NCBI GenBank assembly: GCA_022778745.1
Contig: JALFSR010000060.1
Location: 1 to 64,000, forward strand
Direction: 5' to 3'
DNA: 64,000 bases
DNA from: Clostridiales bacterium
GTDB lineage: Bacteria > Bacillota > Clostridia > Lachnospirales > Lachnospiraceae
The notes under the pieces are model-generated. The model made no database searches. It saw only the letters and a list, made by a program, of their open reading frames with translations, and had not been told where the DNA came from. The position numbers were made by a program, and so were the translations under genes. This document shows positions 1 through 64,000 of the stretch, piece after piece. How positions within the stretch are numbered: position 1 is the first letter of the stretch; each line of letters starts with the position of its first letter.

Positions 1-508
1 CTTCTGCCATTTCAAGGTAACGAGGTCCCTTTGCCAATGTACCATACATAGTACCAACCTGAGAACGAAGTCCCTTACCTAAATCTTCCAGACCTGCACC
101 AATTGGAAGACCTTCTTCGGAGAATGCAGACTGAGTACGACCATAAACGATTTGTAAGAATAATTCTCTCATTGCAGTATTGATAGCATCACACACTAAG
201 TCTGTATTCAATGCTTCTAATACTGTTCTTCCTGGTAAAATCTCAGATGCCATAGCTGCGGAATGAGTCATACCAGAACATCCTAATGTCTCAACTAAAG
301 CTTCCTGAATAATACCTTCCTTAACATTCAGAGTCAGCTTACATGCACCCTGCTGAGGAGCACACCAGCCTACACCGTGTGTCAGACCAGAAATGTCTGC
401 AACATCCTTTGCCTTAACCCACTTTGCTTCCTCTGGAATTGGAGCAGCACCATGATTAACGCCCTGTGCAACTTTGCACATCTTTTCTACTTCATGTGAA
501 TAAATCAT
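1..508 (-). CDS. NifU-like iron-sulfur cluster scaffold-type protein, partial (runs off the left edge)
   Basis: Reverse complement from ATG at 508 reads MIYSHEVEKMCKVAQGVNHGAAPIPEEAKWVKAKDVADISGLTHGVGWCAPQQGACKLTLNVKEG..., open to the window edge; matches clostridial scaffold-like proteins as I recall them. Confidence 0.75.
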   Translation of the reverse strand, partial: MIYSHEVEKMCKVAQGVNHGAAPIPEEAKWVKAKDVADISGLTHGVGWCAPQQGACKLTLNVKEGIIQEALVETLGCSGMTHSAAMASEILPGRTVLEALNTDLVCDAINTAMRELFLQIVYGRTQSAFSEEGLPIGAGLEDLGKGLRSQVGTMYGTLAKGPRYLEMAE

Positions 509-643
509 TTTAAAAACTCCTTTCGATTCAATGAAATCTTCGGAGAACTTTAAATAAGATCCCCGTCTATGTCAAGACTGTGAAAATCTTGTCATACCTT
601 ACTCTATTTTCTCACAAAATCTTTGTTTCGTCTAGTCTTTTTT

Positions 644-853
644 CTAATTTTCTTCATCTTTTTGTGCGGGAATTTTTCTCAATTTACGTGTCAAATCCCA
701 AATTGTATCATGCATCCACTCATTTTCCTCTTTTAAACGCTTTATTTCCTTTGCACTTTCCTCTAATTGTTCTTCCACTTCCTCCAACATATCTTCTAAT
801 TCTGCAATTCTCTCCCTGTATCGTTTCAATTCTTCTAAATTTACATTCGACAT
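644..853 (-). CDS. small coiled-coil protein of unknown function (69 aa, starting at MSNVNLEEL)
   Basis: Track ORF 644..889; a better start is ATG at 853 with GGAAGGAG upstream. Heptad-like E/L/K-rich sequence. Confidence 0.55.
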   Translation of the reverse strand: MSNVNLEELKRYRERIAELEDMLEEVEEQLEESAKEIKRLKEENEWMHDTIWDLTRKLRKIPAQKDEEN

Positions 854-1242
854 AATATTCTCCTTCCCATATTTACTAATTTTTCCCACCCAAACAAAAT
901 ATCATACAAAAAGAGCAGAAAAAACTAATTTTATTAGCCCTTCCGCTCTCCCGATTTTGCACATCTCTACAATTATAAAGAAGACATTCCAAATCACTTT
1001 ACTATGGATATCATTCTTGCTATTCATTTGTCAATCAAATAAAATGATTCACTTGACTGCAAACTACTGATTCCTATTCTGCCTATTTAAAATACGAAAC
1101 TTCCTTGATTTGGTTAAATTCGTCATACAAATTTGCGTTGTTACACGTTTATTTTATCTCAATGTTTAATAAACTAATAACGTAGTTATACATTTTATGA
1201 TGTGCGATAAATACAATTTTTTTCCTGGCATTTCCTTTTCTT

Positions 1243-1731
1243 TTATAAATTTATAGCACGTTGTTCCATCCGCATATTTGATATTATCGCAGGTTTCTTT
1301 ACAAAAATTAAAATTCCCGTCCAACGATACCTCGCAATAAACCATTTGCGTTTTGCTCCATCCAAAAACTGCTCTGGCTTCAATGTTATAATTCCGACTG
1401 CAGGATCTGCGATGACAATTTTCTCTCTCGAACGCTCATATACAACTACATAATGTGCCGCCCCATTTTGAAATTCAACAAGTGCAATACACGGCAGTGG
1501 ATAATCACTAAAAAAGCAATCCCGTTCTCCCCTCACTGCTTCTGCTTCAAATCCCAACGTCTCAATTGCCGTCACCATCTCCTCGAGATTCGTTCCTCTT
1601 CTTCTATCTACACCTACGATATTACACAGAGATTCATACGGAACAACACAATTATGAAAATTTAGAATCATAGAAATACAGGCAACTCCACAATCCGTAC
1701 GACGACGCTGTCTCGTAAATGGAACAATCAC
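1243..1731 (-). CDS. stand-alone C39 family cysteine peptidase (double-glycine leader peptidase domain without transporter)
   Basis: VPFTRQRRRTDCGVACISMI (oxyanion Gln, catalytic Cys), NGAAHYVVVY (His), IADPAVG (Asp). Track ORF begins at GTG 1758; in-frame GTG at 1731 overlaps the peptide stop. Confidence 0.8.
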   Translation of the reverse strand: MIVPFTRQRRRTDCGVACISMILNFHNCVVPYESLCNIVGVDRRRGTNLEEMVTAIETLGFEAEAVRGERDCFFSDYPLPCIALVEFQNGAAHYVVVYERSREKIVIADPAVGIITLKPEQFLDGAKRKWFIARYRWTGILIFVKKPAIISNMRMEQRAINL

Positions 1732-1850
1732 GTCATCCAATAGCCAGTTAAGAGCCACATTAAGAGGCGGTCTAATTGTTGAAGCTGAACATTATAAACA
1801 CCTCCATAAGTTTTTTTCATTTCATTTTGCTTTAAGCTAATAAACTTCAT
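1728..1850 (-). CDS. double-glycine-leader peptide precursor (40 aa), not in the ORF track
   Basis: Reverse complement: MKFISLKQNEMKKTYGG|VYNVQLQQLDRLLMWLLTGYWMT*. RBS AAGGAG 7 nt before ATG. Leader has F-15, L-12, E-8, M-7, G-2, G-1. The TGA overlaps an in-frame GTG of the C39 ORF (GTGA). Confidence 0.7.
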   Translation of the reverse strand: MKFISLKQNEMKKTYGGVYNVQLQQLDRLLMWLLTGYWMT

Positions 1851-1987
1851 CTCGTTTCTCCTTTTCTCTTTGTTTTGTTCAGCTTACAATGATTCAAATC
1901 GCTTCTCAACAAATCAAGGATTATTTACAAAAAAGTGATGCTAATTCGCTAAATTTATGCTAGTATAGGTTCAGGTGGGAGGTAACT

Positions 1988-3313
1988 ATGAATTATTTAA
2001 ATCTTATTTTTCAAATTTGTGCGGATGAACTGTACTTTTTTACTTTTATACTATTTATGGATTCTAAATTATTAAAAAATCATTTTCGGATTTCTTTTTT
2101 ATTCTTTCAAGTAGCCATTTTATTTTATCAACTTGGCATACTGCGTGCTTTTCCATTTGGAATGATTTTTTTAATTATTATTCCTACTTTTTATATAAAA
2201 TTGATTGAAAAACAGAAATTTAAGCAATCTATCTGGATTAGTATTCAATTTATTGCAACGCATTATGTTTTATCCCTTATAATAGGAATATTGCTATTTT
2301 TTGTAGATTTTCATAATGCAATTGTCCCTAGCCATTATCAGAATTTTATCTATCATAATGCTGAATATTACTCGCTCAAAGACATTTTTGTTTCTTGTAT
2401 TGCAAGCATTATCCTTATGATATGGCTTAGCCGCATGCGTTTAAAGCAGCTTCGTTGTAAGAATCATTATGATCCAATGACATATACTGTTCTCTTTGTC
2501 ATTGCTACTTCGATATTTATATTGACGTACTTATTTTTATACGGAACGAAACATTTACAGCTGGATGATATTATTTTGATTTCTGTCATATTTGTTGTGT
2601 CGATTTTACTTGTTATGCTTTGGATTGTAAATAAGATTGTTTTGACTATTCAAAATCAATATGCGCTAGAACAGCAATTAAGAAAAAATGAAATGGATCG
2701 AAATTATTACGATGCTATTTCGGATTCATTATCCAGACTGTCGAAGCTTCGACATGATTTTAAAAATTATCTTGTTATTTTACAGCAATACTTACTAGAC
2801 GGAAATTATACATCTGCATTCTCATTTATTTCAGAAATTTCGGAGAAAACTGTAAATCCACTGAAAGTCATTATGACTGGCAATCAGACAATCTCAGCAA
2901 TTTTAAATACAAAACAAGATGATTGCCAGAAAAATAATATTGATTTTGACATAAGCATTGACTTTGATAGAATCTTCACTTTAACAGATTTAGATCTTGT
3001 TGCATTATTCGGCAATTTGCTCGACAATGCAATTACAGCATCCAAAAAGCTAGATAATGACAAACGCTATATTCATCTTTCCATTACTCAGATTGATTCT
3101 CATCTCTGTATTCTTTGCGAAAACAAATTCAATGGAGAAATCAAAGAGAAGAATGGAAAATTAATCTCCACGAAAGATTCCAGTGAACATATGCCACATG
3201 GAATCGGCATGTCAAACATGGAAGAAGTCATTATGAAAAACAATGGAAACTGGCGTTACCATTATACTGATCATTTATTTACAGTAGAAATTATGATTCC
3301 AAATTATAACTAA
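1988..3313 (+). CDS. membrane sensor histidine kinase with GHKL ATPase domain (AgrC/ComD-like)
   Basis: Multiple N-terminal TM segments; H-box region LRHDFKNYLVILQQYL; N-box ALFGNLLDNAITA; GIGMSNMEEVI. RBS GGGAGG. Confidence 0.85.
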   Translation: MNYLNLIFQICADELYFFTFILFMDSKLLKNHFRISFLFFQVAILFYQLGILRAFPFGMIFLIIIPTFYIKLIEKQKFKQSIWISIQFIATHYVLSLIIGILLFFVDFHNAIVPSHYQNFIYHNAEYYSLKDIFVSCIASIILMIWLSRMRLKQLRCKNHYDPMTYTVLFVIATSIFILTYLFLYGTKHLQLDDIILISVIFVVSILLVMLWIVNKIVLTIQNQYALEQQLRKNEMDRNYYDAISDSLSRLSKLRHDFKNYLVILQQYLLDGNYTSAFSFISEISEKTVNPLKVIMTGNQTISAILNTKQDDCQKNNIDFDISIDFDRIFTLTDLDLVALFGNLLDNAITASKKLDNDKRYIHLSITQIDSHLCILCENKFNGEIKEKNGKLISTKDSSEHMPHGIGMSNMEEVIMKNNGNWRYHYTDHLFTVEIMIPNYN

Positions 3314-3452
3314 TATTATCACACCCATACCTTGCACTGCGATCTGCCAGAAATAGACTGATCAGCCAATAAACTTGACAAACAACAAGAATTTTTCTGC
3401 TTTTGCTGTAAGAAATTTCAACGCATTCATCCAAACAAAATCACATCACAAA

Positions 3453-3552
3453 AGAAGCTGCTGCAATAAAAATGTATCCTGCATGATATCGTTATGTTAC
3501 TAAAGTAGTATTACTGTATCATATATGATTTCATCTTAATGCAACAGCTTCT
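3453..3552. repeat. dispersed long-hairpin repeat, family 1 copy A (diverged)
   Basis: AGAAGCTGCTGCAATAAAA...CTTAATGCAACAGCTTCT terminal inverted repeat; same ends and length as 41427..41524 and 51019..51115. Confidence 0.6.
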
Positions 3553-3641
3553 TTTTCTCTCATTTTGCTGTATTTTTAATCATCAATACTTACCTAAAGG
3601 AAACTTTTTTCGTTTTCTTCTTCAGCATTGCTCAAAAAACT

Positions 3642-6029
3642 TTATTTCAAGCAATACACCCATCGGATTTTTATTTTCACCCATACGCCTGCTTTCTGCC
3701 AAATCTGTTCTGCAAGATTCAAATACAAATCGACAGCTCGCTGTACCTCTTTTCTATCAACGGGATGCTCACTAAAACGTGCTTTTAATGCAGTTTGCTG
3801 GAACCATTCCATTTCTTCTTGTGAAATTCCGCATTCCTGCCATGTCTGATGGCTCACTTCCTGAATTTTTCTCATAGCAGCTGCAATTTCTGCAATCGCC
3901 AGTCGTTTTGGTCCAATAAATGTTTGTCTTAGCTTATTATATCTCCATTTTTGAATGATCACAAGAAATACAACAATAATAATGCTGACTCCTGCCACAC
4001 TCCAGACAATTGTCCAACTATTGTATTTCTCTGTACGCTCTTCTATATTATTTTGTTCTTCTGCTTCAGTTTCTCTTTGTATTTCAGTTGATTTCTCTGC
4101 TTCAAAAGAAGACTCCTCTTCACTCACGAATTCTGTATTTTCCTCTTTTTCCGCTTCACTTTGTGCAGGAACTATAGTAGGCTCATTTTCATAACCTGGC
4201 GTCACCTCAACGGGCATCCATCCAACTGCGCCATTCCAAACTTCCACCCAAGCATGTGCATGGCTATCCAACACTTCATTTTCTTTTTCTGCTATAATCC
4301 CTGGTACAATATATCCTTCTACATAACGTGCCGGAACACCAAACATACGGAACAATATCGTCGCCGCCGAAGCAAAATGCATACAAACGCCCTTTTTTTG
4401 CTCATATAAGAAATATTCATTAAAATCTTCTCCATCCGGAGTGACTCCCATTTTTGTTGAATACACAGCATGATCTTCTAATATTTCTTGTACTCGTTCC
4501 TTTATGAAAACAATATCTTCTCTGTCTTTCACCGCTTCTGCTTCTTGTCCATAGTCTTCAAGAATTTTTTCTATTCCATGTTCTGGAAGCTGTAAATACT
4601 GTTCGTATACCCAGTTATTATAATCATTATACCATTCATATTGGTTTTGAGAAAATTCACCTTCCTCTGACAACCAATCCGCAGAAGAAGATGACAAATG
4701 ATAAATAGATTCTTCTAACATCAGCGCAGTATTTACTACTCTTGCTGGATATATTCGGCTTCTGCGTCCTTGTTTTTTTATTGTAGCATCCGGTATGTTT
4801 GATTCAAACTCTCTTACGTCTGAATAATACGGAACATAACTGTAGAGCGAACTTGCTCCTACATTATCTACCGTAATCTCTGTCTGTATCACATCTCCAT
4901 TATAAACATAATGATCGGAATCTAGCATGTCCCATCCCATTGACTGAATTTCACTGGCTGGAAAATCAGGATAATTATCCAACGGCTTCCACTCATTATT
5001 CTCATAATGAGAACCTACATATGCTTTTAAATATACGTAATGAGGGATTGTTTCATTTGAATAAACTTTTAAATGCACTTTATTACTGTTATTCCATTCT
5101 TCGATATTGCCAAGTTTTCCTCCACTCACACCGCCTGACTGAATCAAAGTACCTGGAAGAAGCCATTCGATTTTACTTGTAACGATATCTGTGACTTCAG
5201 CCCAGAGATCTTCCATTGTTGAATTTTGTATATTTTCTCGTATATAATCAAATGTCCGTAATTTGGGTTCCAATATATGATTTCCAAGTCCGACGGCACC
5301 GATAGCAGAAAGCAAAAATACAATAAAAAATGAGAGGCTTACCTGTGTCACTGTTTGCTTTTCTAACTTAGAATCGGTAATAAGCACATATTTTTTTACT
5401 TTCTTTTTCTTAATTGACAAGTTAGAAAGCCAAAGTGTTCCTAACAATGCAAATGCCATTGCTATAGAAGGAATTAATGGCACAACAAGCCCTACAATTA
5501 ATGCAAGTACAATTGGGAAAGCCTCTAAAAGAGCAACAATAATCGGTTTTTTCTGTTTTATAATACCGACAGCAAATATTCCTGCTGGAAAGAAGGAACA
5601 AATGCTCAATGTCCAAATGATATTCCCTGCCATCATTTTTTCTATATGAACCATCCCTAACTGCAGCTGATAATACTCATTTATTTGCTTTGCAACTGCA
5701 TTATAAATTTGTGCAAATCCGCCCGTTGTTCTATCCCACACTGCATAAAAAACATATAAATACGCAATAATTGAAATAACAAAAACGATTCCAAACAATC
5801 GTTTTATTTGGAAAATGACTGTCCAAAACAGACAAATCAAAAATGATACAGCCAAATACTGCTGCATTGGAATTATAATTCCAAATGTTGCAGCAACTCC
5901 ATAAAATGTACCAAAACAGGCCATCCAAAGGCATAAAAAAGCAAGGAGAAAAGAAACCTTTGACTTTGCTTCTTTCCTTTCTGATTTGGAATGAGTTTCA
6001 TAAAATTTGATTTCACTTGTTTCTTTCAC
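3642..6029 (-). CDS. transglutaminase-like domain membrane protein (TgpA-like)
   Basis: N-terminal TM helices; KKGVCMHFASAATILFRMFGVPARYVEGY and DSHAHAWVEVW transglutaminase-core motifs; next to DUF58 and MoxR genes. Confidence 0.88.
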   Translation of the reverse strand: MKETSEIKFYETHSKSERKEAKSKVSFLLAFLCLWMACFGTFYGVAATFGIIIPMQQYLAVSFLICLFWTVIFQIKRLFGIVFVISIIAYLYVFYAVWDRTTGGFAQIYNAVAKQINEYYQLQLGMVHIEKMMAGNIIWTLSICSFFPAGIFAVGIIKQKKPIIVALLEAFPIVLALIVGLVVPLIPSIAMAFALLGTLWLSNLSIKKKKVKKYVLITDSKLEKQTVTQVSLSFFIVFLLSAIGAVGLGNHILEPKLRTFDYIRENIQNSTMEDLWAEVTDIVTSKIEWLLPGTLIQSGGVSGGKLGNIEEWNNSNKVHLKVYSNETIPHYVYLKAYVGSHYENNEWKPLDNYPDFPASEIQSMGWDMLDSDHYVYNGDVIQTEITVDNVGASSLYSYVPYYSDVREFESNIPDATIKKQGRRSRIYPARVVNTALMLEESIYHLSSSSADWLSEEGEFSQNQYEWYNDYNNWVYEQYLQLPEHGIEKILEDYGQEAEAVKDREDIVFIKERVQEILEDHAVYSTKMGVTPDGEDFNEYFLYEQKKGVCMHFASAATILFRMFGVPARYVEGYIVPGIIAEKENEVLDSHAHAWVEVWNGAVGWMPVEVTPGYENEPTIVPAQSEAEKEENTEFVSEEESSFEAEKSTEIQRETEAEEQNNIEERTEKYNSWTIVWSVAGVSIIIVVFLVIIQKWRYNKLRQTFIGPKRLAIAEIAAAMRKIQEVSHQTWQECGISQEEMEWFQQTALKARFSEHPVDRKEVQRAVDLYLNLAEQIWQKAGVWVKIKIRWVYCLK

Positions 6030-6040
6030 TACCTCACCCC

Positions 6041-7210
6041 CTATACCTGAAGATATATTGATGACAGTTCATTTTCTATATTATTTACATGGATTTGGTA
6101 ACAGTTTTCTCCATACTGTTCTTTTAATTGTTTATTATCTTCGTCTTCCTCTTGAATAAATAGTATCATCTGTTTTTTTGAGAGTGGTGAATCAAAAATG
6201 ATATCCGCTTCTTCGACTGTGATACGACTCGTCAACAAAATTTGCTGATAACTTCTTTCCTGACGTTCCTCCCAAATCTGCATTTTCCAATCTTTTTTCT
6301 GAATAGGAACAGCCATGAGAAGCCGAATCATTTCAATTACCTCTTCTTCCCCTGACACAACATGACTAACTATTTGTTCTTCTTCATACCAACAAATCCG
6401 ATGTCTGCATGTCTGCTGAACAAATGCCCATGAAATTGAATAAACTGCAGTAATTACTGCATCTGCCTGTGCAGCACTTGTGTATCTTGTGTCCACAATG
6501 ATATCCGCAGCACATCCAAGCGGAAGTGAACGTTCCTTTACAAAAAGTGTATCTTTACGTACACTCATTTTCCAATTGATTTGTGACATTCGGTCTCCTA
6601 ACATATACTCACGAAACCGCAGTACTTCTGATGGATCATCCCCTGGTTTTCTGCTGTCATACTCATCCGAATCTGTCATCGAATATAAACTTTGATTCGT
6701 ACGCTGTACTTCTATTGGAATTAATCGCGGCAAAATTACTTGTTGATACTTTCCGCATTTTCGTTTTGTCCATCCAAATAAATAAAGAGGCTCATAAATT
6801 GTACATGATGACATCATCACATCGAATATTCCACAATATTCACTTTTCATGGATAATTCAACTGTTTTCTCACTTCTTGCAGGCAATTTTAAAAAAAAGT
6901 CTTTCGTTGTTTTTTCCTGACTCACACTATTTCTTACCGCAATAGGCACCCTTATTCCAATTAATGGTAAAAAGGAGTGATTTTTTACTGTAATAGGAAC
7001 AACCCACGTCTCTCTTGCAAATATAGTTTGTGTTTTTTTTACTAATGCTGCTGAAAAACCATATAATAACAAGATGAGAAAAAAAAGACTGCATATTCCT
7101 ACACATAGCTCTAAACCAAGAATCACTGGCGGTACAGAACCAGGATACATAATAACAATAAACACGGTAATACACACCGCAATAAAAAAAACAATTGTCC
7201 TAGCAATCAT
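6041..7210 (-). CDS. DUF58 domain-containing protein
   Basis: DEYDSRKPGDDPSEVLRFREYMLGDRMSQINWKMSVRKDTLFVKE motif; MoxR/DUF58/transglutaminase order. Confidence 0.88.
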   Translation of the reverse strand: MIARTIVFFIAVCITVFIVIMYPGSVPPVILGLELCVGICSLFFLILLLYGFSAALVKKTQTIFARETWVVPITVKNHSFLPLIGIRVPIAVRNSVSQEKTTKDFFLKLPARSEKTVELSMKSEYCGIFDVMMSSCTIYEPLYLFGWTKRKCGKYQQVILPRLIPIEVQRTNQSLYSMTDSDEYDSRKPGDDPSEVLRFREYMLGDRMSQINWKMSVRKDTLFVKERSLPLGCAADIIVDTRYTSAAQADAVITAVYSISWAFVQQTCRHRICWYEEEQIVSHVVSGEEEVIEMIRLLMAVPIQKKDWKMQIWEERQERSYQQILLTSRITVEEADIIFDSPLSKKQMILFIQEEDEDNKQLKEQYGENCYQIHVNNIENELSSIYLQV

Positions 7211-7213
7211 GCG

Positions 7214-8155
7214 TTACCTTTCTGCCGTTGGCTTTTTTATAGATTTTATAATCGAATCTAAAATCTGTTCTGCTGTCATTTTACTAATTCTTGCTTTTGC
7301 ATTTAATACAATACGATGTACTGCAACATCTTTAAATACGTCACTCACATCATCTGGAACAACATAATCACGCTCTCTCAAAAATGCATACGCTTTTGCC
7401 ATTTTAGCAACTGCCAATGTTCCTCTTGGACTTACTCCAACTTGAATCATTTCATGATTTCTTGTTGCCTGGATTAGTTGTACAATATACTGATAAATTA
7501 AATCGTGAATATATGTTTTCTCTACGATCATCTGCATATAAATAATATCTTTTGCGCTGATAACTGGTTGAACAGACTCCATTGGATCGCTTATATGACG
7601 ATTTTTCATAATTGCAATTTCTTGTTCGGGTGATGGATAACCCATACTAATTTTTACAATAAAACGGTCAAGCTGCGATTCTGGCAGCATCTGTGTTCCG
7701 GCAGAACCGATTGGATTTTGTGTCGCCATTACAAGAAATGGCTCTGGAACAGGTTTTGTTACCGCGTCTACTGTCACTGTTCCCTCCTCCATCACTTCGA
7801 GCAGTGCGGACTGCGTCTTTGGAGAAGTACGATTAATTTCATCTGCTAAAAATAAATGGCAAAAAATGGGTCCTTCATGGAACTGAAATTTTCCATTTTC
7901 ATACATAAAATATCCTGTAACATCGGACGGAAGTACATCTGGTGTAAATTGCATACGACTCTGCGTCAATGACATCGCTTTTGAAAATGCTAATGCCATC
8001 GTTGTTTTTCCTACTCCTGGAATATCTTCAATCAAAATATGACCTCTTGCCAAAAGTGCTGCCATTACTTTATAGATACAGCCATCTTTTCCAATAATCA
8101 CTTTTTTGACTTCATCAATCACTTGCAACGCTTTTTTTGTATCAATTTCATTCAT
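7214..8155 (-). CDS. MoxR-family AAA+ ATPase
   Basis: GHILIEDIPGVGKTTMALAFSKAMS Walker A; LFLADEINRTSPKTQSALLEVMEE Walker B. Confidence 0.93.
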   Translation of the reverse strand: MNEIDTKKALQVIDEVKKVIIGKDGCIYKVMAALLARGHILIEDIPGVGKTTMALAFSKAMSLTQSRMQFTPDVLPSDVTGYFMYENGKFQFHEGPIFCHLFLADEINRTSPKTQSALLEVMEEGTVTVDAVTKPVPEPFLVMATQNPIGSAGTQMLPESQLDRFIVKISMGYPSPEQEIAIMKNRHISDPMESVQPVISAKDIIYMQMIVEKTYIHDLIYQYIVQLIQATRNHEMIQVGVSPRGTLAVAKMAKAYAFLRERDYVVPDDVSDVFKDVAVHRIVLNAKARISKMTAEQILDSIIKSIKKPTAER

Positions 8156-8173
8156 CTCATTTCCTCTCTTTTA

Positions 8174-8220
8174 CAAAAGCTTATTCAGAAAATAGTTTCC
8201 AAGTTCTGAATAAGCTTTTG
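8174..8220 (-). terminator. hairpin terminator between LCP and moxR genes (possibly bidirectional)
   Basis: Perfect 17-bp inverted repeat CAAAAGCTTATTCAGAA / TTCTGAATAAGCTTTTG. Confidence 0.7.
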
Positions 8221-8239
8221 TTTTTGTTTAACTATAAAG

Positions 8240-9472
8240 TTAGTTGTTATTTTCTTCTTTCTTTAACTCTTCAATATCAACTGTCGGAACTTTTCCTTCA
8301 TGAATATCCGATTGATCTTCAATATACTGACTAATTTCTTTTACTTTAGTCGTAGCATTGTATTTTTTTACATTAAACAAATATTTATGTAACTTTTCTA
8401 CATTAGACTCCAACGTAACTGGTACAACTGGATAAGAAACCGGAACACTTCCAATATATTGTGTCTCTGCATATTTATCAAATGGGAATCCTGTCTGTCC
8501 ACCGATATTGTAATCTGCGGCATGAGATGCCAAACTTAATATATCAACAAGCGGAATATTCGTAGCGATATTCGGGAACACCGCCTTTGCAAGATCACTT
8601 GCCTTGTCGAGGAAATCAGCCTTTAATTTATCAAACATCTTTGTAACAATTTCTCGTTGTCTTTGAGTACGTCCATAATCATATCCGACATAACGTACAC
8701 GACAATATGCCACTGCTTGAACACCACTTAATGTATAAGTTCCTGGCACTTTCAACTGAACACCTGGAATTCCAGTATTCTCTACTACACTAGTAATGTA
8801 TCCGTCAATCTGTCCCTTATCAAGCAATTCTTGTGTAATTTCTACATTATCGACACCGCCAAGCAAATCAACTGCTTTCGCAACAGCACTCCAATTCACA
8901 ATTACATACTCTTCAATATTCAAGTCAAGATTCATATTAAGCATATTCATTACATCTTCTGCATATCCAACTGACATCTGGTAATTTGCCTTTTCGTATT
9001 CTTTGTTTCCATCTGCCATTTTTAAATACGTATCACGATATACTGATACTAATTTGATGTCTTTTGTCTCATTATTAATACTTACAATCATCATAACATC
9101 AGCATTCGTACCAGTCTCTGCAAGTGATTCATTATCTCTTGCATCGACACCAATTACAAGAATATTACGGTATCCTTTCTCCAATTCCTCACTATAATCG
9201 ATTTTATTTCCTTTTTCATCTGTAGCTGTCTCATAAGATGGTTTATATACATCCGACTTTTTCGTCACATGACGCTGTAATAACCCCATCATACTTACCA
9301 CATAACAACATCCTGCAAGAATAATCATTAATACAACTTCTACTCCAATAATAATCAAGCGACGACGGCGTTGTTTTTTTCGTCTTTCTCTCATTTTCGC
9401 AGCTCTTGCGTTTCTTCCTCTTGTTCCGGTATTTTTATACGTTGCCATTGTTCCCTCTTCCTTAATATGCAT
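8240..9472 (-). CDS. LytR-CpsA-Psr (LCP) family protein
   Basis: NILVIGVDARDN, DVMMIVSINNETKDIKLVSVYRDTYL, YCRVRYVGYDYGRTQRQREIV; N-terminal basic region plus TM. Confidence 0.9.
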   Translation of the reverse strand: MHIKEEGTMATYKNTGTRGRNARAAKMRERRKKQRRRRLIIIGVEVVLMIILAGCCYVVSMMGLLQRHVTKKSDVYKPSYETATDEKGNKIDYSEELEKGYRNILVIGVDARDNESLAETGTNADVMMIVSINNETKDIKLVSVYRDTYLKMADGNKEYEKANYQMSVGYAEDVMNMLNMNLDLNIEEYVIVNWSAVAKAVDLLGGVDNVEITQELLDKGQIDGYITSVVENTGIPGVQLKVPGTYTLSGVQAVAYCRVRYVGYDYGRTQRQREIVTKMFDKLKADFLDKASDLAKAVFPNIATNIPLVDILSLASHAADYNIGGQTGFPFDKYAETQYIGSVPVSYPVVPVTLESNVEKLHKYLFNVKKYNATTKVKEISQYIEDQSDIHEGKVPTVDIEELKKEENNN

Positions 9473-10874
9473 TTTTATTAATGAATCCTTTGAACACTGT
9501 TAAAATTAAGATCTTAATATCAAATCCAATTGTCCAGTTTTCAATATAGTATAAATCATGATCGATTCGTCCGCGAATCGAAGTATCCCCTCGGAACCCG
9601 TTCACTTGTGCCCATCCTGTCATACCGGGACGTACTTGATGCTTTACCATATAGCGCGGAATTTCTTCCTTAAATTTCTCTACATACTGTGGTCGTTCTG
9701 GTCTTGGTCCGATTAGGCTCATGTCCCCCTTTAAAACGTTAAATAACTGTGGTAATTCGTCAATACTTGTCTTGCGGATAATTTTTCCAATCGGAGTAAC
9801 ACGGGGATCGTTTTTTGTTGTCCAACCTTTTGCCTCTTCTTTTTTTGACTGTACTCCCATGGAACGGAACTTATACATCTGGAATGTCCGATTATGCAAT
9901 CCTACACGCTCTTGTTTGAAAATAAGCGGACCTGGCGAAGTTGCTTTAATCAAAATCGCCGTCACCAGCATAACTGGAGAAAATACAATAATCGCTCCAA
10001 TTGAACCAATTACATCAGTCACTCTTTTAATCAATTTATTCCACCCATTCGTCAATGGTACATGACGAATATGAATGACAGGCATTCCAAGCAGATCCTC
10101 TGTATATGGCTTTGTCGGAATCATATTATTATAATCTGGAACAAACTTCGTATGAACCCCTGATTTCTCACAGCTATTTACAATATTCTCCAGATTTTTA
10201 TAATCTTCCAAACCTAACGTAATAATAATCTCATCCAAACGATTAAAAGAAAGCAGCATATCAAGATTATCCGTCGAGCCGATGACTTTTACTCCTTTGT
10301 ATTCTTCTCCTCGTTCCCTCTTATCATCTAAAATACCACGTATCTGATACCCCCACTGAGGATTTGCCACAACACGATCAATAAAGCCTTCTGCTGCACG
10401 GCTATAACCAATCAGCAAAATATGCTTCAAATTAAATCCACGCCGTCTCATAAACATTAAACCAATACGCAGGCAATTTCTCTCTACAATCGTCAGTGTC
10501 GAATTGATAACCGCAAACCATAATGCAAACATACGTGAAAAATGTTCCGCATAAGGAATTTTCTTCATCCATATATAAAGAATCAAAATAATAGTCGCCA
10601 TTCCAAGTGCATTTGCTTTTATTACATTAGAAGCCTCTAATCGTCTTCCCATAACACGTTTTGGCTGATATAAACAAAATACGGCATTATAGAATAAAAA
10701 TATTACTACAAAACAAAGCTGCCAAATTCCCTTCTCCATATAGGGGAATAAACTGGATGCATTCCCAAAGTAATAAAACTGCAACCAATATGCTAAAAAA
10801 TACGATACTAGAATTACGATTGCATCCAGCAAAACATGCAATCGGTTTAAAACTGACTGATTATTCTTTATCAA
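9462..10874 (-). CDS. polyprenyl glycosylphosphotransferase / sugar transferase (WcaJ/CpsE-like)
   Basis: C-terminal FKQERVGLHNRTFQMYKFRSM, KTSIDELPQLFNVLKGDMSLIGPRPERPQYV, VRPGMTGWAQVNGFRGDT bacterial sugar transferase motifs. Confidence 0.93.
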   Translation of the reverse strand: MIKNNQSVLNRLHVLLDAIVILVSYFLAYWLQFYYFGNASSLFPYMEKGIWQLCFVVIFLFYNAVFCLYQPKRVMGRRLEASNVIKANALGMATIILILYIWMKKIPYAEHFSRMFALWFAVINSTLTIVERNCLRIGLMFMRRRGFNLKHILLIGYSRAAEGFIDRVVANPQWGYQIRGILDDKRERGEEYKGVKVIGSTDNLDMLLSFNRLDEIIITLGLEDYKNLENIVNSCEKSGVHTKFVPDYNNMIPTKPYTEDLLGMPVIHIRHVPLTNGWNKLIKRVTDVIGSIGAIIVFSPVMLVTAILIKATSPGPLIFKQERVGLHNRTFQMYKFRSMGVQSKKEEAKGWTTKNDPRVTPIGKIIRKTSIDELPQLFNVLKGDMSLIGPRPERPQYVEKFKEEIPRYMVKHQVRPGMTGWAQVNGFRGDTSIRGRIDHDLYYIENWTIGFDIKILILTVFKGFINKNAY

Positions 10875-11108
10875 TTTGTCTCACCTATTCATCATTAAAT
10901 TATTTATGTCATAGAGAACAAAATGTGCTTCGATCTCAACAACATGGACTGCTTTTTACATTTTGATATTATCATACTCCAAAAATCAAAAAAGGGCAAT
11001 AAGAAAAATTTTAATATTTTCTTAACAGACTATTTTTTTATTTTACATCCAAATTTTGTTACCGATTGTTTTTTTTTACATACACTAATCATATCTTATA
11101 TTTTTTAG

Positions 11109-12041
11109 GTGATGTCTATGAAAGCAGCAATTTACTGTCGACTTTCTGTAGAAGATGATGGTAAAACAAATACAATGAGCGAAAGTATTAAAAATCAGCA
11201 GCTCCTTCTTTTAGATTATGCAAAGACCAATCATTACGAGCTTTTTGCTATATATGTAGACGAAGATTATTCTGGTCTTGACCGTAACCGTCCTGCATTT
11301 GTGCGAATGTTAAACGATGCAAAAGCCGGATATTTTCAAGTTATTTTATGTAAAACACAGTCTCGCTTCACACGAGACATGGAACTTGTAGAACGCTATC
11401 TGCATCACTTATTTCCACTTTGGGGAATTCGATTTATCGGAGTCGTTGACGGAGTAGACACATCGGAACGTCAAAATAAAAAGGCTCGCCAAATTACAGG
11501 CTTAATTAATGAGTGGTACTGCGAAGACCTCTCCGACAATATTCGAGCTGTTTTTCAGAAAAAGATGCAAGATGGTCAGTTCATCGGTTCCTTTGCCTGC
11601 TACGGCTACAAAAAAGATCCTGCCGATCATCATCGAATTATTATTGATGAACCTGCAGCCACTATTGTACGAACAATCTACCATAACTACTTATCTGGAA
11701 TAGGTATGACTGCCATCGCCCGTCAATTAACTGCGGAAAATATTCCACCTCCATCCATATACAAAAAACAACAAGGCTTAAAATTTTATTCCCCTTACAG
11801 TAGTCCCATATGGAGCGTCAGTACTATCAAAAATATTTTAAAAAATCCGACTTATACAGGCACACTTGTTCAAGGAAAAGAGAAAAAAGTCAGCTATAAA
11901 AGCAAAAAAATGATCCATCTTCCTCCTGAATGTTGGATTCAAATTCCAAACAACCATCCCGCAATTATTTCAGAACATATATTTAAACAAGTACAGTCAC
12001 GCTTTTACGCAAAACAAAACAAAAAAAATATCTCCGTATAA
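11109..12041 (+). CDS. recombinase family protein (serine recombinase, short C-terminus)
   Basis: AAIYCRLSVEDD resolvase start with Ser/Arg motifs; recombinase domain GFACYGYKKDP...IKNILKNPTYTGTLVQGK; ends at about 310 aa without a long zinc-ribbon/coiled-coil tail. Confidence 0.85.
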   Translation: MMSMKAAIYCRLSVEDDGKTNTMSESIKNQQLLLLDYAKTNHYELFAIYVDEDYSGLDRNRPAFVRMLNDAKAGYFQVILCKTQSRFTRDMELVERYLHHLFPLWGIRFIGVVDGVDTSERQNKKARQITGLINEWYCEDLSDNIRAVFQKKMQDGQFIGSFACYGYKKDPADHHRIIIDEPAATIVRTIYHNYLSGIGMTAIARQLTAENIPPPSIYKKQQGLKFYSPYSSPIWSVSTIKNILKNPTYTGTLVQGKEKKVSYKSKKMIHLPPECWIQIPNNHPAIISEHIFKQVQSRFYAKQNKKNISV

Positions 12042-12187
12042 AACAAAATTTTGCTACGCAGATATTTGCAATTTGCTTCACGCATTTAAAAAAAAATTAT
12101 TTAATTTGGCTAAAAAAGATGCACACATTTTCCCCCTCCCACATAGTATACATTGTAAATTAAAAAAACTCCTGGAGGCATCAAAAC

Positions 12188-12418
12188 ATGAGTGATTTAG
12201 CTGCTACAAACTGCGGTAACTGTTCTTGCGAAAATAATGGAGGAAATAACTGCTTATTCTTATTATTAATTTTGTTATGCTGCGGCGGTTTCGGCAATGG
12301 CAACAACGGATGCTGCGGTAACTTCAATTTTGGCGATAATGACTGCGGATGCAATATTATTATCTGGATTATTTTACTCAGCTGCTTCTGCGGCGGCAAC
12401 GGCGGATTTTGCTGCTAA
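12188..12418 (+). CDS. small Cys/Gly/Asn-rich protein (76 aa, 14 Cys) with two hydrophobic segments
   Basis: RBS CTGGAGG upstream; MSDLAATNCGNCSCENNGGNNCLFLLLILLCCGGFGNGNNGCCGNFNFGDNDCGCNIIIWIILLSCFCGGNGGFCC; followed by a strong terminator. Confidence 0.75.
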   Translation: MSDLAATNCGNCSCENNGGNNCLFLLLILLCCGGFGNGNNGCCGNFNFGDNDCGCNIIIWIILLSCFCGGNGGFCC

Positions 12419-12435
12419 TTAACCTAATTAAAAAA

Positions 12436-12470
12436 GGAATTCACAAGGGGAATACCTCTTGTGAGTTCCT
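12436..12470 (+). terminator. rho-independent terminator after the Cys/Gly-rich gene
   Basis: GGAATTCACAAGGGG AATA CCTCTTGTGAGTTCC then TTTCTTTT. Confidence 0.85.
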
Positions 12471-12492
12471 TTCTTTTATTTTCCGTATGCAC

Positions 12493-13248
12493 TTACGCAA
12501 TAACATCTCTCATCGTATAGCGTCCATTTTCTTTTTTTGCAAGAAATTTTGCAGCCTGTACTGCTCCCTTTGCGAATACTGCCTTAGAATGTGCCTGATG
12601 TGTCAACTCCAGTACTTCATCCTGTCCTGCAAATATTACATTATGTTCTCCAACGATTGTGCCACCGCGGATTGCACTAATTCCAATTTCTTTTTTATCT
12701 CGTGCAGCTCTCTCAGTTGTGCGGTCGTATTTATAATGATATTCATTATTCAATGCTGCATTTACTGTATTTGCAAGTAAAATAGCAGTTCCGCTTGGTG
12801 CATCAATTTTCTGGTTGTGGTGCTTTTCGATAATTTCGATATCAAACCCTGCATCAGCAAGCACCGGTGCGATACTTTCCAATACCTTTGCCAATGTATT
12901 AATACCAAGTGACATATTGTAAGACTGCACAATTGGTATTACCTTGGAAGCTTCTTCTACGTGTTTAAGTTGTTCTGGACTCAAACCAGTTGTACAAAGT
13001 ACAAGAGCAATTTTTTTCTGGACACAGTCATCTAACAACTGATCTACAATCTTAGCAATCGTAAAATCAATTACAACATCTGCTTCACAAGTACATTGTG
13101 CCACAGAAGAAAAAATCGGATAAGCAACATCCGGATTTTGTTTGATATCAACTCCTGCAACGATCTCCACTTCTTCTTCTGCAGCAATTACTTCTTGAAG
13201 CACCTTTCCCATCTTTCCATTGCAGCCATTTATAATTACTTTTATCAT
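12493..13248 (-). CDS. dapB: 4-hydroxy-tetrahydrodipicolinate reductase
   Basis: INGCNGKMGKVLQEVI; IIEKHHNQKIDAPSGTAILLA. Confidence 0.95.
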   Translation of the reverse strand: MIKVIINGCNGKMGKVLQEVIAAEEEVEIVAGVDIKQNPDVAYPIFSSVAQCTCEADVVIDFTIAKIVDQLLDDCVQKKIALVLCTTGLSPEQLKHVEEASKVIPIVQSYNMSLGINTLAKVLESIAPVLADAGFDIEIIEKHHNQKIDAPSGTAILLANTVNAALNNEYHYKYDRTTERAARDKKEIGISAIRGGTIVGEHNVIFAGQDEVLELTHQAHSKAVFAKGAVQAAKFLAKKENGRYTMRDVIA

Positions 13249-13265
13249 CTGTTATTCCTCCATGA

Positions 13266-14150
13266 TTAAATTAACTGATGGTTCTTTAATGCTGCTGTGA
13301 GCTGTTCTTTATGTGCTTCGCTCATCTCGCAAAGTGGAGCACGAAGTCCTCCTGCCTGCATTCCCATTATATTTAACGCTGTTTTTACTGGAATTGGATT
13401 CACTTCACAAAACAGTGCATCGTTTAAGTCCATTACCTCTAACTGTAATTTACGGCTTGTTTCTACATCACCCTCTAAATAAGAAGCAACAATATCATGT
13501 GTCAATTTTGGAGCTACATTTGATAAAACAGAAATAACACCAATACCGCCTAATGACAATAATGGTACAATCTGATCATCATTACCAGAATAAATATCAA
13601 TACATCCGTCTGCAAGGGCTGCCAATCTTGCGATCTGTCCAATATTACCGCTTGCTTCTTTAATTGCAACAATATTTTCTACATTCTTTGTTAATGTTAC
13701 TGCTGTCTCTGGTAAAATGTTTACACCTGTTCTGGATGGTACATTGTACATAATAATCGGAATTGTTACGCTATTTGCAATTTTTGTATAATGTTCAATT
13801 AATCCTTTTTGAGTTGCTTTATTATAATATGGAGTAACAAGTAAAAGTGCATCTGCTCCTGCTTTTTCTGCATGAGTAGATAAGCGAATTGCCTCTGCTG
13901 TACTGTTTGAACCTGTTCCTGCAATAACTGGAACTCTTCCTGCTACATACTCTACAGTAAAACGAATACATTCATCATGTTCTTCATGTGTCAGTGTAGA
14001 AGATTCTCCTGTTGTTCCACAAATAATAATTGCATCTGTTCCATTTTCAATCTGAAAATCGATCATCTTTCCAAGTGATTCATAATCCACTTTATCATCT
14101 GCTGTAAAAGGTGTGACAATCGCCACTCCAGCTCCTTTAAAAATAGCCAT
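13266..14150 (-). CDS. dapA: 4-hydroxy-tetrahydrodipicolinate synthase
   Basis: AIFKGAGVAIVTPFTADDKVDY; IICGTTGESSTLTHEE; IIMYNVPSRTGVNI; IVAIKEASGNI. Confidence 0.96.
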   Translation of the reverse strand: MAIFKGAGVAIVTPFTADDKVDYESLGKMIDFQIENGTDAIIICGTTGESSTLTHEEHDECIRFTVEYVAGRVPVIAGTGSNSTAEAIRLSTHAEKAGADALLLVTPYYNKATQKGLIEHYTKIANSVTIPIIMYNVPSRTGVNILPETAVTLTKNVENIVAIKEASGNIGQIARLAALADGCIDIYSGNDDQIVPLLSLGGIGVISVLSNVAPKLTHDIVASYLEGDVETSRKLQLEVMDLNDALFCEVNPIPVKTALNIMGMQAGGLRAPLCEMSEAHKEQLTAALKNHQLI

Positions 14151-14289
14151 AATTAATCCTCCTTCAATTTAGTGCTTAAGCAACTGCAAATCTATTATCT
14201 ATTTTTACATAATAACAGGCATTTAACATTCGCTTCCCCTGCTTAGTGTTCTGCACACTTGAAGTGGAAGATTACTCGTCCTGCATCCT

Positions 14290-14325
14290 ATAGAAAAAGG
14301 GCTGCCAGTCTGGTCAGCCCTTAAA
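14290..14325 (-). terminator. riboswitch expression-platform terminator upstream of dapA
   Basis: Minus strand AAGGGCTGACCAGACTGGCAGCCCTTTTTCT. Confidence 0.8.
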
Positions 14326-14394
14326 GATCGCAGTATACGCTTTAAGTAGCTCCCCATCTGATATTATTATATGCTAACTATCTGTCTTGGCAAA

Positions 14395-14572
14395 ACTTTT
14401 GACAAACTATCTTTTTTATCAGATGACAGTTATATGATTATTCATCATATCCCCAGGAACAAATCTTCTGGCACTTTGCCCCTTCGGCGTTTTCACCTTT
14501 CCACTGCCATCTTCTATGCCAGAACATATCAGGCAGTTTACTCATTAATCACGCAACCTCTACTTTTTTATT
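14395..14572 (-). ncRNA. lysine riboswitch (L-box) upstream of dapA-dapB
   Basis: Minus strand: GTAGAGGTTGCGTGATTAATGAGTAAACTGCC...GGAAAGGTGAAAACGCCGAAGG...CTGGGGATATGATG...AACTGTCATC, followed by a terminator and dapA; matches L-box core motifs. Confidence 0.9.
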
Positions 14573-14582
14573 TATTGTCTTT

Positions 14583-14611
14583 AGTATAAACATTTTATAA
14601 TCGCATGTCAA
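14583..14611 (-). promoter_or_regulatory. sigma-A promoter of the lysine riboswitch-dapAB transcript
   Basis: Minus strand TTGACA-17 nt-TATACT. Confidence 0.8.
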
Positions 14612-14697
14612 GCACAAATATTATCAAACAAATAAAGGATAACTGAATACTACTCTAAAAATGTAAGTGTTTTCTCCTACCTTATTTTGCGTAAAAA

Positions 14698-14743
14698 AAT
14701 ACATTTTCCAATACCAGATAATTCCAATATTGGAAAATGCATC
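14698..14743 (-). terminator. terminator after the ssb-like gene
   Basis: Minus strand GCATTTTCCAATATTGG...TATTGGAAAATGTATTTTTTTA. Confidence 0.7.
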
Positions 14744-14770
14744 TTACTCAAAAATAAAGACATACTTTTA

Positions 14771-15406
14771 TTATTCTTGTTCTTCTACAAATTCTAATTT
14801 GCTGACAGATACTTCATATGCTACCCTTTTTTCATTCTCTGTCTCGCTTATTTTCTTTGTATACTCTCTACTTTGTACACGTCCCCAGATACGCAAACGA
14901 CTGCCAACCTCAAACTGAGAAGCATAACGGGCATTTCTTCCCCAAGCAATACAAGGAATATAGTCTGATTTTCCATATGGACGATTTACTGCCACTAATA
15001 AATCGGCAATTTCACGACCTAATGGCGTCTTTCGGTAAATCGGCTCTTTGCATATAAAACCATCCAAAAAGATCTGATTTGTTTTCGTATAATCTGTAAA
15101 TTCTTCCATGAAAGAATATTCTCGTACAAATATTGATAGAACAAGACGATTTTTCGTTCCTTCATGGCGATTATAAGAGCGAAATTGTCCGATTGCCTCT
15201 ATCGTTCTTCCCTTATAATCCTGTTTTACATCAATCAAACGCTCGGAGATCATTAATGGGATAATATCTGCTTGATCGCTTAGACGATTTACTGCTACTT
15301 CTAATATGTAAAACCCCTCTCCAAATACTTCGTGACTAAATGTAAATTCTGAAATTACTTTTCCAATCACACTCACCTTGTTATTTTCAATTGTTTTTTC
15401 TGTCAT
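14771..15406 (-). CDS. single-stranded DNA-binding protein-like with two OB-fold-like halves
   Basis: NKVSVIGKVISEF... and NQIFLDGFICKEPIYRKTPLGREIADLLVAVNRPYGKSDYIPCIAWGRNA. Confidence 0.75.
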   Translation of the reverse strand: MTEKTIENNKVSVIGKVISEFTFSHEVFGEGFYILEVAVNRLSDQADIIPLMISERLIDVKQDYKGRTIEAIGQFRSYNRHEGTKNRLVLSIFVREYSFMEEFTDYTKTNQIFLDGFICKEPIYRKTPLGREIADLLVAVNRPYGKSDYIPCIAWGRNARYASQFEVGSRLRIWGRVQSREYTKKISETENEKRVAYEVSVSKLEFVEEQE

Positions 15407-15571
15407 AGTATTTCTCCTTCCAATTGGTTCCTTAATTATTCCATGTGTCAGTAGGAAGAAGTATTTCCTTCCTGCTGCACACGATTCATTTTATGCCATT
15501 AAGGAAGTTATTATGACGAAGGTCTCTCAGTATCGATCGCAAAAACCTACCTTATCTGTGGAAATATCAAT

Positions 15572-16948
15572 TTATTCGCTCAAAAATGCCATATATCCTT
15601 TTTTTGCTTCATAAATATCTGCTTTGCTGCAAATTTCCCACGGTGCATGCATCGATAAAACCGGTACACCACTGTCAATTACTTCCATTCCATAATTTGC
15701 AGAAATATATGCGATCGTTCCTCCGCCGCCTTGGTCTACTTTACCAAGCTCTGCTGTCTGAAATGCAACCTTATGGTCATCCATCACTTTTCTTACATGA
15801 GCGATATATTCTGCATTTGCATCATTGGAACCGCTCTTTCCTCTAGAACCTGTAAACTTATTAAATGTTAATCCCCTTCCAAAATAAGCTGCATTTACTT
15901 TTTCCATCACAGATGGATAAATTGGATCAAATGCTGCACTGACATCTGAAGAAAGCATACGAGAATTCTGTAATGTGCGACGTACTGCGAGACCACTGTA
16001 ACAGCTCATACGATCTAAAATTTCTGCTATTGTATTTTCAAAAAATACAGAATGCATTCCTGTCGCACCAACGCTTCCGATTTCTTCTTTGTCTACCAAG
16101 AGGCATACACTTGTACGTTCTGATTTTTCTGTATCCAACAGAGCTTCTAATGATGTATAAGCACAAACTCTGTCATCTTGACCATACCCCATTACCATAC
16201 TGCGATCCAAGCCATAATCTCTTGCCTTTCCAGCTGGAACCATCTCTAATTCTGCTGACAGAAAATCTTCTTCTTCTATATTGTACTGTTCCTTTAAAAT
16301 TTGGAGAATCAAAGCCTTCACTGCATCTTTTTCTGTCTTTTGCAATGGCTGACTTCCAATTAAAATATTCAAATCTTCTCCTTCTACAATATTAGATCCT
16401 TTGCGTTCTTCTTGTATTTTTCCAAGATGAGGAAGCAAATCAGTAATACCAAGCACTGGGTCGCTTTCCTTCTCACCGATTACAACGTCAATTAGTGTGC
16501 CATCTTTCTTTGCGACAACTCCGTGCATTGCAAGCGGCAGTGCCACCCACTGATATTTTTTAATACCACCATAATAATGTGTATCCAAATATGCCAGTTC
16601 TGTATCCTCATACAATGGATTTTGTTTGATATCAAGGCGTGGAGAATCAATATGTGCTCCTAAAATGTTCATACCTTCTTCTAACGAAGAAGTACCAATT
16701 TGAAATAATGCAATCGTTTTACCCATATGCTGGCGATATACACGATCTCCTGGACCAATCACTTCATTTGCAGCAATGATCTCATCTAAGTCACGATAAC
16801 CTTTTGCTTTTGCAAGTGCAATCGTTCCCTTTACACATTCCCGTTCTGTCTTGCATTCTGAAATAAATGTCTTATATCTTTCATTCAGTGCGTACAGCTC
16901 TTCCTGTTCTTTTTCATTATATTCCTTCCATGCATTTCTTCTATCCAT
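15572..16948 (-). CDS. M18 family aminopeptidase
   Basis: ILGAHIDSPRLDIKQNPLYEDTELAYLDTHYYGGIKKYQW; LLVDKEEIGSVGATGM; VPVLSMHAPWEICSKADI. Confidence 0.93.
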   Translation of the reverse strand: MDRRNAWKEYNEKEQEELYALNERYKTFISECKTERECVKGTIALAKAKGYRDLDEIIAANEVIGPGDRVYRQHMGKTIALFQIGTSSLEEGMNILGAHIDSPRLDIKQNPLYEDTELAYLDTHYYGGIKKYQWVALPLAMHGVVAKKDGTLIDVVIGEKESDPVLGITDLLPHLGKIQEERKGSNIVEGEDLNILIGSQPLQKTEKDAVKALILQILKEQYNIEEEDFLSAELEMVPAGKARDYGLDRSMVMGYGQDDRVCAYTSLEALLDTEKSERTSVCLLVDKEEIGSVGATGMHSVFFENTIAEILDRMSCYSGLAVRRTLQNSRMLSSDVSAAFDPIYPSVMEKVNAAYFGRGLTFNKFTGSRGKSGSNDANAEYIAHVRKVMDDHKVAFQTAELGKVDQGGGGTIAYISANYGMEVIDSGVPVLSMHAPWEICSKADIYEAKKGYMAFLSE

Positions 16949-17270
16949 TAGTTAGTCCTCCTGTTTTTTAAAGATTAATCATCTCTTTTTTTCTCTATTT
17001 GTATCTTGCATTCGGATGTACGGCTTATTTTTCATGCCATCCTTCTTGTTATTCTTTTGTCTTGTTTTTTAATACTACTATTTCTAGTTATATCAAAACT
17101 TGAAAGTAGCTACATGTAGTATACCATAAAAATGAGCAATTGCAATACCAAGCTTTCTTTTCTACTCAATATTTTATAAATTTTCCTCAAATCCAGTTGT
17201 ATTTTTTTGTACATTACATATTTTATTACTATTGTACACAATAACTTTTTTGATATACATTTATATTTCA

Positions 17271-19061
17271 TTAGATTGCTCTTGTATAATGCTTTAACCA
17301 AATTTGTTCTTCCCCTGTCAAATATGGTGCAATTTTTTCATATACCATCTGGTGATAGTCATTCAGCAGTTTCTTTTCTCTCTTTGTAAGCAAAGATGGA
17401 TCAATCGCATCCAAATCAATCGGTGCATATGTGATCGTCTCAAATTCCATAAATTGTCCGTATTCATTTTTTTCTGCTTTACGGCAAACTAACTCATTTT
17501 CAGTACGAATTCCATATTCCCCCTCCAGATATACACCTGGTTCATCAGTTGTAACCATTCCTTCTTCAAAAACCGCACTGTCTTTGCGCTCTGGAACAAT
17601 TTTCCAGCGGAATCCATTTGGTGCCTCATGTACATTGAGCAAATATCCAACACCATGTCCTGTACCACATTTATAATCCATTCCAATTTCCCAAAGCGGA
17701 CCGCGGCTTAAAATATCCAAGTTATGCCCATTACAGCCGTATAAAAACTTCGCTGCTGCCAAATTCAGATTAGAACGAAGTACAATCGTAAAATGTTCTC
17801 GCTGTTTTTCTGTAATTGAACCTAATGCCATTGTTCTTGTAATATCCGTCGTTCCTTCATAATAATGTCCACCCGAATCTACAAGCAAAAATCCCTTTGG
17901 TTCTAATACTGCATTAGAATCCTCTGTTGCACAATAATGCATCATCGCTCCATTTGCTTCATATGCAGCGATTGTATCAAAACTAAGATCAAGAAATCCT
18001 TTTCGCTGTCTGCGACACTGCTCCAAATAATCAGAAGCTGTAATTTCTGTCATTGGAATTTTTCCAATATTTGTCTTTAACCAGTACATAAATTTTGTAA
18101 AAGCAACTCCATCTTCCACATGTGCATTTCGCAGATTTTGTAATTCTACTGGATTTTTCATGGCTTTCATAAATACGGTTGGATTTTGCTCATCGAATAC
18201 CGAAATATCTTTATTTAACTGATTATAAATATTAAAGTTGACTCGTGCACAGTCTATCCATACTGTCAGCGGAGCTTTTAACTGTCCAGCATAAGAATAA
18301 ATTTCCTCATATGGAGCGATCGTCACTCCCCATGCGTTGAGCTGCTGCCTGATTTGTTCCGTTAATACTTCAGAATGAACAAATAAGTTACATTCTGTCT
18401 GCGTTAATGCCAAAAATGATAATACAACTGGAAAATGACAGATATCATTACCACGAATATTTAATAACCATGCAATATCATCCAAAGAAGTTAAAATATG
18501 CACATCTGCGTGCTGCTTTTCCATTTCTTTACGAACTCGTTTTAATTTTGATTCTGTATTCTCCCCCGAATACCTTTCTTCTAATATAAAAATTGGCTCC
18601 ATAGACATCGCTGGACGTTCTTCCCATATACTTCCAACCAAATCTTCTGATGTATAAAGTGATGCTCCTTTTTCTTGCGCTATCTTTTTTAACTGGTTTC
18701 CCATCTTCGCATTGATAACACATCCGTCAAATCCAAGGCATCCTCCCTGTGTTAATTTTTCTTGAATAAATTCAATTACGGTAGGAACTCCTTCTTCTCC
18801 CATCCGGAATAATTTTACCTCACTCTGTGCAAGCTGTGCCTCTGCCTGAATAAAATATCTTCCATCGGTCCACAATCCTGCTTCTTCCATCGTAATAACT
18901 GCAGTACCTGCTGATCCTGTAAAACCTGTTATAAATTCTCTTGCCTTAAAATACTTTCCTACATATTCCGATTCATGAAAATCTGCAGTAGGCACGATAT
19001 AAATTGTAATACCGCATTTTGCCATCTTTTGGCGAAGTGCCTGGAGTCTTTTGTCTATCAT
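17271..19061 (-). CDS. Xaa-Pro aminopeptidase, M24B family
   Basis: MIDKRLQALRQKMAKCGITIYIVPTADFHESEYVG; LLVDSGGHYYEGTTDITRT; GTGHGVGYLLNVHEAP; TDEPGVYLEGEYGIRTENEL. Confidence 0.94.
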   Translation of the reverse strand: MIDKRLQALRQKMAKCGITIYIVPTADFHESEYVGKYFKAREFITGFTGSAGTAVITMEEAGLWTDGRYFIQAEAQLAQSEVKLFRMGEEGVPTVIEFIQEKLTQGGCLGFDGCVINAKMGNQLKKIAQEKGASLYTSEDLVGSIWEERPAMSMEPIFILEERYSGENTESKLKRVRKEMEKQHADVHILTSLDDIAWLLNIRGNDICHFPVVLSFLALTQTECNLFVHSEVLTEQIRQQLNAWGVTIAPYEEIYSYAGQLKAPLTVWIDCARVNFNIYNQLNKDISVFDEQNPTVFMKAMKNPVELQNLRNAHVEDGVAFTKFMYWLKTNIGKIPMTEITASDYLEQCRRQRKGFLDLSFDTIAAYEANGAMMHYCATEDSNAVLEPKGFLLVDSGGHYYEGTTDITRTMALGSITEKQREHFTIVLRSNLNLAAAKFLYGCNGHNLDILSRGPLWEIGMDYKCGTGHGVGYLLNVHEAPNGFRWKIVPERKDSAVFEEGMVTTDEPGVYLEGEYGIRTENELVCRKAEKNEYGQFMEFETITYAPIDLDAIDPSLLTKREKKLLNDYHQMVYEKIAPYLTGEEQIWLKHYTRAI

Positions 19062-19132
19062 GTTGTTTCCTCCTATTGTTATTCATTGAGATGTTCAGGC
19101 GGATAGCTGCAATCCGCTTTGTTACTTGCTTA

Positions 19133-20455
19133 TCACTTGCCGTTTCGCAGTTTATCCATATGATCCTTTATTACTGCCTCATATCCGTTATCTGTTGCCT
19201 CATAAAACTTCATATCAACTAGTTCATCTGGCAAATACTGTTGTTCCACATAATGATTTGGATAATCATGTGCATACTGATACCCAACACCATGTCCAAA
19301 ATGAGAAGCACCCTCATAATGGCAATCCTGCAGATGAGGCGGCACTGTTTTTATCGCCTGATTTTTTACAATATCAAGTGCTTTGTCAATGGCAAGATAA
19401 GACGCATTACTTTTTGGTGCGGATGCAACATAAATAGCTGCCTGTGCAAGAGGAATCCTTCCTTCTGGCATTCCAAGCCGTTCGACTGCCTGTGCAGCAG
19501 CCACTGCAACAAGCAATGCCTGCGGATCAGCATTTCCTACATCTTCTGCAGCACAAATCATAATACGCCGAGCGATAAACTTCACATCTTCGCCTGCATA
19601 AATCATTCGTGCTAAATAATAGACTGCTGCATTTGGATCTGACCCTCTCATACTTTTAATAAATGCACTAATTGTATCATAATGATTGTCTCCATCTTTA
19701 TCATAACGAATAACTCGTTTTTGAATACATTCCTCTGCGACATCAATAGTAAGATGAATCCAACCATCGTCTGCTCTTTTTGTCGTTAGTATTGCCAATT
19801 CCACTGCATTTAATGCCATTCGGGCATCTCCTCCAGCCATATCACTTAAAAATTCCAGTGCATCCTGTTCAATTTTCGCTTTATAACTGCCCATACCACG
19901 TTCGCAGTCGGTCACTGCACGCATTAAAAGCTGCTTAATATCTTCTTTTTCCAATAGCTTCAGCTCAAAAATTGCAGAGCGAGACAATAACGCACGATTT
20001 ACTTCAAAATACGGATTTTCTGTTGTCGCACCAATTAAAATTATCGTTCCATCCTCGACAAATGGAAGTAAATAATCTTGCTGTCCCTTATTAAACCGAT
20101 GAATTTCATCAATGAAAAGAATCGTCTTCTTTCCATACATACCTCTTGCATCTTTTGCTTTCTGCACGACTTGTTCCATATCTTTTTTTCCTGCTGTTGT
20201 TGCATTCATCTGTTGAAAAATTGCACTTGTTGAGTTTGCAATTACCTTTGCAATTGTCGTTTTTCCTGTTCCAGGCGGACCATAAAATAAAACGGAACTT
20301 AACTTATCTGCCTGAATTGCACGATATAATAACTTATCTTTCCCTAAAATATGTTTCTGACCAACGACTTCATCCAGTTTTACTGGACGCATTCGAGATG
20401 CCAGTGGAGATTCTTTTTCCTTTGACGTTTCTCTCATATAGTCAAATAAATCCAT
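19133..20455 (-). CDS. rarA: replication-associated recombination protein A (MgsA/RarA AAA+ ATPase)
   Basis: PLASRMRPVKLDEVVGQKHILG; FYGPPGTGKTTIAKVIA; LFIDEIHRFNKGQQD. Confidence 0.95.
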   Translation of the reverse strand: MDLFDYMRETSKEKESPLASRMRPVKLDEVVGQKHILGKDKLLYRAIQADKLSSVLFYGPPGTGKTTIAKVIANSTSAIFQQMNATTAGKKDMEQVVQKAKDARGMYGKKTILFIDEIHRFNKGQQDYLLPFVEDGTIILIGATTENPYFEVNRALLSRSAIFELKLLEKEDIKQLLMRAVTDCERGMGSYKAKIEQDALEFLSDMAGGDARMALNAVELAILTTKRADDGWIHLTIDVAEECIQKRVIRYDKDGDNHYDTISAFIKSMRGSDPNAAVYYLARMIYAGEDVKFIARRIMICAAEDVGNADPQALLVAVAAAQAVERLGMPEGRIPLAQAAIYVASAPKSNASYLAIDKALDIVKNQAIKTVPPHLQDCHYEGASHFGHGVGYQYAHDYPNHYVEQQYLPDELVDMKFYEATDNGYEAVIKDHMDKLRNGK

Positions 20456-20541
20456 TTCTGATTCCTTTCTTTATAAAACGGGTATCATCTACTAACGATA
20501 CCTGTATCAGATCAAAAATAAAATCACAACTGTGTCATTTC

Positions 20542-21246
20542 TTAATCTAATATCAATTGATCTGCAGTAACAAATTCATACCCTTCTGCCTGCAGGCGAT
20601 CCATAATTTGAAATGCTGCATCTACAGATGTCTCATAAATATCATGTAATAAAATCACTGATCCATCTTTCACTTGCGATAATACTCTTTGAACAACACT
20701 TTCTGTATTTTGTATTTTCCAGTCAAGCGGATCAATACTCCACAAAATAGGAAACAACTCTGCCGGACAGCTTCGCTTGCTGCTCCATGCACCAAATGGA
20801 GGGCGTATAAACTCTGTCGGTTTTTTTGTAATCTGCTCAATTACATCATTTGCCTTTGTAATTTCCTGGCATGCCATTTCTTCATTTAAACAATTCAGCG
20901 GTACATGATGAAATGTATGATTGCCAATTAAATGCCCTTCCTTTGACATACGAGCAACAATAGACTCACACCCTGCAATATTTTCTCCAATCAAAAAAAA
21001 AGTTGCTTTTACGTTTCTTTTCTTTAACCCATCTAAAAGTTTTGGTGTATTCGTCGGATGCGGTCCATCATCAAACGTCAATGCGACTCGCTTAATTTGA
21101 CCATCTTGTTTAACATCTGTCTCTTGTTTTTCCACTATCCCACTAAGCTGCATCATTGCATCAGATTTTATATTACAGCTTAAAAATAAACAAATGCAAA
21201 ACAAACATACTACTTGAACAACATATCTCATATTTTTCGCAGGCAC
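20542..21246 (-). CDS. polysaccharide deacetylase family protein
   Basis: KRVALTFDDGPHPTNTPKLLDGL; GHLIGNHTFHHV; FIRPPFGAWSS; ILLHDIY. Confidence 0.94.
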   Translation of the reverse strand: MPAKNMRYVVQVVCLFCICLFLSCNIKSDAMMQLSGIVEKQETDVKQDGQIKRVALTFDDGPHPTNTPKLLDGLKKRNVKATFFLIGENIAGCESIVARMSKEGHLIGNHTFHHVPLNCLNEEMACQEITKANDVIEQITKKPTEFIRPPFGAWSSKRSCPAELFPILWSIDPLDWKIQNTESVVQRVLSQVKDGSVILLHDIYETSVDAAFQIMDRLQAEGYEFVTADQLILD

Positions 21247-21452
21247 AAAACCTACTGCCTTTCAACAGCAAGAAAAATGCCACACTCCTTTCTAAAATAA
21301 TGTCACCCAATATCATATGTATGACTCCGTTTTCCTATCCATGCAGCCTTTATTATCTATTATTACAGTGATGTCCAATTTTAAAAGACTTGCTTTTTAT
21401 TTATAAATACAAAAAAGTATGACTTTGAAACGTACAATATACAAAAAACATG

Positions 21453-21488
21453 GAAGCATTTGGCAAATTTTCACTTGCCAAATGCTTC
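21453..21488 (-). terminator. valS terminator
   Basis: GAAGCATTTGGCAA / TTGCCAAATGCTTC with T-tract on the minus strand. Confidence 0.8.
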
Positions 21489-21500
21489 TCTTAAACTTTA

Positions 21501-24143
21501 TTATTTTTGTAAAGCTTTTAAACGTTCCTGTACTTGTTCCATCATAGCGGTATATTTTTCAAGTTTTGCTTTTTCTTCTTCAATTTTTGCCTTTGGTGCC
21601 TTACTTGTAAACTTTTCATTGTTTAACATACCATTGGAACGTGCCAGCTCTTTCTTTAAACGTCCTTCTTCTTTCTTTAAACGTTCAATTTCTTTCTCAA
21701 TATCAACCAACTCTGCAAATGGCATATAAATTACTGCATCTGCTGTTACTGCGGATACCGCATCTTCTTCAATATTGCTCTTATCGCTCTGTACAAATAC
21801 TTCACTTGCATATCCAAGCATCGCAAAGAATACTTTACTCTGTTCAAAAATTGTACGAACCTCTTCTTTTTCTGAAACAACAAATACTTTTGCTTTTTTA
21901 CTTGGTGGTACATTCATGGAAGTACGAACTGTACGAATTCCTCTTACTGCTTCTTTAATTGTTTCTACTGCCTGTTCTTCTTTTGCAAAGTTCCATTCTT
22001 CCTTAAACTCTGGCCAAGAAGAAATCATAATGCTTTCTTCTTCATCCTGAAGATTACAGAAAATTTCTTCTGTTACAAATGGAATAAATGGATGCAGCAA
22101 TTTTAATGACTGAATTAAAACAGTCTTCAATGTCCAAATTGCAGCAGCTCTTGTCTGATCTTCTTCATTCCAAAGTCGAGGTTTTACCATCTCGATATAC
22201 CAGTCACAAAATTCTTCCCATACGAAATCATATACTTTCTGCAGTGCAATACCCATATCAAACTGATCCATATGATACGTAACATCTTTTGCAAGACGAT
22301 TTACTTTTGAGAGAATCCATTTATCTGGCATTGTCAAATCATCCATTGTTACAGCTGTATCAGCAACTTTTTCCATATTCATCATGATGAAACGAGATGC
22401 ATTCCATACTTTATTTGCAAAGTTACGAGAAGCTTCTACACGCTCCCAATAAAAACGCATATCATTTCCTGGTGCATTACCAGTCATTAATGTCATACGA
22501 AGTGCATCTGCACCATATTTTTCAATTACCTGCAGTGGATCAATTCCATTACCTAATGACTTGCTCATCTTACGGCCTTGAGAATCTCTCACTAATCCGT
22601 GGAATAATACGGTATGGAATGGAGCTTTTCCAGTCTGCTCATAACCAGAGAAAATCATACGAATAACCCAGAAGAAAATGATATCATAGCCCGTTACAAG
22701 TACATCAGTTGGATAGAAATAATCGAGATCTTCTGTCTTTTCTGGCCAGCCAAGTGTCGAGAATGGCCAAAGTGCAGAAGAAAACCATGTATCCAGCGTA
22801 TCCTCGTCTTGTGTAAAATGTGTTCCTCCACATTTTGGACATATAGTTGGCATTTCTCTTGCTACAACAACTTCTCTACAGTCATCGCAATAGTAAGCTG
22901 GAATTCGATGTCCCCACCAGAGCTGTCTGGAAATACACCAATCGCGAATATTATCTGTCCAGTTGAAATAAGTTTTTTCCATACGCTGCGGCAGCAATTT
23001 GATTTCTCCATTTTTTACTGCTTCTACTGCTGGCTTAATCATCTCATCCATCTTTACAAACCACTGCTGCTTAATCATTGGCTCTACCGTGCAGCCACAG
23101 CGGTCATGTGTTCCTACATTATGTTCATGTGGTACAACCTTTACAAGAAAACCAAGTTCATCTAACTCTTTTACAATTGCCTTTCTTGCTTCATAGCGAT
23201 CCATTCCTGCAAACTTACCGCCATTTTTATTGATTGTAGCATCATCATTCATAATATTAATTTCTGGAAGATTGTGACGCTTTCCAACTTCAAAATCATT
23301 TGGGTCATGTGCTGGTGTAATCTTTACACATCCAGTACCAAATTCCATGTCTACATAAGAATCCGCAATAATCGGAATTTCTTTATTTACAATTGGAAGA
23401 ATTAATGTCTTTCCAATTAAATGCGTATAACGTTCGTCTTTTGGATTTACAGCAACTGCAGTATCACCAAGCATTGTCTCTGGACGTGTTGTTGCGATTT
23501 CCAGATATTCATTTTCACTTCCTACAATCGGATATTTAATATGCCAGAAATGACCTTCCTGCATCTCATGTTCTACTTCTGCATCAGAAATAGATGTCTG
23601 ACAAACTGGACACCAGTTTACGATACGAGAACCTTTGTAAATCCATCCTTTTTTATATAATTGAATAAATACTTCTTCTACTGCTTTGGAGCATCCCTCA
23701 TCCATTGTAAAACGCTCTCGATCCCAGTCAGCTGAAGCACCAAGCTTTCTTAACTGCTGAATAATACGTCCGCCGTATTCTTCTTTCCATTCCCAGGCTC
23801 TCTTTAAAAAACCTTCTCTTCCAAGATCCTCTTTTTCAATTCCTTCTTCTCGAAGCTTTTCAATTACCTTTACTTCTGTTGCAATCGCAGCATGATCCGT
23901 TCCTGGCTGCCATAATGCATTATATCCCTGCATTCTTTTATAACGAATTAAAATATCCTGCATTGTCTCATCCAAGGCATGTCCCATATGAAGCTGTCCT
24001 GTAACATTTGGCGGAGGCATTACAATAGTAAATGGTTTTTTACTTCTATCTACTTCCGCATGAAAATACTTCTTATCCATCCATTTTTGATACAGACGAT
24101 CTTCAATATCCGCAGGACTATATGTCTTTTCTAACTCTTTCAT
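21501..24143 (-). CDS. valS: valyl-tRNA synthetase
   Basis: [59 protein letters not shown]-terminal coiled coil. Confidence 0.98.
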
Positions 24144-24221
24144 AAATAAAACTCCTCTCTTTTTCTCTTATTTATATTCACAGATGAATCGAGTAAACAG
24201 CCCGCATTCATTCTTTATAAC

Positions 24222-24490
24222 AAAAAGCCCTTTGCATAACTAATGCAAAGGGCGTAACTTTACGCGGTACCACCTTTTTTAGACAGAAATCTGTCCCTCT
24301 CTCATAGTCTGTGACCATTTCATCCGCTAACGGGGATGAAGCGTGAATGCTTACTGCTGCAAAAAACACTTCGGCATCCCAGTTCAAAAGCTACCTTCTG
24401 ATTCCACTTCCTCAGACGATCTTTCAGCCAACGAATCATCCTCTCTGACAGGGTGCAAATCATACTCCTCTTTCTCAAAACCTGTAAATA
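24222..24490 (-). ncRNA. T-box leader (probable tRNA-Val specificity) of valS
   Basis: Minus strand AAAAAAGGTGGTACCGCG T-box motif (24263-24278), terminator GCCCTTTGCATTAGTTATGCAAAGGGCTTTTTG, stem-I region with candidate GUA specifier in AGAAGGTAGC. Confidence 0.92.
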
Positions 24491-24508
24491 ATAAATAATT
24501 ATGTTATT

Positions 24509-24537
24509 AGCATAAACATTCAGCCATTATTTGTCAA
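24509..24537 (-). promoter_or_regulatory. valS T-box transcript promoter
   Basis: Minus strand TTGACA-17 nt-TATGCT. Confidence 0.8.
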
Positions 24538-24697
24538 GTCCCTTTTCTATATTTTCAATTGAAAAATTTTTCACATTCCAATTGAAAAGATTGACTTTTT
24601 TTCACCCTATCTTTATAATAAAAATAAATAGATTCGTTATAAAATTACAAAATTTTGTCAATATTGCCACATTTGTTTTGCGATCTTAAAAATACTA

Positions 24698-25774
24698 ATG
24701 AAGGGACTTTTGCCTGTGAACCAGCGCCGAATTTTTTATTTGGATTTTATCCGTGTAGTATCCATTTTATTAATTTTTATTTATCATTTTCATGCTGCTC
24801 TGCGAGATTTTAACATTGAAGTTCCGATTCCATTGCTGATGGACACTGCCAACGTTACATTAGGGCACATCGGTGTATCTTTATTTTTATTATTATCTGG
24901 AGCATCATTGACTTATACTTATAAAAAATATAAGTCATTACGACAGTTTTACAAAAAGCGTTTTTTGAACATATTTCCACAATTTTGGTTTCTATACATT
25001 GTACTGTTTTTATGGTTTGATGTACCTTCCCACAGTGGAATTCTTGCTTCAGATACATCCAAATGGTATTTGATTTTTTCCTTTATTGGTATGGATGGTT
25101 ATCTTCACTCTCTCCTTCCTACTTTTTATAGTATTGGAGAATGGTTTTTAGGAATGCTGATTGTACTCTATATTCTTTTTCCACTGCTATATTCGTGCAT
25201 GAAACGCTTTCCGCGCATCTTCCTTATACTTACATTCATCTGGTATTTCTTATGGACACGTTATTTTCCATTTGATATATTTCCAATCGAACGCAGTATT
25301 ATTATTCGAATCGTCGATTTTATACTGGGAATGTACCTTGTCACCTATATAAGACAGCTTCCCCTTTTTATTGGTTATTTATCTATTCTGGGCAGTATTA
25401 TATTATTTTTCTGTCCACTTCCCATTCCATTTATGGATTGTATTGAACTAAATGGTATTTTTTGTTTTATTGCACTTTGTACAATTTCCACTTTTATAAA
25501 GTCAAAGCGATTTTCCAAAACATGCATGTGGATGAGTCAGTGTTCTTATCCGTTTTTCTTATTGCACCATGTTGTTTTGTTACGTGCTTTACATATGTAT
25601 CATGATTCCTCTTTCCTTACCATTGAATATTTTATCATTATTATTATGACGTTTTTCTACATATTATTTTTGGCATCGGGAGTGGAACGAATGTTTCAAA
25701 CATTTTTTGCTTATATTAGGTCTAAAAAAGCGAATACCCCTGCCACTCCTTCCAAAAAACGAGTCATGAAATGA
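24698..25774 (+). CDS. acyltransferase-3 family integral membrane protein
   Basis: RIFYLDFIRVVSILLIFIYHFHA start plus about 10 TM segments. Confidence 0.88.
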   Translation: MKGLLPVNQRRIFYLDFIRVVSILLIFIYHFHAALRDFNIEVPIPLLMDTANVTLGHIGVSLFLLLSGASLTYTYKKYKSLRQFYKKRFLNIFPQFWFLYIVLFLWFDVPSHSGILASDTSKWYLIFSFIGMDGYLHSLLPTFYSIGEWFLGMLIVLYILFPLLYSCMKRFPRIFLILTFIWYFLWTRYFPFDIFPIERSIIIRIVDFILGMYLVTYIRQLPLFIGYLSILGSIILFFCPLPIPFMDCIELNGIFCFIALCTISTFIKSKRFSKTCMWMSQCSYPFFLLHHVVLLRALHMYHDSSFLTIEYFIIIIMTFFYILFLASGVERMFQTFFAYIRSKKANTPATPSKKRVMK

Positions 25775-25806
25775 AATAAAAAATCACTATATTCTTATAC
25801 ATTATA

Positions 25807-25843
25807 AGACTGCTGCATAGTGACTAACAACTTGCAGCAGTCT
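25807..25843. terminator. perfect hairpin between convergent units (possible bidirectional terminator)
   Basis: AGACTGCTGCA-15 nt-TGCAGCAGTCT. Confidence 0.45.
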
Positions 25844-25849
25844 CCTGCG

Positions 25850-26050
25850 TACTTTCAACACTTGTTTTGACACAAGACTTTTAATTGCCTCTCAAATTGT
25901 ACTTCTTCCTACGCCAAACATCTCTGCCAGTTCAAATTTATTTGGCAGTTTTGTTCCAACCTTAATATTATTATCTGCAATATCACTCAGAATATTATCG
26001 ACAACTCTTTCTGTCAGCGGCTTATTTTTAAAATTCTCAAACTGATACAT
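25850..26050 (-). pseudogene. GntR-family regulator fragment (N-terminal wHTH only, in-frame stop)
   Basis: Minus strand from ATG 26050: MYQFENFKNKPLTERVVDNILSDIADNNIKVGTKLPNKFELAEMFGVGRSTI*EAIKSLVSKQVLKVR...; TGA at 25894-25892 where GntR proteins usually have Arg; no effector domain follows. Confidence 0.85.
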
Positions 26051-26858
26051 GATCGGCCATCTCTCGGTATTGTTGTTTTTTCTTATCCAAAAACTGTGTC
26101 ACTTTTTCCTGTCTCTGTTCTTCTTCCTCTGCAAACAATTCTTTTCTTTCTTCTATATCTGTCTCTGTCCGACTCTTATATGCTGCACTTACCCATTCTG
26201 CCTCCCAGTCGCGCATTACTCTCGGATCAGCTTCCTGCACTTCTCTTGGTACCGCAGTCTTTTGCAGTCTTGATAAAAAGTACATTTGTTTCAGCACTTC
26301 TGCACTCTTTGCTTCTTTATAAGATAAACTTAAACATTTCATTGTCTCATCATAACGAAATAGTCCTGCATAACAGACTGCCATATGCTGATATACTCTG
26401 CCGTAAAATCCGCTTCCAAGCTTTAAATCTCTTTTATCGTTTAAAATTTTTTCGTAAATTCGGATTGCTTTTTGGAAATTGCCCTTATCAGCAAACAAAT
26501 CTGCCTGCTCTCTTTTTCGATCTAACGGATTCATCCGGCGAAGTGCAACTAATTGTTCCTGAAAGTCTACTATATCTTTTTCGCTATAATATGCCACTTC
26601 ACGCAAAATTAATACAAGCATCATATCTCGATCACGCTGTGACTGATAATATCGCTCCATTCTCTCTGCCAATACTGGCATAGAAAGCTGTGTGCGAATA
26701 AATTCTACTAAGTCATTCTGAATAAAATCGTCTTCGAGCACAGTAAGATTATGATAAATATAATAGCATAATTCTTCTGCCGTATAAATAGATATATTCA
26801 GTTCTTTTGTTACATATGGAATCTTTGCAACTGCTCCTCCTAATAAATATTGTCCCAT
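26037..26858 (-). CDS. conserved hypothetical protein (possible TPR-like) in the DUF5716/5717 operon
   Basis: 273-aa ORF; helical, TPR-like segment QADLFADKGNFQKAIRIYEKIL. Confidence 0.7.
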   Translation of the reverse strand: MGQYLLGGAVAKIPYVTKELNISIYTAEELCYYIYHNLTVLEDDFIQNDLVEFIRTQLSMPVLAERMERYYQSQRDRDMMLVLILREVAYYSEKDIVDFQEQLVALRRMNPLDRKREQADLFADKGNFQKAIRIYEKILNDKRDLKLGSGFYGRVYQHMAVCYAGLFRYDETMKCLSLSYKEAKSAEVLKQMYFLSRLQKTAVPREVQEADPRVMRDWEAEWVSAAYKSRTETDIEERKELFAEEEEQRQEKVTQFLDKKKQQYREMADHVSV

Positions 26859-26890
26859 ACTGTCTCCTTCTCTTATTTATCTTAGCATCC

Positions 26891-26940
26891 AAAAAGCTGC
26901 CACAATCACACAATTCATTTCTATACAGCAGCAGCTTTTT
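26891..26940 (-). terminator. hairpin between the 434-aa and 273-aa genes
   Basis: AAAAAGCTGC / GCAGCTTTTT inverted repeat. Confidence 0.5.
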
Positions 26941-26981
26941 GTTAGTAAATCAGACATTTCCAATCCGCTTCACGCTTCCTT

Positions 26982-28286
26982 TTATGCCTTGTCAGCATTG
27001 AAAGAAGGAGCTTCCTTAACGAGGTTAAACTCCCTCTCAATGACAACATCACTGGCAGGGAAAAATTCTCCAAATCCTTTGTCTTCTATACGAACTTGCA
27101 TGACTTCTTCTGATAAAAATCTTACAAATACTCTTAATCTCGTTGTCTTATTTGGACGTGGTGGAAACGACTCCAATCCAATTGATATTTTTCTTCCTGT
27201 CCGTTCTCCAATTTTTACAATTCGCATTACTAATTTATCGGAACGGTCTGGTATTAAATCCATTACCGCTCTTGCTTCATACCAGCTGCTTCCTGCTGGT
27301 GCAATTAACAAATTTTTCTTTGTTCCGCGTTCCACAACTTCCATACTGACAGAAGCGGGAATTCTTCCTTCACATACAAATACAAATGGATACGTATTAC
27401 CTTTCTGTAAATGATCAACTGCTGCATAAACAGCTCCCTTTGCAAATAAGTTTTGGCTGTAATACACCTTTCTTCTTCCGCAAATATAAGACAGGAAATC
27501 GTCTGCCCAATCTTGGCAGTGATCCATTCCCATACCACTTAAATAAATACCAGATATCGTCTTCTTTCCGAGTAATCGTTTTGCACATGAAAGCATAATG
27601 GAATCTGCCAGTTTTTTTCCAGACGGCTGTTCCAATATATCCAAGGAAAATCCTTCTTCTAGCGACTCATGATTTACTTTTACAAGCATAGGATGTACAT
27701 TTCTTGACATTCCCATTTCATAATAATGAAGACCTTCATGCGTCAAGTCAAACAATGCCGACAAATTCGACCACATATTTTTCTTTTGACTCAATACAAA
27801 ATATGCAAAACATTCGGAGTGGCTTAACATATGAATCGCTTCTTTTGCAACTCCAAGCTTTTGCAGACAGCGATCCAGCATATCTAATAATACTTCATCC
27901 ATCGTCTGCATCGTCATCACAATCATCCGAACTGTTTTTTGCCCGTATAGCTCAAATACATAGTTCAATGTCATCTGCAAATAAATAGTAAGCAGCTGTT
28001 CTGCGGTATAACAAGTACCTTCAATGGTAGCTGTACCATTTTTGATGGCAAGACGAAGCAGCTTATCTACCATAATTCCTTCGCCATTCAACGCTGCCAT
28101 ATATGCTTCCTGTCCGATCAGCCATTCATCTGCCCCTCTTTTTTTGCAGATTACTGTCTTCATAACACAGGGATTACCTTTTTTTACAAACTCGACATCA
28201 ATCGGTTCCAATTCCCCAGTTCGATAACAACTGATTCTACTATATTCTTCACAGAGGTCATAACCTAAAATCAGCCCATCTTCCAT
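26982..28286 (-). CDS. DUF5716 family protein (possible actin/Hsp70-like fold)
   Basis: MEDGLILGYDLCEEYSRISCYRTGELEPIDVEFVKKGNPCVMKTVICKK...; family recognised from sequence, fold is inference. Confidence 0.75.
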   Translation of the reverse strand: MEDGLILGYDLCEEYSRISCYRTGELEPIDVEFVKKGNPCVMKTVICKKRGADEWLIGQEAYMAALNGEGIMVDKLLRLAIKNGTATIEGTCYTAEQLLTIYLQMTLNYVFELYGQKTVRMIVMTMQTMDEVLLDMLDRCLQKLGVAKEAIHMLSHSECFAYFVLSQKKNMWSNLSALFDLTHEGLHYYEMGMSRNVHPMLVKVNHESLEEGFSLDILEQPSGKKLADSIMLSCAKRLLGKKTISGIYLSGMGMDHCQDWADDFLSYICGRRKVYYSQNLFAKGAVYAAVDHLQKGNTYPFVFVCEGRIPASVSMEVVERGTKKNLLIAPAGSSWYEARAVMDLIPDRSDKLVMRIVKIGERTGRKISIGLESFPPRPNKTTRLRVFVRFLSEEVMQVRIEDKGFGEFFPASDVVIEREFNLVKEAPSFNADKA

Positions 28287-28355
28287 ACAATTCTCCTCAT
28301 CCGTTCTTTTTTTCTATCTAATAAAGCAAATATTAGAAACATTTGCTCCCTGTTT

Positions 28356-31300
28356 TTATATCAATGGAAATAACTGTTTTCTCAAGAAATCTGAAGCATC
28401 AATTTCTTTCAATTGCTCTAAAAATTCCTCATTTTGCTTATTATGTGCAAGCATCACAGCACGATTTAAACAGGCATATCGACTATCCTGCGACATAAAG
28501 CACTCAGTTCCGTCCAATCTTCCGTCTCCAATTAAGTCTTTCTCCGCTCCATAAATATGATACGTGAGCGACTCGTCTGCAAATAAAACGAATGATTTTG
28601 TAAATACTCCTGGATAAACTTCTTCCATATATAATAATTCTTCTTTTCCAGATGGAATATGACAAACAGAAATCGCAGCCTTCTTTTCTTTTGTTACGAT
28701 CTGTGCAATTCCTCTGCCCTCCAGCTCATATGGAAGGAAAATATGGCGATCCAAGTCAATCATTTCTTTTATCCAACATTTTTTGCGGCATAACAGTTCT
28801 ACAATTTGCTCTGCCAGTTTCTTTTGCCGTTCATCCAAATATTCACACGTCGCATAATATTTCACAAGTGCAAATGCATAAATCATTGGTAATGACTGTG
28901 ACTCTGTACAGAACCAGTTTTCCAATACCGATGCATCCTGTGCAGTAAACAGATCAAGCTGATCCCATTTTTCTCTACAGAAATAGCAATGGCATTTCAA
29001 TACATAATATGCCCGCTGCAATACTTCCAATGGATGTTCTTGCTCACTGTACCACTCATATACTTGACAAATATGCTGAAACTCTCCAGTTGTAATAATC
29101 TGCTCCAACACTCTTCCTGGTAAGTCTCTATATTCTGTATTTGTCTTCTTTACTGTTCTTAACAGACGATACATCTGCTCATTAGACCCTTCAAAAAACT
29201 TTGCCAAATAAGAAAGCATAATCTCATTATAAAACCCTTGTTCCTGCAGCCAGTAACCAATAATAACAATCCAACGGTCATAACGATACATAGAATCAAC
29301 GATTCTTCTTGTAAGCAAATATAATAATTTTTCTTTGTCCATCTGCTGCCATGGAGACATCTTTAAGCGTTCATATGCTTCTGGATAATAACCGCTTTCT
29401 ACTAAGATCTCCACCACTTGAACTTGTGTCTCTGGTGCTAAGCGTTCACAATTTAATTCCAAGAGCAAATTTTCACACTGCAGTGCTTCCTGTGTACGAT
29501 GCGTGAAACAATATTGAATAATTGCCTCTAATAACATCTGACGATACATATTTTCTAACGTCGTAACATTCAATAAATTAATCGCCAAATACAATTCTTC
29601 TTCTCGTTCGATCGGCTGATCTTCCAAATGCCGTGCATGGACGAGCGAAATCATTCTATGATTTGGACAAAGTTCAAAACATCGCTGCAATAATGCTTCA
29701 TCTTCAAATACCTCTTTTATCTGATACGATGGGTCGGCATAACGATTTCCATATTCATCCTCAAAAATAATCGCAGCAGTATCCATATAAACTGGAACCC
29801 ATGCCATTTGATTAGAAATTGGACGAATGACTTCTTGCTGCAGCTGTGCATAACGGATTACCACTCGCTTTGCAAATGGAAGGCTTGTCGTAATCTTTTT
29901 TGAGAAAAGTAAGTCTGGCACGACATTTGCCTGACTTTCTGTTAATGACTGAACAGATAAAAATTCTCGATACAATCGCTTCATTCTTCCATTCACATTA
30001 GACTTTTGAATCTGATTATTTACAAAATCTTCCATTCGTTTTTTATAAGACTGATATATTTCACTATCTCTCTTATAATGCTGAATAATATACGTATATA
30101 AAATACATTTACTCTTCTCATCAAGTCCATCTTTTGTGCTGTAAGACTGTATAATGCGTTCTGGCAATTCCTCCTGTCCATTTTCAGAGAGCGAATACAT
30201 ATAGTACTCTTCCAAACTTGTCAGGGAAATATCATGCTCCATCCCAAGTACATACCATTTTTGATATTTTTTATCTGTCTTTCCTGTTCTTACAAGAAGT
30301 CCGCAGATTGCTTCCAGTACAGAACGATTTTCTTCCTCTTCATACAATATACAAAGTAAACGATAGTAAATGGAAAAGAACTTCAAATCTGGTGCAGGTA
30401 AACTAAGAAGCTGATTTTTGACGGATTCATCTAACAGTTGATTTCTCGCTCCATAAAACAACGTCTGCAGCTCAAACTGCCCAACTCGTTGTAACAGCTG
30501 CGGCTGAATCGCTAACATACGACATGTGAGAGAGTATAAAATTGGACTATGTATTCCAACTCCAAACAATTCTTTTACAAATTTATAAGCCTCTGTCTCT
30601 TTTGCATAATTTGGGTTCATGCATAATTCCAAATAACCTAGAAATGCATTTGGTTCTCGGGAAAAACAAGCGTGAATCTGCTCTCTTGCCAGTTGAACTG
30701 CTTCTTTTTCTCCCTGTAACAATGCCTTAATATACAGCATAAAACAATATGCCTCTGCATCTTTTTCTCGTTCTTTTGTAATTGGCTCCTCTACCCATTC
30801 CAGTACATGTGCTGACATTTGATCATTTTTTTGTAAGAAATATACCCACACACGCACAAGATGCAGTCTCACATCATCTGGATCATGCTTCATAATGTCC
30901 GTTGCTTTTTGCTCCAATGCATTCAGCACAACATTGTCTGGCATCTGATTATTTTCATAGGACATTAACAAAGTGTAAATATCGTTCCATCCTTTTTTGT
31001 TTTGCCCATGTTGTTTCGATGTATTCGATGGCACATGAATATGAACGGTATATTCTAACTTCTCATATGGTGTTTTGATCCAAATACGCGCATCATTTTT
31101 GCCAGGATGCAGTTTTGCAATCTCTACTTTATACATCCAGCTATATGAATTTCCTTTAAAATCGCTTGATGTAATCTGCTTTTTTTCAAACTGAATCCAC
31201 GACATATCTGTCTCACATGTCAGCTGTGTATATCCCCATCCACTTACATTCAGCTTAATCTCTCCAAGCAGTTTTCTGCCAGGTTCTCTTGTCACTTCAT

Positions 31301-31913
31301 CAATTGAGTCACTTGACTGCTCCAATGTAATATGCACAGGCTCCTTTTGCTTTAGTGCAATCAAAAACTCTTCCATCGCACTTGCTTCGCTGTCTCCGCC
31401 AAGCAAACCATAGTATAACGCCCGATACGAAATTTCTTTCATAAAATTTCTTCGTACAAACTCTTTATCCAAAAATACTTGCAATGCAGTAGAGAAATCT
31501 TTCTTAGCTAAATCTGTAAATTGACTTAATTCCCGTATTACTTCGGAGGTATGATCCTGCAGTGCTGTCACCTTAAAACGATACGGCAAATAGTATTCTC
31601 CTCCATTGCTTACAAGACAGAATTCACCTTCAATACATTCTCCTGCTGCTGCATAAGACGCATCTACTTCAATCAATACTCTTACAACTGTACCTTTGAT
31701 TTCTTTCTGTTTTACACTTACATATGGGTGTGAAGAATACAAAATTCCCTCAATGGGAATCTCATTATCACTCGTTATTAAAAATTCATAATTATGAACC
31801 TGTCCTTCTAAAACCTGTTCTTTTAATTCTTCATTAGAAAATACAATCTGAGGAACTTTTCCTCTTACTGTACCTCTTGCAATTTGATTCATTCGTTCAT
31901 TCATCCTTCTCAC
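28356..31913 (-). CDS. DUF5717 family protein, large (1185 aa)
   Basis: MRRMNERMNQIARGTVRGKVPQIVFSNEELKEQVLEGQVHNYEFLITSDNEIPIEG...; directly upstream of the DUF5716 gene. Confidence 0.75.
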   Translation of the reverse strand: MRRMNERMNQIARGTVRGKVPQIVFSNEELKEQVLEGQVHNYEFLITSDNEIPIEGILYSSHPYVSVKQKEIKGTVVRVLIEVDASYAAAGECIEGEFCLVSNGGEYYLPYRFKVTALQDHTSEVIRELSQFTDLAKKDFSTALQVFLDKEFVRRNFMKEISYRALYYGLLGGDSEASAMEEFLIALKQKEPVHITLEQSSDSIDEVTREPGRKLLGEIKLNVSGWGYTQLTCETDMSWIQFEKKQITSSDFKGNSYSWMYKVEIAKLHPGKNDARIWIKTPYEKLEYTVHIHVPSNTSKQHGQNKKGWNDIYTLLMSYENNQMPDNVVLNALEQKATDIMKHDPDDVRLHLVRVWVYFLQKNDQMSAHVLEWVEEPITKEREKDAEAYCFMLYIKALLQGEKEAVQLAREQIHACFSREPNAFLGYLELCMNPNYAKETEAYKFVKELFGVGIHSPILYSLTCRMLAIQPQLLQRVGQFELQTLFYGARNQLLDESVKNQLLSLPAPDLKFFSIYYRLLCILYEEEENRSVLEAICGLLVRTGKTDKKYQKWYVLGMEHDISLTSLEEYYMYSLSENGQEELPERIIQSYSTKDGLDEKSKCILYTYIIQHYKRDSEIYQSYKKRMEDFVNNQIQKSNVNGRMKRLYREFLSVQSLTESQANVVPDLLFSKKITTSLPFAKRVVIRYAQLQQEVIRPISNQMAWVPVYMDTAAIIFEDEYGNRYADPSYQIKEVFEDEALLQRCFELCPNHRMISLVHARHLEDQPIEREEELYLAINLLNVTTLENMYRQMLLEAIIQYCFTHRTQEALQCENLLLELNCERLAPETQVQVVEILVESGYYPEAYERLKMSPWQQMDKEKLLYLLTRRIVDSMYRYDRWIVIIGYWLQEQGFYNEIMLSYLAKFFEGSNEQMYRLLRTVKKTNTEYRDLPGRVLEQIITTGEFQHICQVYEWYSEQEHPLEVLQRAYYVLKCHCYFCREKWDQLDLFTAQDASVLENWFCTESQSLPMIYAFALVKYYATCEYLDERQKKLAEQIVELLCRKKCWIKEMIDLDRHIFLPYELEGRGIAQIVTKEKKAAISVCHIPSGKEELLYMEEVYPGVFTKSFVLFADESLTYHIYGAEKDLIGDGRLDGTECFMSQDSRYACLNRAVMLAHNKQNEEFLEQLKEIDASDFLRKQLFPLI

Positions 31914-32004
31914 CTGCCTATTCTGCTGCGCATATGTCTTATTTTATCTCAAAAGGCAGTACAATTCAAGAGAGATATGTCGTTTTTCAAAGTTTTTTGA
32001 AAAA

Positions 32005-32049
32005 AAGACCGTCATAGGAAAGAAAAATCATTCCTATAACAGTCTTTTT
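32005..32049 (-). terminator. terminator after the ACT-domain gene
   Basis: AAAAAGACCGTCATAGGAA / TTCCTATAACAGTCTTTTT inverted repeat. Confidence 0.65.
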
Positions 32050-32064
32050 GTTTTTATCTCATCA

Positions 32065-32496
32065 TTACATCTGGGCTAAATCATCTTGATTTATTAACTG
32101 AATCTGGTTTTTGGAAAGTACATCAATTGCCTTTTCATTATCCTGTACACGGAATACCATATAAGCATAATCTTTTTTCTTCATCGTAAATGCATACGTA
32201 TAGTCGAGATTTATTCCATTTTTGCCAAGAATATTTAAAATATTCAATAAACTTCCTGCCTCATCTGGAACAGCGACTGCCAAAACGGGTGTAATTGAAC
32301 ATACATATCCATTTTCTTTTAAAATGCAGATTGCCTTATACGGATCTTGTACAATAATACGAAGAATTCCAAAATCCTCTGTCTCTCCCACAGACATCGC
32401 TCTCATATTAACTTTTTCTTTTGACAAAACTTCAATTAACTTTGCCAATGATCCTGGTCGATTTTCCAAAAAAATAGAAATCTGCTTTACTGTCAT
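32065..32496 (-). CDS. ACT domain-containing protein
   Basis: VKQISIFLENRPGSLAKLIEVLSKEKVNMRAMSVGETEDFGILRIIV; second ACT-like half. Confidence 0.9.
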   Translation of the reverse strand: MTVKQISIFLENRPGSLAKLIEVLSKEKVNMRAMSVGETEDFGILRIIVQDPYKAICILKENGYVCSITPVLAVAVPDEAGSLLNILNILGKNGINLDYTYAFTMKKKDYAYMVFRVQDNEKAIDVLSKNQIQLINQDDLAQM

Positions 32497-32702
32497 ATTA
32501 AGTCCTCCTTCTTTTTATTTATGCGAAGCAATGAGCCAAAATCCATGCTTACATGAGACCTTGGCGACTGCTGCGATAACGAGCGAAACTCGCATAACGT
32601 GTTTCATCTCGTTTAAAACGGGTACACGCATCAGCAACTATTCCGAGTTCATCTTTATACCTCTTTATAAACGCTTATCATGCAGTTACCTGTATTTTAC
32701 AA

Positions 32703-34004
32703 TTAATATAATTTACGTTTATCAATAATACGCACTGCTTTTCCTTCGCTTCGTGCAATTGTCTTTGGCTCAACAAGACGTACCTTTGCATAAATACCAA
32801 GCATCGCCTTTAATGCTTCCACTAACTCTCTTTCCTTTGCAGAAACCTTTGTTACAGAGTCAGAGAACATTTCTGCAGTCATCTCTACCTGTACTTCGAG
32901 TGTATCACTATTATTTACACGATCTACGATGATTTGATAATTTGCTGGATAACCCTTATTCAATAAAACAGTCTCAATCTGAGATGGGAATACATTAACT
33001 CCCTTAATAATCATCATATCATCGCTTCTGCCCATCGGCTTTGTCATTCTAACATGTGTTCTTCCGCAGGAACATTTTTTTCTGCTCAGTACACAGATAT
33101 CACGAGTACGATAACGAAGCAATGGGAATGCCTGCTTTGTTATACTTGTAAATACAAGCTCACCCTTTTCTCCATCTGGAAGAACTTCGCCTGTCACTGG
33201 ATCGATAACTTCTGCAATAAAATGATCTTCATTAATATGCATACCTTTTTGCTCACTACATTCATAAGAAACACCTGGACCAGAAATCTCTGTCAATCCA
33301 TAAATATCATATGCTTTGATTCCAAGTGACTGCTCGATATCGCGACGCATTTCTTCTGTCCATGCCTCTGCTCCAAAAATACCTGCTTTCAGTTTGATCT
33401 TATCTTTTAATCCTTTTTCCTGAATACATTCTGCCAAATATGCGGCATAAGAAGGTGTACAGCAGAGAATTGTAGAACCTAAATCACACATAAACTGAAT
33501 CTGACGTTCTGTATTGCCCGATGACATTGGAAGTGTCATACTTCCTACTTTATGGGAACCTCCATTCAACCCAGGACCGCCAGTAAACAGACCATAACCA
33601 TAGCATACATGAACGACGTCTTTCTTTGTACCACCTGCTGCCATAATCGCACGCGCACAACATTCTTCCCATAAATCAAGGTCATGCTGTGTATAAAATG
33701 CCACTACTCTTCTTCCTGTCGTACCACTTGTTGACTGAATACGAACAACATCGTCAAGGGGCACTGCCAATAATCCATACGGATATGCATCTCTCAAATC
33801 GTCCTTTGTCAAAAATGGAAGCTTATGTAAATCTTCCGTTGACTGGATATCTTCTGGAGTCAGTCCTTTTTCTTCCATCTTTTTTCTGTAATATGGAACA
33901 TTATCATATACATGCTTTACTTGCTTTACAAGCCTTTCATCCTGCCATGCTTTAATTTGTTCACGAGAGGCACACTCAATCTCTGGCTGATAATAATTCT
34001 CCAT
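32703..34004 (-). CDS. phenylacetate--CoA ligase (PaaK-like)
   Basis: IQSTSGTTGRRVVAFYT; YDIYGLTEISGPGVSYEC; RTRDICVL; MGRSDDMMIIKGVNVFPSQIE. Confidence 0.93.
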   Translation of the reverse strand: MENYYQPEIECASREQIKAWQDERLVKQVKHVYDNVPYYRKKMEEKGLTPEDIQSTEDLHKLPFLTKDDLRDAYPYGLLAVPLDDVVRIQSTSGTTGRRVVAFYTQHDLDLWEECCARAIMAAGGTKKDVVHVCYGYGLFTGGPGLNGGSHKVGSMTLPMSSGNTERQIQFMCDLGSTILCCTPSYAAYLAECIQEKGLKDKIKLKAGIFGAEAWTEEMRRDIEQSLGIKAYDIYGLTEISGPGVSYECSEQKGMHINEDHFIAEVIDPVTGEVLPDGEKGELVFTSITKQAFPLLRYRTRDICVLSRKKCSCGRTHVRMTKPMGRSDDMMIIKGVNVFPSQIETVLLNKGYPANYQIIVDRVNNSDTLEVQVEMTAEMFSDSVTKVSAKERELVEALKAMLGIYAKVRLVEPKTIARSEGKAVRIIDKRKLY

Positions 34005-34201
34005 CGCCTTTTATTCCTTTCTTACTATAAATCGTTTGATTTTTTTGTTTTATTTATACAATATCTACTTTTTGTTTTCATTATATCATTTTAAAGCAGT
34101 AAAGTAAATAAAAATATTAAAAATTTTTTCTAATTTCTAGCTATATTGCAATATACGATTTATCTCATAATTAATTCTTTGAGTAGTTACAAGCCCATGA
34201 C

Positions 34202-34864
34202 CTACAATTCTGATCCTTCTGTCTCCTGCGCTGTAAATATCTCTCTCATTTGTTTTGCAGCAAGACGGATATCTTTCGCCCCAATAACAGCAGATACAAC
34301 TGCCAGTCCATTAACGCCTGTATCTCTCAGCTGTGCAGCATTTTCGTGATGAATTCCCCCAATCGCCACAATCGGAATTGAGACTGCAGCACGAATTTCT
34401 TTTAATTTCTCTTTTCCGATTACTTTTGCATCTCCTTTTGTTCCCGTAGCAAACATCGCTCCGACACCTAAATAATCAGCTCCATCATTTACTGCCTGTA
34501 CTGCAAGCTCTACATTCCGCGCAGATACACCAATAATTTTATCTTCTCCCATAATGCGTCGTGCTTCTCTCGCTGGCAAGTCACTCTGTCCAAGATGAAC
34601 ACCTGCTGCATCGACTGCCATCGCAATATCAATTCGATCATTAATAATTAACGGCACTTGATACTTGTCTGTAATCGCTTTTATACGCGTTGCCATTTCA
34701 AAAAATTCTCTCGATGAGCTATGCTTTTCCCTCAGCTGAATCAGACTGCATCCTCCTAAAATTGCCTGTTCTACTGCTTCTTCCAATGTATCAGTACTCA
34801 TTAAATCTCTGTCAGTACATAAATATAATGTATAATCCACATCACTCTTTTTTAACATTTCCAT
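34202..34864 (-). CDS. thiE: thiamine phosphate synthase
   Basis: LYLCTDRDLM; GCSLIQLREKHSSSREF; PLIINDRIDIAMAVDAAGVHLGQSDLPA; GISARN-like VSARN motif. Confidence 0.95.
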   Translation of the reverse strand: MEMLKKSDVDYTLYLCTDRDLMSTDTLEEAVEQAILGGCSLIQLREKHSSSREFFEMATRIKAITDKYQVPLIINDRIDIAMAVDAAGVHLGQSDLPAREARRIMGEDKIIGVSARNVELAVQAVNDGADYLGVGAMFATGTKGDAKVIGKEKLKEIRAAVSIPIVAIGGIHHENAAQLRDTGVNGLAVVSAVIGAKDIRLAAKQMREIFTAQETEGSEL

Positions 34865-34909
34865 TTCCTATCCTATATCTGCACCTATCATTTTTTATTT
34901 ATCCTATTT

Positions 34910-36292
34910 TTATAAGTTATTTTTTCTTGGCGTATTCAACTCTTTTAATACTTTTCTAAACTGAACAGTAAACATACACACTGTCGTTGTCACTGCAATC
35001 ATGTCTGCCACTGGCTCTGCAAGGAAAACTGCCATAACTTTATCTTCAAAAAAGTTTGGAAGCAAGAAAATAAGCGGAATCAACAAAATAATTTTTCTTA
35101 ATACAGCCAAAAATAATGATATTTTCGCATTGCCGATTGCAATAAATGTCTGCTGACATGCGATCTGTAATCCAAAAATAATACAAACTGCCATATAAAT
35201 TCGCATTGCCCACTCAGTATATGCAGTCAACTGTGGATCTGGTGTGAAAATACCGATAAAAATTCTTGGAATAAACATCGCAACCGCCCATATCAAACCT
35301 GAAAATACAAAACATGCAATTAACTGAATGAAAAATGCTTTCTTTACTCGGTCTGCTTTTCTTGCACCATAGTTAAAACTAATAATTGGCTGTGCCCCTT
35401 GTGTTAATCCCTGTAATGGAAGCATCGAAAATTGCATTACACTTGACAAAATCGTCATAGATCCAACTGCAATATCTCCTCCATATTTTAATAAAGAAGA
35501 GTTAAAGCAAACAGAAATAATACTTTCTGTTGACTGCATTACAAATGGTGACATACCAAGGGCAAGACATGGCAAATACGTACTTGGTGATATTTTTAAA
35601 TATTGCTTTTTAATACGTAGTATTGTTTTCTTTCCTATCAAAAATTTTAATACCCACAGTGCCGATACTGCCTGCGAAAGAATAGTCGCAAGTGCAGCTC
35701 CTCTTACTCCCATATTTAATACAAAAATAAAAATCGGGTCTAACACAATATTGGTCACTGCTCCGATTATAACACTTAACATACTAATTGTCGCAAAGCC
35801 CTGCGACGTAATAAATGCATTCAATCCTAATGAAATCTGTACAAACAGTGTACCACATGCATAAATTTGAATATAAGCAGCTGCATATTCAATTGTATTT
35901 TCACTCGCTCCAAATAATAAAAGCATATCTCTTCCGAAAATCAAGAACACAATGGTTAATACAATACCAGAAATGAATGTAGCTGCAGTACAGTTTCCTA
36001 ATATTCGTTCCGCTTCTTCTTTTTCTTGTTTTCCAAGCATGATCGATGCTCTTGGTGCCCCTCCCATCGCAACAAGGGCCGAAAATGCAGAGACAAGCAT
36101 AATCAGAGGAAAACAAACGCCTACTCCAGTTAATGCAGTTGCTCCTACTTCTGGAATATGTCCGATATACATTCGGTCAACCATATTGTACAAAACATTT
36201 ACAATTTGTGCTGTAATAGCTGGAAGTGCCAACTGAAATAACAGCTTTCCTACGCTTCCACTGCCTAAATCTGTCTGTTTCTCACTCTTCAT
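34910..36292 (-). CDS. MATE family efflux transporter
   Basis: LFQLALPAITAQIVNVLYNMVDRMYIGHIPEVGATALTGVGVCFPL. Confidence 0.94.
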   Translation of the reverse strand: MKSEKQTDLGSGSVGKLLFQLALPAITAQIVNVLYNMVDRMYIGHIPEVGATALTGVGVCFPLIMLVSAFSALVAMGGAPRASIMLGKQEKEEAERILGNCTAATFISGIVLTIVFLIFGRDMLLLFGASENTIEYAAAYIQIYACGTLFVQISLGLNAFITSQGFATISMLSVIIGAVTNIVLDPIFIFVLNMGVRGAALATILSQAVSALWVLKFLIGKKTILRIKKQYLKISPSTYLPCLALGMSPFVMQSTESIISVCFNSSLLKYGGDIAVGSMTILSSVMQFSMLPLQGLTQGAQPIISFNYGARKADRVKKAFFIQLIACFVFSGLIWAVAMFIPRIFIGIFTPDPQLTAYTEWAMRIYMAVCIIFGLQIACQQTFIAIGNAKISLFLAVLRKIILLIPLIFLLPNFFEDKVMAVFLAEPVADMIAVTTTVCMFTVQFRKVLKELNTPRKNNL

Positions 36293-36486
36293 TCTTTTCT
36301 TTTACCTCCATATAATTTTTTCTCTAAAATAAATTCTTTACGATGTCATAGAAATGCCCCTCTTTATTTACGCTCATCGGTCAAATATAATCTGATTCAT
36401 AGCAATCATATTCATTATATCATACTTCTTTATAATATCTCTAAAAGTATTAAAAATTTTGTTAAAAAAGTAAAAAAATTTTATTA

Positions 36487-36526
36487 AAAAATCTGCTGCC
36501 AGTATAAAATAATATACCGCAGCAGA
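36487..36526 (-). terminator. terminator after the TrkH-type gene
   Basis: TCTGCTGC / GCAGCAGA stem, T-rich 3' on the minus strand. Confidence 0.7.
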
Positions 36527-36564
36527 CAAACTTAGTGAAAAAACAGGATAATTCCTTGATTCGA

Positions 36565-38004
36565 TTAAAATTTTTTCCATGTATCTTTCATAAATAATAA
36601 TAACAATGGGAAAATCTCCAAACGTCCTGCGAGCATATCAAAAATTAATATGCTTTTTACACCATTTGAAAAAAAGCTGAAATTTTGTGTCGGTCCAACA
36701 AGTTCTAATCCTGGCCCGATATTATTAAATGTCGCTGCTACTGCAGTAAAATTTGTAATTAAATCATGATTATCCAAGCTGATCAACAACATTGAACCTA
36801 CAAAAAGAAGAAAATACGTCGCCATAAAAATATTCACACTGCGAATTACTTCTTTTTCAATTACTTTTCCATCCATCATAATCTTTTGTACACTTCTTGG
36901 ATGCAGAAATTGATGGATTTCTTTTCTAATTGTCTTAAATAAAATAATAATACGAGATACTTTCATACCGCCGCCTGTACTTCCTGCACATGCTCCGATA
37001 AACATTAATACTACTAAAATCGTCCTTGACAATTCTGGCCACATATTAAAATCTGCTGTCGCAAATCCAGTCGTCGTAATAATAGAGCCAACTTGAAATG
37101 CTGCCTGCTGAATCGCTGTCAAAATATTTGTATAATATCCGCGAATATTCCATCCAATTAACAGTGTAGCTGCTGCAATCACTCCAAAATAACACAATAC
37201 TTCTTCGTTACAGATCGCTTTCTTTGGCTTTTTCATTATAAATAAAAAGTATGCATTAAAATTTACTCCAAATAGAATCATAAAAATAGTAACAACAACT
37301 TGAATATAAACCGAATATCCTGCGATACTGTCATTTTTAATTCCAAATCCTCCTGTACCAGCTGTACCAAAGGAAGTTGTCAGAGCATCAAACATCGACA
37401 TTCCGCCAGCTAATAATAAAATCACTTCTATTATAGTCATAACAAAATAAATTTCATATAAAATCTTTGCAGTAGACTGTACTTTTGGAACAAGACGGCT
37501 TACAGACGGACCAGGGCTCTCCGCTTTCATCAAATTCATATGATACCCTCCTGTCAGAGGCAGCAGAGACAATAAAAATACTAAAACACCCATTCCTCCG
37601 ATCCAATGTGTAAAGCTTCTCCAAAATAAAATACTGCGCGGCAACGACTCTACTTCTGTCAATATACTTGCTCCTGTTGTTGTAAAACCCGAAACAGTTT
37701 CAAATAATGCATCTACTGGATTTGTAATACTTCCGCTTATTAAAAATGGCACTGCTCCCATACAACTCAATACAATCCAGCTAAGTGCAACTGTTACAAA
37801 ACCTTCTTTTACATAAAATACTTTATTTTTTGGTTTTTTTCTCGTAATTGGAACACCAATTACAAGACATGCAATAATTGTAATAACAAAGCTCCATGCC
37901 GCTTCTTCTCTATAAATAACAGCCGTCAATAAGGGCAGTGCTAAAAGTGCTGCTTCTGCTTTTAAAATCCATCCAATAATATATATAATAATGAAATAAT
38001 TCAT
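36565..38004 (-). CDS. TrkH family potassium uptake protein
   Basis: DALFETVSGFTTTGASIL; FWRSFTHWIGGMGVLVF; SFGTAGTGGFGIKN; GACAGSTGGGMKVSR. Confidence 0.95.
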   Translation of the reverse strand: MNYFIIIYIIGWILKAEAALLALPLLTAVIYREEAAWSFVITIIACLVIGVPITRKKPKNKVFYVKEGFVTVALSWIVLSCMGAVPFLISGSITNPVDALFETVSGFTTTGASILTEVESLPRSILFWRSFTHWIGGMGVLVFLLSLLPLTGGYHMNLMKAESPGPSVSRLVPKVQSTAKILYEIYFVMTIIEVILLLAGGMSMFDALTTSFGTAGTGGFGIKNDSIAGYSVYIQVVVTIFMILFGVNFNAYFLFIMKKPKKAICNEEVLCYFGVIAAATLLIGWNIRGYYTNILTAIQQAAFQVGSIITTTGFATADFNMWPELSRTILVVLMFIGACAGSTGGGMKVSRIIILFKTIRKEIHQFLHPRSVQKIMMDGKVIEKEVIRSVNIFMATYFLLFVGSMLLISLDNHDLITNFTAVAATFNNIGPGLELVGPTQNFSFFSNGVKSILIFDMLAGRLEIFPLLLLFMKDTWKKF

Positions 38005-38144
38005 TTTAATCCTCCACTCTGCTCAAATAGCAGCTCACATAGTAATAAAGAACTCACAGTTCGATGAATTCAGAGTAAAAGGGACATTCAAAATCCACTT
38101 TACTGCTTCCTCCCAAACTATTTATGACACAAAATCACGCTCTT

Positions 38145-39503
38145 TTATTTCTTTAAAATATCTCGAATGTCATGCAGACCTTTTTGTGTCGTGACAACAA
38201 TTACCGTATCACCAAGCTGAATGCTGTCATTACCTCTTGCAATATGTATTTTTCCTCCACGATTGATACAACCAATCAGCAAGTTATCCTTTAAAGGAAG
38301 CTCAGCCAATGCTACATTTGTTACAGAAGACTTCTCATGCACAGCAAACTCCAACGCCTCTGCACGATTATCCAAAATATGGTATAAATTCTCGACATTA
38401 CTTCCAATTGAATTTTGCAGTGCACGGACATACTGCAAAATATAATCCATTGTAATATACTTTGGATAAATAACACTTCCAATATCCAAACGATCAATAA
38501 TATTATCAAATGCAATTCGATTTACTTTCGTTACAAGCTTTACATGAGAATGCTCTTTTGCATAAAGAGAAAGTAAAATATTTTCTTCATCCATATTTGT
38601 CAATGTAACAAATGCCTCTGTATGTGGAAGTCCTTCTTCCAACAATAAATTTTTATCTGTTCCATCTCCGCATATAATTTCTGCATCTGGCAGCAATTCA
38701 CTCAGTTCTTCACAGCGTTCTTTATTTTTTTCAACAATTCTCACCTTAATTTTCATCTCTAACAATAAATTTGCCAAATAATGTGCCAACTTTCCGCCAC
38801 CTACAATTAATGCACTTTTTACTTGATTTGTCTTTAAACCAATCTTTTTAAAAAATTCTGCTGCATTATGTGGAGAAGCAATAATGGATAATACATCATT
38901 ATCTTTTAATATAAAATCTCCGTCAGGTATCGAAATTTTCTCTTCTCGTTCCACTCCACAAATCAAAATATCTGCATTAAATTTCTTGCGAATATTTTTA
39001 ATCGGAACATCATTTAAATGAAACTCTGGGCGAATACGAAACTTTAATAGTTCTACACGTCCCTTTGCAAATGTATCAATTTTAATGGCAGATGGGAAGC
39101 GAAGCAATCGAGAAATTTCTATCGCAGCTGCATATTCTGGATTAATAATCATAGAAATTCCAAGTCTTTCTTTAATAAATCCGATTTCCTTGCTGTAAAT
39201 TGGATTACGTACACGAGCAATCGTCTGACAATTTCCTGTTTTCTGTGCAATTAAACAACAAAGTAAATTTAATTCATCTGACCCAGTTACTGCAATCAAA
39301 ATATCTGCCTTATCTACACCAGCTTCCATCTGTGTGTTAATACTTGCTCCATTGCCATACAAGCCAATCGCATCAATATTTTCTGGTATTTGCTGAATTT
39401 TTTGCGCTGATACATCAATTAATACTAAGTCATGGTTTTCTTCGCTCAACTGTTCCGCAAGCGTAATACCAACTTTCCCACATCCAATAATAACAATTTT
39501 CAT
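38145..39503 (-). CDS. trkA: Trk system potassium transporter TrkA (two RCK halves)
   Basis: MKIVIIGCGKVGITLAEQLSEENHDLVLIDV; second Rossmann domain SALIVGGGKLAHYLANLL. Confidence 0.95.
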   Translation of the reverse strand: MKIVIIGCGKVGITLAEQLSEENHDLVLIDVSAQKIQQIPENIDAIGLYGNGASINTQMEAGVDKADILIAVTGSDELNLLCCLIAQKTGNCQTIARVRNPIYSKEIGFIKERLGISMIINPEYAAAIEISRLLRFPSAIKIDTFAKGRVELLKFRIRPEFHLNDVPIKNIRKKFNADILICGVEREEKISIPDGDFILKDNDVLSIIASPHNAAEFFKKIGLKTNQVKSALIVGGGKLAHYLANLLLEMKIKVRIVEKNKERCEELSELLPDAEIICGDGTDKNLLLEEGLPHTEAFVTLTNMDEENILLSLYAKEHSHVKLVTKVNRIAFDNIIDRLDIGSVIYPKYITMDYILQYVRALQNSIGSNVENLYHILDNRAEALEFAVHEKSSVTNVALAELPLKDNLLIGCINRGGKIHIARGNDSIQLGDTVIVVTTQKGLHDIRDILKK

Positions 39504-39542
39504 GAGTGTGTCTCCTACTCCTATATTAAAATCTGCCCCCTT

Positions 39543-39585
39543 TGGGCTGTTTTTTCATCTTTTGCGGGTTCTAAAATCATACTTT
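39543..39585 (-). repeat. dispersed repeat, family 2 partial copy
   Basis: gggctgttttttcatcttttgcgggttctaaaatcatactttt closely matches the reverse complement of about 56896..56938. Confidence 0.6.
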
Positions 39586-39713
39586 TCGATACAAGCAGAA
39601 ACCGCATGATTACTTCACCTGAATATCGTATTAAGATTTCATAAAGATTTCTTTCCTATTATACCATTGTGTTTAAAAATAAGAAACCACTTTTGCAAAA
39701 ATATTATAATAAA

Positions 39714-39763
39714 ATCCTTCTAAAGCGGACTTTCAATTGTTTCTTCGTCTTCCTTAGAAGGAT
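39714..39763 (-). terminator. terminator after the chimeric M20 remnant
   Basis: ATCCTTCTAA / TTAGAAGGAT inverted repeat. Confidence 0.55.
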
Positions 39764-39780
39764 CATACTGTCATATAAAT

Positions 39781-40578
39781 TTATTTTGTCAGAAGCTCTG
39801 CCACAAGAGCTGCACCTTTTTTTAATTCTTCTATTATAATATATTCCCTAACAGAATTTACCTGATACATTCCGCAAGAAAGAACAATACCGTTAATCCC
39901 ATTTTTCACAAAATTATTGTTATCGCTTCCTCCAAATGTGCTTGCAAGCTTCGGCTCTATTCCTAGATTTTTACAGCTTTGCTGAAATCTTTTCACAACA
40001 GGATTATTATCTTCTATTTGATAAGATCTTACATCCGCCTTATGGGAAAACTCACAAACTGCTCCTGCCTCATATGCTTTATGAATAAACACATTTTTTG
40101 CTACATCTATATAGTTCAATGCTTTTTTATGATCATAGCTTCGTACTTCTCCAGTACATGTACAAGTTTCCGGCACAATATTCAATGCTTTTCCTCCAGA
40201 AATTGTACCAATATTTAATGTCGTTTCCTCATCCAGTCTTCCCTGCTTAATTTCTGCAATTGCCTTGCTCATAACAGAGACAGCATGGATTCCTTTTTCT
40301 GGTTCAAAGCCAGCATGTGCTGCTTTCCCATGTATAGCAGTTCCAACTGATCCGCTCATATCAAGTACATATGCTTCATTTGCTCTGATTTTATTAAAGT
40401 CAAATACATACGTTCCTTTCACATAAGCTTCTTCTCCAATTGAAAATAAAATTTCGATATCTCGATACGGTTCTTTCTGCTCTTTCACACATCGAATTCC
40501 TTCTAAAATTTCAATAATCTCTGCCAGATCATCTGCACCTAAGACGGTGTCACCACCTGAAGTAATAATATTTTTACT
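39781..40578 (-). pseudogene. M20 family metallopeptidase (peptidase T-like), 5'-truncated
   Basis: IITSGGDTVLGADDLAEIIEIL...LFSIGEEAYVKG...GKAAHAGFEPEKG...STFGGSDNNNFVKNGI; the N-terminal metal-ligand segment is missing and replaced by out-of-frame upstream sequence. Confidence 0.8.
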
Positions 40579-40816
40579 GCTTTTTTTGAAGATCGGCACG
40601 CTGTTGCCACACAGTTTCCGTACTGTTGCATACATCTGTAATGAATTCTGTCTGATTCTCACAAAAATCGCATTCTATATTTGGATTATCTGCAAAAGGG
40701 TGTTCTGTATGTGACAGAAACCCATTTGGTGTCGCTCTTAAACACTCTTTTTCTAAGCCAAAATATCCTTCAAACATATGTGTTTTTATATTCGGATTTT
40801 TATAATCTAAACTCAT
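40574..40816 (-). pseudogene. gamma-glutamate-cysteine ligase (GshA/GshF-type) N-terminal fragment
   Basis: MSLDYKNPNIKTHMFEGYFGLEKECLRATPNGFLSHTEHPFADNPNIECDFCENQTEFITDVCNSTETVWQQ, ends at the junction with M20 sequence. Confidence 0.8.
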
Positions 40817-40928
40817 ATTTCATCACTCTTTCTTTATAATCCTTTCAATGCAGTATATCGTATATTTATTATCGCTATTTATCACGTTTGTGCATTCCAT
40901 CAGCCCTCTTTATAAATCACCTTTATAA

Positions 40929-41375
40929 CTAAATATAATACATGTCTTGATTATATGCCTTGTAGTCCAAATAACTTTTTCTCAGATCATCTAATGTGAC
41001 GCTTTTTAGTGCCTGTTCAAGCTGTTCATTCACTTGGTCAATGAGCAACGTTTGGATACTTACTGAAATACCACGCCCATGACTATCCTCTGGCATTTCT
41101 TCTTCCTCAATCTGGTAACTCCCGTCTAATGCTTCAAGAATTGTCGAGACTGTAAGCTCTTTTGGGTTAATATTTAATCGATATCCCCCCTGCGAGCCTT
41201 TGATTCCTTTGACAATTCCTGCTCTTCGCAGACTTGCAAATACTTGTTCCAAATATTGTGGAGAAATACCATTTCGCTCTGCTATATTTCCGAGTACAAT
41301 GTGTTCCTTTTCTGAATTTGCTGATAAATCAATCAATGCTCTGAGACCATATCTGCACTTTTTTGAAATTCTCAT
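40929..41375 (-). CDS. Rrf2 family transcriptional regulator
   Basis: MRISKKCRYGLRALIDLSAN...GNIAERNGISPQYLEQVFASLRRAGIVKGIKGSQGGYRL; RBS TGGAGGT; start moved from the track's 41426. Confidence 0.92.
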   Translation of the reverse strand: MRISKKCRYGLRALIDLSANSEKEHIVLGNIAERNGISPQYLEQVFASLRRAGIVKGIKGSQGGYRLNINPKELTVSTILEALDGSYQIEEEEMPEDSHGRGISVSIQTLLIDQVNEQLEQALKSVTLDDLRKSYLDYKAYNQDMYYI

Positions 41376-41426
41376 GATTACCTCCACATTTTTCATTATT
41401 TTAATTTTTGTGCCGCTTAAAAGCAT

Positions 41427-41524
41427 GAAGCTGTTGCATTAAACTGGAATCATGCAAGATATAGTAATGTCAGTTCGGACAGATAACTATATCTTGCAAA
41501 ACTCACTCTTAATGCGACAGCTCC
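41427..41524. repeat. dispersed long-hairpin repeat, family 1 copy B
   Basis: Outer stem GAAGCTGTTGCATTAA/TTAATGCGACAGCTC; inner perfect 13-bp TGCAAGATATAGT/ACTATATCTTGCA; apical TGTC/GACA. Confidence 0.8.
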
Positions 41525-41530
41525 TACCTC

Positions 41531-41580
41531 CCTCACTTAATGTTCTGCACACTTGAAGTGAGAAACAGCTCATCCTACAT
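41531..41580. repeat. dispersed repeat, family 3 copy
   Basis: cttaatgttctgcacacttgaagtg...tcatcctacat; near-identical core to 14241..14287. Confidence 0.6.
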
Positions 41581-42891
41581 TCAGTCTACTGCTTTAAATG
41601 CTTCTTCTAAATCTTGAATAATATCTGCAATATTTTCTGTTCCGATAGACAGTCGAATCGTATTTGGTTTAATTCCCTGATCTAACAATTCTTCCTCTGT
41701 ACACTGACTATGTGTAGTAGTAGCTGGATGAATGACAAGTGATTTTACATCTGCTACATTTGCCAGTAAAGAGAATAATTCCAAATTATCAATAAAATCT
41801 TTTGCCTTTTGTGCATCTCCCTTGATTTCAAAAGTAAAGATTGACCCTCCACCGTTTGGGAAATATTTCTTATATAATGCTTGCTGACTTTCGTCCGTTG
41901 TCACTGATGGATGATGCACTGCCTCCACCTGTGGATGATTGTTTAAATATTCTACCACTTTTAATGCATTTTCTACATGGCGTTCTACTCGGAGTGATAA
42001 TGTTTCCAGACCTTGCAGGAAGAAAAATGCATGAAATGGAGAAAGGGTTGCTCCAGTATCTCTCAAAAGAATGGCACGTATTTTTGTGACAAATGCCGCT
42101 GCACCTACTGCTTTTGTGAAACTAATTCCATGATAACTTGGATTAGGCTCTGTTAAAGATGGAAATCTTCCAGAAGCTTCCCAATCGAATTTTCCTCCAT
42201 CTACAATTACTCCTCCGATTGTCGTTCCATGTCCTCCGATAAATTTTGTTGCCGAGTGTACAACAATATCTGCACCATATTCGATCGGACGTACAAGATA
42301 TGGTGTTGCAAAAGTATTATCTACAACAAGCGGAATTTTATACTTATGTGCAATTTTTGCTACCACCTCAATATCCACTACATCAGAATTCGGATTTCCA
42401 AGTGTTTCAATAAAAATTGCTTTTGTATTATCTTGAATCGCAGCTTCCACTTCTTCATAATTGAAAATATCAACAAATGTTGTTTTGATGCCATACTGAG
42501 GAAGTGTATGTGCCAACAAATTATAAGAACCTCCATAAATATTTTTCGCTGATACAATATGATCTCCATTCTGAGCAAGATTTTGTATCGTATAAGAAAT
42601 TGCTGCGGCACCTGATGCTACTGCAAGTGCTGCAACACCACCCTCAAGTGCTGCGATTCTTTTTTCAAACACATCTTCTGTAGGATTTGTAAGACGTCCA
42701 TAAATATTTCCTGCGTCTGCCAACCCAAAACGAGCTGCTGCATGGTCGCTATTTCGAAATACATAAGATGAAGTTTGATAAATCGGCACCGCTCTGGCAT
42801 CTGTTACTGGATCTGGACTTTCTTGTCCTACATGAAGCTGTAATGTCTCAAATTTAAATTTTCTGTTTTCTCTCGTAATTTTTTCTCCCAT
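41581..42891 (-). CDS. metY: O-acetylhomoserine aminocarboxypropyltransferase/cysteine synthase family
   Basis: FETLQLHVGQESPDPVTDARAVPIYQTSSYVFRN; VVDNTFATPYLVRPIEYGADIVVHSATKFIGGHGT. Confidence 0.94.
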   Translation of the reverse strand: MGEKITRENRKFKFETLQLHVGQESPDPVTDARAVPIYQTSSYVFRNSDHAAARFGLADAGNIYGRLTNPTEDVFEKRIAALEGGVAALAVASGAAAISYTIQNLAQNGDHIVSAKNIYGGSYNLLAHTLPQYGIKTTFVDIFNYEEVEAAIQDNTKAIFIETLGNPNSDVVDIEVVAKIAHKYKIPLVVDNTFATPYLVRPIEYGADIVVHSATKFIGGHGTTIGGVIVDGGKFDWEASGRFPSLTEPNPSYHGISFTKAVGAAAFVTKIRAILLRDTGATLSPFHAFFFLQGLETLSLRVERHVENALKVVEYLNNHPQVEAVHHPSVTTDESQQALYKKYFPNGGGSIFTFEIKGDAQKAKDFIDNLELFSLLANVADVKSLVIHPATTTHSQCTEEELLDQGIKPNTIRLSIGTENIADIIQDLEEAFKAVD

Positions 42892-43180
42892 ATAACTCTC
42901 CTCTTTTCTTTCTGTTCATTTTTTATAGCAATCAATACATATCCTTACAAAATAATATTTTTAATGACCTTATATTTAGAAGCAATACGATCATTATTTT
43001 TTTCCTAGTTTTACGATATGTTTTATATGAATACATCAATTATATTCTTATATTTCTGGTCTGTCAATGAGTTTTTTATACTTTGAAGCAAAATATTTCT
43101 GTTTTTCGTTATGGGATAAATGCAAAACGGCAATATTTATAATTTTTCCTCAAAAAAAAGGATTTATTTATGAATTATTC

Positions 43181-43227
43181 TTGACAAAAAATTTTAGAAT
43201 TGTTATAATATTATTAGAATAATTCTA
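43181..43227 (+). promoter_or_regulatory. promoter plus 13-bp palindromic candidate operator upstream of the GltB-like gene
   Basis: TTGACA-17 nt-TATAAT, then TAGAAT-A-ATTCTA at 43215..43227. Confidence 0.65.
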
Positions 43228-43275
43228 TTTTTTATTCAAAATATCTATAGTAAAATGAATGAATGAGGTGATTGT

Positions 43276-44823
43276 ATGGCAATTTATAAATGCAAAATTT
43301 GTGGCCTGATTTATGATGAAGAGGAAACTGGAATCCCTATTTCGGAACTAAGCTGCTGTCCATTATGCAAACAACCCGTTTCCAATCTGGAACCTATGGA
43401 ATCAACGGTTAAAAAACAGGAACACTATTCTGACAGTCTCGATTATGATATGACTACCGCCAGACAAGATGAATCTTGCCGCTATATGGCGCAGATTCAT
43501 GAGATGGCCGTAACTGGAAAATCAATTGGTGGTTCTATGAGCACTCAGATGCCTATGCCTAACTGGGATGATATTTTACTGCTTGGTTCACAGCTGAATC
43601 CTCCGCCACTTAATGATGATGATTTTGTAGATACAAAGACAATTATCGGAAAACATGCAAAAAAACCGATGATTTTAGAAAATCCAGTCTATATTTCCCA
43701 TATGTCTTTTGGTGCATTATCCAGAGAGATAAAGATTGCTTTGGCAAGGGGATCTGCGATGGCAAAGACAGCTATGTGCAGCGGAGAAGGTGGCATTTTG
43801 CCAGAGGAAATGCAGGCATCGTATAAATACATATTTGAATATATTCCTAATAAATATAGCGTAACAGACGAAAATTTACGTGCTTCTGACGCCATTGAGA
43901 TTAAGATCGGACAAGGCACAAAACCTGGAATGGGCGGTCATCTGCCAGGTGAAAAAGTAACAGCTGAAATTGCTGCTATCCGAGGAAAAAAACAGGGGGA
44001 AGATATCCAAAGTCCAAGTAAGTTCCCAGAGCTGAATTCAAAAGAAGACTTAAAAGATATGGTCGATATGCTTCGCAGACGTTCCGATGGTCGTCCAATC
44101 GGTATTAAGATCGCTGCTGGAAATATTGAACAAGATTTAGAATTCTGCGTTTTTGCTAATCCAGATTTTATTACTATTGACGGCAGAGGTGGTGCTACTG
44201 GCTCGAGTCCTCTTCTGCTTCGAGAGGCTACTACTATTCCTACTATTTACGCACTGAGCCGAGCAAGAAACTATTTGGACTCTGTAGGCTCCAATATCTC
44301 TCTTGTAATTACTGGCGGACTTCGCGTATCAGCAGATTTTGCTAAAGCACTTGCAATGGGAGCTGATGCGATTGCGATTGCCAGTGCAGGACTGATTGCC
44401 GCTGCTTGTCAGCAATACCGCATTTGTGGCACTGGAAACTGCCCTGTAGGCATCGCTACACAAGATCCTGAACTGCGAGCAAGACTGAAGATGGACACTG
44501 CCGCTCAAAGAGTTGCAAACTTTTTAAATGTTTCTCTGAATGAACTGAAAACATTTGCGAGAATTACTAGCAACCATTCAATTCACGATTTATCAATCCA
44601 TAATCTGGTGACGACAGACAGAGATATCGCTGAATATACTGGTATCCGCCATGTCGGTCAACCAAGTATACCTGTAACCCGATCTAGTATTGAACCGAAG
44701 AAAGAACCTGTCACTCATCAATACAAATGCAACTTATGTGGAGAGATTTTTACAGTAAACGAGAACGAGATACCTGTATGTCCACGCTGTCGTGCAGTTG
44801 GAGAAACACTCATTTTACAATAA
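43276..44823 (+). CDS. FMN-binding glutamate synthase family protein flanked by rubredoxin-like/zinc-ribbon domains
   Basis: N-term YKCKICGLIYDEEETGIPISELSCCPLCKQP; GltB core MSFGALSREIKIALARGSAMAKTAMCSGEGG, KIGQGTKPGMGGHLPGEKVT, CQQYRICGTGNCPVGIATQDP; C-term YKCNLCGEIFTVNENEIPVCPRCRA. Confidence 0.92.
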   Translation: MAIYKCKICGLIYDEEETGIPISELSCCPLCKQPVSNLEPMESTVKKQEHYSDSLDYDMTTARQDESCRYMAQIHEMAVTGKSIGGSMSTQMPMPNWDDILLLGSQLNPPPLNDDDFVDTKTIIGKHAKKPMILENPVYISHMSFGALSREIKIALARGSAMAKTAMCSGEGGILPEEMQASYKYIFEYIPNKYSVTDENLRASDAIEIKIGQGTKPGMGGHLPGEKVTAEIAAIRGKKQGEDIQSPSKFPELNSKEDLKDMVDMLRRRSDGRPIGIKIAAGNIEQDLEFCVFANPDFITIDGRGGATGSSPLLLREATTIPTIYALSRARNYLDSVGSNISLVITGGLRVSADFAKALAMGADAIAIASAGLIAAACQQYRICGTGNCPVGIATQDPELRARLKMDTAAQRVANFLNVSLNELKTFARITSNHSIHDLSIHNLVTTDRDIAEYTGIRHVGQPSIPVTRSSIEPKKEPVTHQYKCNLCGEIFTVNENEIPVCPRCRAVGETLILQ

Positions 44824-44839
44824 AACAAAAATAAATTTT

Positions 44840-44935
44840 ATAGGCTCCTTTTTCAATATCAATGAAATAATTTCAACCAGTTCAACTCTAAATTTAACTG
44901 ATTGGAGACGAGTTCATTCCGAAAGAGGGGCCTAT
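44840..44935. repeat. about 96-bp imperfect long-hairpin element
   Basis: ATAGGCTCCTTTTTC...GAAAGAGGGGCCTAT terminal inverted repeat (13/15) with inner complementary CCAGTT/AACTGATTGG. Confidence 0.55.
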
Positions 44936-45022
44936 TTTATACTAGAAACTATAAATTTAATCGTATACTATTTTTTATTTCTTAATCTTCCATTTTTCTG
45001 CTTTTCTATTATTTCTTAATTT

Positions 45023-45664
45023 TTACGATTCTTTTTTCTCTTTATCAAACTCAGGATTAAATGCATAAAAATTTTTACAGTTTAACCGTTCCTGCACAAT
45101 CCGAAGAGCTTCACCAAATCTTTGAAAATGCACAACTTCCCGTTGTCTTAAAAATCGAATCGGATCACATACTTCTTGATCTTTTACAAGACGAAGGATA
45201 TTATCATACGTCGTGCGGGCTTTCTGCTCTGCTGCCAAATTTTCACATAAATCAGTAATCGCATCACCTTTTGATTGAAACTGACAGGCATTGAATGGAA
45301 TTCCACCAGCCGCCTGTGGCCAAAGTGCAGTCGTATGATCCACATAATATTTATCAAAACCAGCTTCTTTGATCTCGTCAATACTTAAATTTCTTGTAAG
45401 CTGATACACAATCGCACCAATCATCTCAAAATGCGCCAATTCTTCTGTTCCTATATCGGTCAGAAGTGCTTTACACTCTGCATATGGCATCGTATAACGC
45501 TGCGATAAATATCTCATAGAAGCAGACAACTCTCCGTCTGGACCTCCAAATTGACTAATAATTACTTGAGCCAATTTTGGATTTGGCTGCGAAATTTTTA
45601 CTGGATACTGTAATCGTTTTTCATAATTCCACATCAGCAGTTCCCTCCTTTTTCCCATGGCCAA
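45023..45664 (-). CDS. cotJC: manganese catalase-family spore coat protein CotJC
   Basis: MWNYEKRLQYPVKISQPNPKLAQVIISQFGGPDGELSASMRYLSQRYTMP...GTEELAHFEMIGAIV. Confidence 0.94.
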   Translation of the reverse strand: MAMGKRRELLMWNYEKRLQYPVKISQPNPKLAQVIISQFGGPDGELSASMRYLSQRYTMPYAECKALLTDIGTEELAHFEMIGAIVYQLTRNLSIDEIKEAGFDKYYVDHTTALWPQAAGGIPFNACQFQSKGDAITDLCENLAAEQKARTTYDNILRLVKDQEVCDPIRFLRQREVVHFQRFGEALRIVQERLNCKNFYAFNPEFDKEKKES

Positions 45665-45915
45665 GGGTCATTTACCCAATTCCAGACATCACATACTTCT
45701 ATATAATTTCTCTGCATCGGTCCAATATTTTTTTCATATTCCTTTAGTGCTTCTTCACGCATTGCTGCACATTCTTTGTAGTAGCATAAAGCTTCTTTGT
45801 CACAAGGATGCGTGTCAAGAAACAAAACTGCCTCATCCACTGCAAAACTCGTTTCATTCAAGCGATTTAGAAGAGCTTTTCTTTCACTCATTGACACCTG
45901 CACCCCCTTGCACAA
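45634..45915 (-). CDS. cotJB: spore coat protein CotJB
   Basis: LLNRLNETSFAVDEAVLFLDTHPCDKEALCYYKECAAMREEALKEYEKNIGPM...WPWEKGGNC. Confidence 0.92.
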   Translation of the reverse strand: MCKGVQVSMSERKALLNRLNETSFAVDEAVLFLDTHPCDKEALCYYKECAAMREEALKEYEKNIGPMQRNYIEVCDVWNWVNDPWPWEKGGNC

Positions 45916-46817
45916 AATCCAATTTCAAATGGTTTATCTAATTCTTCAAAAACCGTTCCAATTTGAAATCCCTTTTCCATATTCATTAGCATCCGAAAAC
46001 ATTGCCATGGAACATATGTCATACCAATAGGGCTTTCCTTCCACTCATCCTTCTTACACGGATAACAGCAATCTTTCTCTTTGTCACAGCCGCATCCTGG
46101 CTTTTCGTGCTTATCATCACATGGTTTTGACTTCTCTTTACAGCCGCATCCTGACTTTTCGTACTTATCATCACATGGGTTTGACTTCTCTTTACAGCCG
46201 CATCCTGACTTTTCGTACTTATCATCACATGGTTTTGATTTCTCTTTGCAGCCGCATCCTGGCTTTTCGTACTTATTATCACATGGTTTTGATTTCTCTT
46301 TGCAGCCGCATCCTGGCTTTTCGTACTTATCATCACATGGTTTTGATTTCTCTTTGCAGCCGCATCCTGGTTTTTCGCATTTATTCTCACAACATGGCTT
46401 TGATTTTTCTTGACAGCCCCATCCTGGCTTTTCGTGCTTATTTTCATCACATGGGTTTGACTTCTCTTTACAGCTGCATCCTGGTTTTTCGCATTTATTC
46501 TCACAACATGGCTTTGATTTTTCTTGACAGCCCCATCCTGGTTTTTCGCATTTATTCTCACAACATGGCTTTGATTTTTCTTGACAGCCCCATCCTGGTT
46601 TTTCACACTTATCCTCACCGCATGGTGTTGGTCTTTCACATCTGTTTTGAGAATTTTGCTGTTGTCTGCAGCGACCGCAGCCAGTATTTTCTTCTCTCAT
46701 ACAGAAATTGTTCGTGTTTACTCTATTTAAACCACCCCGCATCCCTCTGCCGTATATTGGCATAAAAGGATTTCCATACATGCGGCTATTATTTTTTCTT
46801 CCATAATAACATTCCAT
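45888..46817 (-). CDS. cotJA: CotJA-domain protein with large N-terminal Cys/Lys/Pro-rich tandem repeats
   Basis: C-terminal IGMTYVPWQCFRMLMNMEKGFQIGTVFEELDKPF CotJA motif; overlaps cotJB. Confidence 0.88.
   Translation of the reverse strand: MECYYGRKNNSRMYGNPFMPIYGRGMRGGLNRVNTNNFCMREENTGCGRCRQQQNSQNRCERPTPCGEDKCEKPGWGCQEKSKPCCENKCEKPGWGCQEKSKPCCENKCEKPGCSCKEKSNPCDENKHEKPGWGCQEKSKPCCENKCEKPGCGCKEKSKPCDDKYEKPGCGCKEKSKPCDNKYEKPGCGCKEKSKPCDDKYEKSGCGCKEKSNPCDDKYEKSGCGCKEKSKPCDDKHEKPGCGCDKEKDCCYPCKKDEWKESPIGMTYVPWQCFRMLMNMEKGFQIGTVFEELDKPFEIGFCARGCRCQ
46085..46611 (-). repeat. 54/57-bp coding tandem repeat (about 9.5 units)
   Basis: 4 x 19 aa (C/HEKPGWGCQEKSKPCCENK type) then 5 x 18 aa (YEKPGCGCKEKSKPCDDK type) plus a partial unit. 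Confidence 0.93.
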
Positions 46818-47002
46818 TTTTTCATTCCTTCTGTTTCATCTTTTCTCTATATTGTATGGAAAAAGATCGTTTTGGTGCGAAATTTCTTTGGACTGTTTCT
46901 TTTATAATAAGAATATTATTATATTTTTTTACATTTTCTTTTTCCTTTTTTTACTTTTTTTGTGAAAAGCAAATAAACTTTACAGTAAACCATTCTACTG
47001 TC

Positions 47003-47031
47003 TTGTCAGCTGTTAATTTTTACTGTATAAT
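47003..47031 (+). promoter_or_regulatory. nadA promoter
   Basis: TTGTCA-17 nt-TATAAT; flanked by ACAGTA/TACTGT boxes. Confidence 0.7.
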
Positions 47032-47218
47032 GCCTTTAACACACAAGTTTGACCTCATTATTTTTAAAGAGATCAGATTTTCCGTGTGATATTGAAACTT
47101 CCGTACAGCTCTTAATGATAACAGGTAACGCACGGAAGAAAAATGTTATTTCTACTTATTGCAAATACAGGAAGGGAGGACGGTCTTTTTTCTGTTTGAC
47201 ATAAGACCGCAATATATT

Positions 47219-48127
47219 ATGAATTCACTTGTTGAAGAAATCAAACAATTAAAAAAAGAAAAGAACGCCGTTATTATGGCACATTACTACGTTCCAGATG
47301 AAGTACAGGCTGTTGCAGATTATATCGGAGATTCTTTTTATTTAAGTAAAGTTGCTACTAAAGTAAAGGAAGACACCATCGTATTTTGCGGCGTTTCTTT
47401 TATGGGAGAAAGTGCTAAAATTTTAAATCCATCTAAGACAGTATTAATGCCAGATGTGACAGCTGACTGTCCAATGGCTCATATGGCAGACATTGAGACA
47501 ATTAAACGCATAAAAGCAGAGTATGAAGATGTTGCTGTCGTTTGCTATATTAATTCTACTGCGGAATTAAAGTCTTATTCTGATGTATGTGTGACATCTT
47601 CCAATGCAGTTACTATCGTAAAGGCTCTGCCAAATAAACATATTTTCTTTATTCCAGATCAAAATTTAGCTCATTATGTCGCACAGCAAGTTCCAGAAAA
47701 ACATTTTATTTTTAATGATGGTTATTGTCCAATTCATAAAGATATTACTTGTAAAGATGTCATTGCTGCAAAAGCACGCCATCCACAAGCACAGTTTCTT
47801 GTTCATCCAGAATGTCCTCCAGACGTATTAAATTATGCTGATATGATCGGAAGTACATCGGAAATTATTGATTACGCTTCAAAAAGCACACAAAAAGAAT
47901 TTTTAATTGGTACAGAAGCTGGCGTTTTATATGAATTAAAACAGAAAAATCCTGACAAAACATTTTATACTGTAACTGATCATCAGTGCTGTATTGATAT
48001 GAAAAAAGTAACATTAGAAAAAATTTGCCATGTGTTACGTACTTATGAAGGAAGTGTACAAGTAAGCGATACTCTTCGTCATACTGCAAATATTCCTTTA
48101 AACCGTATGCTTGATTTAGCAAAATAA
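47219..48127 (+). CDS. nadA: quinolinate synthase
   Basis: MNSLVEEIKQLKKEKNAVIMAHYYVPDEVQAVADYIGDSF; GVSFMGESAKILNPSKTVLMPD; VHPECPPDV. The track's TTG start at 47159 seems less likely. Confidence 0.95.
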   Translation: MNSLVEEIKQLKKEKNAVIMAHYYVPDEVQAVADYIGDSFYLSKVATKVKEDTIVFCGVSFMGESAKILNPSKTVLMPDVTADCPMAHMADIETIKRIKAEYEDVAVVCYINSTAELKSYSDVCVTSSNAVTIVKALPNKHIFFIPDQNLAHYVAQQVPEKHFIFNDGYCPIHKDITCKDVIAAKARHPQAQFLVHPECPPDVLNYADMIGSTSEIIDYASKSTQKEFLIGTEAGVLYELKQKNPDKTFYTVTDHQCCIDMKKVTLEKICHVLRTYEGSVQVSDTLRHTANIPLNRMLDLAK

Positions 48128-48291
48128 CCAGTGTTTCTACCTTATTATAATAAGGAAAATATAAATCTAATATAAGAGTTTTGTTTTTAAAAAGAACAAA
48201 TTAATTATGATATATTTCGCTTTAATCAAAGAAATAACAATTAATACAAAACTTTGCTTCAAAAAGACAAGTACCGTATTAGGAGGGGACT

Positions 48292-49611
48292 ATGGATAAC
48301 CGAAAAACAGATGTTGTTATTGTAGGAAGTGGCGTTGCTGGTTTATACTGTGCATTGAACCTTCCAAGAGATAAAAAGATTTTAATAATCACAAAAGATG
48401 ATCTGGAAAGCAGCGATTCTTTTCTTGCGCAAGGCGGAATCTGCGTTTTAAGAGATGATTCTGACTACGACAGTTTTATGGAAGATACATTACGGGCTGG
48501 TCACTATGAAAATCGTGTTGAATCGGTTGTTATTATGATTCGTTCTTCCAGAGAAACAATTAACGATTTAATCCACTATGGTGTCGATTTTACGAAGGAA
48601 AATGGAAAAGAAGCTTATACAAGAGAAGGTGCACACTCCAAACCTCGAATTTTATTTCATGAAGACATTACTGGAAAAGAAATTACAAGTAAATTACTGG
48701 AACAGGTTAAAAAATTAGACAACGTCACAATTATGGAATATTGTACAATGGTCGATATTATTTGTCACAACAACCGCTGCGCTGGTATTTTAGTTCACGA
48801 TAAAGATGGAAATTTCTTTACCATCGAAGCTTATTATACAATGCTTGCCTGTGGTGGTGTCGGCGGTCTTTATAAACACTCAACAAACTTCCGTCATTTA
48901 ACTGGAGATGCACTTGCAATCTGCCTCAAACATAATATTGAATTAGAACATATTGATTATGTACAAATTCATCCGACAACATTGTATTCTACAAAATCTG
49001 GCCGTCGTTTCCTCATCTCTGAGTCCGTCCGCGGAGAAGGTGCACTTCTTTATAATAAAGACGGAGAGCGTTTTGCCGATGAATTATTACCGCGAGACGC
49101 ATTGACAAAAGAAATACGCAAGCAAATGGAAAAAGATCAAATGCCTTATGTTCATTTATCTATGCTTCCACTCGGAAAAGAACTGATTTTAAACCATTTT
49201 CCAAATATTTATCAACACTGTCTGGAAGAAGGCTATGATGTCACAAAAGAACCAATTCCGGTTGTGCCTGCCCAACACTATTTTATGGGCGGTGTTCACG
49301 TTGATTCACATAGCAAAACAACGATGGATATGCTCTATGCTGCTGGTGAAACAAGCTGCAATGGCGTACACGGTGCAAACCGACTTGCAAGCAATTCTTT
49401 ACTGGAAAGTCTTGTATTTGCCAAACGTGCCGCACTTCAAATGACGGAACAATTTCCATCTTCTATGGAAAACCTTCCAGAACATACTCATTTTGAGCAA
49501 TTAACTGCTGCACTCAACTTGGATGACTACCGTGACACTGCAGCACTTCAACAACAATACAAAACAATGATTTTAGATGAAATGGAAAAGGAGAGATACG
49601 CTCATGAATAA
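48292..49611 (+). CDS. nadB: L-aspartate oxidase
   Basis: DVVIVGSGVAGLYCALNL; FLAQGGICV; PAQHYFMGGVHVDSHSKTTMDMLYAAGETSCNGVHGANRLASNSLLE. Confidence 0.96.
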   Translation: MDNRKTDVVIVGSGVAGLYCALNLPRDKKILIITKDDLESSDSFLAQGGICVLRDDSDYDSFMEDTLRAGHYENRVESVVIMIRSSRETINDLIHYGVDFTKENGKEAYTREGAHSKPRILFHEDITGKEITSKLLEQVKKLDNVTIMEYCTMVDIICHNNRCAGILVHDKDGNFFTIEAYYTMLACGGVGGLYKHSTNFRHLTGDALAICLKHNIELEHIDYVQIHPTTLYSTKSGRRFLISESVRGEGALLYNKDGERFADELLPRDALTKEIRKQMEKDQMPYVHLSMLPLGKELILNHFPNIYQHCLEEGYDVTKEPIPVVPAQHYFMGGVHVDSHSKTTMDMLYAAGETSCNGVHGANRLASNSLLESLVFAKRAALQMTEQFPSSMENLPEHTHFEQLTAALNLDDYRDTAALQQQYKTMILDEMEKERYAHE

Positions 49612-50458
49612 TATTACAATGAAACTCAATGCCGATCATTTAATTTTACAAGCATTAGAAGAAGACATTACAAGTGAAGATATTACAACAAATGCCGTTA
49701 TGCGCACACACCAGCTCGGAACTGTTCAGCTCATCTGTAAACAAGACGGTGTAATTGCTGGATTAGACGTATTTGCAAGAACATTTCAGCTTCTTGATCC
49801 AGAAATAACTGTGACATGTTACGTAAAAGACGGAGATCGTGTGACAAACAAGCAGCTCCTTGCCGATGTTACCGGAGATATCCGTGTTCTTCTATCTGGC
49901 GAACGTACTGCATTAAACTATCTGCAGCGCATGAGCGGTATCGCTACTTACACTCGTTCTATTGCCGATTTGTTAAAGGGCAGCAAAACAAAATTGCTTG
50001 ATACAAGAAAAACAACACCAAACATGCGTGTATTTGAAAAATATGCCGTAAAAGTTGGCGGCGGTTACAATCATCGATACAATTTATCCGACGGTATTTT
50101 ATTAAAAGATAACCATATCGGTGCTGCTGGCGGTGTAAAGGAAGCGGTAACTATGGCAAAAGAATACGCACCATTTGTAAGAAAAATTGAAGTCGAAGTT
50201 GAAAATATGGAGATGGTAAAAGAAGCCGTCGAAGCCGGTGCAGATATTATTATGCTCGACAATATGACTCCAGAAATGATGAAGGAAGCAGTAACTTATA
50301 TCGACGGCAGAGCTGAAACCGAATGTTCTGGCAATGTGACAAGAGAAAATGTTGCCCGTCTTGTCGATATTGGTGTTGACTATATTTCCAGCGGTGCATT
50401 GACACACTCCGCTCCTATTTTAGACGTTTCTTTAAAAAATCTTCACGCAATTGAATAA
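49604..50458 (+). CDS. nadC: nicotinate-nucleotide diphosphorylase (carboxylating)
   Basis: EEDITSEDITTNAVM; GERTALNYLQRMSGIATYT; DTRKTTPNMRVFEKYAVKVGGGYNHRYNLSDGILLKDNH; start moved to 49604 (overlaps nadB stop). Confidence 0.96.
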   Translation: MNNITMKLNADHLILQALEEDITSEDITTNAVMRTHQLGTVQLICKQDGVIAGLDVFARTFQLLDPEITVTCYVKDGDRVTNKQLLADVTGDIRVLLSGERTALNYLQRMSGIATYTRSIADLLKGSKTKLLDTRKTTPNMRVFEKYAVKVGGGYNHRYNLSDGILLKDNHIGAAGGVKEAVTMAKEYAPFVRKIEVEVENMEMVKEAVEAGADIIMLDNMTPEMMKEAVTYIDGRAETECSGNVTRENVARLVDIGVDYISSGALTHSAPILDVSLKNLHAIE

Positions 50459-50503
50459 ACATACAAAACTTATGCATAAATTTGAGCGAAAGGAGATCCT
50501 ATC

Positions 50504-51010
50504 ATGAACGGGACAGAACGCAGACAAGAAATTTTAAAACGAATTCAGCAGAGTTCGTCCCCCGTTTCCGGCACCGAACTGGCAAAAACATTTCATGTCA
50601 GCCGTCAAGTAATCGTGCAAGATATCGCATTGTTGCGTGCAAACGACGACAACATCCTGTCCACAAACAAAGGATATTTTTACAACTGCACTGCCCGCGC
50701 TTCCCGCACCTTTCATGTCTATCATAAAGATAACGATATTTTAGATGAATTAACTACTATCATCGATTTCGGCGGAAATATCGTCGATGTATTCGTTTCT
50801 CATGAGGTTTATGGACAGCTCCGAGCAGAATTAAATATTCATACAAGAAAAAAAGCAATTGATTTTGCAAACAATATAAAAAATGGAAATTCCATCCCAT
50901 TAAACAATATTACTTCTGGATACCACTATCATACCGTCACCGCAGATTCTGAACAGACACTTGATCAGATCGAAGAAGAATTGAGAAAGAAACAATATCT
51001 TGTTCCATAA
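50504..51010 (+). CDS. niaR: NiaR-type NAD biosynthesis repressor (HTH plus 3H domain)
   Basis: RRQEILKRIQQSSSPVSGTELAKTFHVSRQVIVQDIALLRAND; conserved His in VSHEVYG, NIHTRK, SGYHYHTV. Confidence 0.92.
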   Translation: MNGTERRQEILKRIQQSSSPVSGTELAKTFHVSRQVIVQDIALLRANDDNILSTNKGYFYNCTARASRTFHVYHKDNDILDELTTIIDFGGNIVDVFVSHEVYGQLRAELNIHTRKKAIDFANNIKNGNSIPLNNITSGYHYHTVTADSEQTLDQIEEELRKKQYLVP

Positions 51011-51018
51011 AATAAAAC

Positions 51019-51115
51019 GAAGCTGTCGCATTGAGTTGGAATCATCCAACATGTAGTAATGTCAATTTTGACAAATAGCTATATCTTGGAGATTCACTCT
51101 TATTGCAACAGCTTC
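51019..51115. repeat. dispersed long-hairpin repeat, family 1 copy C
   Basis: GAAGCTGTCGCATTGAGTTGGAATCATCCAACATGTAGTAATGTCAATTTTGACAAATAGCTATATCTTGGAGATTCACTCTTATTGCAACAGCTTC, clearly alignable to 41427..41524. Confidence 0.8.
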
Positions 51116-51136
51116 CTTTATTTATGTGATGATATC

Positions 51137-51727
51137 TTAAACATTAGAGTATACACATTTTTTATATTGTTTAACCATTTCGCAGAAATATTCATGTATT
51201 TTCGTACAATTAGTCACTTCTGGATGAAAAGAAATTCCGAGCTGATTGTCATGGCGTACTGCAACGATATTTCCATCAACTTTTGCCAATATGTCTTCGT
51301 CAGCAGCCTGTTCTATATACGGTGCACGAATGAAATTCATTGGAATTTTACCAATCCCCTTCACTTCTGATTCTATATAAAAACTTCCAAGCTGTCTTCC
51401 ATACGCATTTCTTTTTACAGTGACTGGCAATGTTCCAAAATATGTATGAGTATCATTTGATAACTGTCTTGCAAGCAAAATCAACCCTGCACATGTCCCA
51501 AATACAGGCATTCCCTCTTCTATTTTTTTCTTTATTGGTTTAAATAGCTCTAATTCTTTCAACAATTTTCCCTGTACAGTACTTTCTCCTCCTGGAAGAA
51601 TCAAACCATCAAAGGGCTGTTCCAGATCCTTTCTCTGGCGAATTTCAAAACATTGTACACCGATTTGTTTCAGCATCTTTTCATGTTCGATAAAAGCTCC
51701 CTGTACTGCTAAAACTGCAATCGTCAT
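51137..51727 (-). CDS. pdxT: pyridoxal 5'-phosphate synthase glutaminase subunit
   Basis: IAVLAVQGAFIEHEKML; LILPGGESTVQGKLL; VFGTCAGLILLA; GISFHPEVT. Confidence 0.95.
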   Translation of the reverse strand: MTIAVLAVQGAFIEHEKMLKQIGVQCFEIRQRKDLEQPFDGLILPGGESTVQGKLLKELELFKPIKKKIEEGMPVFGTCAGLILLARQLSNDTHTYFGTLPVTVKRNAYGRQLGSFYIESEVKGIGKIPMNFIRAPYIEQAADEDILAKVDGNIVAVRHDNQLGISFHPEVTNCTKIHEYFCEMVKQYKKCVYSNV

Positions 51728-51752
51728 GTTTCTTTCCTCTCTTTCGCAGTTA

Positions 51753-52631
51753 TTATTTTCCTCTTTCTGCCATTAAAAGTGCAATCTCATCTTCATTAAT
51801 TCCGACCATTGCTTCTCCTAAATCTTCTGAAAGCTCTGCAATCAATTTCGCATCCGTATAATTCGTCACAGCCTTCACAATCGCAGCTGCTCTCTTCGCT
51901 GGATTTCCAGATTTAAAAATACCAGAGCCAACAAATACGCCTTCTGCACCAAGCTGCATCATCAATGCTGCATCTGCTGGAGTTGCCACACCACCCGCTG
52001 CAAAATTAACAACTGGCAGTCGTCCATTTTTATGGACATATTCTACTAACGCATATGGCACTTCCATTTCCTTTGCCGCCTGGAATAACTCATCTTCTCT
52101 CATAGAAGTCAATCTTGCAATCTCACGATTCATCATACGCATATGACGTACTGCCTGTACAATATCTCCTGTACCAGGTTCTCCCTTTGTACGAATCATC
52201 GATGCACCTTCCTGAATGCGACGCAGTGCCTCTCCCAAATCCTTTGCACCACATACAAACGGAACACGGAATTTTGTCTTATCAATATGATATACATCAT
52301 CCGCTGGAGACAATACCTCACTCTCATCAATATAATCGATTTCGATCGCTTCCAACACTTGTGCCTCCACAAAATGTCCAATTCGACACTTCGCCATAAC
52401 TGGAATACTTACTGCTTCCTGAATTCCCTTAATCATCTTTGGATCACTCATACGAGATACTCCGCCAGCTGCACGAATATCCGCAGGAATACGCTCCAAC
52501 GCCATAACCGCACAAGCACCCGCCTCCTCAGCAATTTTTGCCTGCTCTGGTGTCGTAACATCCATAATCACTCCACCTTTCAGCATCTGTGCCAACTGTT
52601 TATTTAATTCATATCTATTCTCTTCCATCAA
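51753..52631 (-). CDS. pdxS: pyridoxal 5'-phosphate synthase lyase subunit
   Basis: [85 protein letters not shown]. Confidence 0.97.
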
Positions 52632-52655
52632 AATCTCTCCTTCTTAAATATAATT

Positions 52656-52692
52656 GATGTTTGGGTCAAAAGATAGTTTGCCCCCATGATAC
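52656..52692 (-). repeat. dispersed repeat, family 2 end copy in the pdxS leader
   Basis: gatgtttgggtcaaaagatagtttgcccccatgatac vs reverse complement of 57001..57037 gatgttggggtcaaaagatagtttgatcccatgatac. Confidence 0.65.
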
Positions 52693-52793
52693 AACAAACA
52701 AAAATATACCTATTTTCACTTGCCTGATATCTTCGTATAAATAATGTACATTACTACAAAACAAATATTTATAATTTGCTTCACTGTTTCTTC

Positions 52794-52822
52794 ATTATAA
52801 TAGAGTAATGGTATTTTATCAA
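52794..52822 (-). promoter_or_regulatory. pdxST promoter
   Basis: Minus strand TTGATA-17 nt-TATAAT. Confidence 0.8.
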
Positions 52823-52936
52823 ATACCAATTTTAACTTTTTAATCCATACCACATTTTTATATCATACCAATTTATATATTTTTAATCATACCAGTTATC
52901 TTTTTCATACCAAATTTTATATTTTAATCCATACCA
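52809..52936 (-). promoter_or_regulatory. iteron array of six ATACCA (TGGTAT) boxes upstream of pdxST
   Basis: ATACCA at 52824, 52847, 52865, 52890, 52908 and 52931 on the plus strand; same-register period 41/43 bp; TGGTATTT-GATA-AAATACCA-type dyad over the -35. Confidence 0.75.
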
Positions 52937-53042
52937 ATTATACTTACTATATTTATCTAAAACCTCATTATACAAATATTTTCTCCACTTACTTACAATA
53001 AAACAGTTAGTTTGCCGTTTATCAGACGATACTTAACACAAA

Positions 53043-53087
53043 AAAGTCGTTTGCCCTGCATTTTACGCACTCAAAGCAAACGACTTT
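53043..53087 (-). terminator. terminator of the aminotransferase/dehydrogenase/YjiH unit
   Basis: AAAGTCGTTTGC / GCAAACGACTTT stem; minus strand continues TTTTTTG. Confidence 0.75.
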
Positions 53088-53165
53088 CTTATTCCGCTTT
53101 CCATTTTAACTAGCACAAAGAAACTTCTTTGTTCCTGTGCATGTTCGGCATTTCACTCAGATTCT

Positions 53166-54545
53166 CTACAATAACAGATTTGTAAACAGAACAATTACTG
53201 GCAATGCAATAATCGTACGCTCTAAAAATATAATCAAAATCTCCTTAAATCCAAGCGGAACTTTACTCTTTATAATAATTGCTCCTACTTCTGTAAGATA
53301 AATAATCTGTACCAAAGACAAAATACCAATCACAAACTTTGTTTTTATAGACGTAATACCCGTAAGTAAAATCGCTGGAATAAACATATCTACAAATCCA
53401 ACTAATGTTGCTGGAGCTGCCGCAAATGCCTCTTCCAATCCAAGAAGCTGCATCATCCATCCCATTGGATAAGAAATCCATGTGAAAATTGGTGTATACT
53501 GCACTACAATCAAACTAATCGTTCCCCATGTAACTACAATCGGAATCAAATCAAAAAACATACTCGTCAGAACTGCCATACCACCATGCACAACATTGCT
53601 CACACCAAATGTTTCAGAGCGTGTACAACTTTGTTCCAATGCCCATTTCAATGTTGACATTTTCTCTGGAACATCTTCTTTAATTCGTTTTCCTGTTTCT
53701 TCATTATAAGTATCTGGAAGTTTAGAAAGCGGAGGAATTCTTGTCATAATAATCGCAAGCATAATTCCGACCAAACAGATAATCAGATAAAATGTTGGAA
53801 ATACATCGGTCAGTCCAATTGTTTCTGCAACCATCAAGCAAAATGGAATGGATACGATGGAAAAGTTTGTCATAATAACAGCAGCCTCTCTTCCACTATA
53901 AAATCCGCCATTGTACTGCTCTCTTGTCAAAATTACAGCGGCATTGGATGCCCCAAACCATGATGCAATCAAGTCAATTGAAGCTCGTCCTGGCACTTTA
54001 AATAATGGACGCACAACAGGTCTTGCAATGACGCCTAAAAACTCCATAATTCCACAATCTGTCAAGAATGGCATAATAAAGCTCAGTGAAAATACAATTG
54101 CAATCAAAGACCCTGCCAAAGAAATCATACTTGCCCCTGTATCTGCGGAAAGTACCTGTTCTGGTCCTACCTGAAATAAGACCATAACTACAATCACAAC
54201 GCTTAATATTTTTGTGAGTAAATAAATCAAAGAGGTTGAAAACATCTTTTTTAGCATTAGACGTTTTTCTATAAACTGTGGTTTTACAAAAAATTCCAAT
54301 AATGACATCCCCGCTGTTACAATCATAATTGCAAGCAGCATCCAGTTTAACACTGGTTTTAATACAGATTTCACTAAATCCGTTAATTCGGTAATCCCTG
54401 TTGTAAAGGAATTTCCTTCTGGGAATGGAACTAAAAACATTCCAATTCCTAGTGCTGATCCAAGAATAAATTTCAGCATATTTTTTGTATTAATTTTTGA
54501 ATCTCTGTTTTGATACATAGCAGAACTATTTTTCGGCTGTTTCAC
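53166..54545 (-). CDS. YjiH family / nucleoside-recognition (Gate) domain membrane protein
   Basis: GSALGIGMFLVPFPEGNSFTTGITELTDLVK; PGRASIDLIASWFGASNAAVILTREQYNGGFYSGREAAVIMTNFS. Confidence 0.85.
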   Translation of the reverse strand: MKQPKNSSAMYQNRDSKINTKNMLKFILGSALGIGMFLVPFPEGNSFTTGITELTDLVKSVLKPVLNWMLLAIMIVTAGMSLLEFFVKPQFIEKRLMLKKMFSTSLIYLLTKILSVVIVVMVLFQVGPEQVLSADTGASMISLAGSLIAIVFSLSFIMPFLTDCGIMEFLGVIARPVVRPLFKVPGRASIDLIASWFGASNAAVILTREQYNGGFYSGREAAVIMTNFSIVSIPFCLMVAETIGLTDVFPTFYLIICLVGIMLAIIMTRIPPLSKLPDTYNEETGKRIKEDVPEKMSTLKWALEQSCTRSETFGVSNVVHGGMAVLTSMFFDLIPIVVTWGTISLIVVQYTPIFTWISYPMGWMMQLLGLEEAFAAAPATLVGFVDMFIPAILLTGITSIKTKFVIGILSLVQIIYLTEVGAIIIKSKVPLGFKEILIIFLERTIIALPVIVLFTNLLL

Positions 54546-55636
54546 TCATTTTCCTCCTCACTAAGTGTCTCTATTTCTAAAACTCCCTCGTATACCATAT
54601 CTTTTGTCACAATATATGGCAAATGTTCCATATCTGGTCCTTTCACTGTCTCTTCCAGCACAGCTTCCAGCCATTGCCGATCTGTTGTCTGTATTCCCAT
54701 ATCTGCAAGGCAGACAGGCATTCCAAGCTGTTTTAAAAATGCATACAATTCTTGCATTTTCTTCTTCTGCTTGTCAATCGCAAGCTGCACTAACACTCCA
54801 TATGCCACAACATCTCCATGCAAATTTCGTTCCTCAAACTGCGGCAAAATCGCAAGTCCATAAAACAACGAATGAGCAATCGCACAATTATAGCAATCTT
54901 CGACCAGTAAAGACACTAATCCAGTACTTACAATATTGGCAAGTACAACTTGCTGAAGTGCATAGCTCACTGTATTATTTTTGCAGTCTGCCATTGCCTG
55001 CACTCCATGTTCCACAATTGGTGCATAACACATATTGCTGATTTCTCTTCCAAGTGCCGAATTATGATCCAGCTTATCTCCTCTTGCCGCCATATGACAC
55101 TCAAAATGTTTTCCAATCGTATCGCCCATTCCCGCACGCAAATATTTTTCAGGAGCTTTTGCAATAATATCCGTATTAATAAAACTATGTACTGCTGGTC
55201 TTTCATAAAAATAAAAACTGTCAAATGATCCATCTTCCCGATAAACAACAGAAAGTGCTGTTGTCGCTGCACAGGTCGCTGCAATTGTCGGAAGTGTAAT
55301 TACAGGCACCCCCATCTCGTATGCCGTTCCCTTTGCTGTATCCAATGCTTTTCCGCCGCCAATTCCAACGACTACTTCTGCACCGGAATCTCTTCCAATT
55401 TTTGCAAGCTCATGAATACGGGCATACGTACAGTCATTTCCAAACAATGCTTTCGCCACGATTGTAAGATTACTGCCTTTCATCGCATTTTTTAATGCCC
55501 CCATTGCCTGTTTCATTGCCTTTTCTCCGCCGATCAAAAACAGTTTCGTTCCATAATTGGAGCAAACTAAAGGAAACGTTTCATAAGCATTCGGACCAAT
55601 TGTATAATTTGCAAACATCACTGAATAATCTAACAT
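54542..55636 (-). CDS. iron-containing alcohol dehydrogenase / glycerol dehydrogenase-like
   Basis: VVGIGGGKALDTAKGTAYEMGVPVITLPTIAATCAATTALSVVYREDG. Confidence 0.9.
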   Translation of the reverse strand: MLDYSVMFANYTIGPNAYETFPLVCSNYGTKLFLIGGEKAMKQAMGALKNAMKGSNLTIVAKALFGNDCTYARIHELAKIGRDSGAEVVVGIGGGKALDTAKGTAYEMGVPVITLPTIAATCAATTALSVVYREDGSFDSFYFYERPAVHSFINTDIIAKAPEKYLRAGMGDTIGKHFECHMAARGDKLDHNSALGREISNMCYAPIVEHGVQAMADCKNNTVSYALQQVVLANIVSTGLVSLLVEDCYNCAIAHSLFYGLAILPQFEERNLHGDVVAYGVLVQLAIDKQKKKMQELYAFLKQLGMPVCLADMGIQTTDRQWLEAVLEETVKGPDMEHLPYIVTKDMVYEGVLEIETLSEEENE

Positions 55637-56805
55637 AATTCCCCCAATTTTGCCAAACGTCTTAATGCCTCATCCAATGTCTTTTTTTCGCGGGCAAAAT
55701 GCAGACGGATCAGATGATTGACTGGCTCACGGAAAAAGCTTGAGCCTGGTACTGCTGCGACACCAATATTTTCCACCATCCACTCACAAAACTGTAAATC
55801 CGTCCATCCATGAAACTGCTCTTTTTCCAAGAATTCTGAAATATCAATCAATACAAAATAAGTGCCTTGCGGTACGGTATGTTTTAAGCCAATGCGATCC
55901 AAACCATCTAAAAAATACTGTCTTTTTTCACTGTAAATCTGTTTCAGTCCTTCATAGTATTTCGGTCCAAAGTTTAACCCAACAGTTGCCGCCTCCTGCA
56001 ATGGAGCTGCTGCACCTACCGTCAAAAAATCATGCACTTTTTTTGCATTTTCAATCACTTCTTCTGGTCCAATTAAATAGCCAAGACGCCATCCTGTAAT
56101 GGAATATGTTTTGGAAAGAGAATTACATGTAATGGTACGCTCATACATATTTGGAAGAGACGCCATATAAGTATGTTCATATGGATCAAAAATAATATGC
56201 TCATATACTTCATCTGTAATGACAAATGCATCGTATTTTTCTGCAAGCTGTCCAATAAATAACAATTCTTCTCTTGTAAATACTTTTCCACATGGATTAG
56301 ATGGATTACAAATAATAATCGCTTTTACCCCCTGTTTAAATGCATCTTCCAACACTTGTCTGTCAAATTCAAACGTCGGAGGCACAAGTGGAACATAAAT
56401 TGGGTCTGCTCCAGACAAAATCGCATCTGCTCCATAATTTTCATAAAATGGAGAAAACACAATTACTTTATCTCCTGGATTACAAACTGTCATCATCGCA
56501 CTCATCATTGCTTCTGTTCCACCACAAGTCACAACTATTTCCGTTTCTGGATCAACTTTTCTTCCAAACGATTTGGATGCTTTTCTTGCTAACGCTTCTC
56601 GAAAATTTTCTGCACCAAACGTAATTGAATATTGATGTGGACCTTCCTTTGCTGCTTTTGCAAGTGCATCTGTAATTTCCTTTGGCGGATCAAAATCTGG
56701 AAATCCTTGTGATAAATTAATAGAATCATGCGCATCACTGATTCTTGTCATTCTTCGTATTACTGAGTCAGTAAATGTACCAACTCGATCGCTTAACTTT
56801 GGCAT
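55630..56805 (-). CDS. PLP-dependent aminotransferase class I/II
   Basis: SINLSQGFPDFDPPKEI; ICNPSNPCGKVFTREEL; TCNSLSKTYSITGWRLGYLIGP. Confidence 0.95.
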   Translation of the reverse strand: MPKLSDRVGTFTDSVIRRMTRISDAHDSINLSQGFPDFDPPKEITDALAKAAKEGPHQYSITFGAENFREALARKASKSFGRKVDPETEIVVTCGGTEAMMSAMMTVCNPGDKVIVFSPFYENYGADAILSGADPIYVPLVPPTFEFDRQVLEDAFKQGVKAIIICNPSNPCGKVFTREELLFIGQLAEKYDAFVITDEVYEHIIFDPYEHTYMASLPNMYERTITCNSLSKTYSITGWRLGYLIGPEEVIENAKKVHDFLTVGAAAPLQEAATVGLNFGPKYYEGLKQIYSEKRQYFLDGLDRIGLKHTVPQGTYFVLIDISEFLEKEQFHGWTDLQFCEWMVENIGVAAVPGSSFFREPVNHLIRLHFAREKKTLDEALRRLAKLGELC

Positions 56806-56861
56806 ACTTCGTTATCCTCCTCAATTAATTTTTATGCATAATATACATTTATATGATACCA

Positions 56862-57037
56862 GAGTCAAAAGGTCATGCTTTTTCATGCAAGCATGAAAAA
56901 GCATGATTTTGGAACCCGCAAAACATGAGAAAGTAGCCCGATTAGGGTGAATTTCGAATGTTTCTAGTATTGCGAGAGCACATAGTGCGGAGCAATCCGT
57001 AGGTATCATGGGATCAAACTATCTTTTGACCCCAACA
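56862..57037. repeat. dispersed repeat/MITE-like element, family 2 (longest copy)
   Basis: Ends GAGTCAAAAGGTC... and ...TATCTTTTGACCC inverted; 34-bp palindrome at 56873..56906; shared segments at 39543 and 52656. Confidence 0.6.
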
Positions 57038-57129
57038 TCTTTATATTGTAATACACAGCAAATAGTACGTATCACCATCATACTACGCATATAAAACGGA
57101 CATTTCTATGAAACTATTAATTTTTTCTC

Positions 57130-57178
57130 TTGCTTCTTACCGTTTTCTTGTTTATAATAAGGGATACCGTTACGGTAT
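57130..57178 (+). promoter_or_regulatory. MerR gene promoter with perfect 15-bp operator dyad
   Basis: TTGCTT-17 nt-TATAAT then ATACCGT-T-ACGGTAT at 57164..57178. Confidence 0.7.
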
Positions 57179-57201
57179 AGTCAAGGGAGGAATGTATATT
57201 T

Positions 57202-58029
57202 ATGCAAAAATTTTCCACACCAACATTTACAACAGGACAGTTTGCTAAACTATGCGGAACAAACAAACGTACCCTTATTTTTTATGATGAAATAGGTCTA
57301 TTTCGTCCTGAAAAAATTGATGAGCAAGGATATCGTTATTATTCAGAACAGCAATGCGATATTTTTTCAGTCATCACTGCATTAAAAGAATTAGGAATGC
57401 CCCTAAAATCAATCAAACAATTTTTGGATACCCGAGATTCTAACCAGCTGCTTCAATTATTAGAAAAAAAACAATTGGAAGTTGAAAAAGAAATGAATCG
57501 TCTCAAACGCATACAGCAACTTATTCAAACACGAATTGGACTGCTTCATGAAGCAAAGAAAGTCCATTTTGATCGCTTGACAGTTGAGACAATGCCAGAA
57601 GAATATATGATTCTCAGTGCTCCTATTCACAGCAATGACCATGAAAAAATTATTCATACAATCTATCATCATCTTTCCAACTGTATTCAACATGGATGGA
57701 ATGAAGGGTATCCATACGGAGCAATGCTTGAAACTGCACTTGTACTGAATGGAAATTATGAGCAATATGCCTATTTTTTCACGAAAATTCATCAGCCGCC
57801 AAACTCTGATGAAATGCTCCTCCATACAAAACAGGCAGGCACTTATTTAACTGCCTATCTAAAAGGAGACTATTATCAGGCGGACACGATATTAGAATTA
57901 TTTCGAACATTCATTCAAACACATCCTATTCGTGTTGGATCTTATTTTTATAAAGAAGGAATTATTGATGAAGTTGCAGAAACTTGCAAAGATTCCTTCG
58001 TAACAAAAATTTCAGTGCAACTATTATAA
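57202..58029 (+). CDS. MerR family transcriptional regulator with C-terminal effector-binding-like domain
   Basis: [67 protein letters not shown]. Confidence 0.93.
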
Positions 58030-58150
58030 TGCCGCACACTAATATTTTTTTATTTTTTATAAATTTTCGACAATTTACCCTGTACTATTTCTGAAAATAT
58101 GATAAAATATTCAAAGAATACAAAGTCAATACATAAGAAAGGAGATTATA

Positions 58151-58888
58151 ATGGACACGAAGATTGATAAATTGAATACAGAACTATCACCGAATCATCC
58201 TAAGTCATTCTCATCGGATGCTGCTTCTTTTTGGAGTTTAGTGGAATCACGAGAATTTCAGGAAATTATGATGTTGTATCGCTGTGCGATTCGCGAAGTC
58301 CAGACAAAATTTGAAGTACTTGATGATGAACTTTCTCATCGTCGCAACCGCAAACCGATTGAATATATTATTTCTCGTATTAAACGTCCAGAAAGTATTG
58401 TAGAAAAGCTCTATCGAAAGGGATATCCTCTTACGATTGATTCGATCAGACAACACTTGAATGATGTAGCAGGAATTCGTATTGTATGCTCTTTTATCGA
58501 CGATATTTATGATATTGCGAGAATGTTAGTTAAGCAGGATGATATTACTTTAATAGAAGTGAAAGATTATATTCGTAATCCGAAGCTAAATGGCTACCGT
58601 AGTCATCATATGATTATTGAGATTCCAATTTTTCTTTCTGACCGAAAAGAAATGATGCGTGTAGAAGTGCAGCTTCGTACGATTGCGATGGATTTTTGGT
58701 CTAGCTTGGAACATCAGCTCAAATACAAACGAGACATTCCTCATGCTGATGATATTGTAAGTGAACTGAAAGACTGCGCAGATGTCATCGCTCATACCGA
58801 TGCTCGGATGCAGGAAATTAAAAATCGTATCTATGTCAATGACACTCGAATTCAAGATCTTTGGAATCTACAAGAAGAAACAATCTAA
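58151..58888 (+). CDS. small GTP pyrophosphokinase (RelQ/YjbM-like)
   Basis: RPESIVEKLYRKGYPLTIDSIRQHLNDVAGIRIVCSFIDDIY; NPKLNGYRSHHMIIEIP; VEVQLRTIAMDFWSSLEHQLKYK. Confidence 0.94.
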   Translation: MDTKIDKLNTELSPNHPKSFSSDAASFWSLVESREFQEIMMLYRCAIREVQTKFEVLDDELSHRRNRKPIEYIISRIKRPESIVEKLYRKGYPLTIDSIRQHLNDVAGIRIVCSFIDDIYDIARMLVKQDDITLIEVKDYIRNPKLNGYRSHHMIIEIPIFLSDRKEMMRVEVQLRTIAMDFWSSLEHQLKYKRDIPHADDIVSELKDCADVIAHTDARMQEIKNRIYVNDTRIQDLWNLQEETI

Positions 58889-58933
58889 AACACATCCCTG
58901 TCTAGGGATTTTATAAAGAAAGGATTTATTATT

Positions 58934-60421
58934 ATGTCAGCAACAATTTGGTCATTGCTTCCTCCGATTATTGCCATTATATTAGCATTAATTACAAAGG
59001 AAGTATATAGCTCTTTATTACTTGGTATTTTAGCAGGAGCATTTTTATTTGTCGGTCTGCATCCAATCATTGCAATAGAAACTACTTTTGAAATTATGTC
59101 CACAAAAATCGGAGATAATGCCTATATTTTAATCTTTTTAGTATTACTTGGAATTTTAGTTGCATTGATTACAAAATCAGGTGCATCTCGTTCTTACGGC
59201 AATTGGGCAACAAAGACAATTAAGTCACAAAGAGGTGCTCTTTTATCAACGACTTGTCTTGGTGCATTAATTTTTGTCGATGATTATTTTAACTGTTTGA
59301 CCGTCGGAACAGTAATGCGTCCAGTAACGGACAAGTACAATGTTACCCGTGCAAAATTAGCTTATATTATCGACGCAACTGCTGCTCCTGTCTGCATTAT
59401 CGCACCGATTTCAAGCTGGGCAGCGGCCGTAACTTCCTCTCTTCCACAGAACAGCGGAATTGATGGATTTAACCTCTTTTTACAGACGATTCCGTTTAAC
59501 CTCTACGCATTATTAACAATTATTTTCATGCTGTTTATTATCTTTTTAGGAATTGATTTTTCTAAAATGAAAGCTTATGAAACAACTTGTGAAAATGCTT
59601 CTGACAATAATGCAGCTTCCGATCTGCCTGTCATTGGAAAAGGTCTTGTTATCGACTTAATTTTACCGATCGCCGTTTTAATTTTATCTTGTATTTTAGC
59701 GATGCTTTATACAGGAGGATTATTAGAAGGCGTTGGAATCGTAGAAGCCTTTGCAAACTGTTCCTCTGCTAAAAGTCTTGTTCTTGGTTCATTCTTCACA
59801 TTAATTTTTACATTTTTGTTGTACATACCAAGAAAAGTACTTGCTTTTTCCGATTTCTGCGATAGCTTTGTTCAAGGATTTAAGGCAATGACACCTGCGA
59901 TTATGATTCTTTGCCTTGCATGGACACTTTCTGGAATTTGTAGTGCAGACTATTTGAATATCGGCGGATTTGTAAGCTCTATCATCAGTGTAGACTCCGC
60001 GATCGGTATGTTCCTTCCAGCATTATTCTTCTTAATTTCACTTGGACTTGCTTTTGCAACAGGAACTTCCTGGGGTACATTTGGTATTTTAATTCCAATC
60101 GCAGTTGCAATCTTTGGTGCAGGAAATTCTATGCTGATCGTTACGGTTGCAGCCACTCTTTCTGGTGCAGTATGCGGTGACCATATTTCTCCGATCTCCG
60201 ATACAACAATTCTTGCCTCCGCCGGCGCGCAATGTAAGCATATTGATCATGTATCCACACAGATTCCTTATGCATTACTCGTAGCAGCTTGCTGCTTTAT
60301 TGGATTCCTCGTAGCAGGTATCTGCCATAATGGGTGGATTGGTCTTTGTGTTGGACTTATTGTAGAAATTATTATTATGACTGTTCTTTATTCTACTATA
60401 AAAGCGAAAGATCAACAATAA
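58934..60421 (+). CDS. Na+/H+ antiporter NhaC family protein
   Basis: Multiple TM; FVDDYFNCLTVGTVMRPVTDKY; FATGTSWGTFGILIPIAVAI; GDHISPISDTTILASAGAQCKHIDHVSTQIPYAL. Confidence 0.92.
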   Translation: MSATIWSLLPPIIAIILALITKEVYSSLLLGILAGAFLFVGLHPIIAIETTFEIMSTKIGDNAYILIFLVLLGILVALITKSGASRSYGNWATKTIKSQRGALLSTTCLGALIFVDDYFNCLTVGTVMRPVTDKYNVTRAKLAYIIDATAAPVCIIAPISSWAAAVTSSLPQNSGIDGFNLFLQTIPFNLYALLTIIFMLFIIFLGIDFSKMKAYETTCENASDNNAASDLPVIGKGLVIDLILPIAVLILSCILAMLYTGGLLEGVGIVEAFANCSSAKSLVLGSFFTLIFTFLLYIPRKVLAFSDFCDSFVQGFKAMTPAIMILCLAWTLSGICSADYLNIGGFVSSIISVDSAIGMFLPALFFLISLGLAFATGTSWGTFGILIPIAVAIFGAGNSMLIVTVAATLSGAVCGDHISPISDTTILASAGAQCKHIDHVSTQIPYALLVAACCFIGFLVAGICHNGWIGLCVGLIVEIIIMTVLYSTIKAKDQQ

Positions 60422-60534
60422 AAGACTCATTACTAAATTAAACACATAGAAGTGGATTTCGAATATCCACTTTACTAAAGAAAGAGAAATCCTTTCAATT
60501 TGTATATGGATTTCTCTTTCTTTTTATACTTCTT

Positions 60535-60738
60535 TTATCCTTCTTCTCCCTTATTTAACATTTTTTTTCGTTTTGCCATCATTCCTCCGATTTTTCCGGA
60601 CTCTTTTGCGGACAAGCTTCTCCATCCTGACTGCATAACTTTATCAAATACACCGATTTCTTCTGCAATTTCAAGTTTGAGTTGTTCTTCTGGAGTCAAA
60701 TTATTCAAATCAATCTTTTTTTCTTTTTTCTTTCCCAT
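60535..60738 (-). CDS. alpha/beta-type small acid-soluble spore protein
   Basis: LKLEIAEEIGVFDKVMQSGWRSLSAKESGKIGGMMAKRKKML matches the SASP alpha/beta pattern. Confidence 0.88.
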   Translation of the reverse strand: MGKKKEKKIDLNNLTPEEQLKLEIAEEIGVFDKVMQSGWRSLSAKESGKIGGMMAKRKKMLNKGEEG

Positions 60739-60851
60739 ACATACTAACCTCCATTCCTGCTATTTGTTTCTATTTCTTTTCCGCCATCTATCCATTCTGT
60801 CACTTTCATCTTCTTTTATTAGTATTTCTAATTTGCCCCAAAAAATACAAA

Positions 60852-60890
60852 AACCGCTGCAAAACTTTCTTTCTTGTTTTTGCAGCGGTA
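60852..60890 (-). terminator. terminator after aspS
   Basis: AAAAACCGCTGCAAAAC / GTTTTTGCAGCGGT inverted repeat. Confidence 0.75.
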
Positions 60891-60895
60891 TCGTT

Positions 60896-62689
60896 TTACT
60901 CAATAATTGCAATTTCCAGTTCTTTTAACTGTTTCTCATCAACGACATCTGGTGCATTTGTCATTAAGCAGGAAGCGTCTTTTACTTTCGGGAATGCAAT
61001 TACATCACGAATGCTTTCCTGTTCTAACATAAGCATCATTAAACGGTCGAAGCCATAAGCAAGTCCAGCGTGCGGCGGAACACCATATTTGAATGCATTC
61101 AATAAAAATCCAAATCGTTCATACGCCTGTTCTTTTGTAAATCCAAGTACTTCAAACATCTTTTCTTGAATATCATCCTGGAAAATACGAACGCTTCCTC
61201 CGCCTAATTCTACACCATTTAATGTAATATCATACGCTTTTGCACGTACCTTGCCTGGATCAGTATCCAATAATGGAATATCCTCTTCCATCGGCATTGT
61301 AAATGGATGGTGCATTGCTACGAAACGTCCTTGTTCTTCAGAATATTCTAACAATGGGAAGTCTACAATCCAAAGGAACTTAAATTCATCGGAATGAATC
61401 AATCCAAGATTTTTTGCAATCTCTACACGAAGGGCACCTAATACAGTCCATACAACGGATGTCTTATCTGCAGCAAACAGTAATAAGTCTCCTGGCTCGC
61501 CTTCCATTCTCTCTACAATTGCATCCAGTTCTTCCTGCTTCATAAATTTAGCAAACGAAGACTTGTAGCTTCCATCTTCATTAATACAAAGATACGCAAG
61601 ACCTTTTGCACCATATGTCTTTGCAAATTCAACTAATGCATCAATTTTCTTTCTTGGCATCTTGCCTTGACCTTTGGCATTAATACCGCGAACACTTCCT
61701 CCATTTGCAAGTGCACCAGTAAATACACCAAAACCACAGTCTTGTACAAGATCAGAAATATTTTTTAATTCAAATCCAAAACGAGTATCTGGTTTATCGG
61801 AACCAAAACGATCCATCGCTTCCTGCCATGTCATACGAGGAATTGGAAGAGGCACATCGACACCAAGCACTTCTTTAAATACTCTCGCTAACAAACGTTC
61901 ATTCACATCCATAACATCATCCATATCCACAAAGGATAATTCCATATCAATCTGTGTAAATTCTGGCTGACGATCTGCTCTCAAATCTTCATCACGGAAA
62001 CATTTTGCAATCTGGAAATAACGATCATAACCAGAACACATTAATAACTGCTTAAATAACTGTGGAGACTGAGGAAGTCCATAGAAGCTTCCTGGATGAA
62101 TACGGCTTGGTACAAGATAGTCTCTCGCACCTTCTGGTGTACTCTTTCCTAAAATTGGTGTTTCGATTTCTAAAAATCCCTCTTCTGTCAGGAAATTACG
62201 AATTACCATCGCTGTTTTACTTCTTAACATTATATTGCGCTGCAATTCTGGTCTTCTCAAATCAAGATAACGATATTTCAGACGAATCTCGTCCTTTGTA
62301 TTAATTCCATCTTCTACTGGGAATGGTGGTGTCTGTGCTTCTGATAAAATACGAAGCTCCGTTACTTTTATTTCAATTGTTCCTGTCTTAAGATTTTTAT
62401 TTACTGCACCAGAACGTGCAATAACTTCACCTGTTGCAGCTACTACGAATTCACTTCTTAATGTAGCTGCTTTTTCAAATCCTTCTTCTCCGACCTCACT
62501 GCCGTCAAATACAAGCTGCAATAAACCAGAACGGTCTCTTAAGTCAATAAAAATTAAATTTCCTAAATTTCTTCTTTTTTGTACCCAACCCATAACTGTC
62601 ACAGTTTGACCAATCATCTGTTCTGTTACTTCTGTACATCTATGAGTTCGTTTCATGCCTTTCATTGATTCAGCCATAACATCCTCCAA
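60896..62689 (-). CDS. aspS: aspartyl-tRNA synthetase
   Basis: RTHRCTEVTEQMIGQTVTVMGWVQKRRNLGNLIFIDLRDRSGLLQLVF; FLEIETPILGKSTPEGARDYLVPSR; GLAYGFDRLMMLM. Confidence 0.98.
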   Translation of the reverse strand: MEDVMAESMKGMKRTHRCTEVTEQMIGQTVTVMGWVQKRRNLGNLIFIDLRDRSGLLQLVFDGSEVGEEGFEKAATLRSEFVVAATGEVIARSGAVNKNLKTGTIEIKVTELRILSEAQTPPFPVEDGINTKDEIRLKYRYLDLRRPELQRNIMLRSKTAMVIRNFLTEEGFLEIETPILGKSTPEGARDYLVPSRIHPGSFYGLPQSPQLFKQLLMCSGYDRYFQIAKCFRDEDLRADRQPEFTQIDMELSFVDMDDVMDVNERLLARVFKEVLGVDVPLPIPRMTWQEAMDRFGSDKPDTRFGFELKNISDLVQDCGFGVFTGALANGGSVRGINAKGQGKMPRKKIDALVEFAKTYGAKGLAYLCINEDGSYKSSFAKFMKQEELDAIVERMEGEPGDLLLFAADKTSVVWTVLGALRVEIAKNLGLIHSDEFKFLWIVDFPLLEYSEEQGRFVAMHHPFTMPMEEDIPLLDTDPGKVRAKAYDITLNGVELGGGSVRIFQDDIQEKMFEVLGFTKEQAYERFGFLLNAFKYGVPPHAGLAYGFDRLMMLMLEQESIRDVIAFPKVKDASCLMTNAPDVVDEKQLKELEIAIIE

Positions 62690-62713
62690 ATTATTTTAAT
62701 ATATCACAAAATT

Positions 62714-63976
62714 TTATTTTAAAAATTCCTTTTTATAGAATTCTTCAAACTCCGTATAACCTTCTGCGATCAGCTGCTCTTTCTGGAACTTTTTATTTTT
62801 ATTCATCTGTGTGACAAGAACTTGGCGACCATTGGAACGCTCTTCCATTGCTTTTGCCAATGCCTGTCCCATACGCTCTGCACTCACACCTTTTTCAATT
62901 AAATATGCCTTCTTTTGACCGCTTCCTGGTACTTGGAATCCATTGTCAAGCAAAATCGTAACGATACGCTCAAATCCAATCGAAAATCCACATGCTGGTG
63001 TCTGCATATTTGTGAACTTTCCAACCATCTCATCATAACGTCCGCCGCCTGCGACTGATCCAGGGAATCCTTCCATCTCAATCTCAAAAATCGTACCTGT
63101 ATAATATGACATACCACGTACTAATGTTGGATCAAATACAATATCAAAACTAGATGAAGTTGTCTGTTCTACAGTGGAGACGATCTGCTGCAAATTATCT
63201 GTCGCATTTCCTTCCATTACATCAGCAAGCTTTTGTCCGATATAAGAAATACCATTTTCTTCCTGCTCTAACTGTCCAAACATATCTAAATATGTCGAAA
63301 CACTTTCTTGTGCAAATCCTGCTTTCTTTAATTCCTCTGCAACGCCATCCAATCCGATTTTATCCATCTTATCCAAAATGATAAATACTTCATCAAATCT
63401 GTCTTCTGGGAATTCAGAAAACTTTGCCATCGCCTTTAAAATACGGCGGTCATTAATACGTACTTTGAATCCAGAAAATCCAATTTTTCCAAGTAATGTT
63501 GTTGTAGCCAAAATTAACTCGATCTCAGCCAGATTTGTTGGATCACCTAAAATATCAATATCACATTGATAAAACTGACGGAAACGTCCTTTCTGTGGAC
63601 GATCAGCTCTCCATACTGGTCCAATCTGAAGTGCCTTAAACGGCTTTGGCAAATTTGCTGCATTATTAGAATAAAAACGAGAGAGCGGTACTGTCAGATC
63701 GTAACGCAGTCCGCTGTCTGCTAAATCATTTTCACAAACTGCTTTTTCAAGATTGAACTTTTCTCCACGTTTCATAATCTTAAAAATTAACTTTTCATTT
63801 TCGCCGCCTTGTTTATTACTCAAATTTGCAATATTTTCTACGCATGGAGTTTCGATTGGTGTAAATCCAAATCCTTTATAAGTTTCCTTAATTAACCCAA
63901 TGACGTAGTCTCGAATCTGCATCTCTGAAGGTAAAATATCTTTCATACCAGTAACCGGTTTTTTCGATAATGCCAT
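62714..63976 (-). CDS. hisS: histidyl-tRNA synthetase
   Basis: GMKDILPSEMQIRDYVI; LRYDLTVPLSRF; RADRPQKGRFRQFYQCDIDILG; GGRYDEMVGKF. Confidence 0.97.
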   Translation of the reverse strand: MALSKKPVTGMKDILPSEMQIRDYVIGLIKETYKGFGFTPIETPCVENIANLSNKQGGENEKLIFKIMKRGEKFNLEKAVCENDLADSGLRYDLTVPLSRFYSNNAANLPKPFKALQIGPVWRADRPQKGRFRQFYQCDIDILGDPTNLAEIELILATTTLLGKIGFSGFKVRINDRRILKAMAKFSEFPEDRFDEVFIILDKMDKIGLDGVAEELKKAGFAQESVSTYLDMFGQLEQEENGISYIGQKLADVMEGNATDNLQQIVSTVEQTTSSSFDIVFDPTLVRGMSYYTGTIFEIEMEGFPGSVAGGGRYDEMVGKFTNMQTPACGFSIGFERIVTILLDNGFQVPGSGQKKAYLIEKGVSAERMGQALAKAMEERSNGRQVLVTQMNKNKKFQKEQLIAEGYTEFEEFYKKEFLK

Positions 63977-64000
63977 AATTATAACTCCTCATCTCTCATT

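Follow-up and report, generated by a model that had tools for sequence, protein, structure and literature searches.

Does the 40-codon reading frame that precedes a free-standing C39 peptidase gene encode a secreted peptide, and if so, does this peptide act as a signal or as a bacteriocin? We addressed this question for a 64-kb stretch of DNA (64,000 nucleotides of contig JALFSR010000060.1 from a Clostridiales bacterium; hereafter the window), for which a sequence-only reading had proposed a "secreted signal or bacteriocin-like peptide" coupled to the C39 enzyme. The locus comprises the following features:

1243 to 1731, minus strand: standalone C39 peptidase (PF03412), 162 aa from the likely GTG start at 1731, with a reading frame extendable to GTG 1758
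1728 to 1850, minus strand: double-glycine (GG) leader peptide precursor, 40 aa, ATG at 1850 and stop TGA at 1730-1728, with orthologues in two species
1731 to 1799, minus strand: predicted mature peptide, 23 aa, VYNVQLQQLDRLLMWLLTGYWMT, as released by the putative cleavage
1800 to 1850, minus strand: leader, 17 aa, MKFISLKQNEMKKTYGG, assigned from the sequence and a three-species comparison
1858 to 1863, minus strand: Shine-Dalgarno sequence AAGGAG, 7 nt ahead of the peptide ATG (GGGAG in two sister species)
1905 to 1942, minus strand: 38-bp block in the peptide-kinase intergenic region, almost invariant across three species amid diverging flanks
1988 to 3313, plus strand: ComD/AgrC-like GHKL sensor kinase, 441 aa (PF14501, E 3.6e-21)

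The minus-strand frame translates as MKFISLKQNEMKKTYGGVYNVQLQQLDRLLMWLLTGYWMT followed by its stop codon and was present exactly as the sequence-only reading had claimed, together with the ribosome-binding site at the proposed distance and the overlap of the peptide TGA with an in-frame GTG of the C39 frame, which takes the form GTGA. Of the 807 small ORFs in the 64-kb window (20-90 aa), the peptide ORF alone matched the full leader pattern (-15/-12/-8/-7/GG), compared with 0.15 such ORFs per 64 kb expected by chance (order-1 Markov shuffles). Since this search pattern was fixed after the motif had been seen, the count is supporting only, and conservation is the stronger test.

Orthologues occupy the same place in Clostridiales bacterium CHKCI001 (MSFVSLTKNEMQKTYGGVYDVQLRQLDRLLMWLLTGYWME, 80% identity) and Candidatus Fimimorpha faecalis (MNFVSLTENEMQKIHGGVYDVQIRQFDRLLMWLLTGYWME, 70% identity). 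The GTDB genus CHKCI001 now bears the name Fimimorpha and was described, within the Lachnospiraceae, from metagenomes of the chicken gut (PMC8035907). All the leader residues to which the sequence-only reading had pointed (F-15, L-12, E-8, M-7 and the GG pair) are invariant in the three species, as is the end of the mature peptide, DRLLMWLLTGYWM, and the predicted product is kept at a short 23 aa after GG. The order of peptide, C39 and kinase genes is also identical. A dN/dS near 1 was not observed: across the trio, the ratio was 0.06-0.16 for the peptide, 0.18-0.19 for C39, 0.08-0.11 for the kinase and 0.04-0.05 for a LytTR regulator encoded elsewhere in the genome (see below), values indicating that all four genes are under purifying selection in the three species. 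Substitutions in the peptide showed a third-position excess (5/4/14 and 7/4/18 by codon position; chi-square p 0.019 and 0.004), and protein-level change was lower in the peptide (dN 0.12-0.15) than in the adjoining C39 gene (dN 0.27). Where C39 probably starts, the two frames share only a few nucleotides, too short an overlap to account for the conservation of the peptide. Judged by this comparison, the ORF is a real, conserved GG-leader peptide gene that is absent from the annotation. The peptide was seen in three related species only; no homologue outside the genus was found among 397 family genomes, and congeneric sub-threshold matches (E 0.07-0.8), all of them short or interrupted, were disregarded. 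The earlier proposal of a conserved peptide coupled to a C39 peptidase was thus borne out by conservation, selection and gene order, and its interpretation as a whole found partial support.

The C39 protein matched PF03412 with E 8.7e-30 and 103.7 bits (cut-off 22) and retains the active-site residues Q17, C23, H102 and D118 (numbering of the 171-aa ORF). Its start is more likely the overlapping GTG 1731 than GTG 1758, because the two sister species have an ATG there (TAATG) and because peptide coding accounts for the conservation seen in the 27 nt upstream of it. In all three species the ORF stops just past the domain and lacks the transmembrane (TMD) and nucleotide-binding (NBD) domains, and no transporter remnant was found downstream. 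Neither another C39 protein (PF03412 search) nor a C39-ABC exporter was found in the window's genome, which is 93.8% complete. The nearest C39 domains elsewhere in the family are parts of C39-ABC exporters, nearly all of full length, and the simplest history suggested by these sequences is the truncation of an exporter to its protease domain in an ancestor of the three species. Other short C39 ORFs of the family (in G113, G123, G280 and G355, and a second copy in G338) looked like contig-end pieces, split exporters or other arrangements that do not share the window's layout. The window's genome encodes six ABC half-exporters, none of which could be tied to the peptide locus. An AlphaFold model of the C39 protein (three sequences) reached a pLDDT of 60.9 and was set aside for low confidence. 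In another family genome, G015, a C39-ABC gene beside GG peptides (L017 7474-8283, G015:C28) encodes a truncated protein of 269 aa and precedes a pyrE-like gene, and G366, of the same genus, carries a full-length C39-ABC gene. This points to exporter truncation on more than one occasion.

The GHKL kinase is encoded divergently from the adjoining peptide gene, has a hydrophobic N-terminal half and intact H- and N-boxes, and is 75% and 73% identical in the two sister species. With a threshold of E ≤ 1e-40, a search of the 397 family genomes with the kinase alignment returned only five hits from other genera. Two of these (G338 and G170) have a GG peptide and a C39-ABC gene divergent from the kinase, which is exactly the window's layout. 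In G015 a GG peptide is likewise divergent from the kinase, and a bacteriocin-like gene and the truncated C39-ABC gene lie further on. The locus of G174 is cut by a contig end that leaves peptide and C39 genes out of view, with promoter repeats and an ORF start visible, and G162 holds a kinase-regulator pair only. The short peptides beside the relatives' kinases have 17-23 mature residues, and the G170 leader, FRSLTSDEMENINGG, closely resembles that of Ca. F. faecalis, FVSLTENEMQKIHGG. A GHKL kinase fragment on another contig of the window's genome (G000:C29; L077 524-1544) adjoins a transposase-like ORF of the OrfB/TnpB type on the same strand, which suggests that this kinase gene was interrupted by insertion.

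The window's kinase has no linked response regulator; the genome encodes four LytTR regulators. The regulators beside four of the related kinases best match one of them, G000:C24:16910-17698 (41, 42, 33 and 32% identity; next best ≤29%), and from this correspondence the C24 regulator is the likely partner. Its counterparts in the two sister species show 89% identity, and nothing comparable turned up in the five other genomes filed under the genus. Peptide, C39, kinase and regulator co-occur in three of the eight members. We discounted this co-occurrence as support for the pairing, as the other five members are only distantly related and have no close copies of genes in the neighbourhood either; a neighbouring MoxR-type gene, for instance, is 83% identical within the trio and at most 53% in the other five. 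The pattern is thus clade-level and constitutes weak evidence of partnership, not independent evidence. Directly upstream of the C24 regulator we noted an HPr-like ORF of 75 aa (L073 7657-7883), close enough for a shared transcript.

Promoters of pheromone, bacteriocin and regulator genes in four Lachnospiraceae genera carry direct repeats, ACCAAATAGCAC-N9-ACCAAATAGCAC, with a 21-bp period, typically about 7 nt before a -35-like box. The sites are:

L017, 6127-6159 and 3880-3912: repeat sites
L140, 8056 (minus strand), 3949 (minus strand) and 10804 (plus strand): repeat sites
L143, 10274 (minus strand) and 13415 (plus strand): repeat sites
L166, 7942-7974: repeat site

These repeats are likely the LytTR binding site of this regulator subfamily. 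They were not recognisable in the window's intergenic region (score -2, versus 34-43 in the relatives), where a diverged site is possible; the conserved 38-bp block is a candidate regulatory site.

We propose that the ORF encodes the precursor of a secreted pheromone of the ComC/BlpC/PlnA type, in a circuit that retains only the protease domain of its former exporter, a reading to which we assign a probability of about two in three. GG pheromone signalling through such kinases is established for ComC/ComD and BlpC/BlpH (PMC7595303). For the present locus, the steps of cleavage, export and receptor binding, as well as the partnership of kinase and regulator and the targets, are inferred, and the circuit would operate as follows. 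The 40-aa precursor and the C39 peptidase would be translated as a coupled pair, and the peptidase would cut after Gly-Gly to give the 23-aa hydrophobic peptide. An ABC exporter without a C39 domain of its own, encoded elsewhere, would take the peptide or its precursor out, and the peptide would then bind to the GHKL kinase encoded divergently, at its membrane portion. The kinase may phosphorylate the unlinked C24 regulator, which in turn may control target genes and perhaps also the promoter region between peptide and kinase. The export step is left unexplained because no C39-ABC exporter was found in the genome; the earlier note mentioned neither this nor the missing ABC part of the C39 protein. 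Tentatively, with odds somewhat below even, leader removal may be uncoupled from export, a soluble cytoplasmic C39 protease maturing the signal and a C39-less transporter exporting it. In pneumococcus, ComAB makes up for a broken BlpAB (PMC4739728, PMC7595303), but the window's genome yielded no second C39-ABC. Further points count against the pheromone reading. The relatives' LytTR repeats are not recognisable in the window, the regulator is unlinked, the peptide is known from three related species only, and no target genes were identified. Leaders of ComC/BlpC-type precursors have hydrophobic residues at about -4, -7 and -12, and position -4 is threonine in two of the three species, the window's included, and isoleucine in G004; LahT150 was reported not to remove leaders without three hydrophobic positions (PMC10885120), and other C39 enzymes may differ.

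A GG leader and C39 processing are common to pheromones and bacteriocins, so the peptide could also be a small secreted bacteriocin matured by the C39 enzyme, in which case the kinase would control its production upon some other signal. Bacteriocin-like GG peptides do occur in related loci of other genera, and the predicted mature peptide is hydrophobic and contains tryptophan. Its net charge, however, is 0 to -1, its sequence has no GxxxG motif, and there is no immunity-like gene next to it, the peptide-C39 unit holding no further ORF. The description of the product as amphipathic in the sequence-only reading did not hold up, as its helical moment was no higher than that of shuffled peptides (p about 0.25). 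Moreover, it is the short peptide that lies on the kinase side in the relatives, and the longer glycine-rich, bacteriocin-like GG peptides sit elsewhere in the G015, G338 and G170 loci. We consider the bacteriocin alternative unlikely. The evidence favours the pheromone because of the divergent GHKL kinase and the unlinked LytTR regulator, neither of which had entered the earlier note; of its two suggestions, the signal was thereby strengthened, and the bacteriocin-like peptide is the weaker for want of an immunity gene and of GxxxG.

Much the same low probability attaches to the idea that the locus is the decaying remnant of a bacteriocin quorum-sensing system which has lost exporter and bacteriocins and is listening-only or non-functional, as was once proposed for blpA-broken pneumococci. 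This would account for a C39 protein that equals only the first domain of the exporters in the closest relatives, for the lack of a bacteriocin gene and of canonical LytTR repeats at the locus, and for the parallel truncation in G015. It is difficult to reconcile with purifying selection on all four components in three species, with intact reading frames and catalytic residues, and with conservation of the peptide itself, which a listener would not need; the cheater reading of the pneumococcal strains has itself been contradicted by export through ComAB (PMC4739728). Least probable, and in our view very improbable, is that the GG pair is coincidental and the frame is a short ORF with a membrane-active or regulatory role and no connection to C39 cleavage, such as a translation-coupling leader ORF. 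The hydrophobic C-terminal half and the stop/start overlap with C39 would fit such a role. Against it, F-15, L-12, E-8, M-7 and GG stay fixed in a leader that varies elsewhere, other genera have a comparable leader at the equivalent site beside C39-ABC genes, and conservation extends beyond length or RNA to the amino acids.

Should leader removal indeed be uncoupled from export, fusion of protease and exporter would not be obligatory for GG signals, and the locus raises the testable question whether maturation and export of such a signal can dispense with a C39-ABC transporter. It offers, from a chicken-gut lineage, a 23-residue candidate signal, its likely receptor and its likely regulator, as well as related loci for comparison. 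In CHKCI001 the predicted mature peptide would read VYDVQLRQLDRLLMWLLTGYWME. A literature search on GG pheromones in Lachnospiraceae gave nothing specific, and peptide signalling in this dominant gut family appears to be little described. Elsewhere in the window we observed two further features:

11109 to 12041: serine-recombinase-like ORF of 310 aa, short for a large serine recombinase and lying amid housekeeping genes, possibly a mobile-element remnant
45888 to 46817: Cys-rich repeat protein with about ten KPGCGCKEKSKPCDDKYE-like units

Among known systems, PCAT1, ComA and LahT share with the window's C39 protein a domain with catalytic Cys, His and Asp and a Gln six residues before the Cys (sequence matches of 71, 43 and 40 bits, respectively). 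The window's protein differs from them in having no transmembrane or nucleotide-binding domain and in stopping at the domain boundary. With ComC-ComD-ComE and BlpC-BlpH-BlpR of streptococci, the locus shares a short GG-leader precursor, a C39 processing enzyme, a GHKL membrane kinase adjoining the peptide gene and, with the C24 protein as the candidate, a LytTR-type regulator. In contrast to ComC/BlpC, its C39 enzyme stands alone and no C39-ABC exporter turned up in the genome, its regulator is unlinked, no bacteriocin or competence targets were identified and promoter repeats are not recognisable in the window. The locus is accordingly a variant of the ComC/BlpC-type system and not a plain member, because both a C39-ABC exporter and recognisable LytTR repeats were looked for and not found. 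The Lachnospiraceae loci that combine kinase, GG peptide and C39-ABC gene (G338, G170, G015 and probably G174) differ from it by a C39 domain within an ABC exporter (truncated in G015), by bacteriocin-like peptides and by ACCAAATAGCAC promoter repeats 21 bp apart. They share with it the kinase subfamily, the divergent GG peptide and a related regulator and, in G338 and G170, a C39 gene that follows the peptide on the same strand, as in the window.

Follow-up and report, generated by a model that had tools for sequence, protein, structure and literature searches.

pdxST locus and its upstream repeat array

The window (the whole stretch of DNA analysed, 64,000 nucleotides from a Clostridiales bacterium of the Lachnospiraceae; contig JALFSR010000060.1) carries the two PLP synthase genes, pdxS and pdxT, on the minus strand. 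An intergenic array of seven short boxes lies upstream of pdxS, between the promoter and a terminator-like stem that sets the upstream gene apart from the array. The features, with strand, are as follows:

51137..51727, minus: pdxT, glutaminase subunit of PLP synthase, 196 aa (TIGR03800, 211 bits)
51753..52631, minus: pdxS, lyase subunit of PLP synthase, 292 aa (NCBIfam NF003215, 510 bits; TIGR00343, 503 bits)
52794..52799, minus: -10 hexamer TATAAT, 9 bp past box C (usually 7-9 bp in relatives)
52809..52814, plus: inverted box C of the core operator (ATACCA on the minus strand), in a 20-bp dyad with B1
52817..52822, minus: -35 hexamer TTGATA of the pdxST promoter, within the B1-C dyad, read from sequence
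52823..52828, minus: box B1 (TGGTAT) of the core operator, 24 bp from A1, at the upstream edge of the -35
52847..52852, minus: box A1 (TGGTAT) of the core operator, kept family-wide
52865..52870, minus: box B2 (TGGTAT) of distal unit 2, 24 bp from A2
52889..52894, minus: box A2 (TGGTAT) of distal unit 2
52907..52912, minus: box B3 (TGGTAT) of distal unit 3, 24 bp from A3
52931..52936, minus: box A3 (TGGTAT) of distal unit 3, at about -144 to -149 from the predicted +1
53043..53087, minus: terminator-like end of the upstream gene, a perfect 12-bp stem followed by a T run, read from sequence

Read on the plus strand, six ATACCA boxes start at 52823, 52847, 52865, 52889, 52907 and 52931, with the inverted seventh box at 52809-52814. 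The intervals are 24/18/24/18/24, every second box lying exactly 42 bp on, and the 42-bp period was also recovered by Tandem Repeats Finder and by a repeat finder. All six boxes had been listed in an initial annotation of this DNA, with three coordinates off by one (correct values 52823, 52889 and 52907); the regular array that it described stands, while its spacings of 23/18/25/18/23 and of 41-43 bp between alternate boxes give way to the values above. The same annotation correctly placed a dyad over the -35 of a TTGATA-17-TATAAT promoter: on the minus strand, TTGATA (52822-52817) is followed after 17 bp by TATAAT (52799-52794), and the dyad TGGTATTTGATAAAATACCA spans 52809-52828. Relative to the predicted +1 (~52787), box C falls at about -22 to -27, B1 at -36 to -41 and A1 at -60 to -65; the two distal units together cover -78 to -149.

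The window contains seven close ATACCA pairs, five of them in the array, where dinucleotide shuffles predict 0.06. First-order Markov simulation of the intergenic region (20,000 copies) gave at most five boxes on one strand (observed, six). The shuffles and the simulation reject a chance origin of the array. When the core operator pattern was scanned through the same genome with up to three mismatches, its only exact match was at the pdxST array; matches elsewhere carry 2-3 mismatches and are no commoner than those of a reversed-pattern control, giving no sign of further regulon members in this genome. An Rfam search of the pdxST leader matched no riboswitch or other known RNA.

Three other features of the window were recorded. 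A 15-bp repeat (AAAAGATAGTTTGCC, AACAGTTAGTTTGCC) flanks the array at 52668-52682 and 53002-53016, with a third, weaker copy overlapping the terminator stem. Genes resembling nadA, nadB and nadC of NAD synthesis, together with a NiaR-like regulator frame (47159-51010; all named by eye from translations), adjoin pdxST in convergent orientation. At 17121-17150, between two genes that look peptidase-like by eye, there is an intergenic pair of ATACCA boxes 24 bp apart; box C is not evident there, and the pair may be due to chance.

A single MocR protein, PdxR, encoded away from pdxST

The initial annotation proposed an unlinked regulator, and a search of the genome agrees: GntR and aminotransferase domains are joined in exactly one protein, encoded at C55:8458-9798, unlinked to pdxST. 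This 467-aa protein is classified as PdxR by NCBIfam NF052282 (555 bits, cut-off 320, one copy), and its score against the GabR model (434 bits) lies below the cut-off of 600. Among solved structures, the protein is closest to PDB sequence group 7pq9 (five entries; full-length match, E=1e-117), labelled in the database only as ‘PLP-dependent aminotransferase family protein’, which we take to be the PdxR of B. clausii.

Autoregulation of pdxR through an array of this kind was considered and discarded, the region upstream of pdxR containing, by eye, no array and only a single TGGTAT. At 25841-26017 of the window, a GntR domain match falls in a frame interrupted by a TGA and is possibly a broken regulator gene.

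The core operator is conserved across the family

For comparison we took 88 pdxS genes from the same taxonomic family, the genus included, and analysed the DNA upstream of each. A motif model was seeded on 16 regions with the pattern TGG-24-TGG-20-CCA and applied at a threshold of 12 bits (shuffled maximum, 9.9). The three-box core exceeds 12 bits in 76 of the 88 regions, and a rescan of the weak ones over 1.1 kb brought the total to 78 with two convincing cases, L218 and L236; the L191 and L222 regions, from genomes with PdxR encoded elsewhere, have no operator even over 1.1 kb. The layout is TGG, then 24 (or 23) bp to a second TGG, then a 20-bp dyad to CCA; of the 76 core operators, 57 have distances of 24/20 and 16 of 23/20. 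A TATAAT-like hexamer follows 7-9 bp past the CCA in 72 of these 76 regions. Two congeners (L078, L079) have a TGGTAT-24-TGGTATTTGATAAAATACCA core in the layout of the window, without any of the four distal boxes. The three promoter-proximal boxes (A1, B1, C) are the conserved, ancestral part of the array; the four distal boxes were seen in no other genome searched.

The operator is found in 75 of 77 genomes that bear PdxR and is absent from 8 of 11 that lack it (Fisher p = 1e-7, a value that ignores kinship). This co-occurrence bears on whether a different, non-MocR regulator might act on the boxes, which we regard as highly improbable. The genome does contain eight GntR-domain matches besides PdxR, and a weak operator is kept in three genomes with no match to the PdxR model; against this, operator presence follows PdxR, a MocR-type helix-turn-helix frame lies divergently upstream of pdxS in 38 of the 88 regions, and in this genome only one protein has the GntR-aminotransferase fusion. 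The three genomes concerned (L190, L208, L229) have weaker operators with TGT, which suggests that a divergent regulator shares the operator layout there.

Substitution of TGT for TGG in at least one box was seen in four pdxS operators altogether (those of L190, L208, L229 and L233). Among three PdxR-less genomes without the operator, a TTGACA hexamer lies near pdxS in two (L053 and L072). Covariation between the recognition helix and the operator looked strong (p = 8e-7, 2e-9, ignoring kinship) but was set aside as proof, as no more than 1-2 of the pairs are independent once placed on well-supported parts of the tree.

The distal units were found in one genome only and are conserved within the array

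Counting TGG(T/C)AT boxes over 150 bp upstream of the core gives four for the window and at most one for the other regions, among the best 25 of the 76 core regions ranked by upstream unit score; in the same 25, no clear second unit was found 42 bp further up. A relaxed four-box pattern, allowing up to three mismatches, was searched in 397 genomes of the family and 392 of the class, with exact matches only in the source genome, G127 and G327. The G127 match is, by its look, a GC-rich protein-like repeat, and that in G327 a 6-bp repeat; both were rejected. A scan of 85,462 species genomes (from which the source genome may have been left out) for two tandem A-24-B units returned 69 contig stretches. 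No PdxS gene accompanied any of them in the DNA retrieved, and nearly all are simple 6-8 bp repeats, the remaining few having no assigned regulatory context. The description of the array as unusually extended is therefore borne out, with no second example beside pdxS in the 88 regions, the ~790 pattern-searched genomes or the 85,462 species genomes. The further expectation, that the boxes recur upstream of pdxS orthologs, holds for the core in 76-78 of 88 regions and fails for the four distal boxes.

These comparisons also weigh on how the boxes pair. In a GabR-like arrangement, dimers would bridge boxes 42 bp apart (A1-A2, B1-B2, etc.), and indeed direct ATACCA repeats are the GabR motif (PMC4494728) and 42 bp is close to four helical turns. 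We nonetheless consider this arrangement quite improbable, given that relatives keep the 24-bp (or 23-bp) pair and the inverted box, with no clear second unit 42 bp up among the 25 regions ranked best, and that the regulator falls short of the GabR cut-off (434 against 600) but clears that of PdxR by a wide margin.

Because the extra units occur in one genome only, the case for their function rests on conservation within the array. Each pair of 42-bp units has 12 of 12 box positions identical, and all 36 box letters are the same. The spacers, compared from unit to unit, match at 17-19 of 30 positions (57-63%, where composition alone predicts 43%) and contain no indel. Identical boxes beside diverged spacers, in unbroken register, argue for selection on boxes and spacing rather than a fresh duplication. 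This pattern suggests an old duplication in which selection has probably maintained the boxes and their register.

A neutral origin is the main competing account of the distal boxes: they would be AT-rich tandem copies of the core A-B unit, without function and drifting, and only the three-box core would work. Such an account fits spacers of 86% A+T, the 42-bp period found by Tandem Repeats Finder and the missing extension in the congeners. Neutral drift, however, should strike boxes and spacers alike, and here the boxes agree at all 36 letters and keep five exact intervals, while the spacers have diverged to ~60%. We judge this explanation unlikely.

Predicted operation of the array and comparison with known systems

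In our assessment the array is very probably the standard PdxR operator of a pdxST promoter with two extra direct-repeat units, a prediction of binding made from the sequence comparisons above. The threefold extension is a lineage-specific elaboration of a known type of switch, found in no other genome searched. A1 and B1, 24 bp apart, with the inverted C overlapping the -35 and spacer, would form the ancestral operator. Two A-24-B units added upstream in 42-bp (four-turn) steps could allow three PdxR dimers to share one face of the helix. PdxR from its unlinked gene would most likely bind the direct repeats and activate pdxST, as do characterised PdxRs, and the extra units may raise local occupancy or cooperativity, with stronger activation, or activation at a lower PdxR level, as the outcome. 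By analogy with these proteins we infer PdxR binding, activation, cooperativity, dose effects and any effect of PLP at this promoter; graded control of vitamin B6 synthesis by the array, as proposed in the initial annotation, is a hypothesis.

Characterised PdxRs of other species activate pdxST in their apo form, which prefers direct repeats; PLP serves as an anti-activator (PMC5320631). The PdxR operators of Firmicutes and Actinobacteria (B. clausii, L. monocytogenes, C. glutamicum; Suvorova and Rodionov 2016, PMC5320631) resemble the present one, with a MocR protein on a pdxST promoter and TGG boxes, and two direct boxes plus one inverted box form the commonest MocR motif layout (PMC5320631). 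Three marks of a PdxR operator are found here: a PdxR-type MocR in the genome, TGG boxes (two direct, one inverted) at the pdxST promoter, and the core upstream of orthologous pdxS genes. The array departs from the PdxR systems of that survey (PMC5320631) in its unlinked regulator gene and in its size, with seven boxes in a 42-bp register as opposed to at most four boxes per motif.

The initial annotation called the array a GabR/MocR-like operator, of which the MocR part is upheld by the single PdxR (555 bits); the four-turn GabR pairing gives way to a conserved pair at 24 bp plus an inverted box. The B. subtilis GabR operator shares direct ATACCA repeats, the same box letters and the same MocR protein class. 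It differs in that ATACCA boxes are paired at about four turns before gab genes, whereas here the target is pdxST, spacing (a conserved 24-bp pair) and dyad are those of the pdxS-linked core, and the protein is PdxR by NCBIfam, with a GabR score below the cut-off. The ATACCA match to GabR (PMC4494728) is a resemblance of box letters.

With the same promoter and regulator type, one unit in congeners against three here, and an exact helical register, the locus offers a natural case for how MocR dimers add up.

PdxR lacks the PLP-binding lysine

The Schiff-base lysine that binds PLP, a trait of the PdxR family, is replaced by arginine in the protein of this genome (YLGTFSRSIAP versus YLGAFSKSLIP in PDB match 7pq9). 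The pyridine-binding Asp, the stacking Tyr and an Arg319-like residue are all present. Arginine occupies the position in the following PdxR genes:

L020:1462-2865 (G000 C55): pdxR of this genome
G151 and G153: pdxR of congeners

Within the family the lysine is absent from 21 of 80 PdxR proteins (one further protein, G040, was set aside as misaligned), replaced by Arg and in a few by Gln, Asn or Met, and the position shows 12 state changes on a quick tree. In a survey of MocR proteins, by comparison, the lysine was conserved in all clusters (PMC6677901). With His at this position, EnuR cannot form the covalent bond to PLP and represses constitutively (PMC8739950). That variant, K302H, is like the present protein a MocR without the PLP lysine; it is, however, a laboratory mutant, whereas the Lys to Arg change here is natural and lies in a presumed activator.

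By its whole-length score the protein is still a PdxR, with ligand binding in doubt, and since Arg replaces the PLP lysine, PLP sensing or ligand control as in other PdxRs is uncertain. Congeners with the core operator only carry the substitution too, and the array is thus not needed to explain it. One possibility, which we hold to be doubtful, is that the regulator here and in many relatives is a PdxR that lacks the PLP-binding lysine and cannot form a PLP aldimine of the usual kind; PdxR level and operator copy number (three stacked units here), or non-covalent sensing, would in that case govern vitamin B6 synthesis in place of the classical PLP switch. The missing lysine makes this protein a case for whether a vitamin B6 regulator works without the covalent PLP link of its family.

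Three further congeners of the same genus (G150, G152 and G155) have a different, weaker match to the PdxR model (339-352 bits), again with Arg at the lysine position; of the three, G150 alone carries pdxS, and its operator is a variant one.
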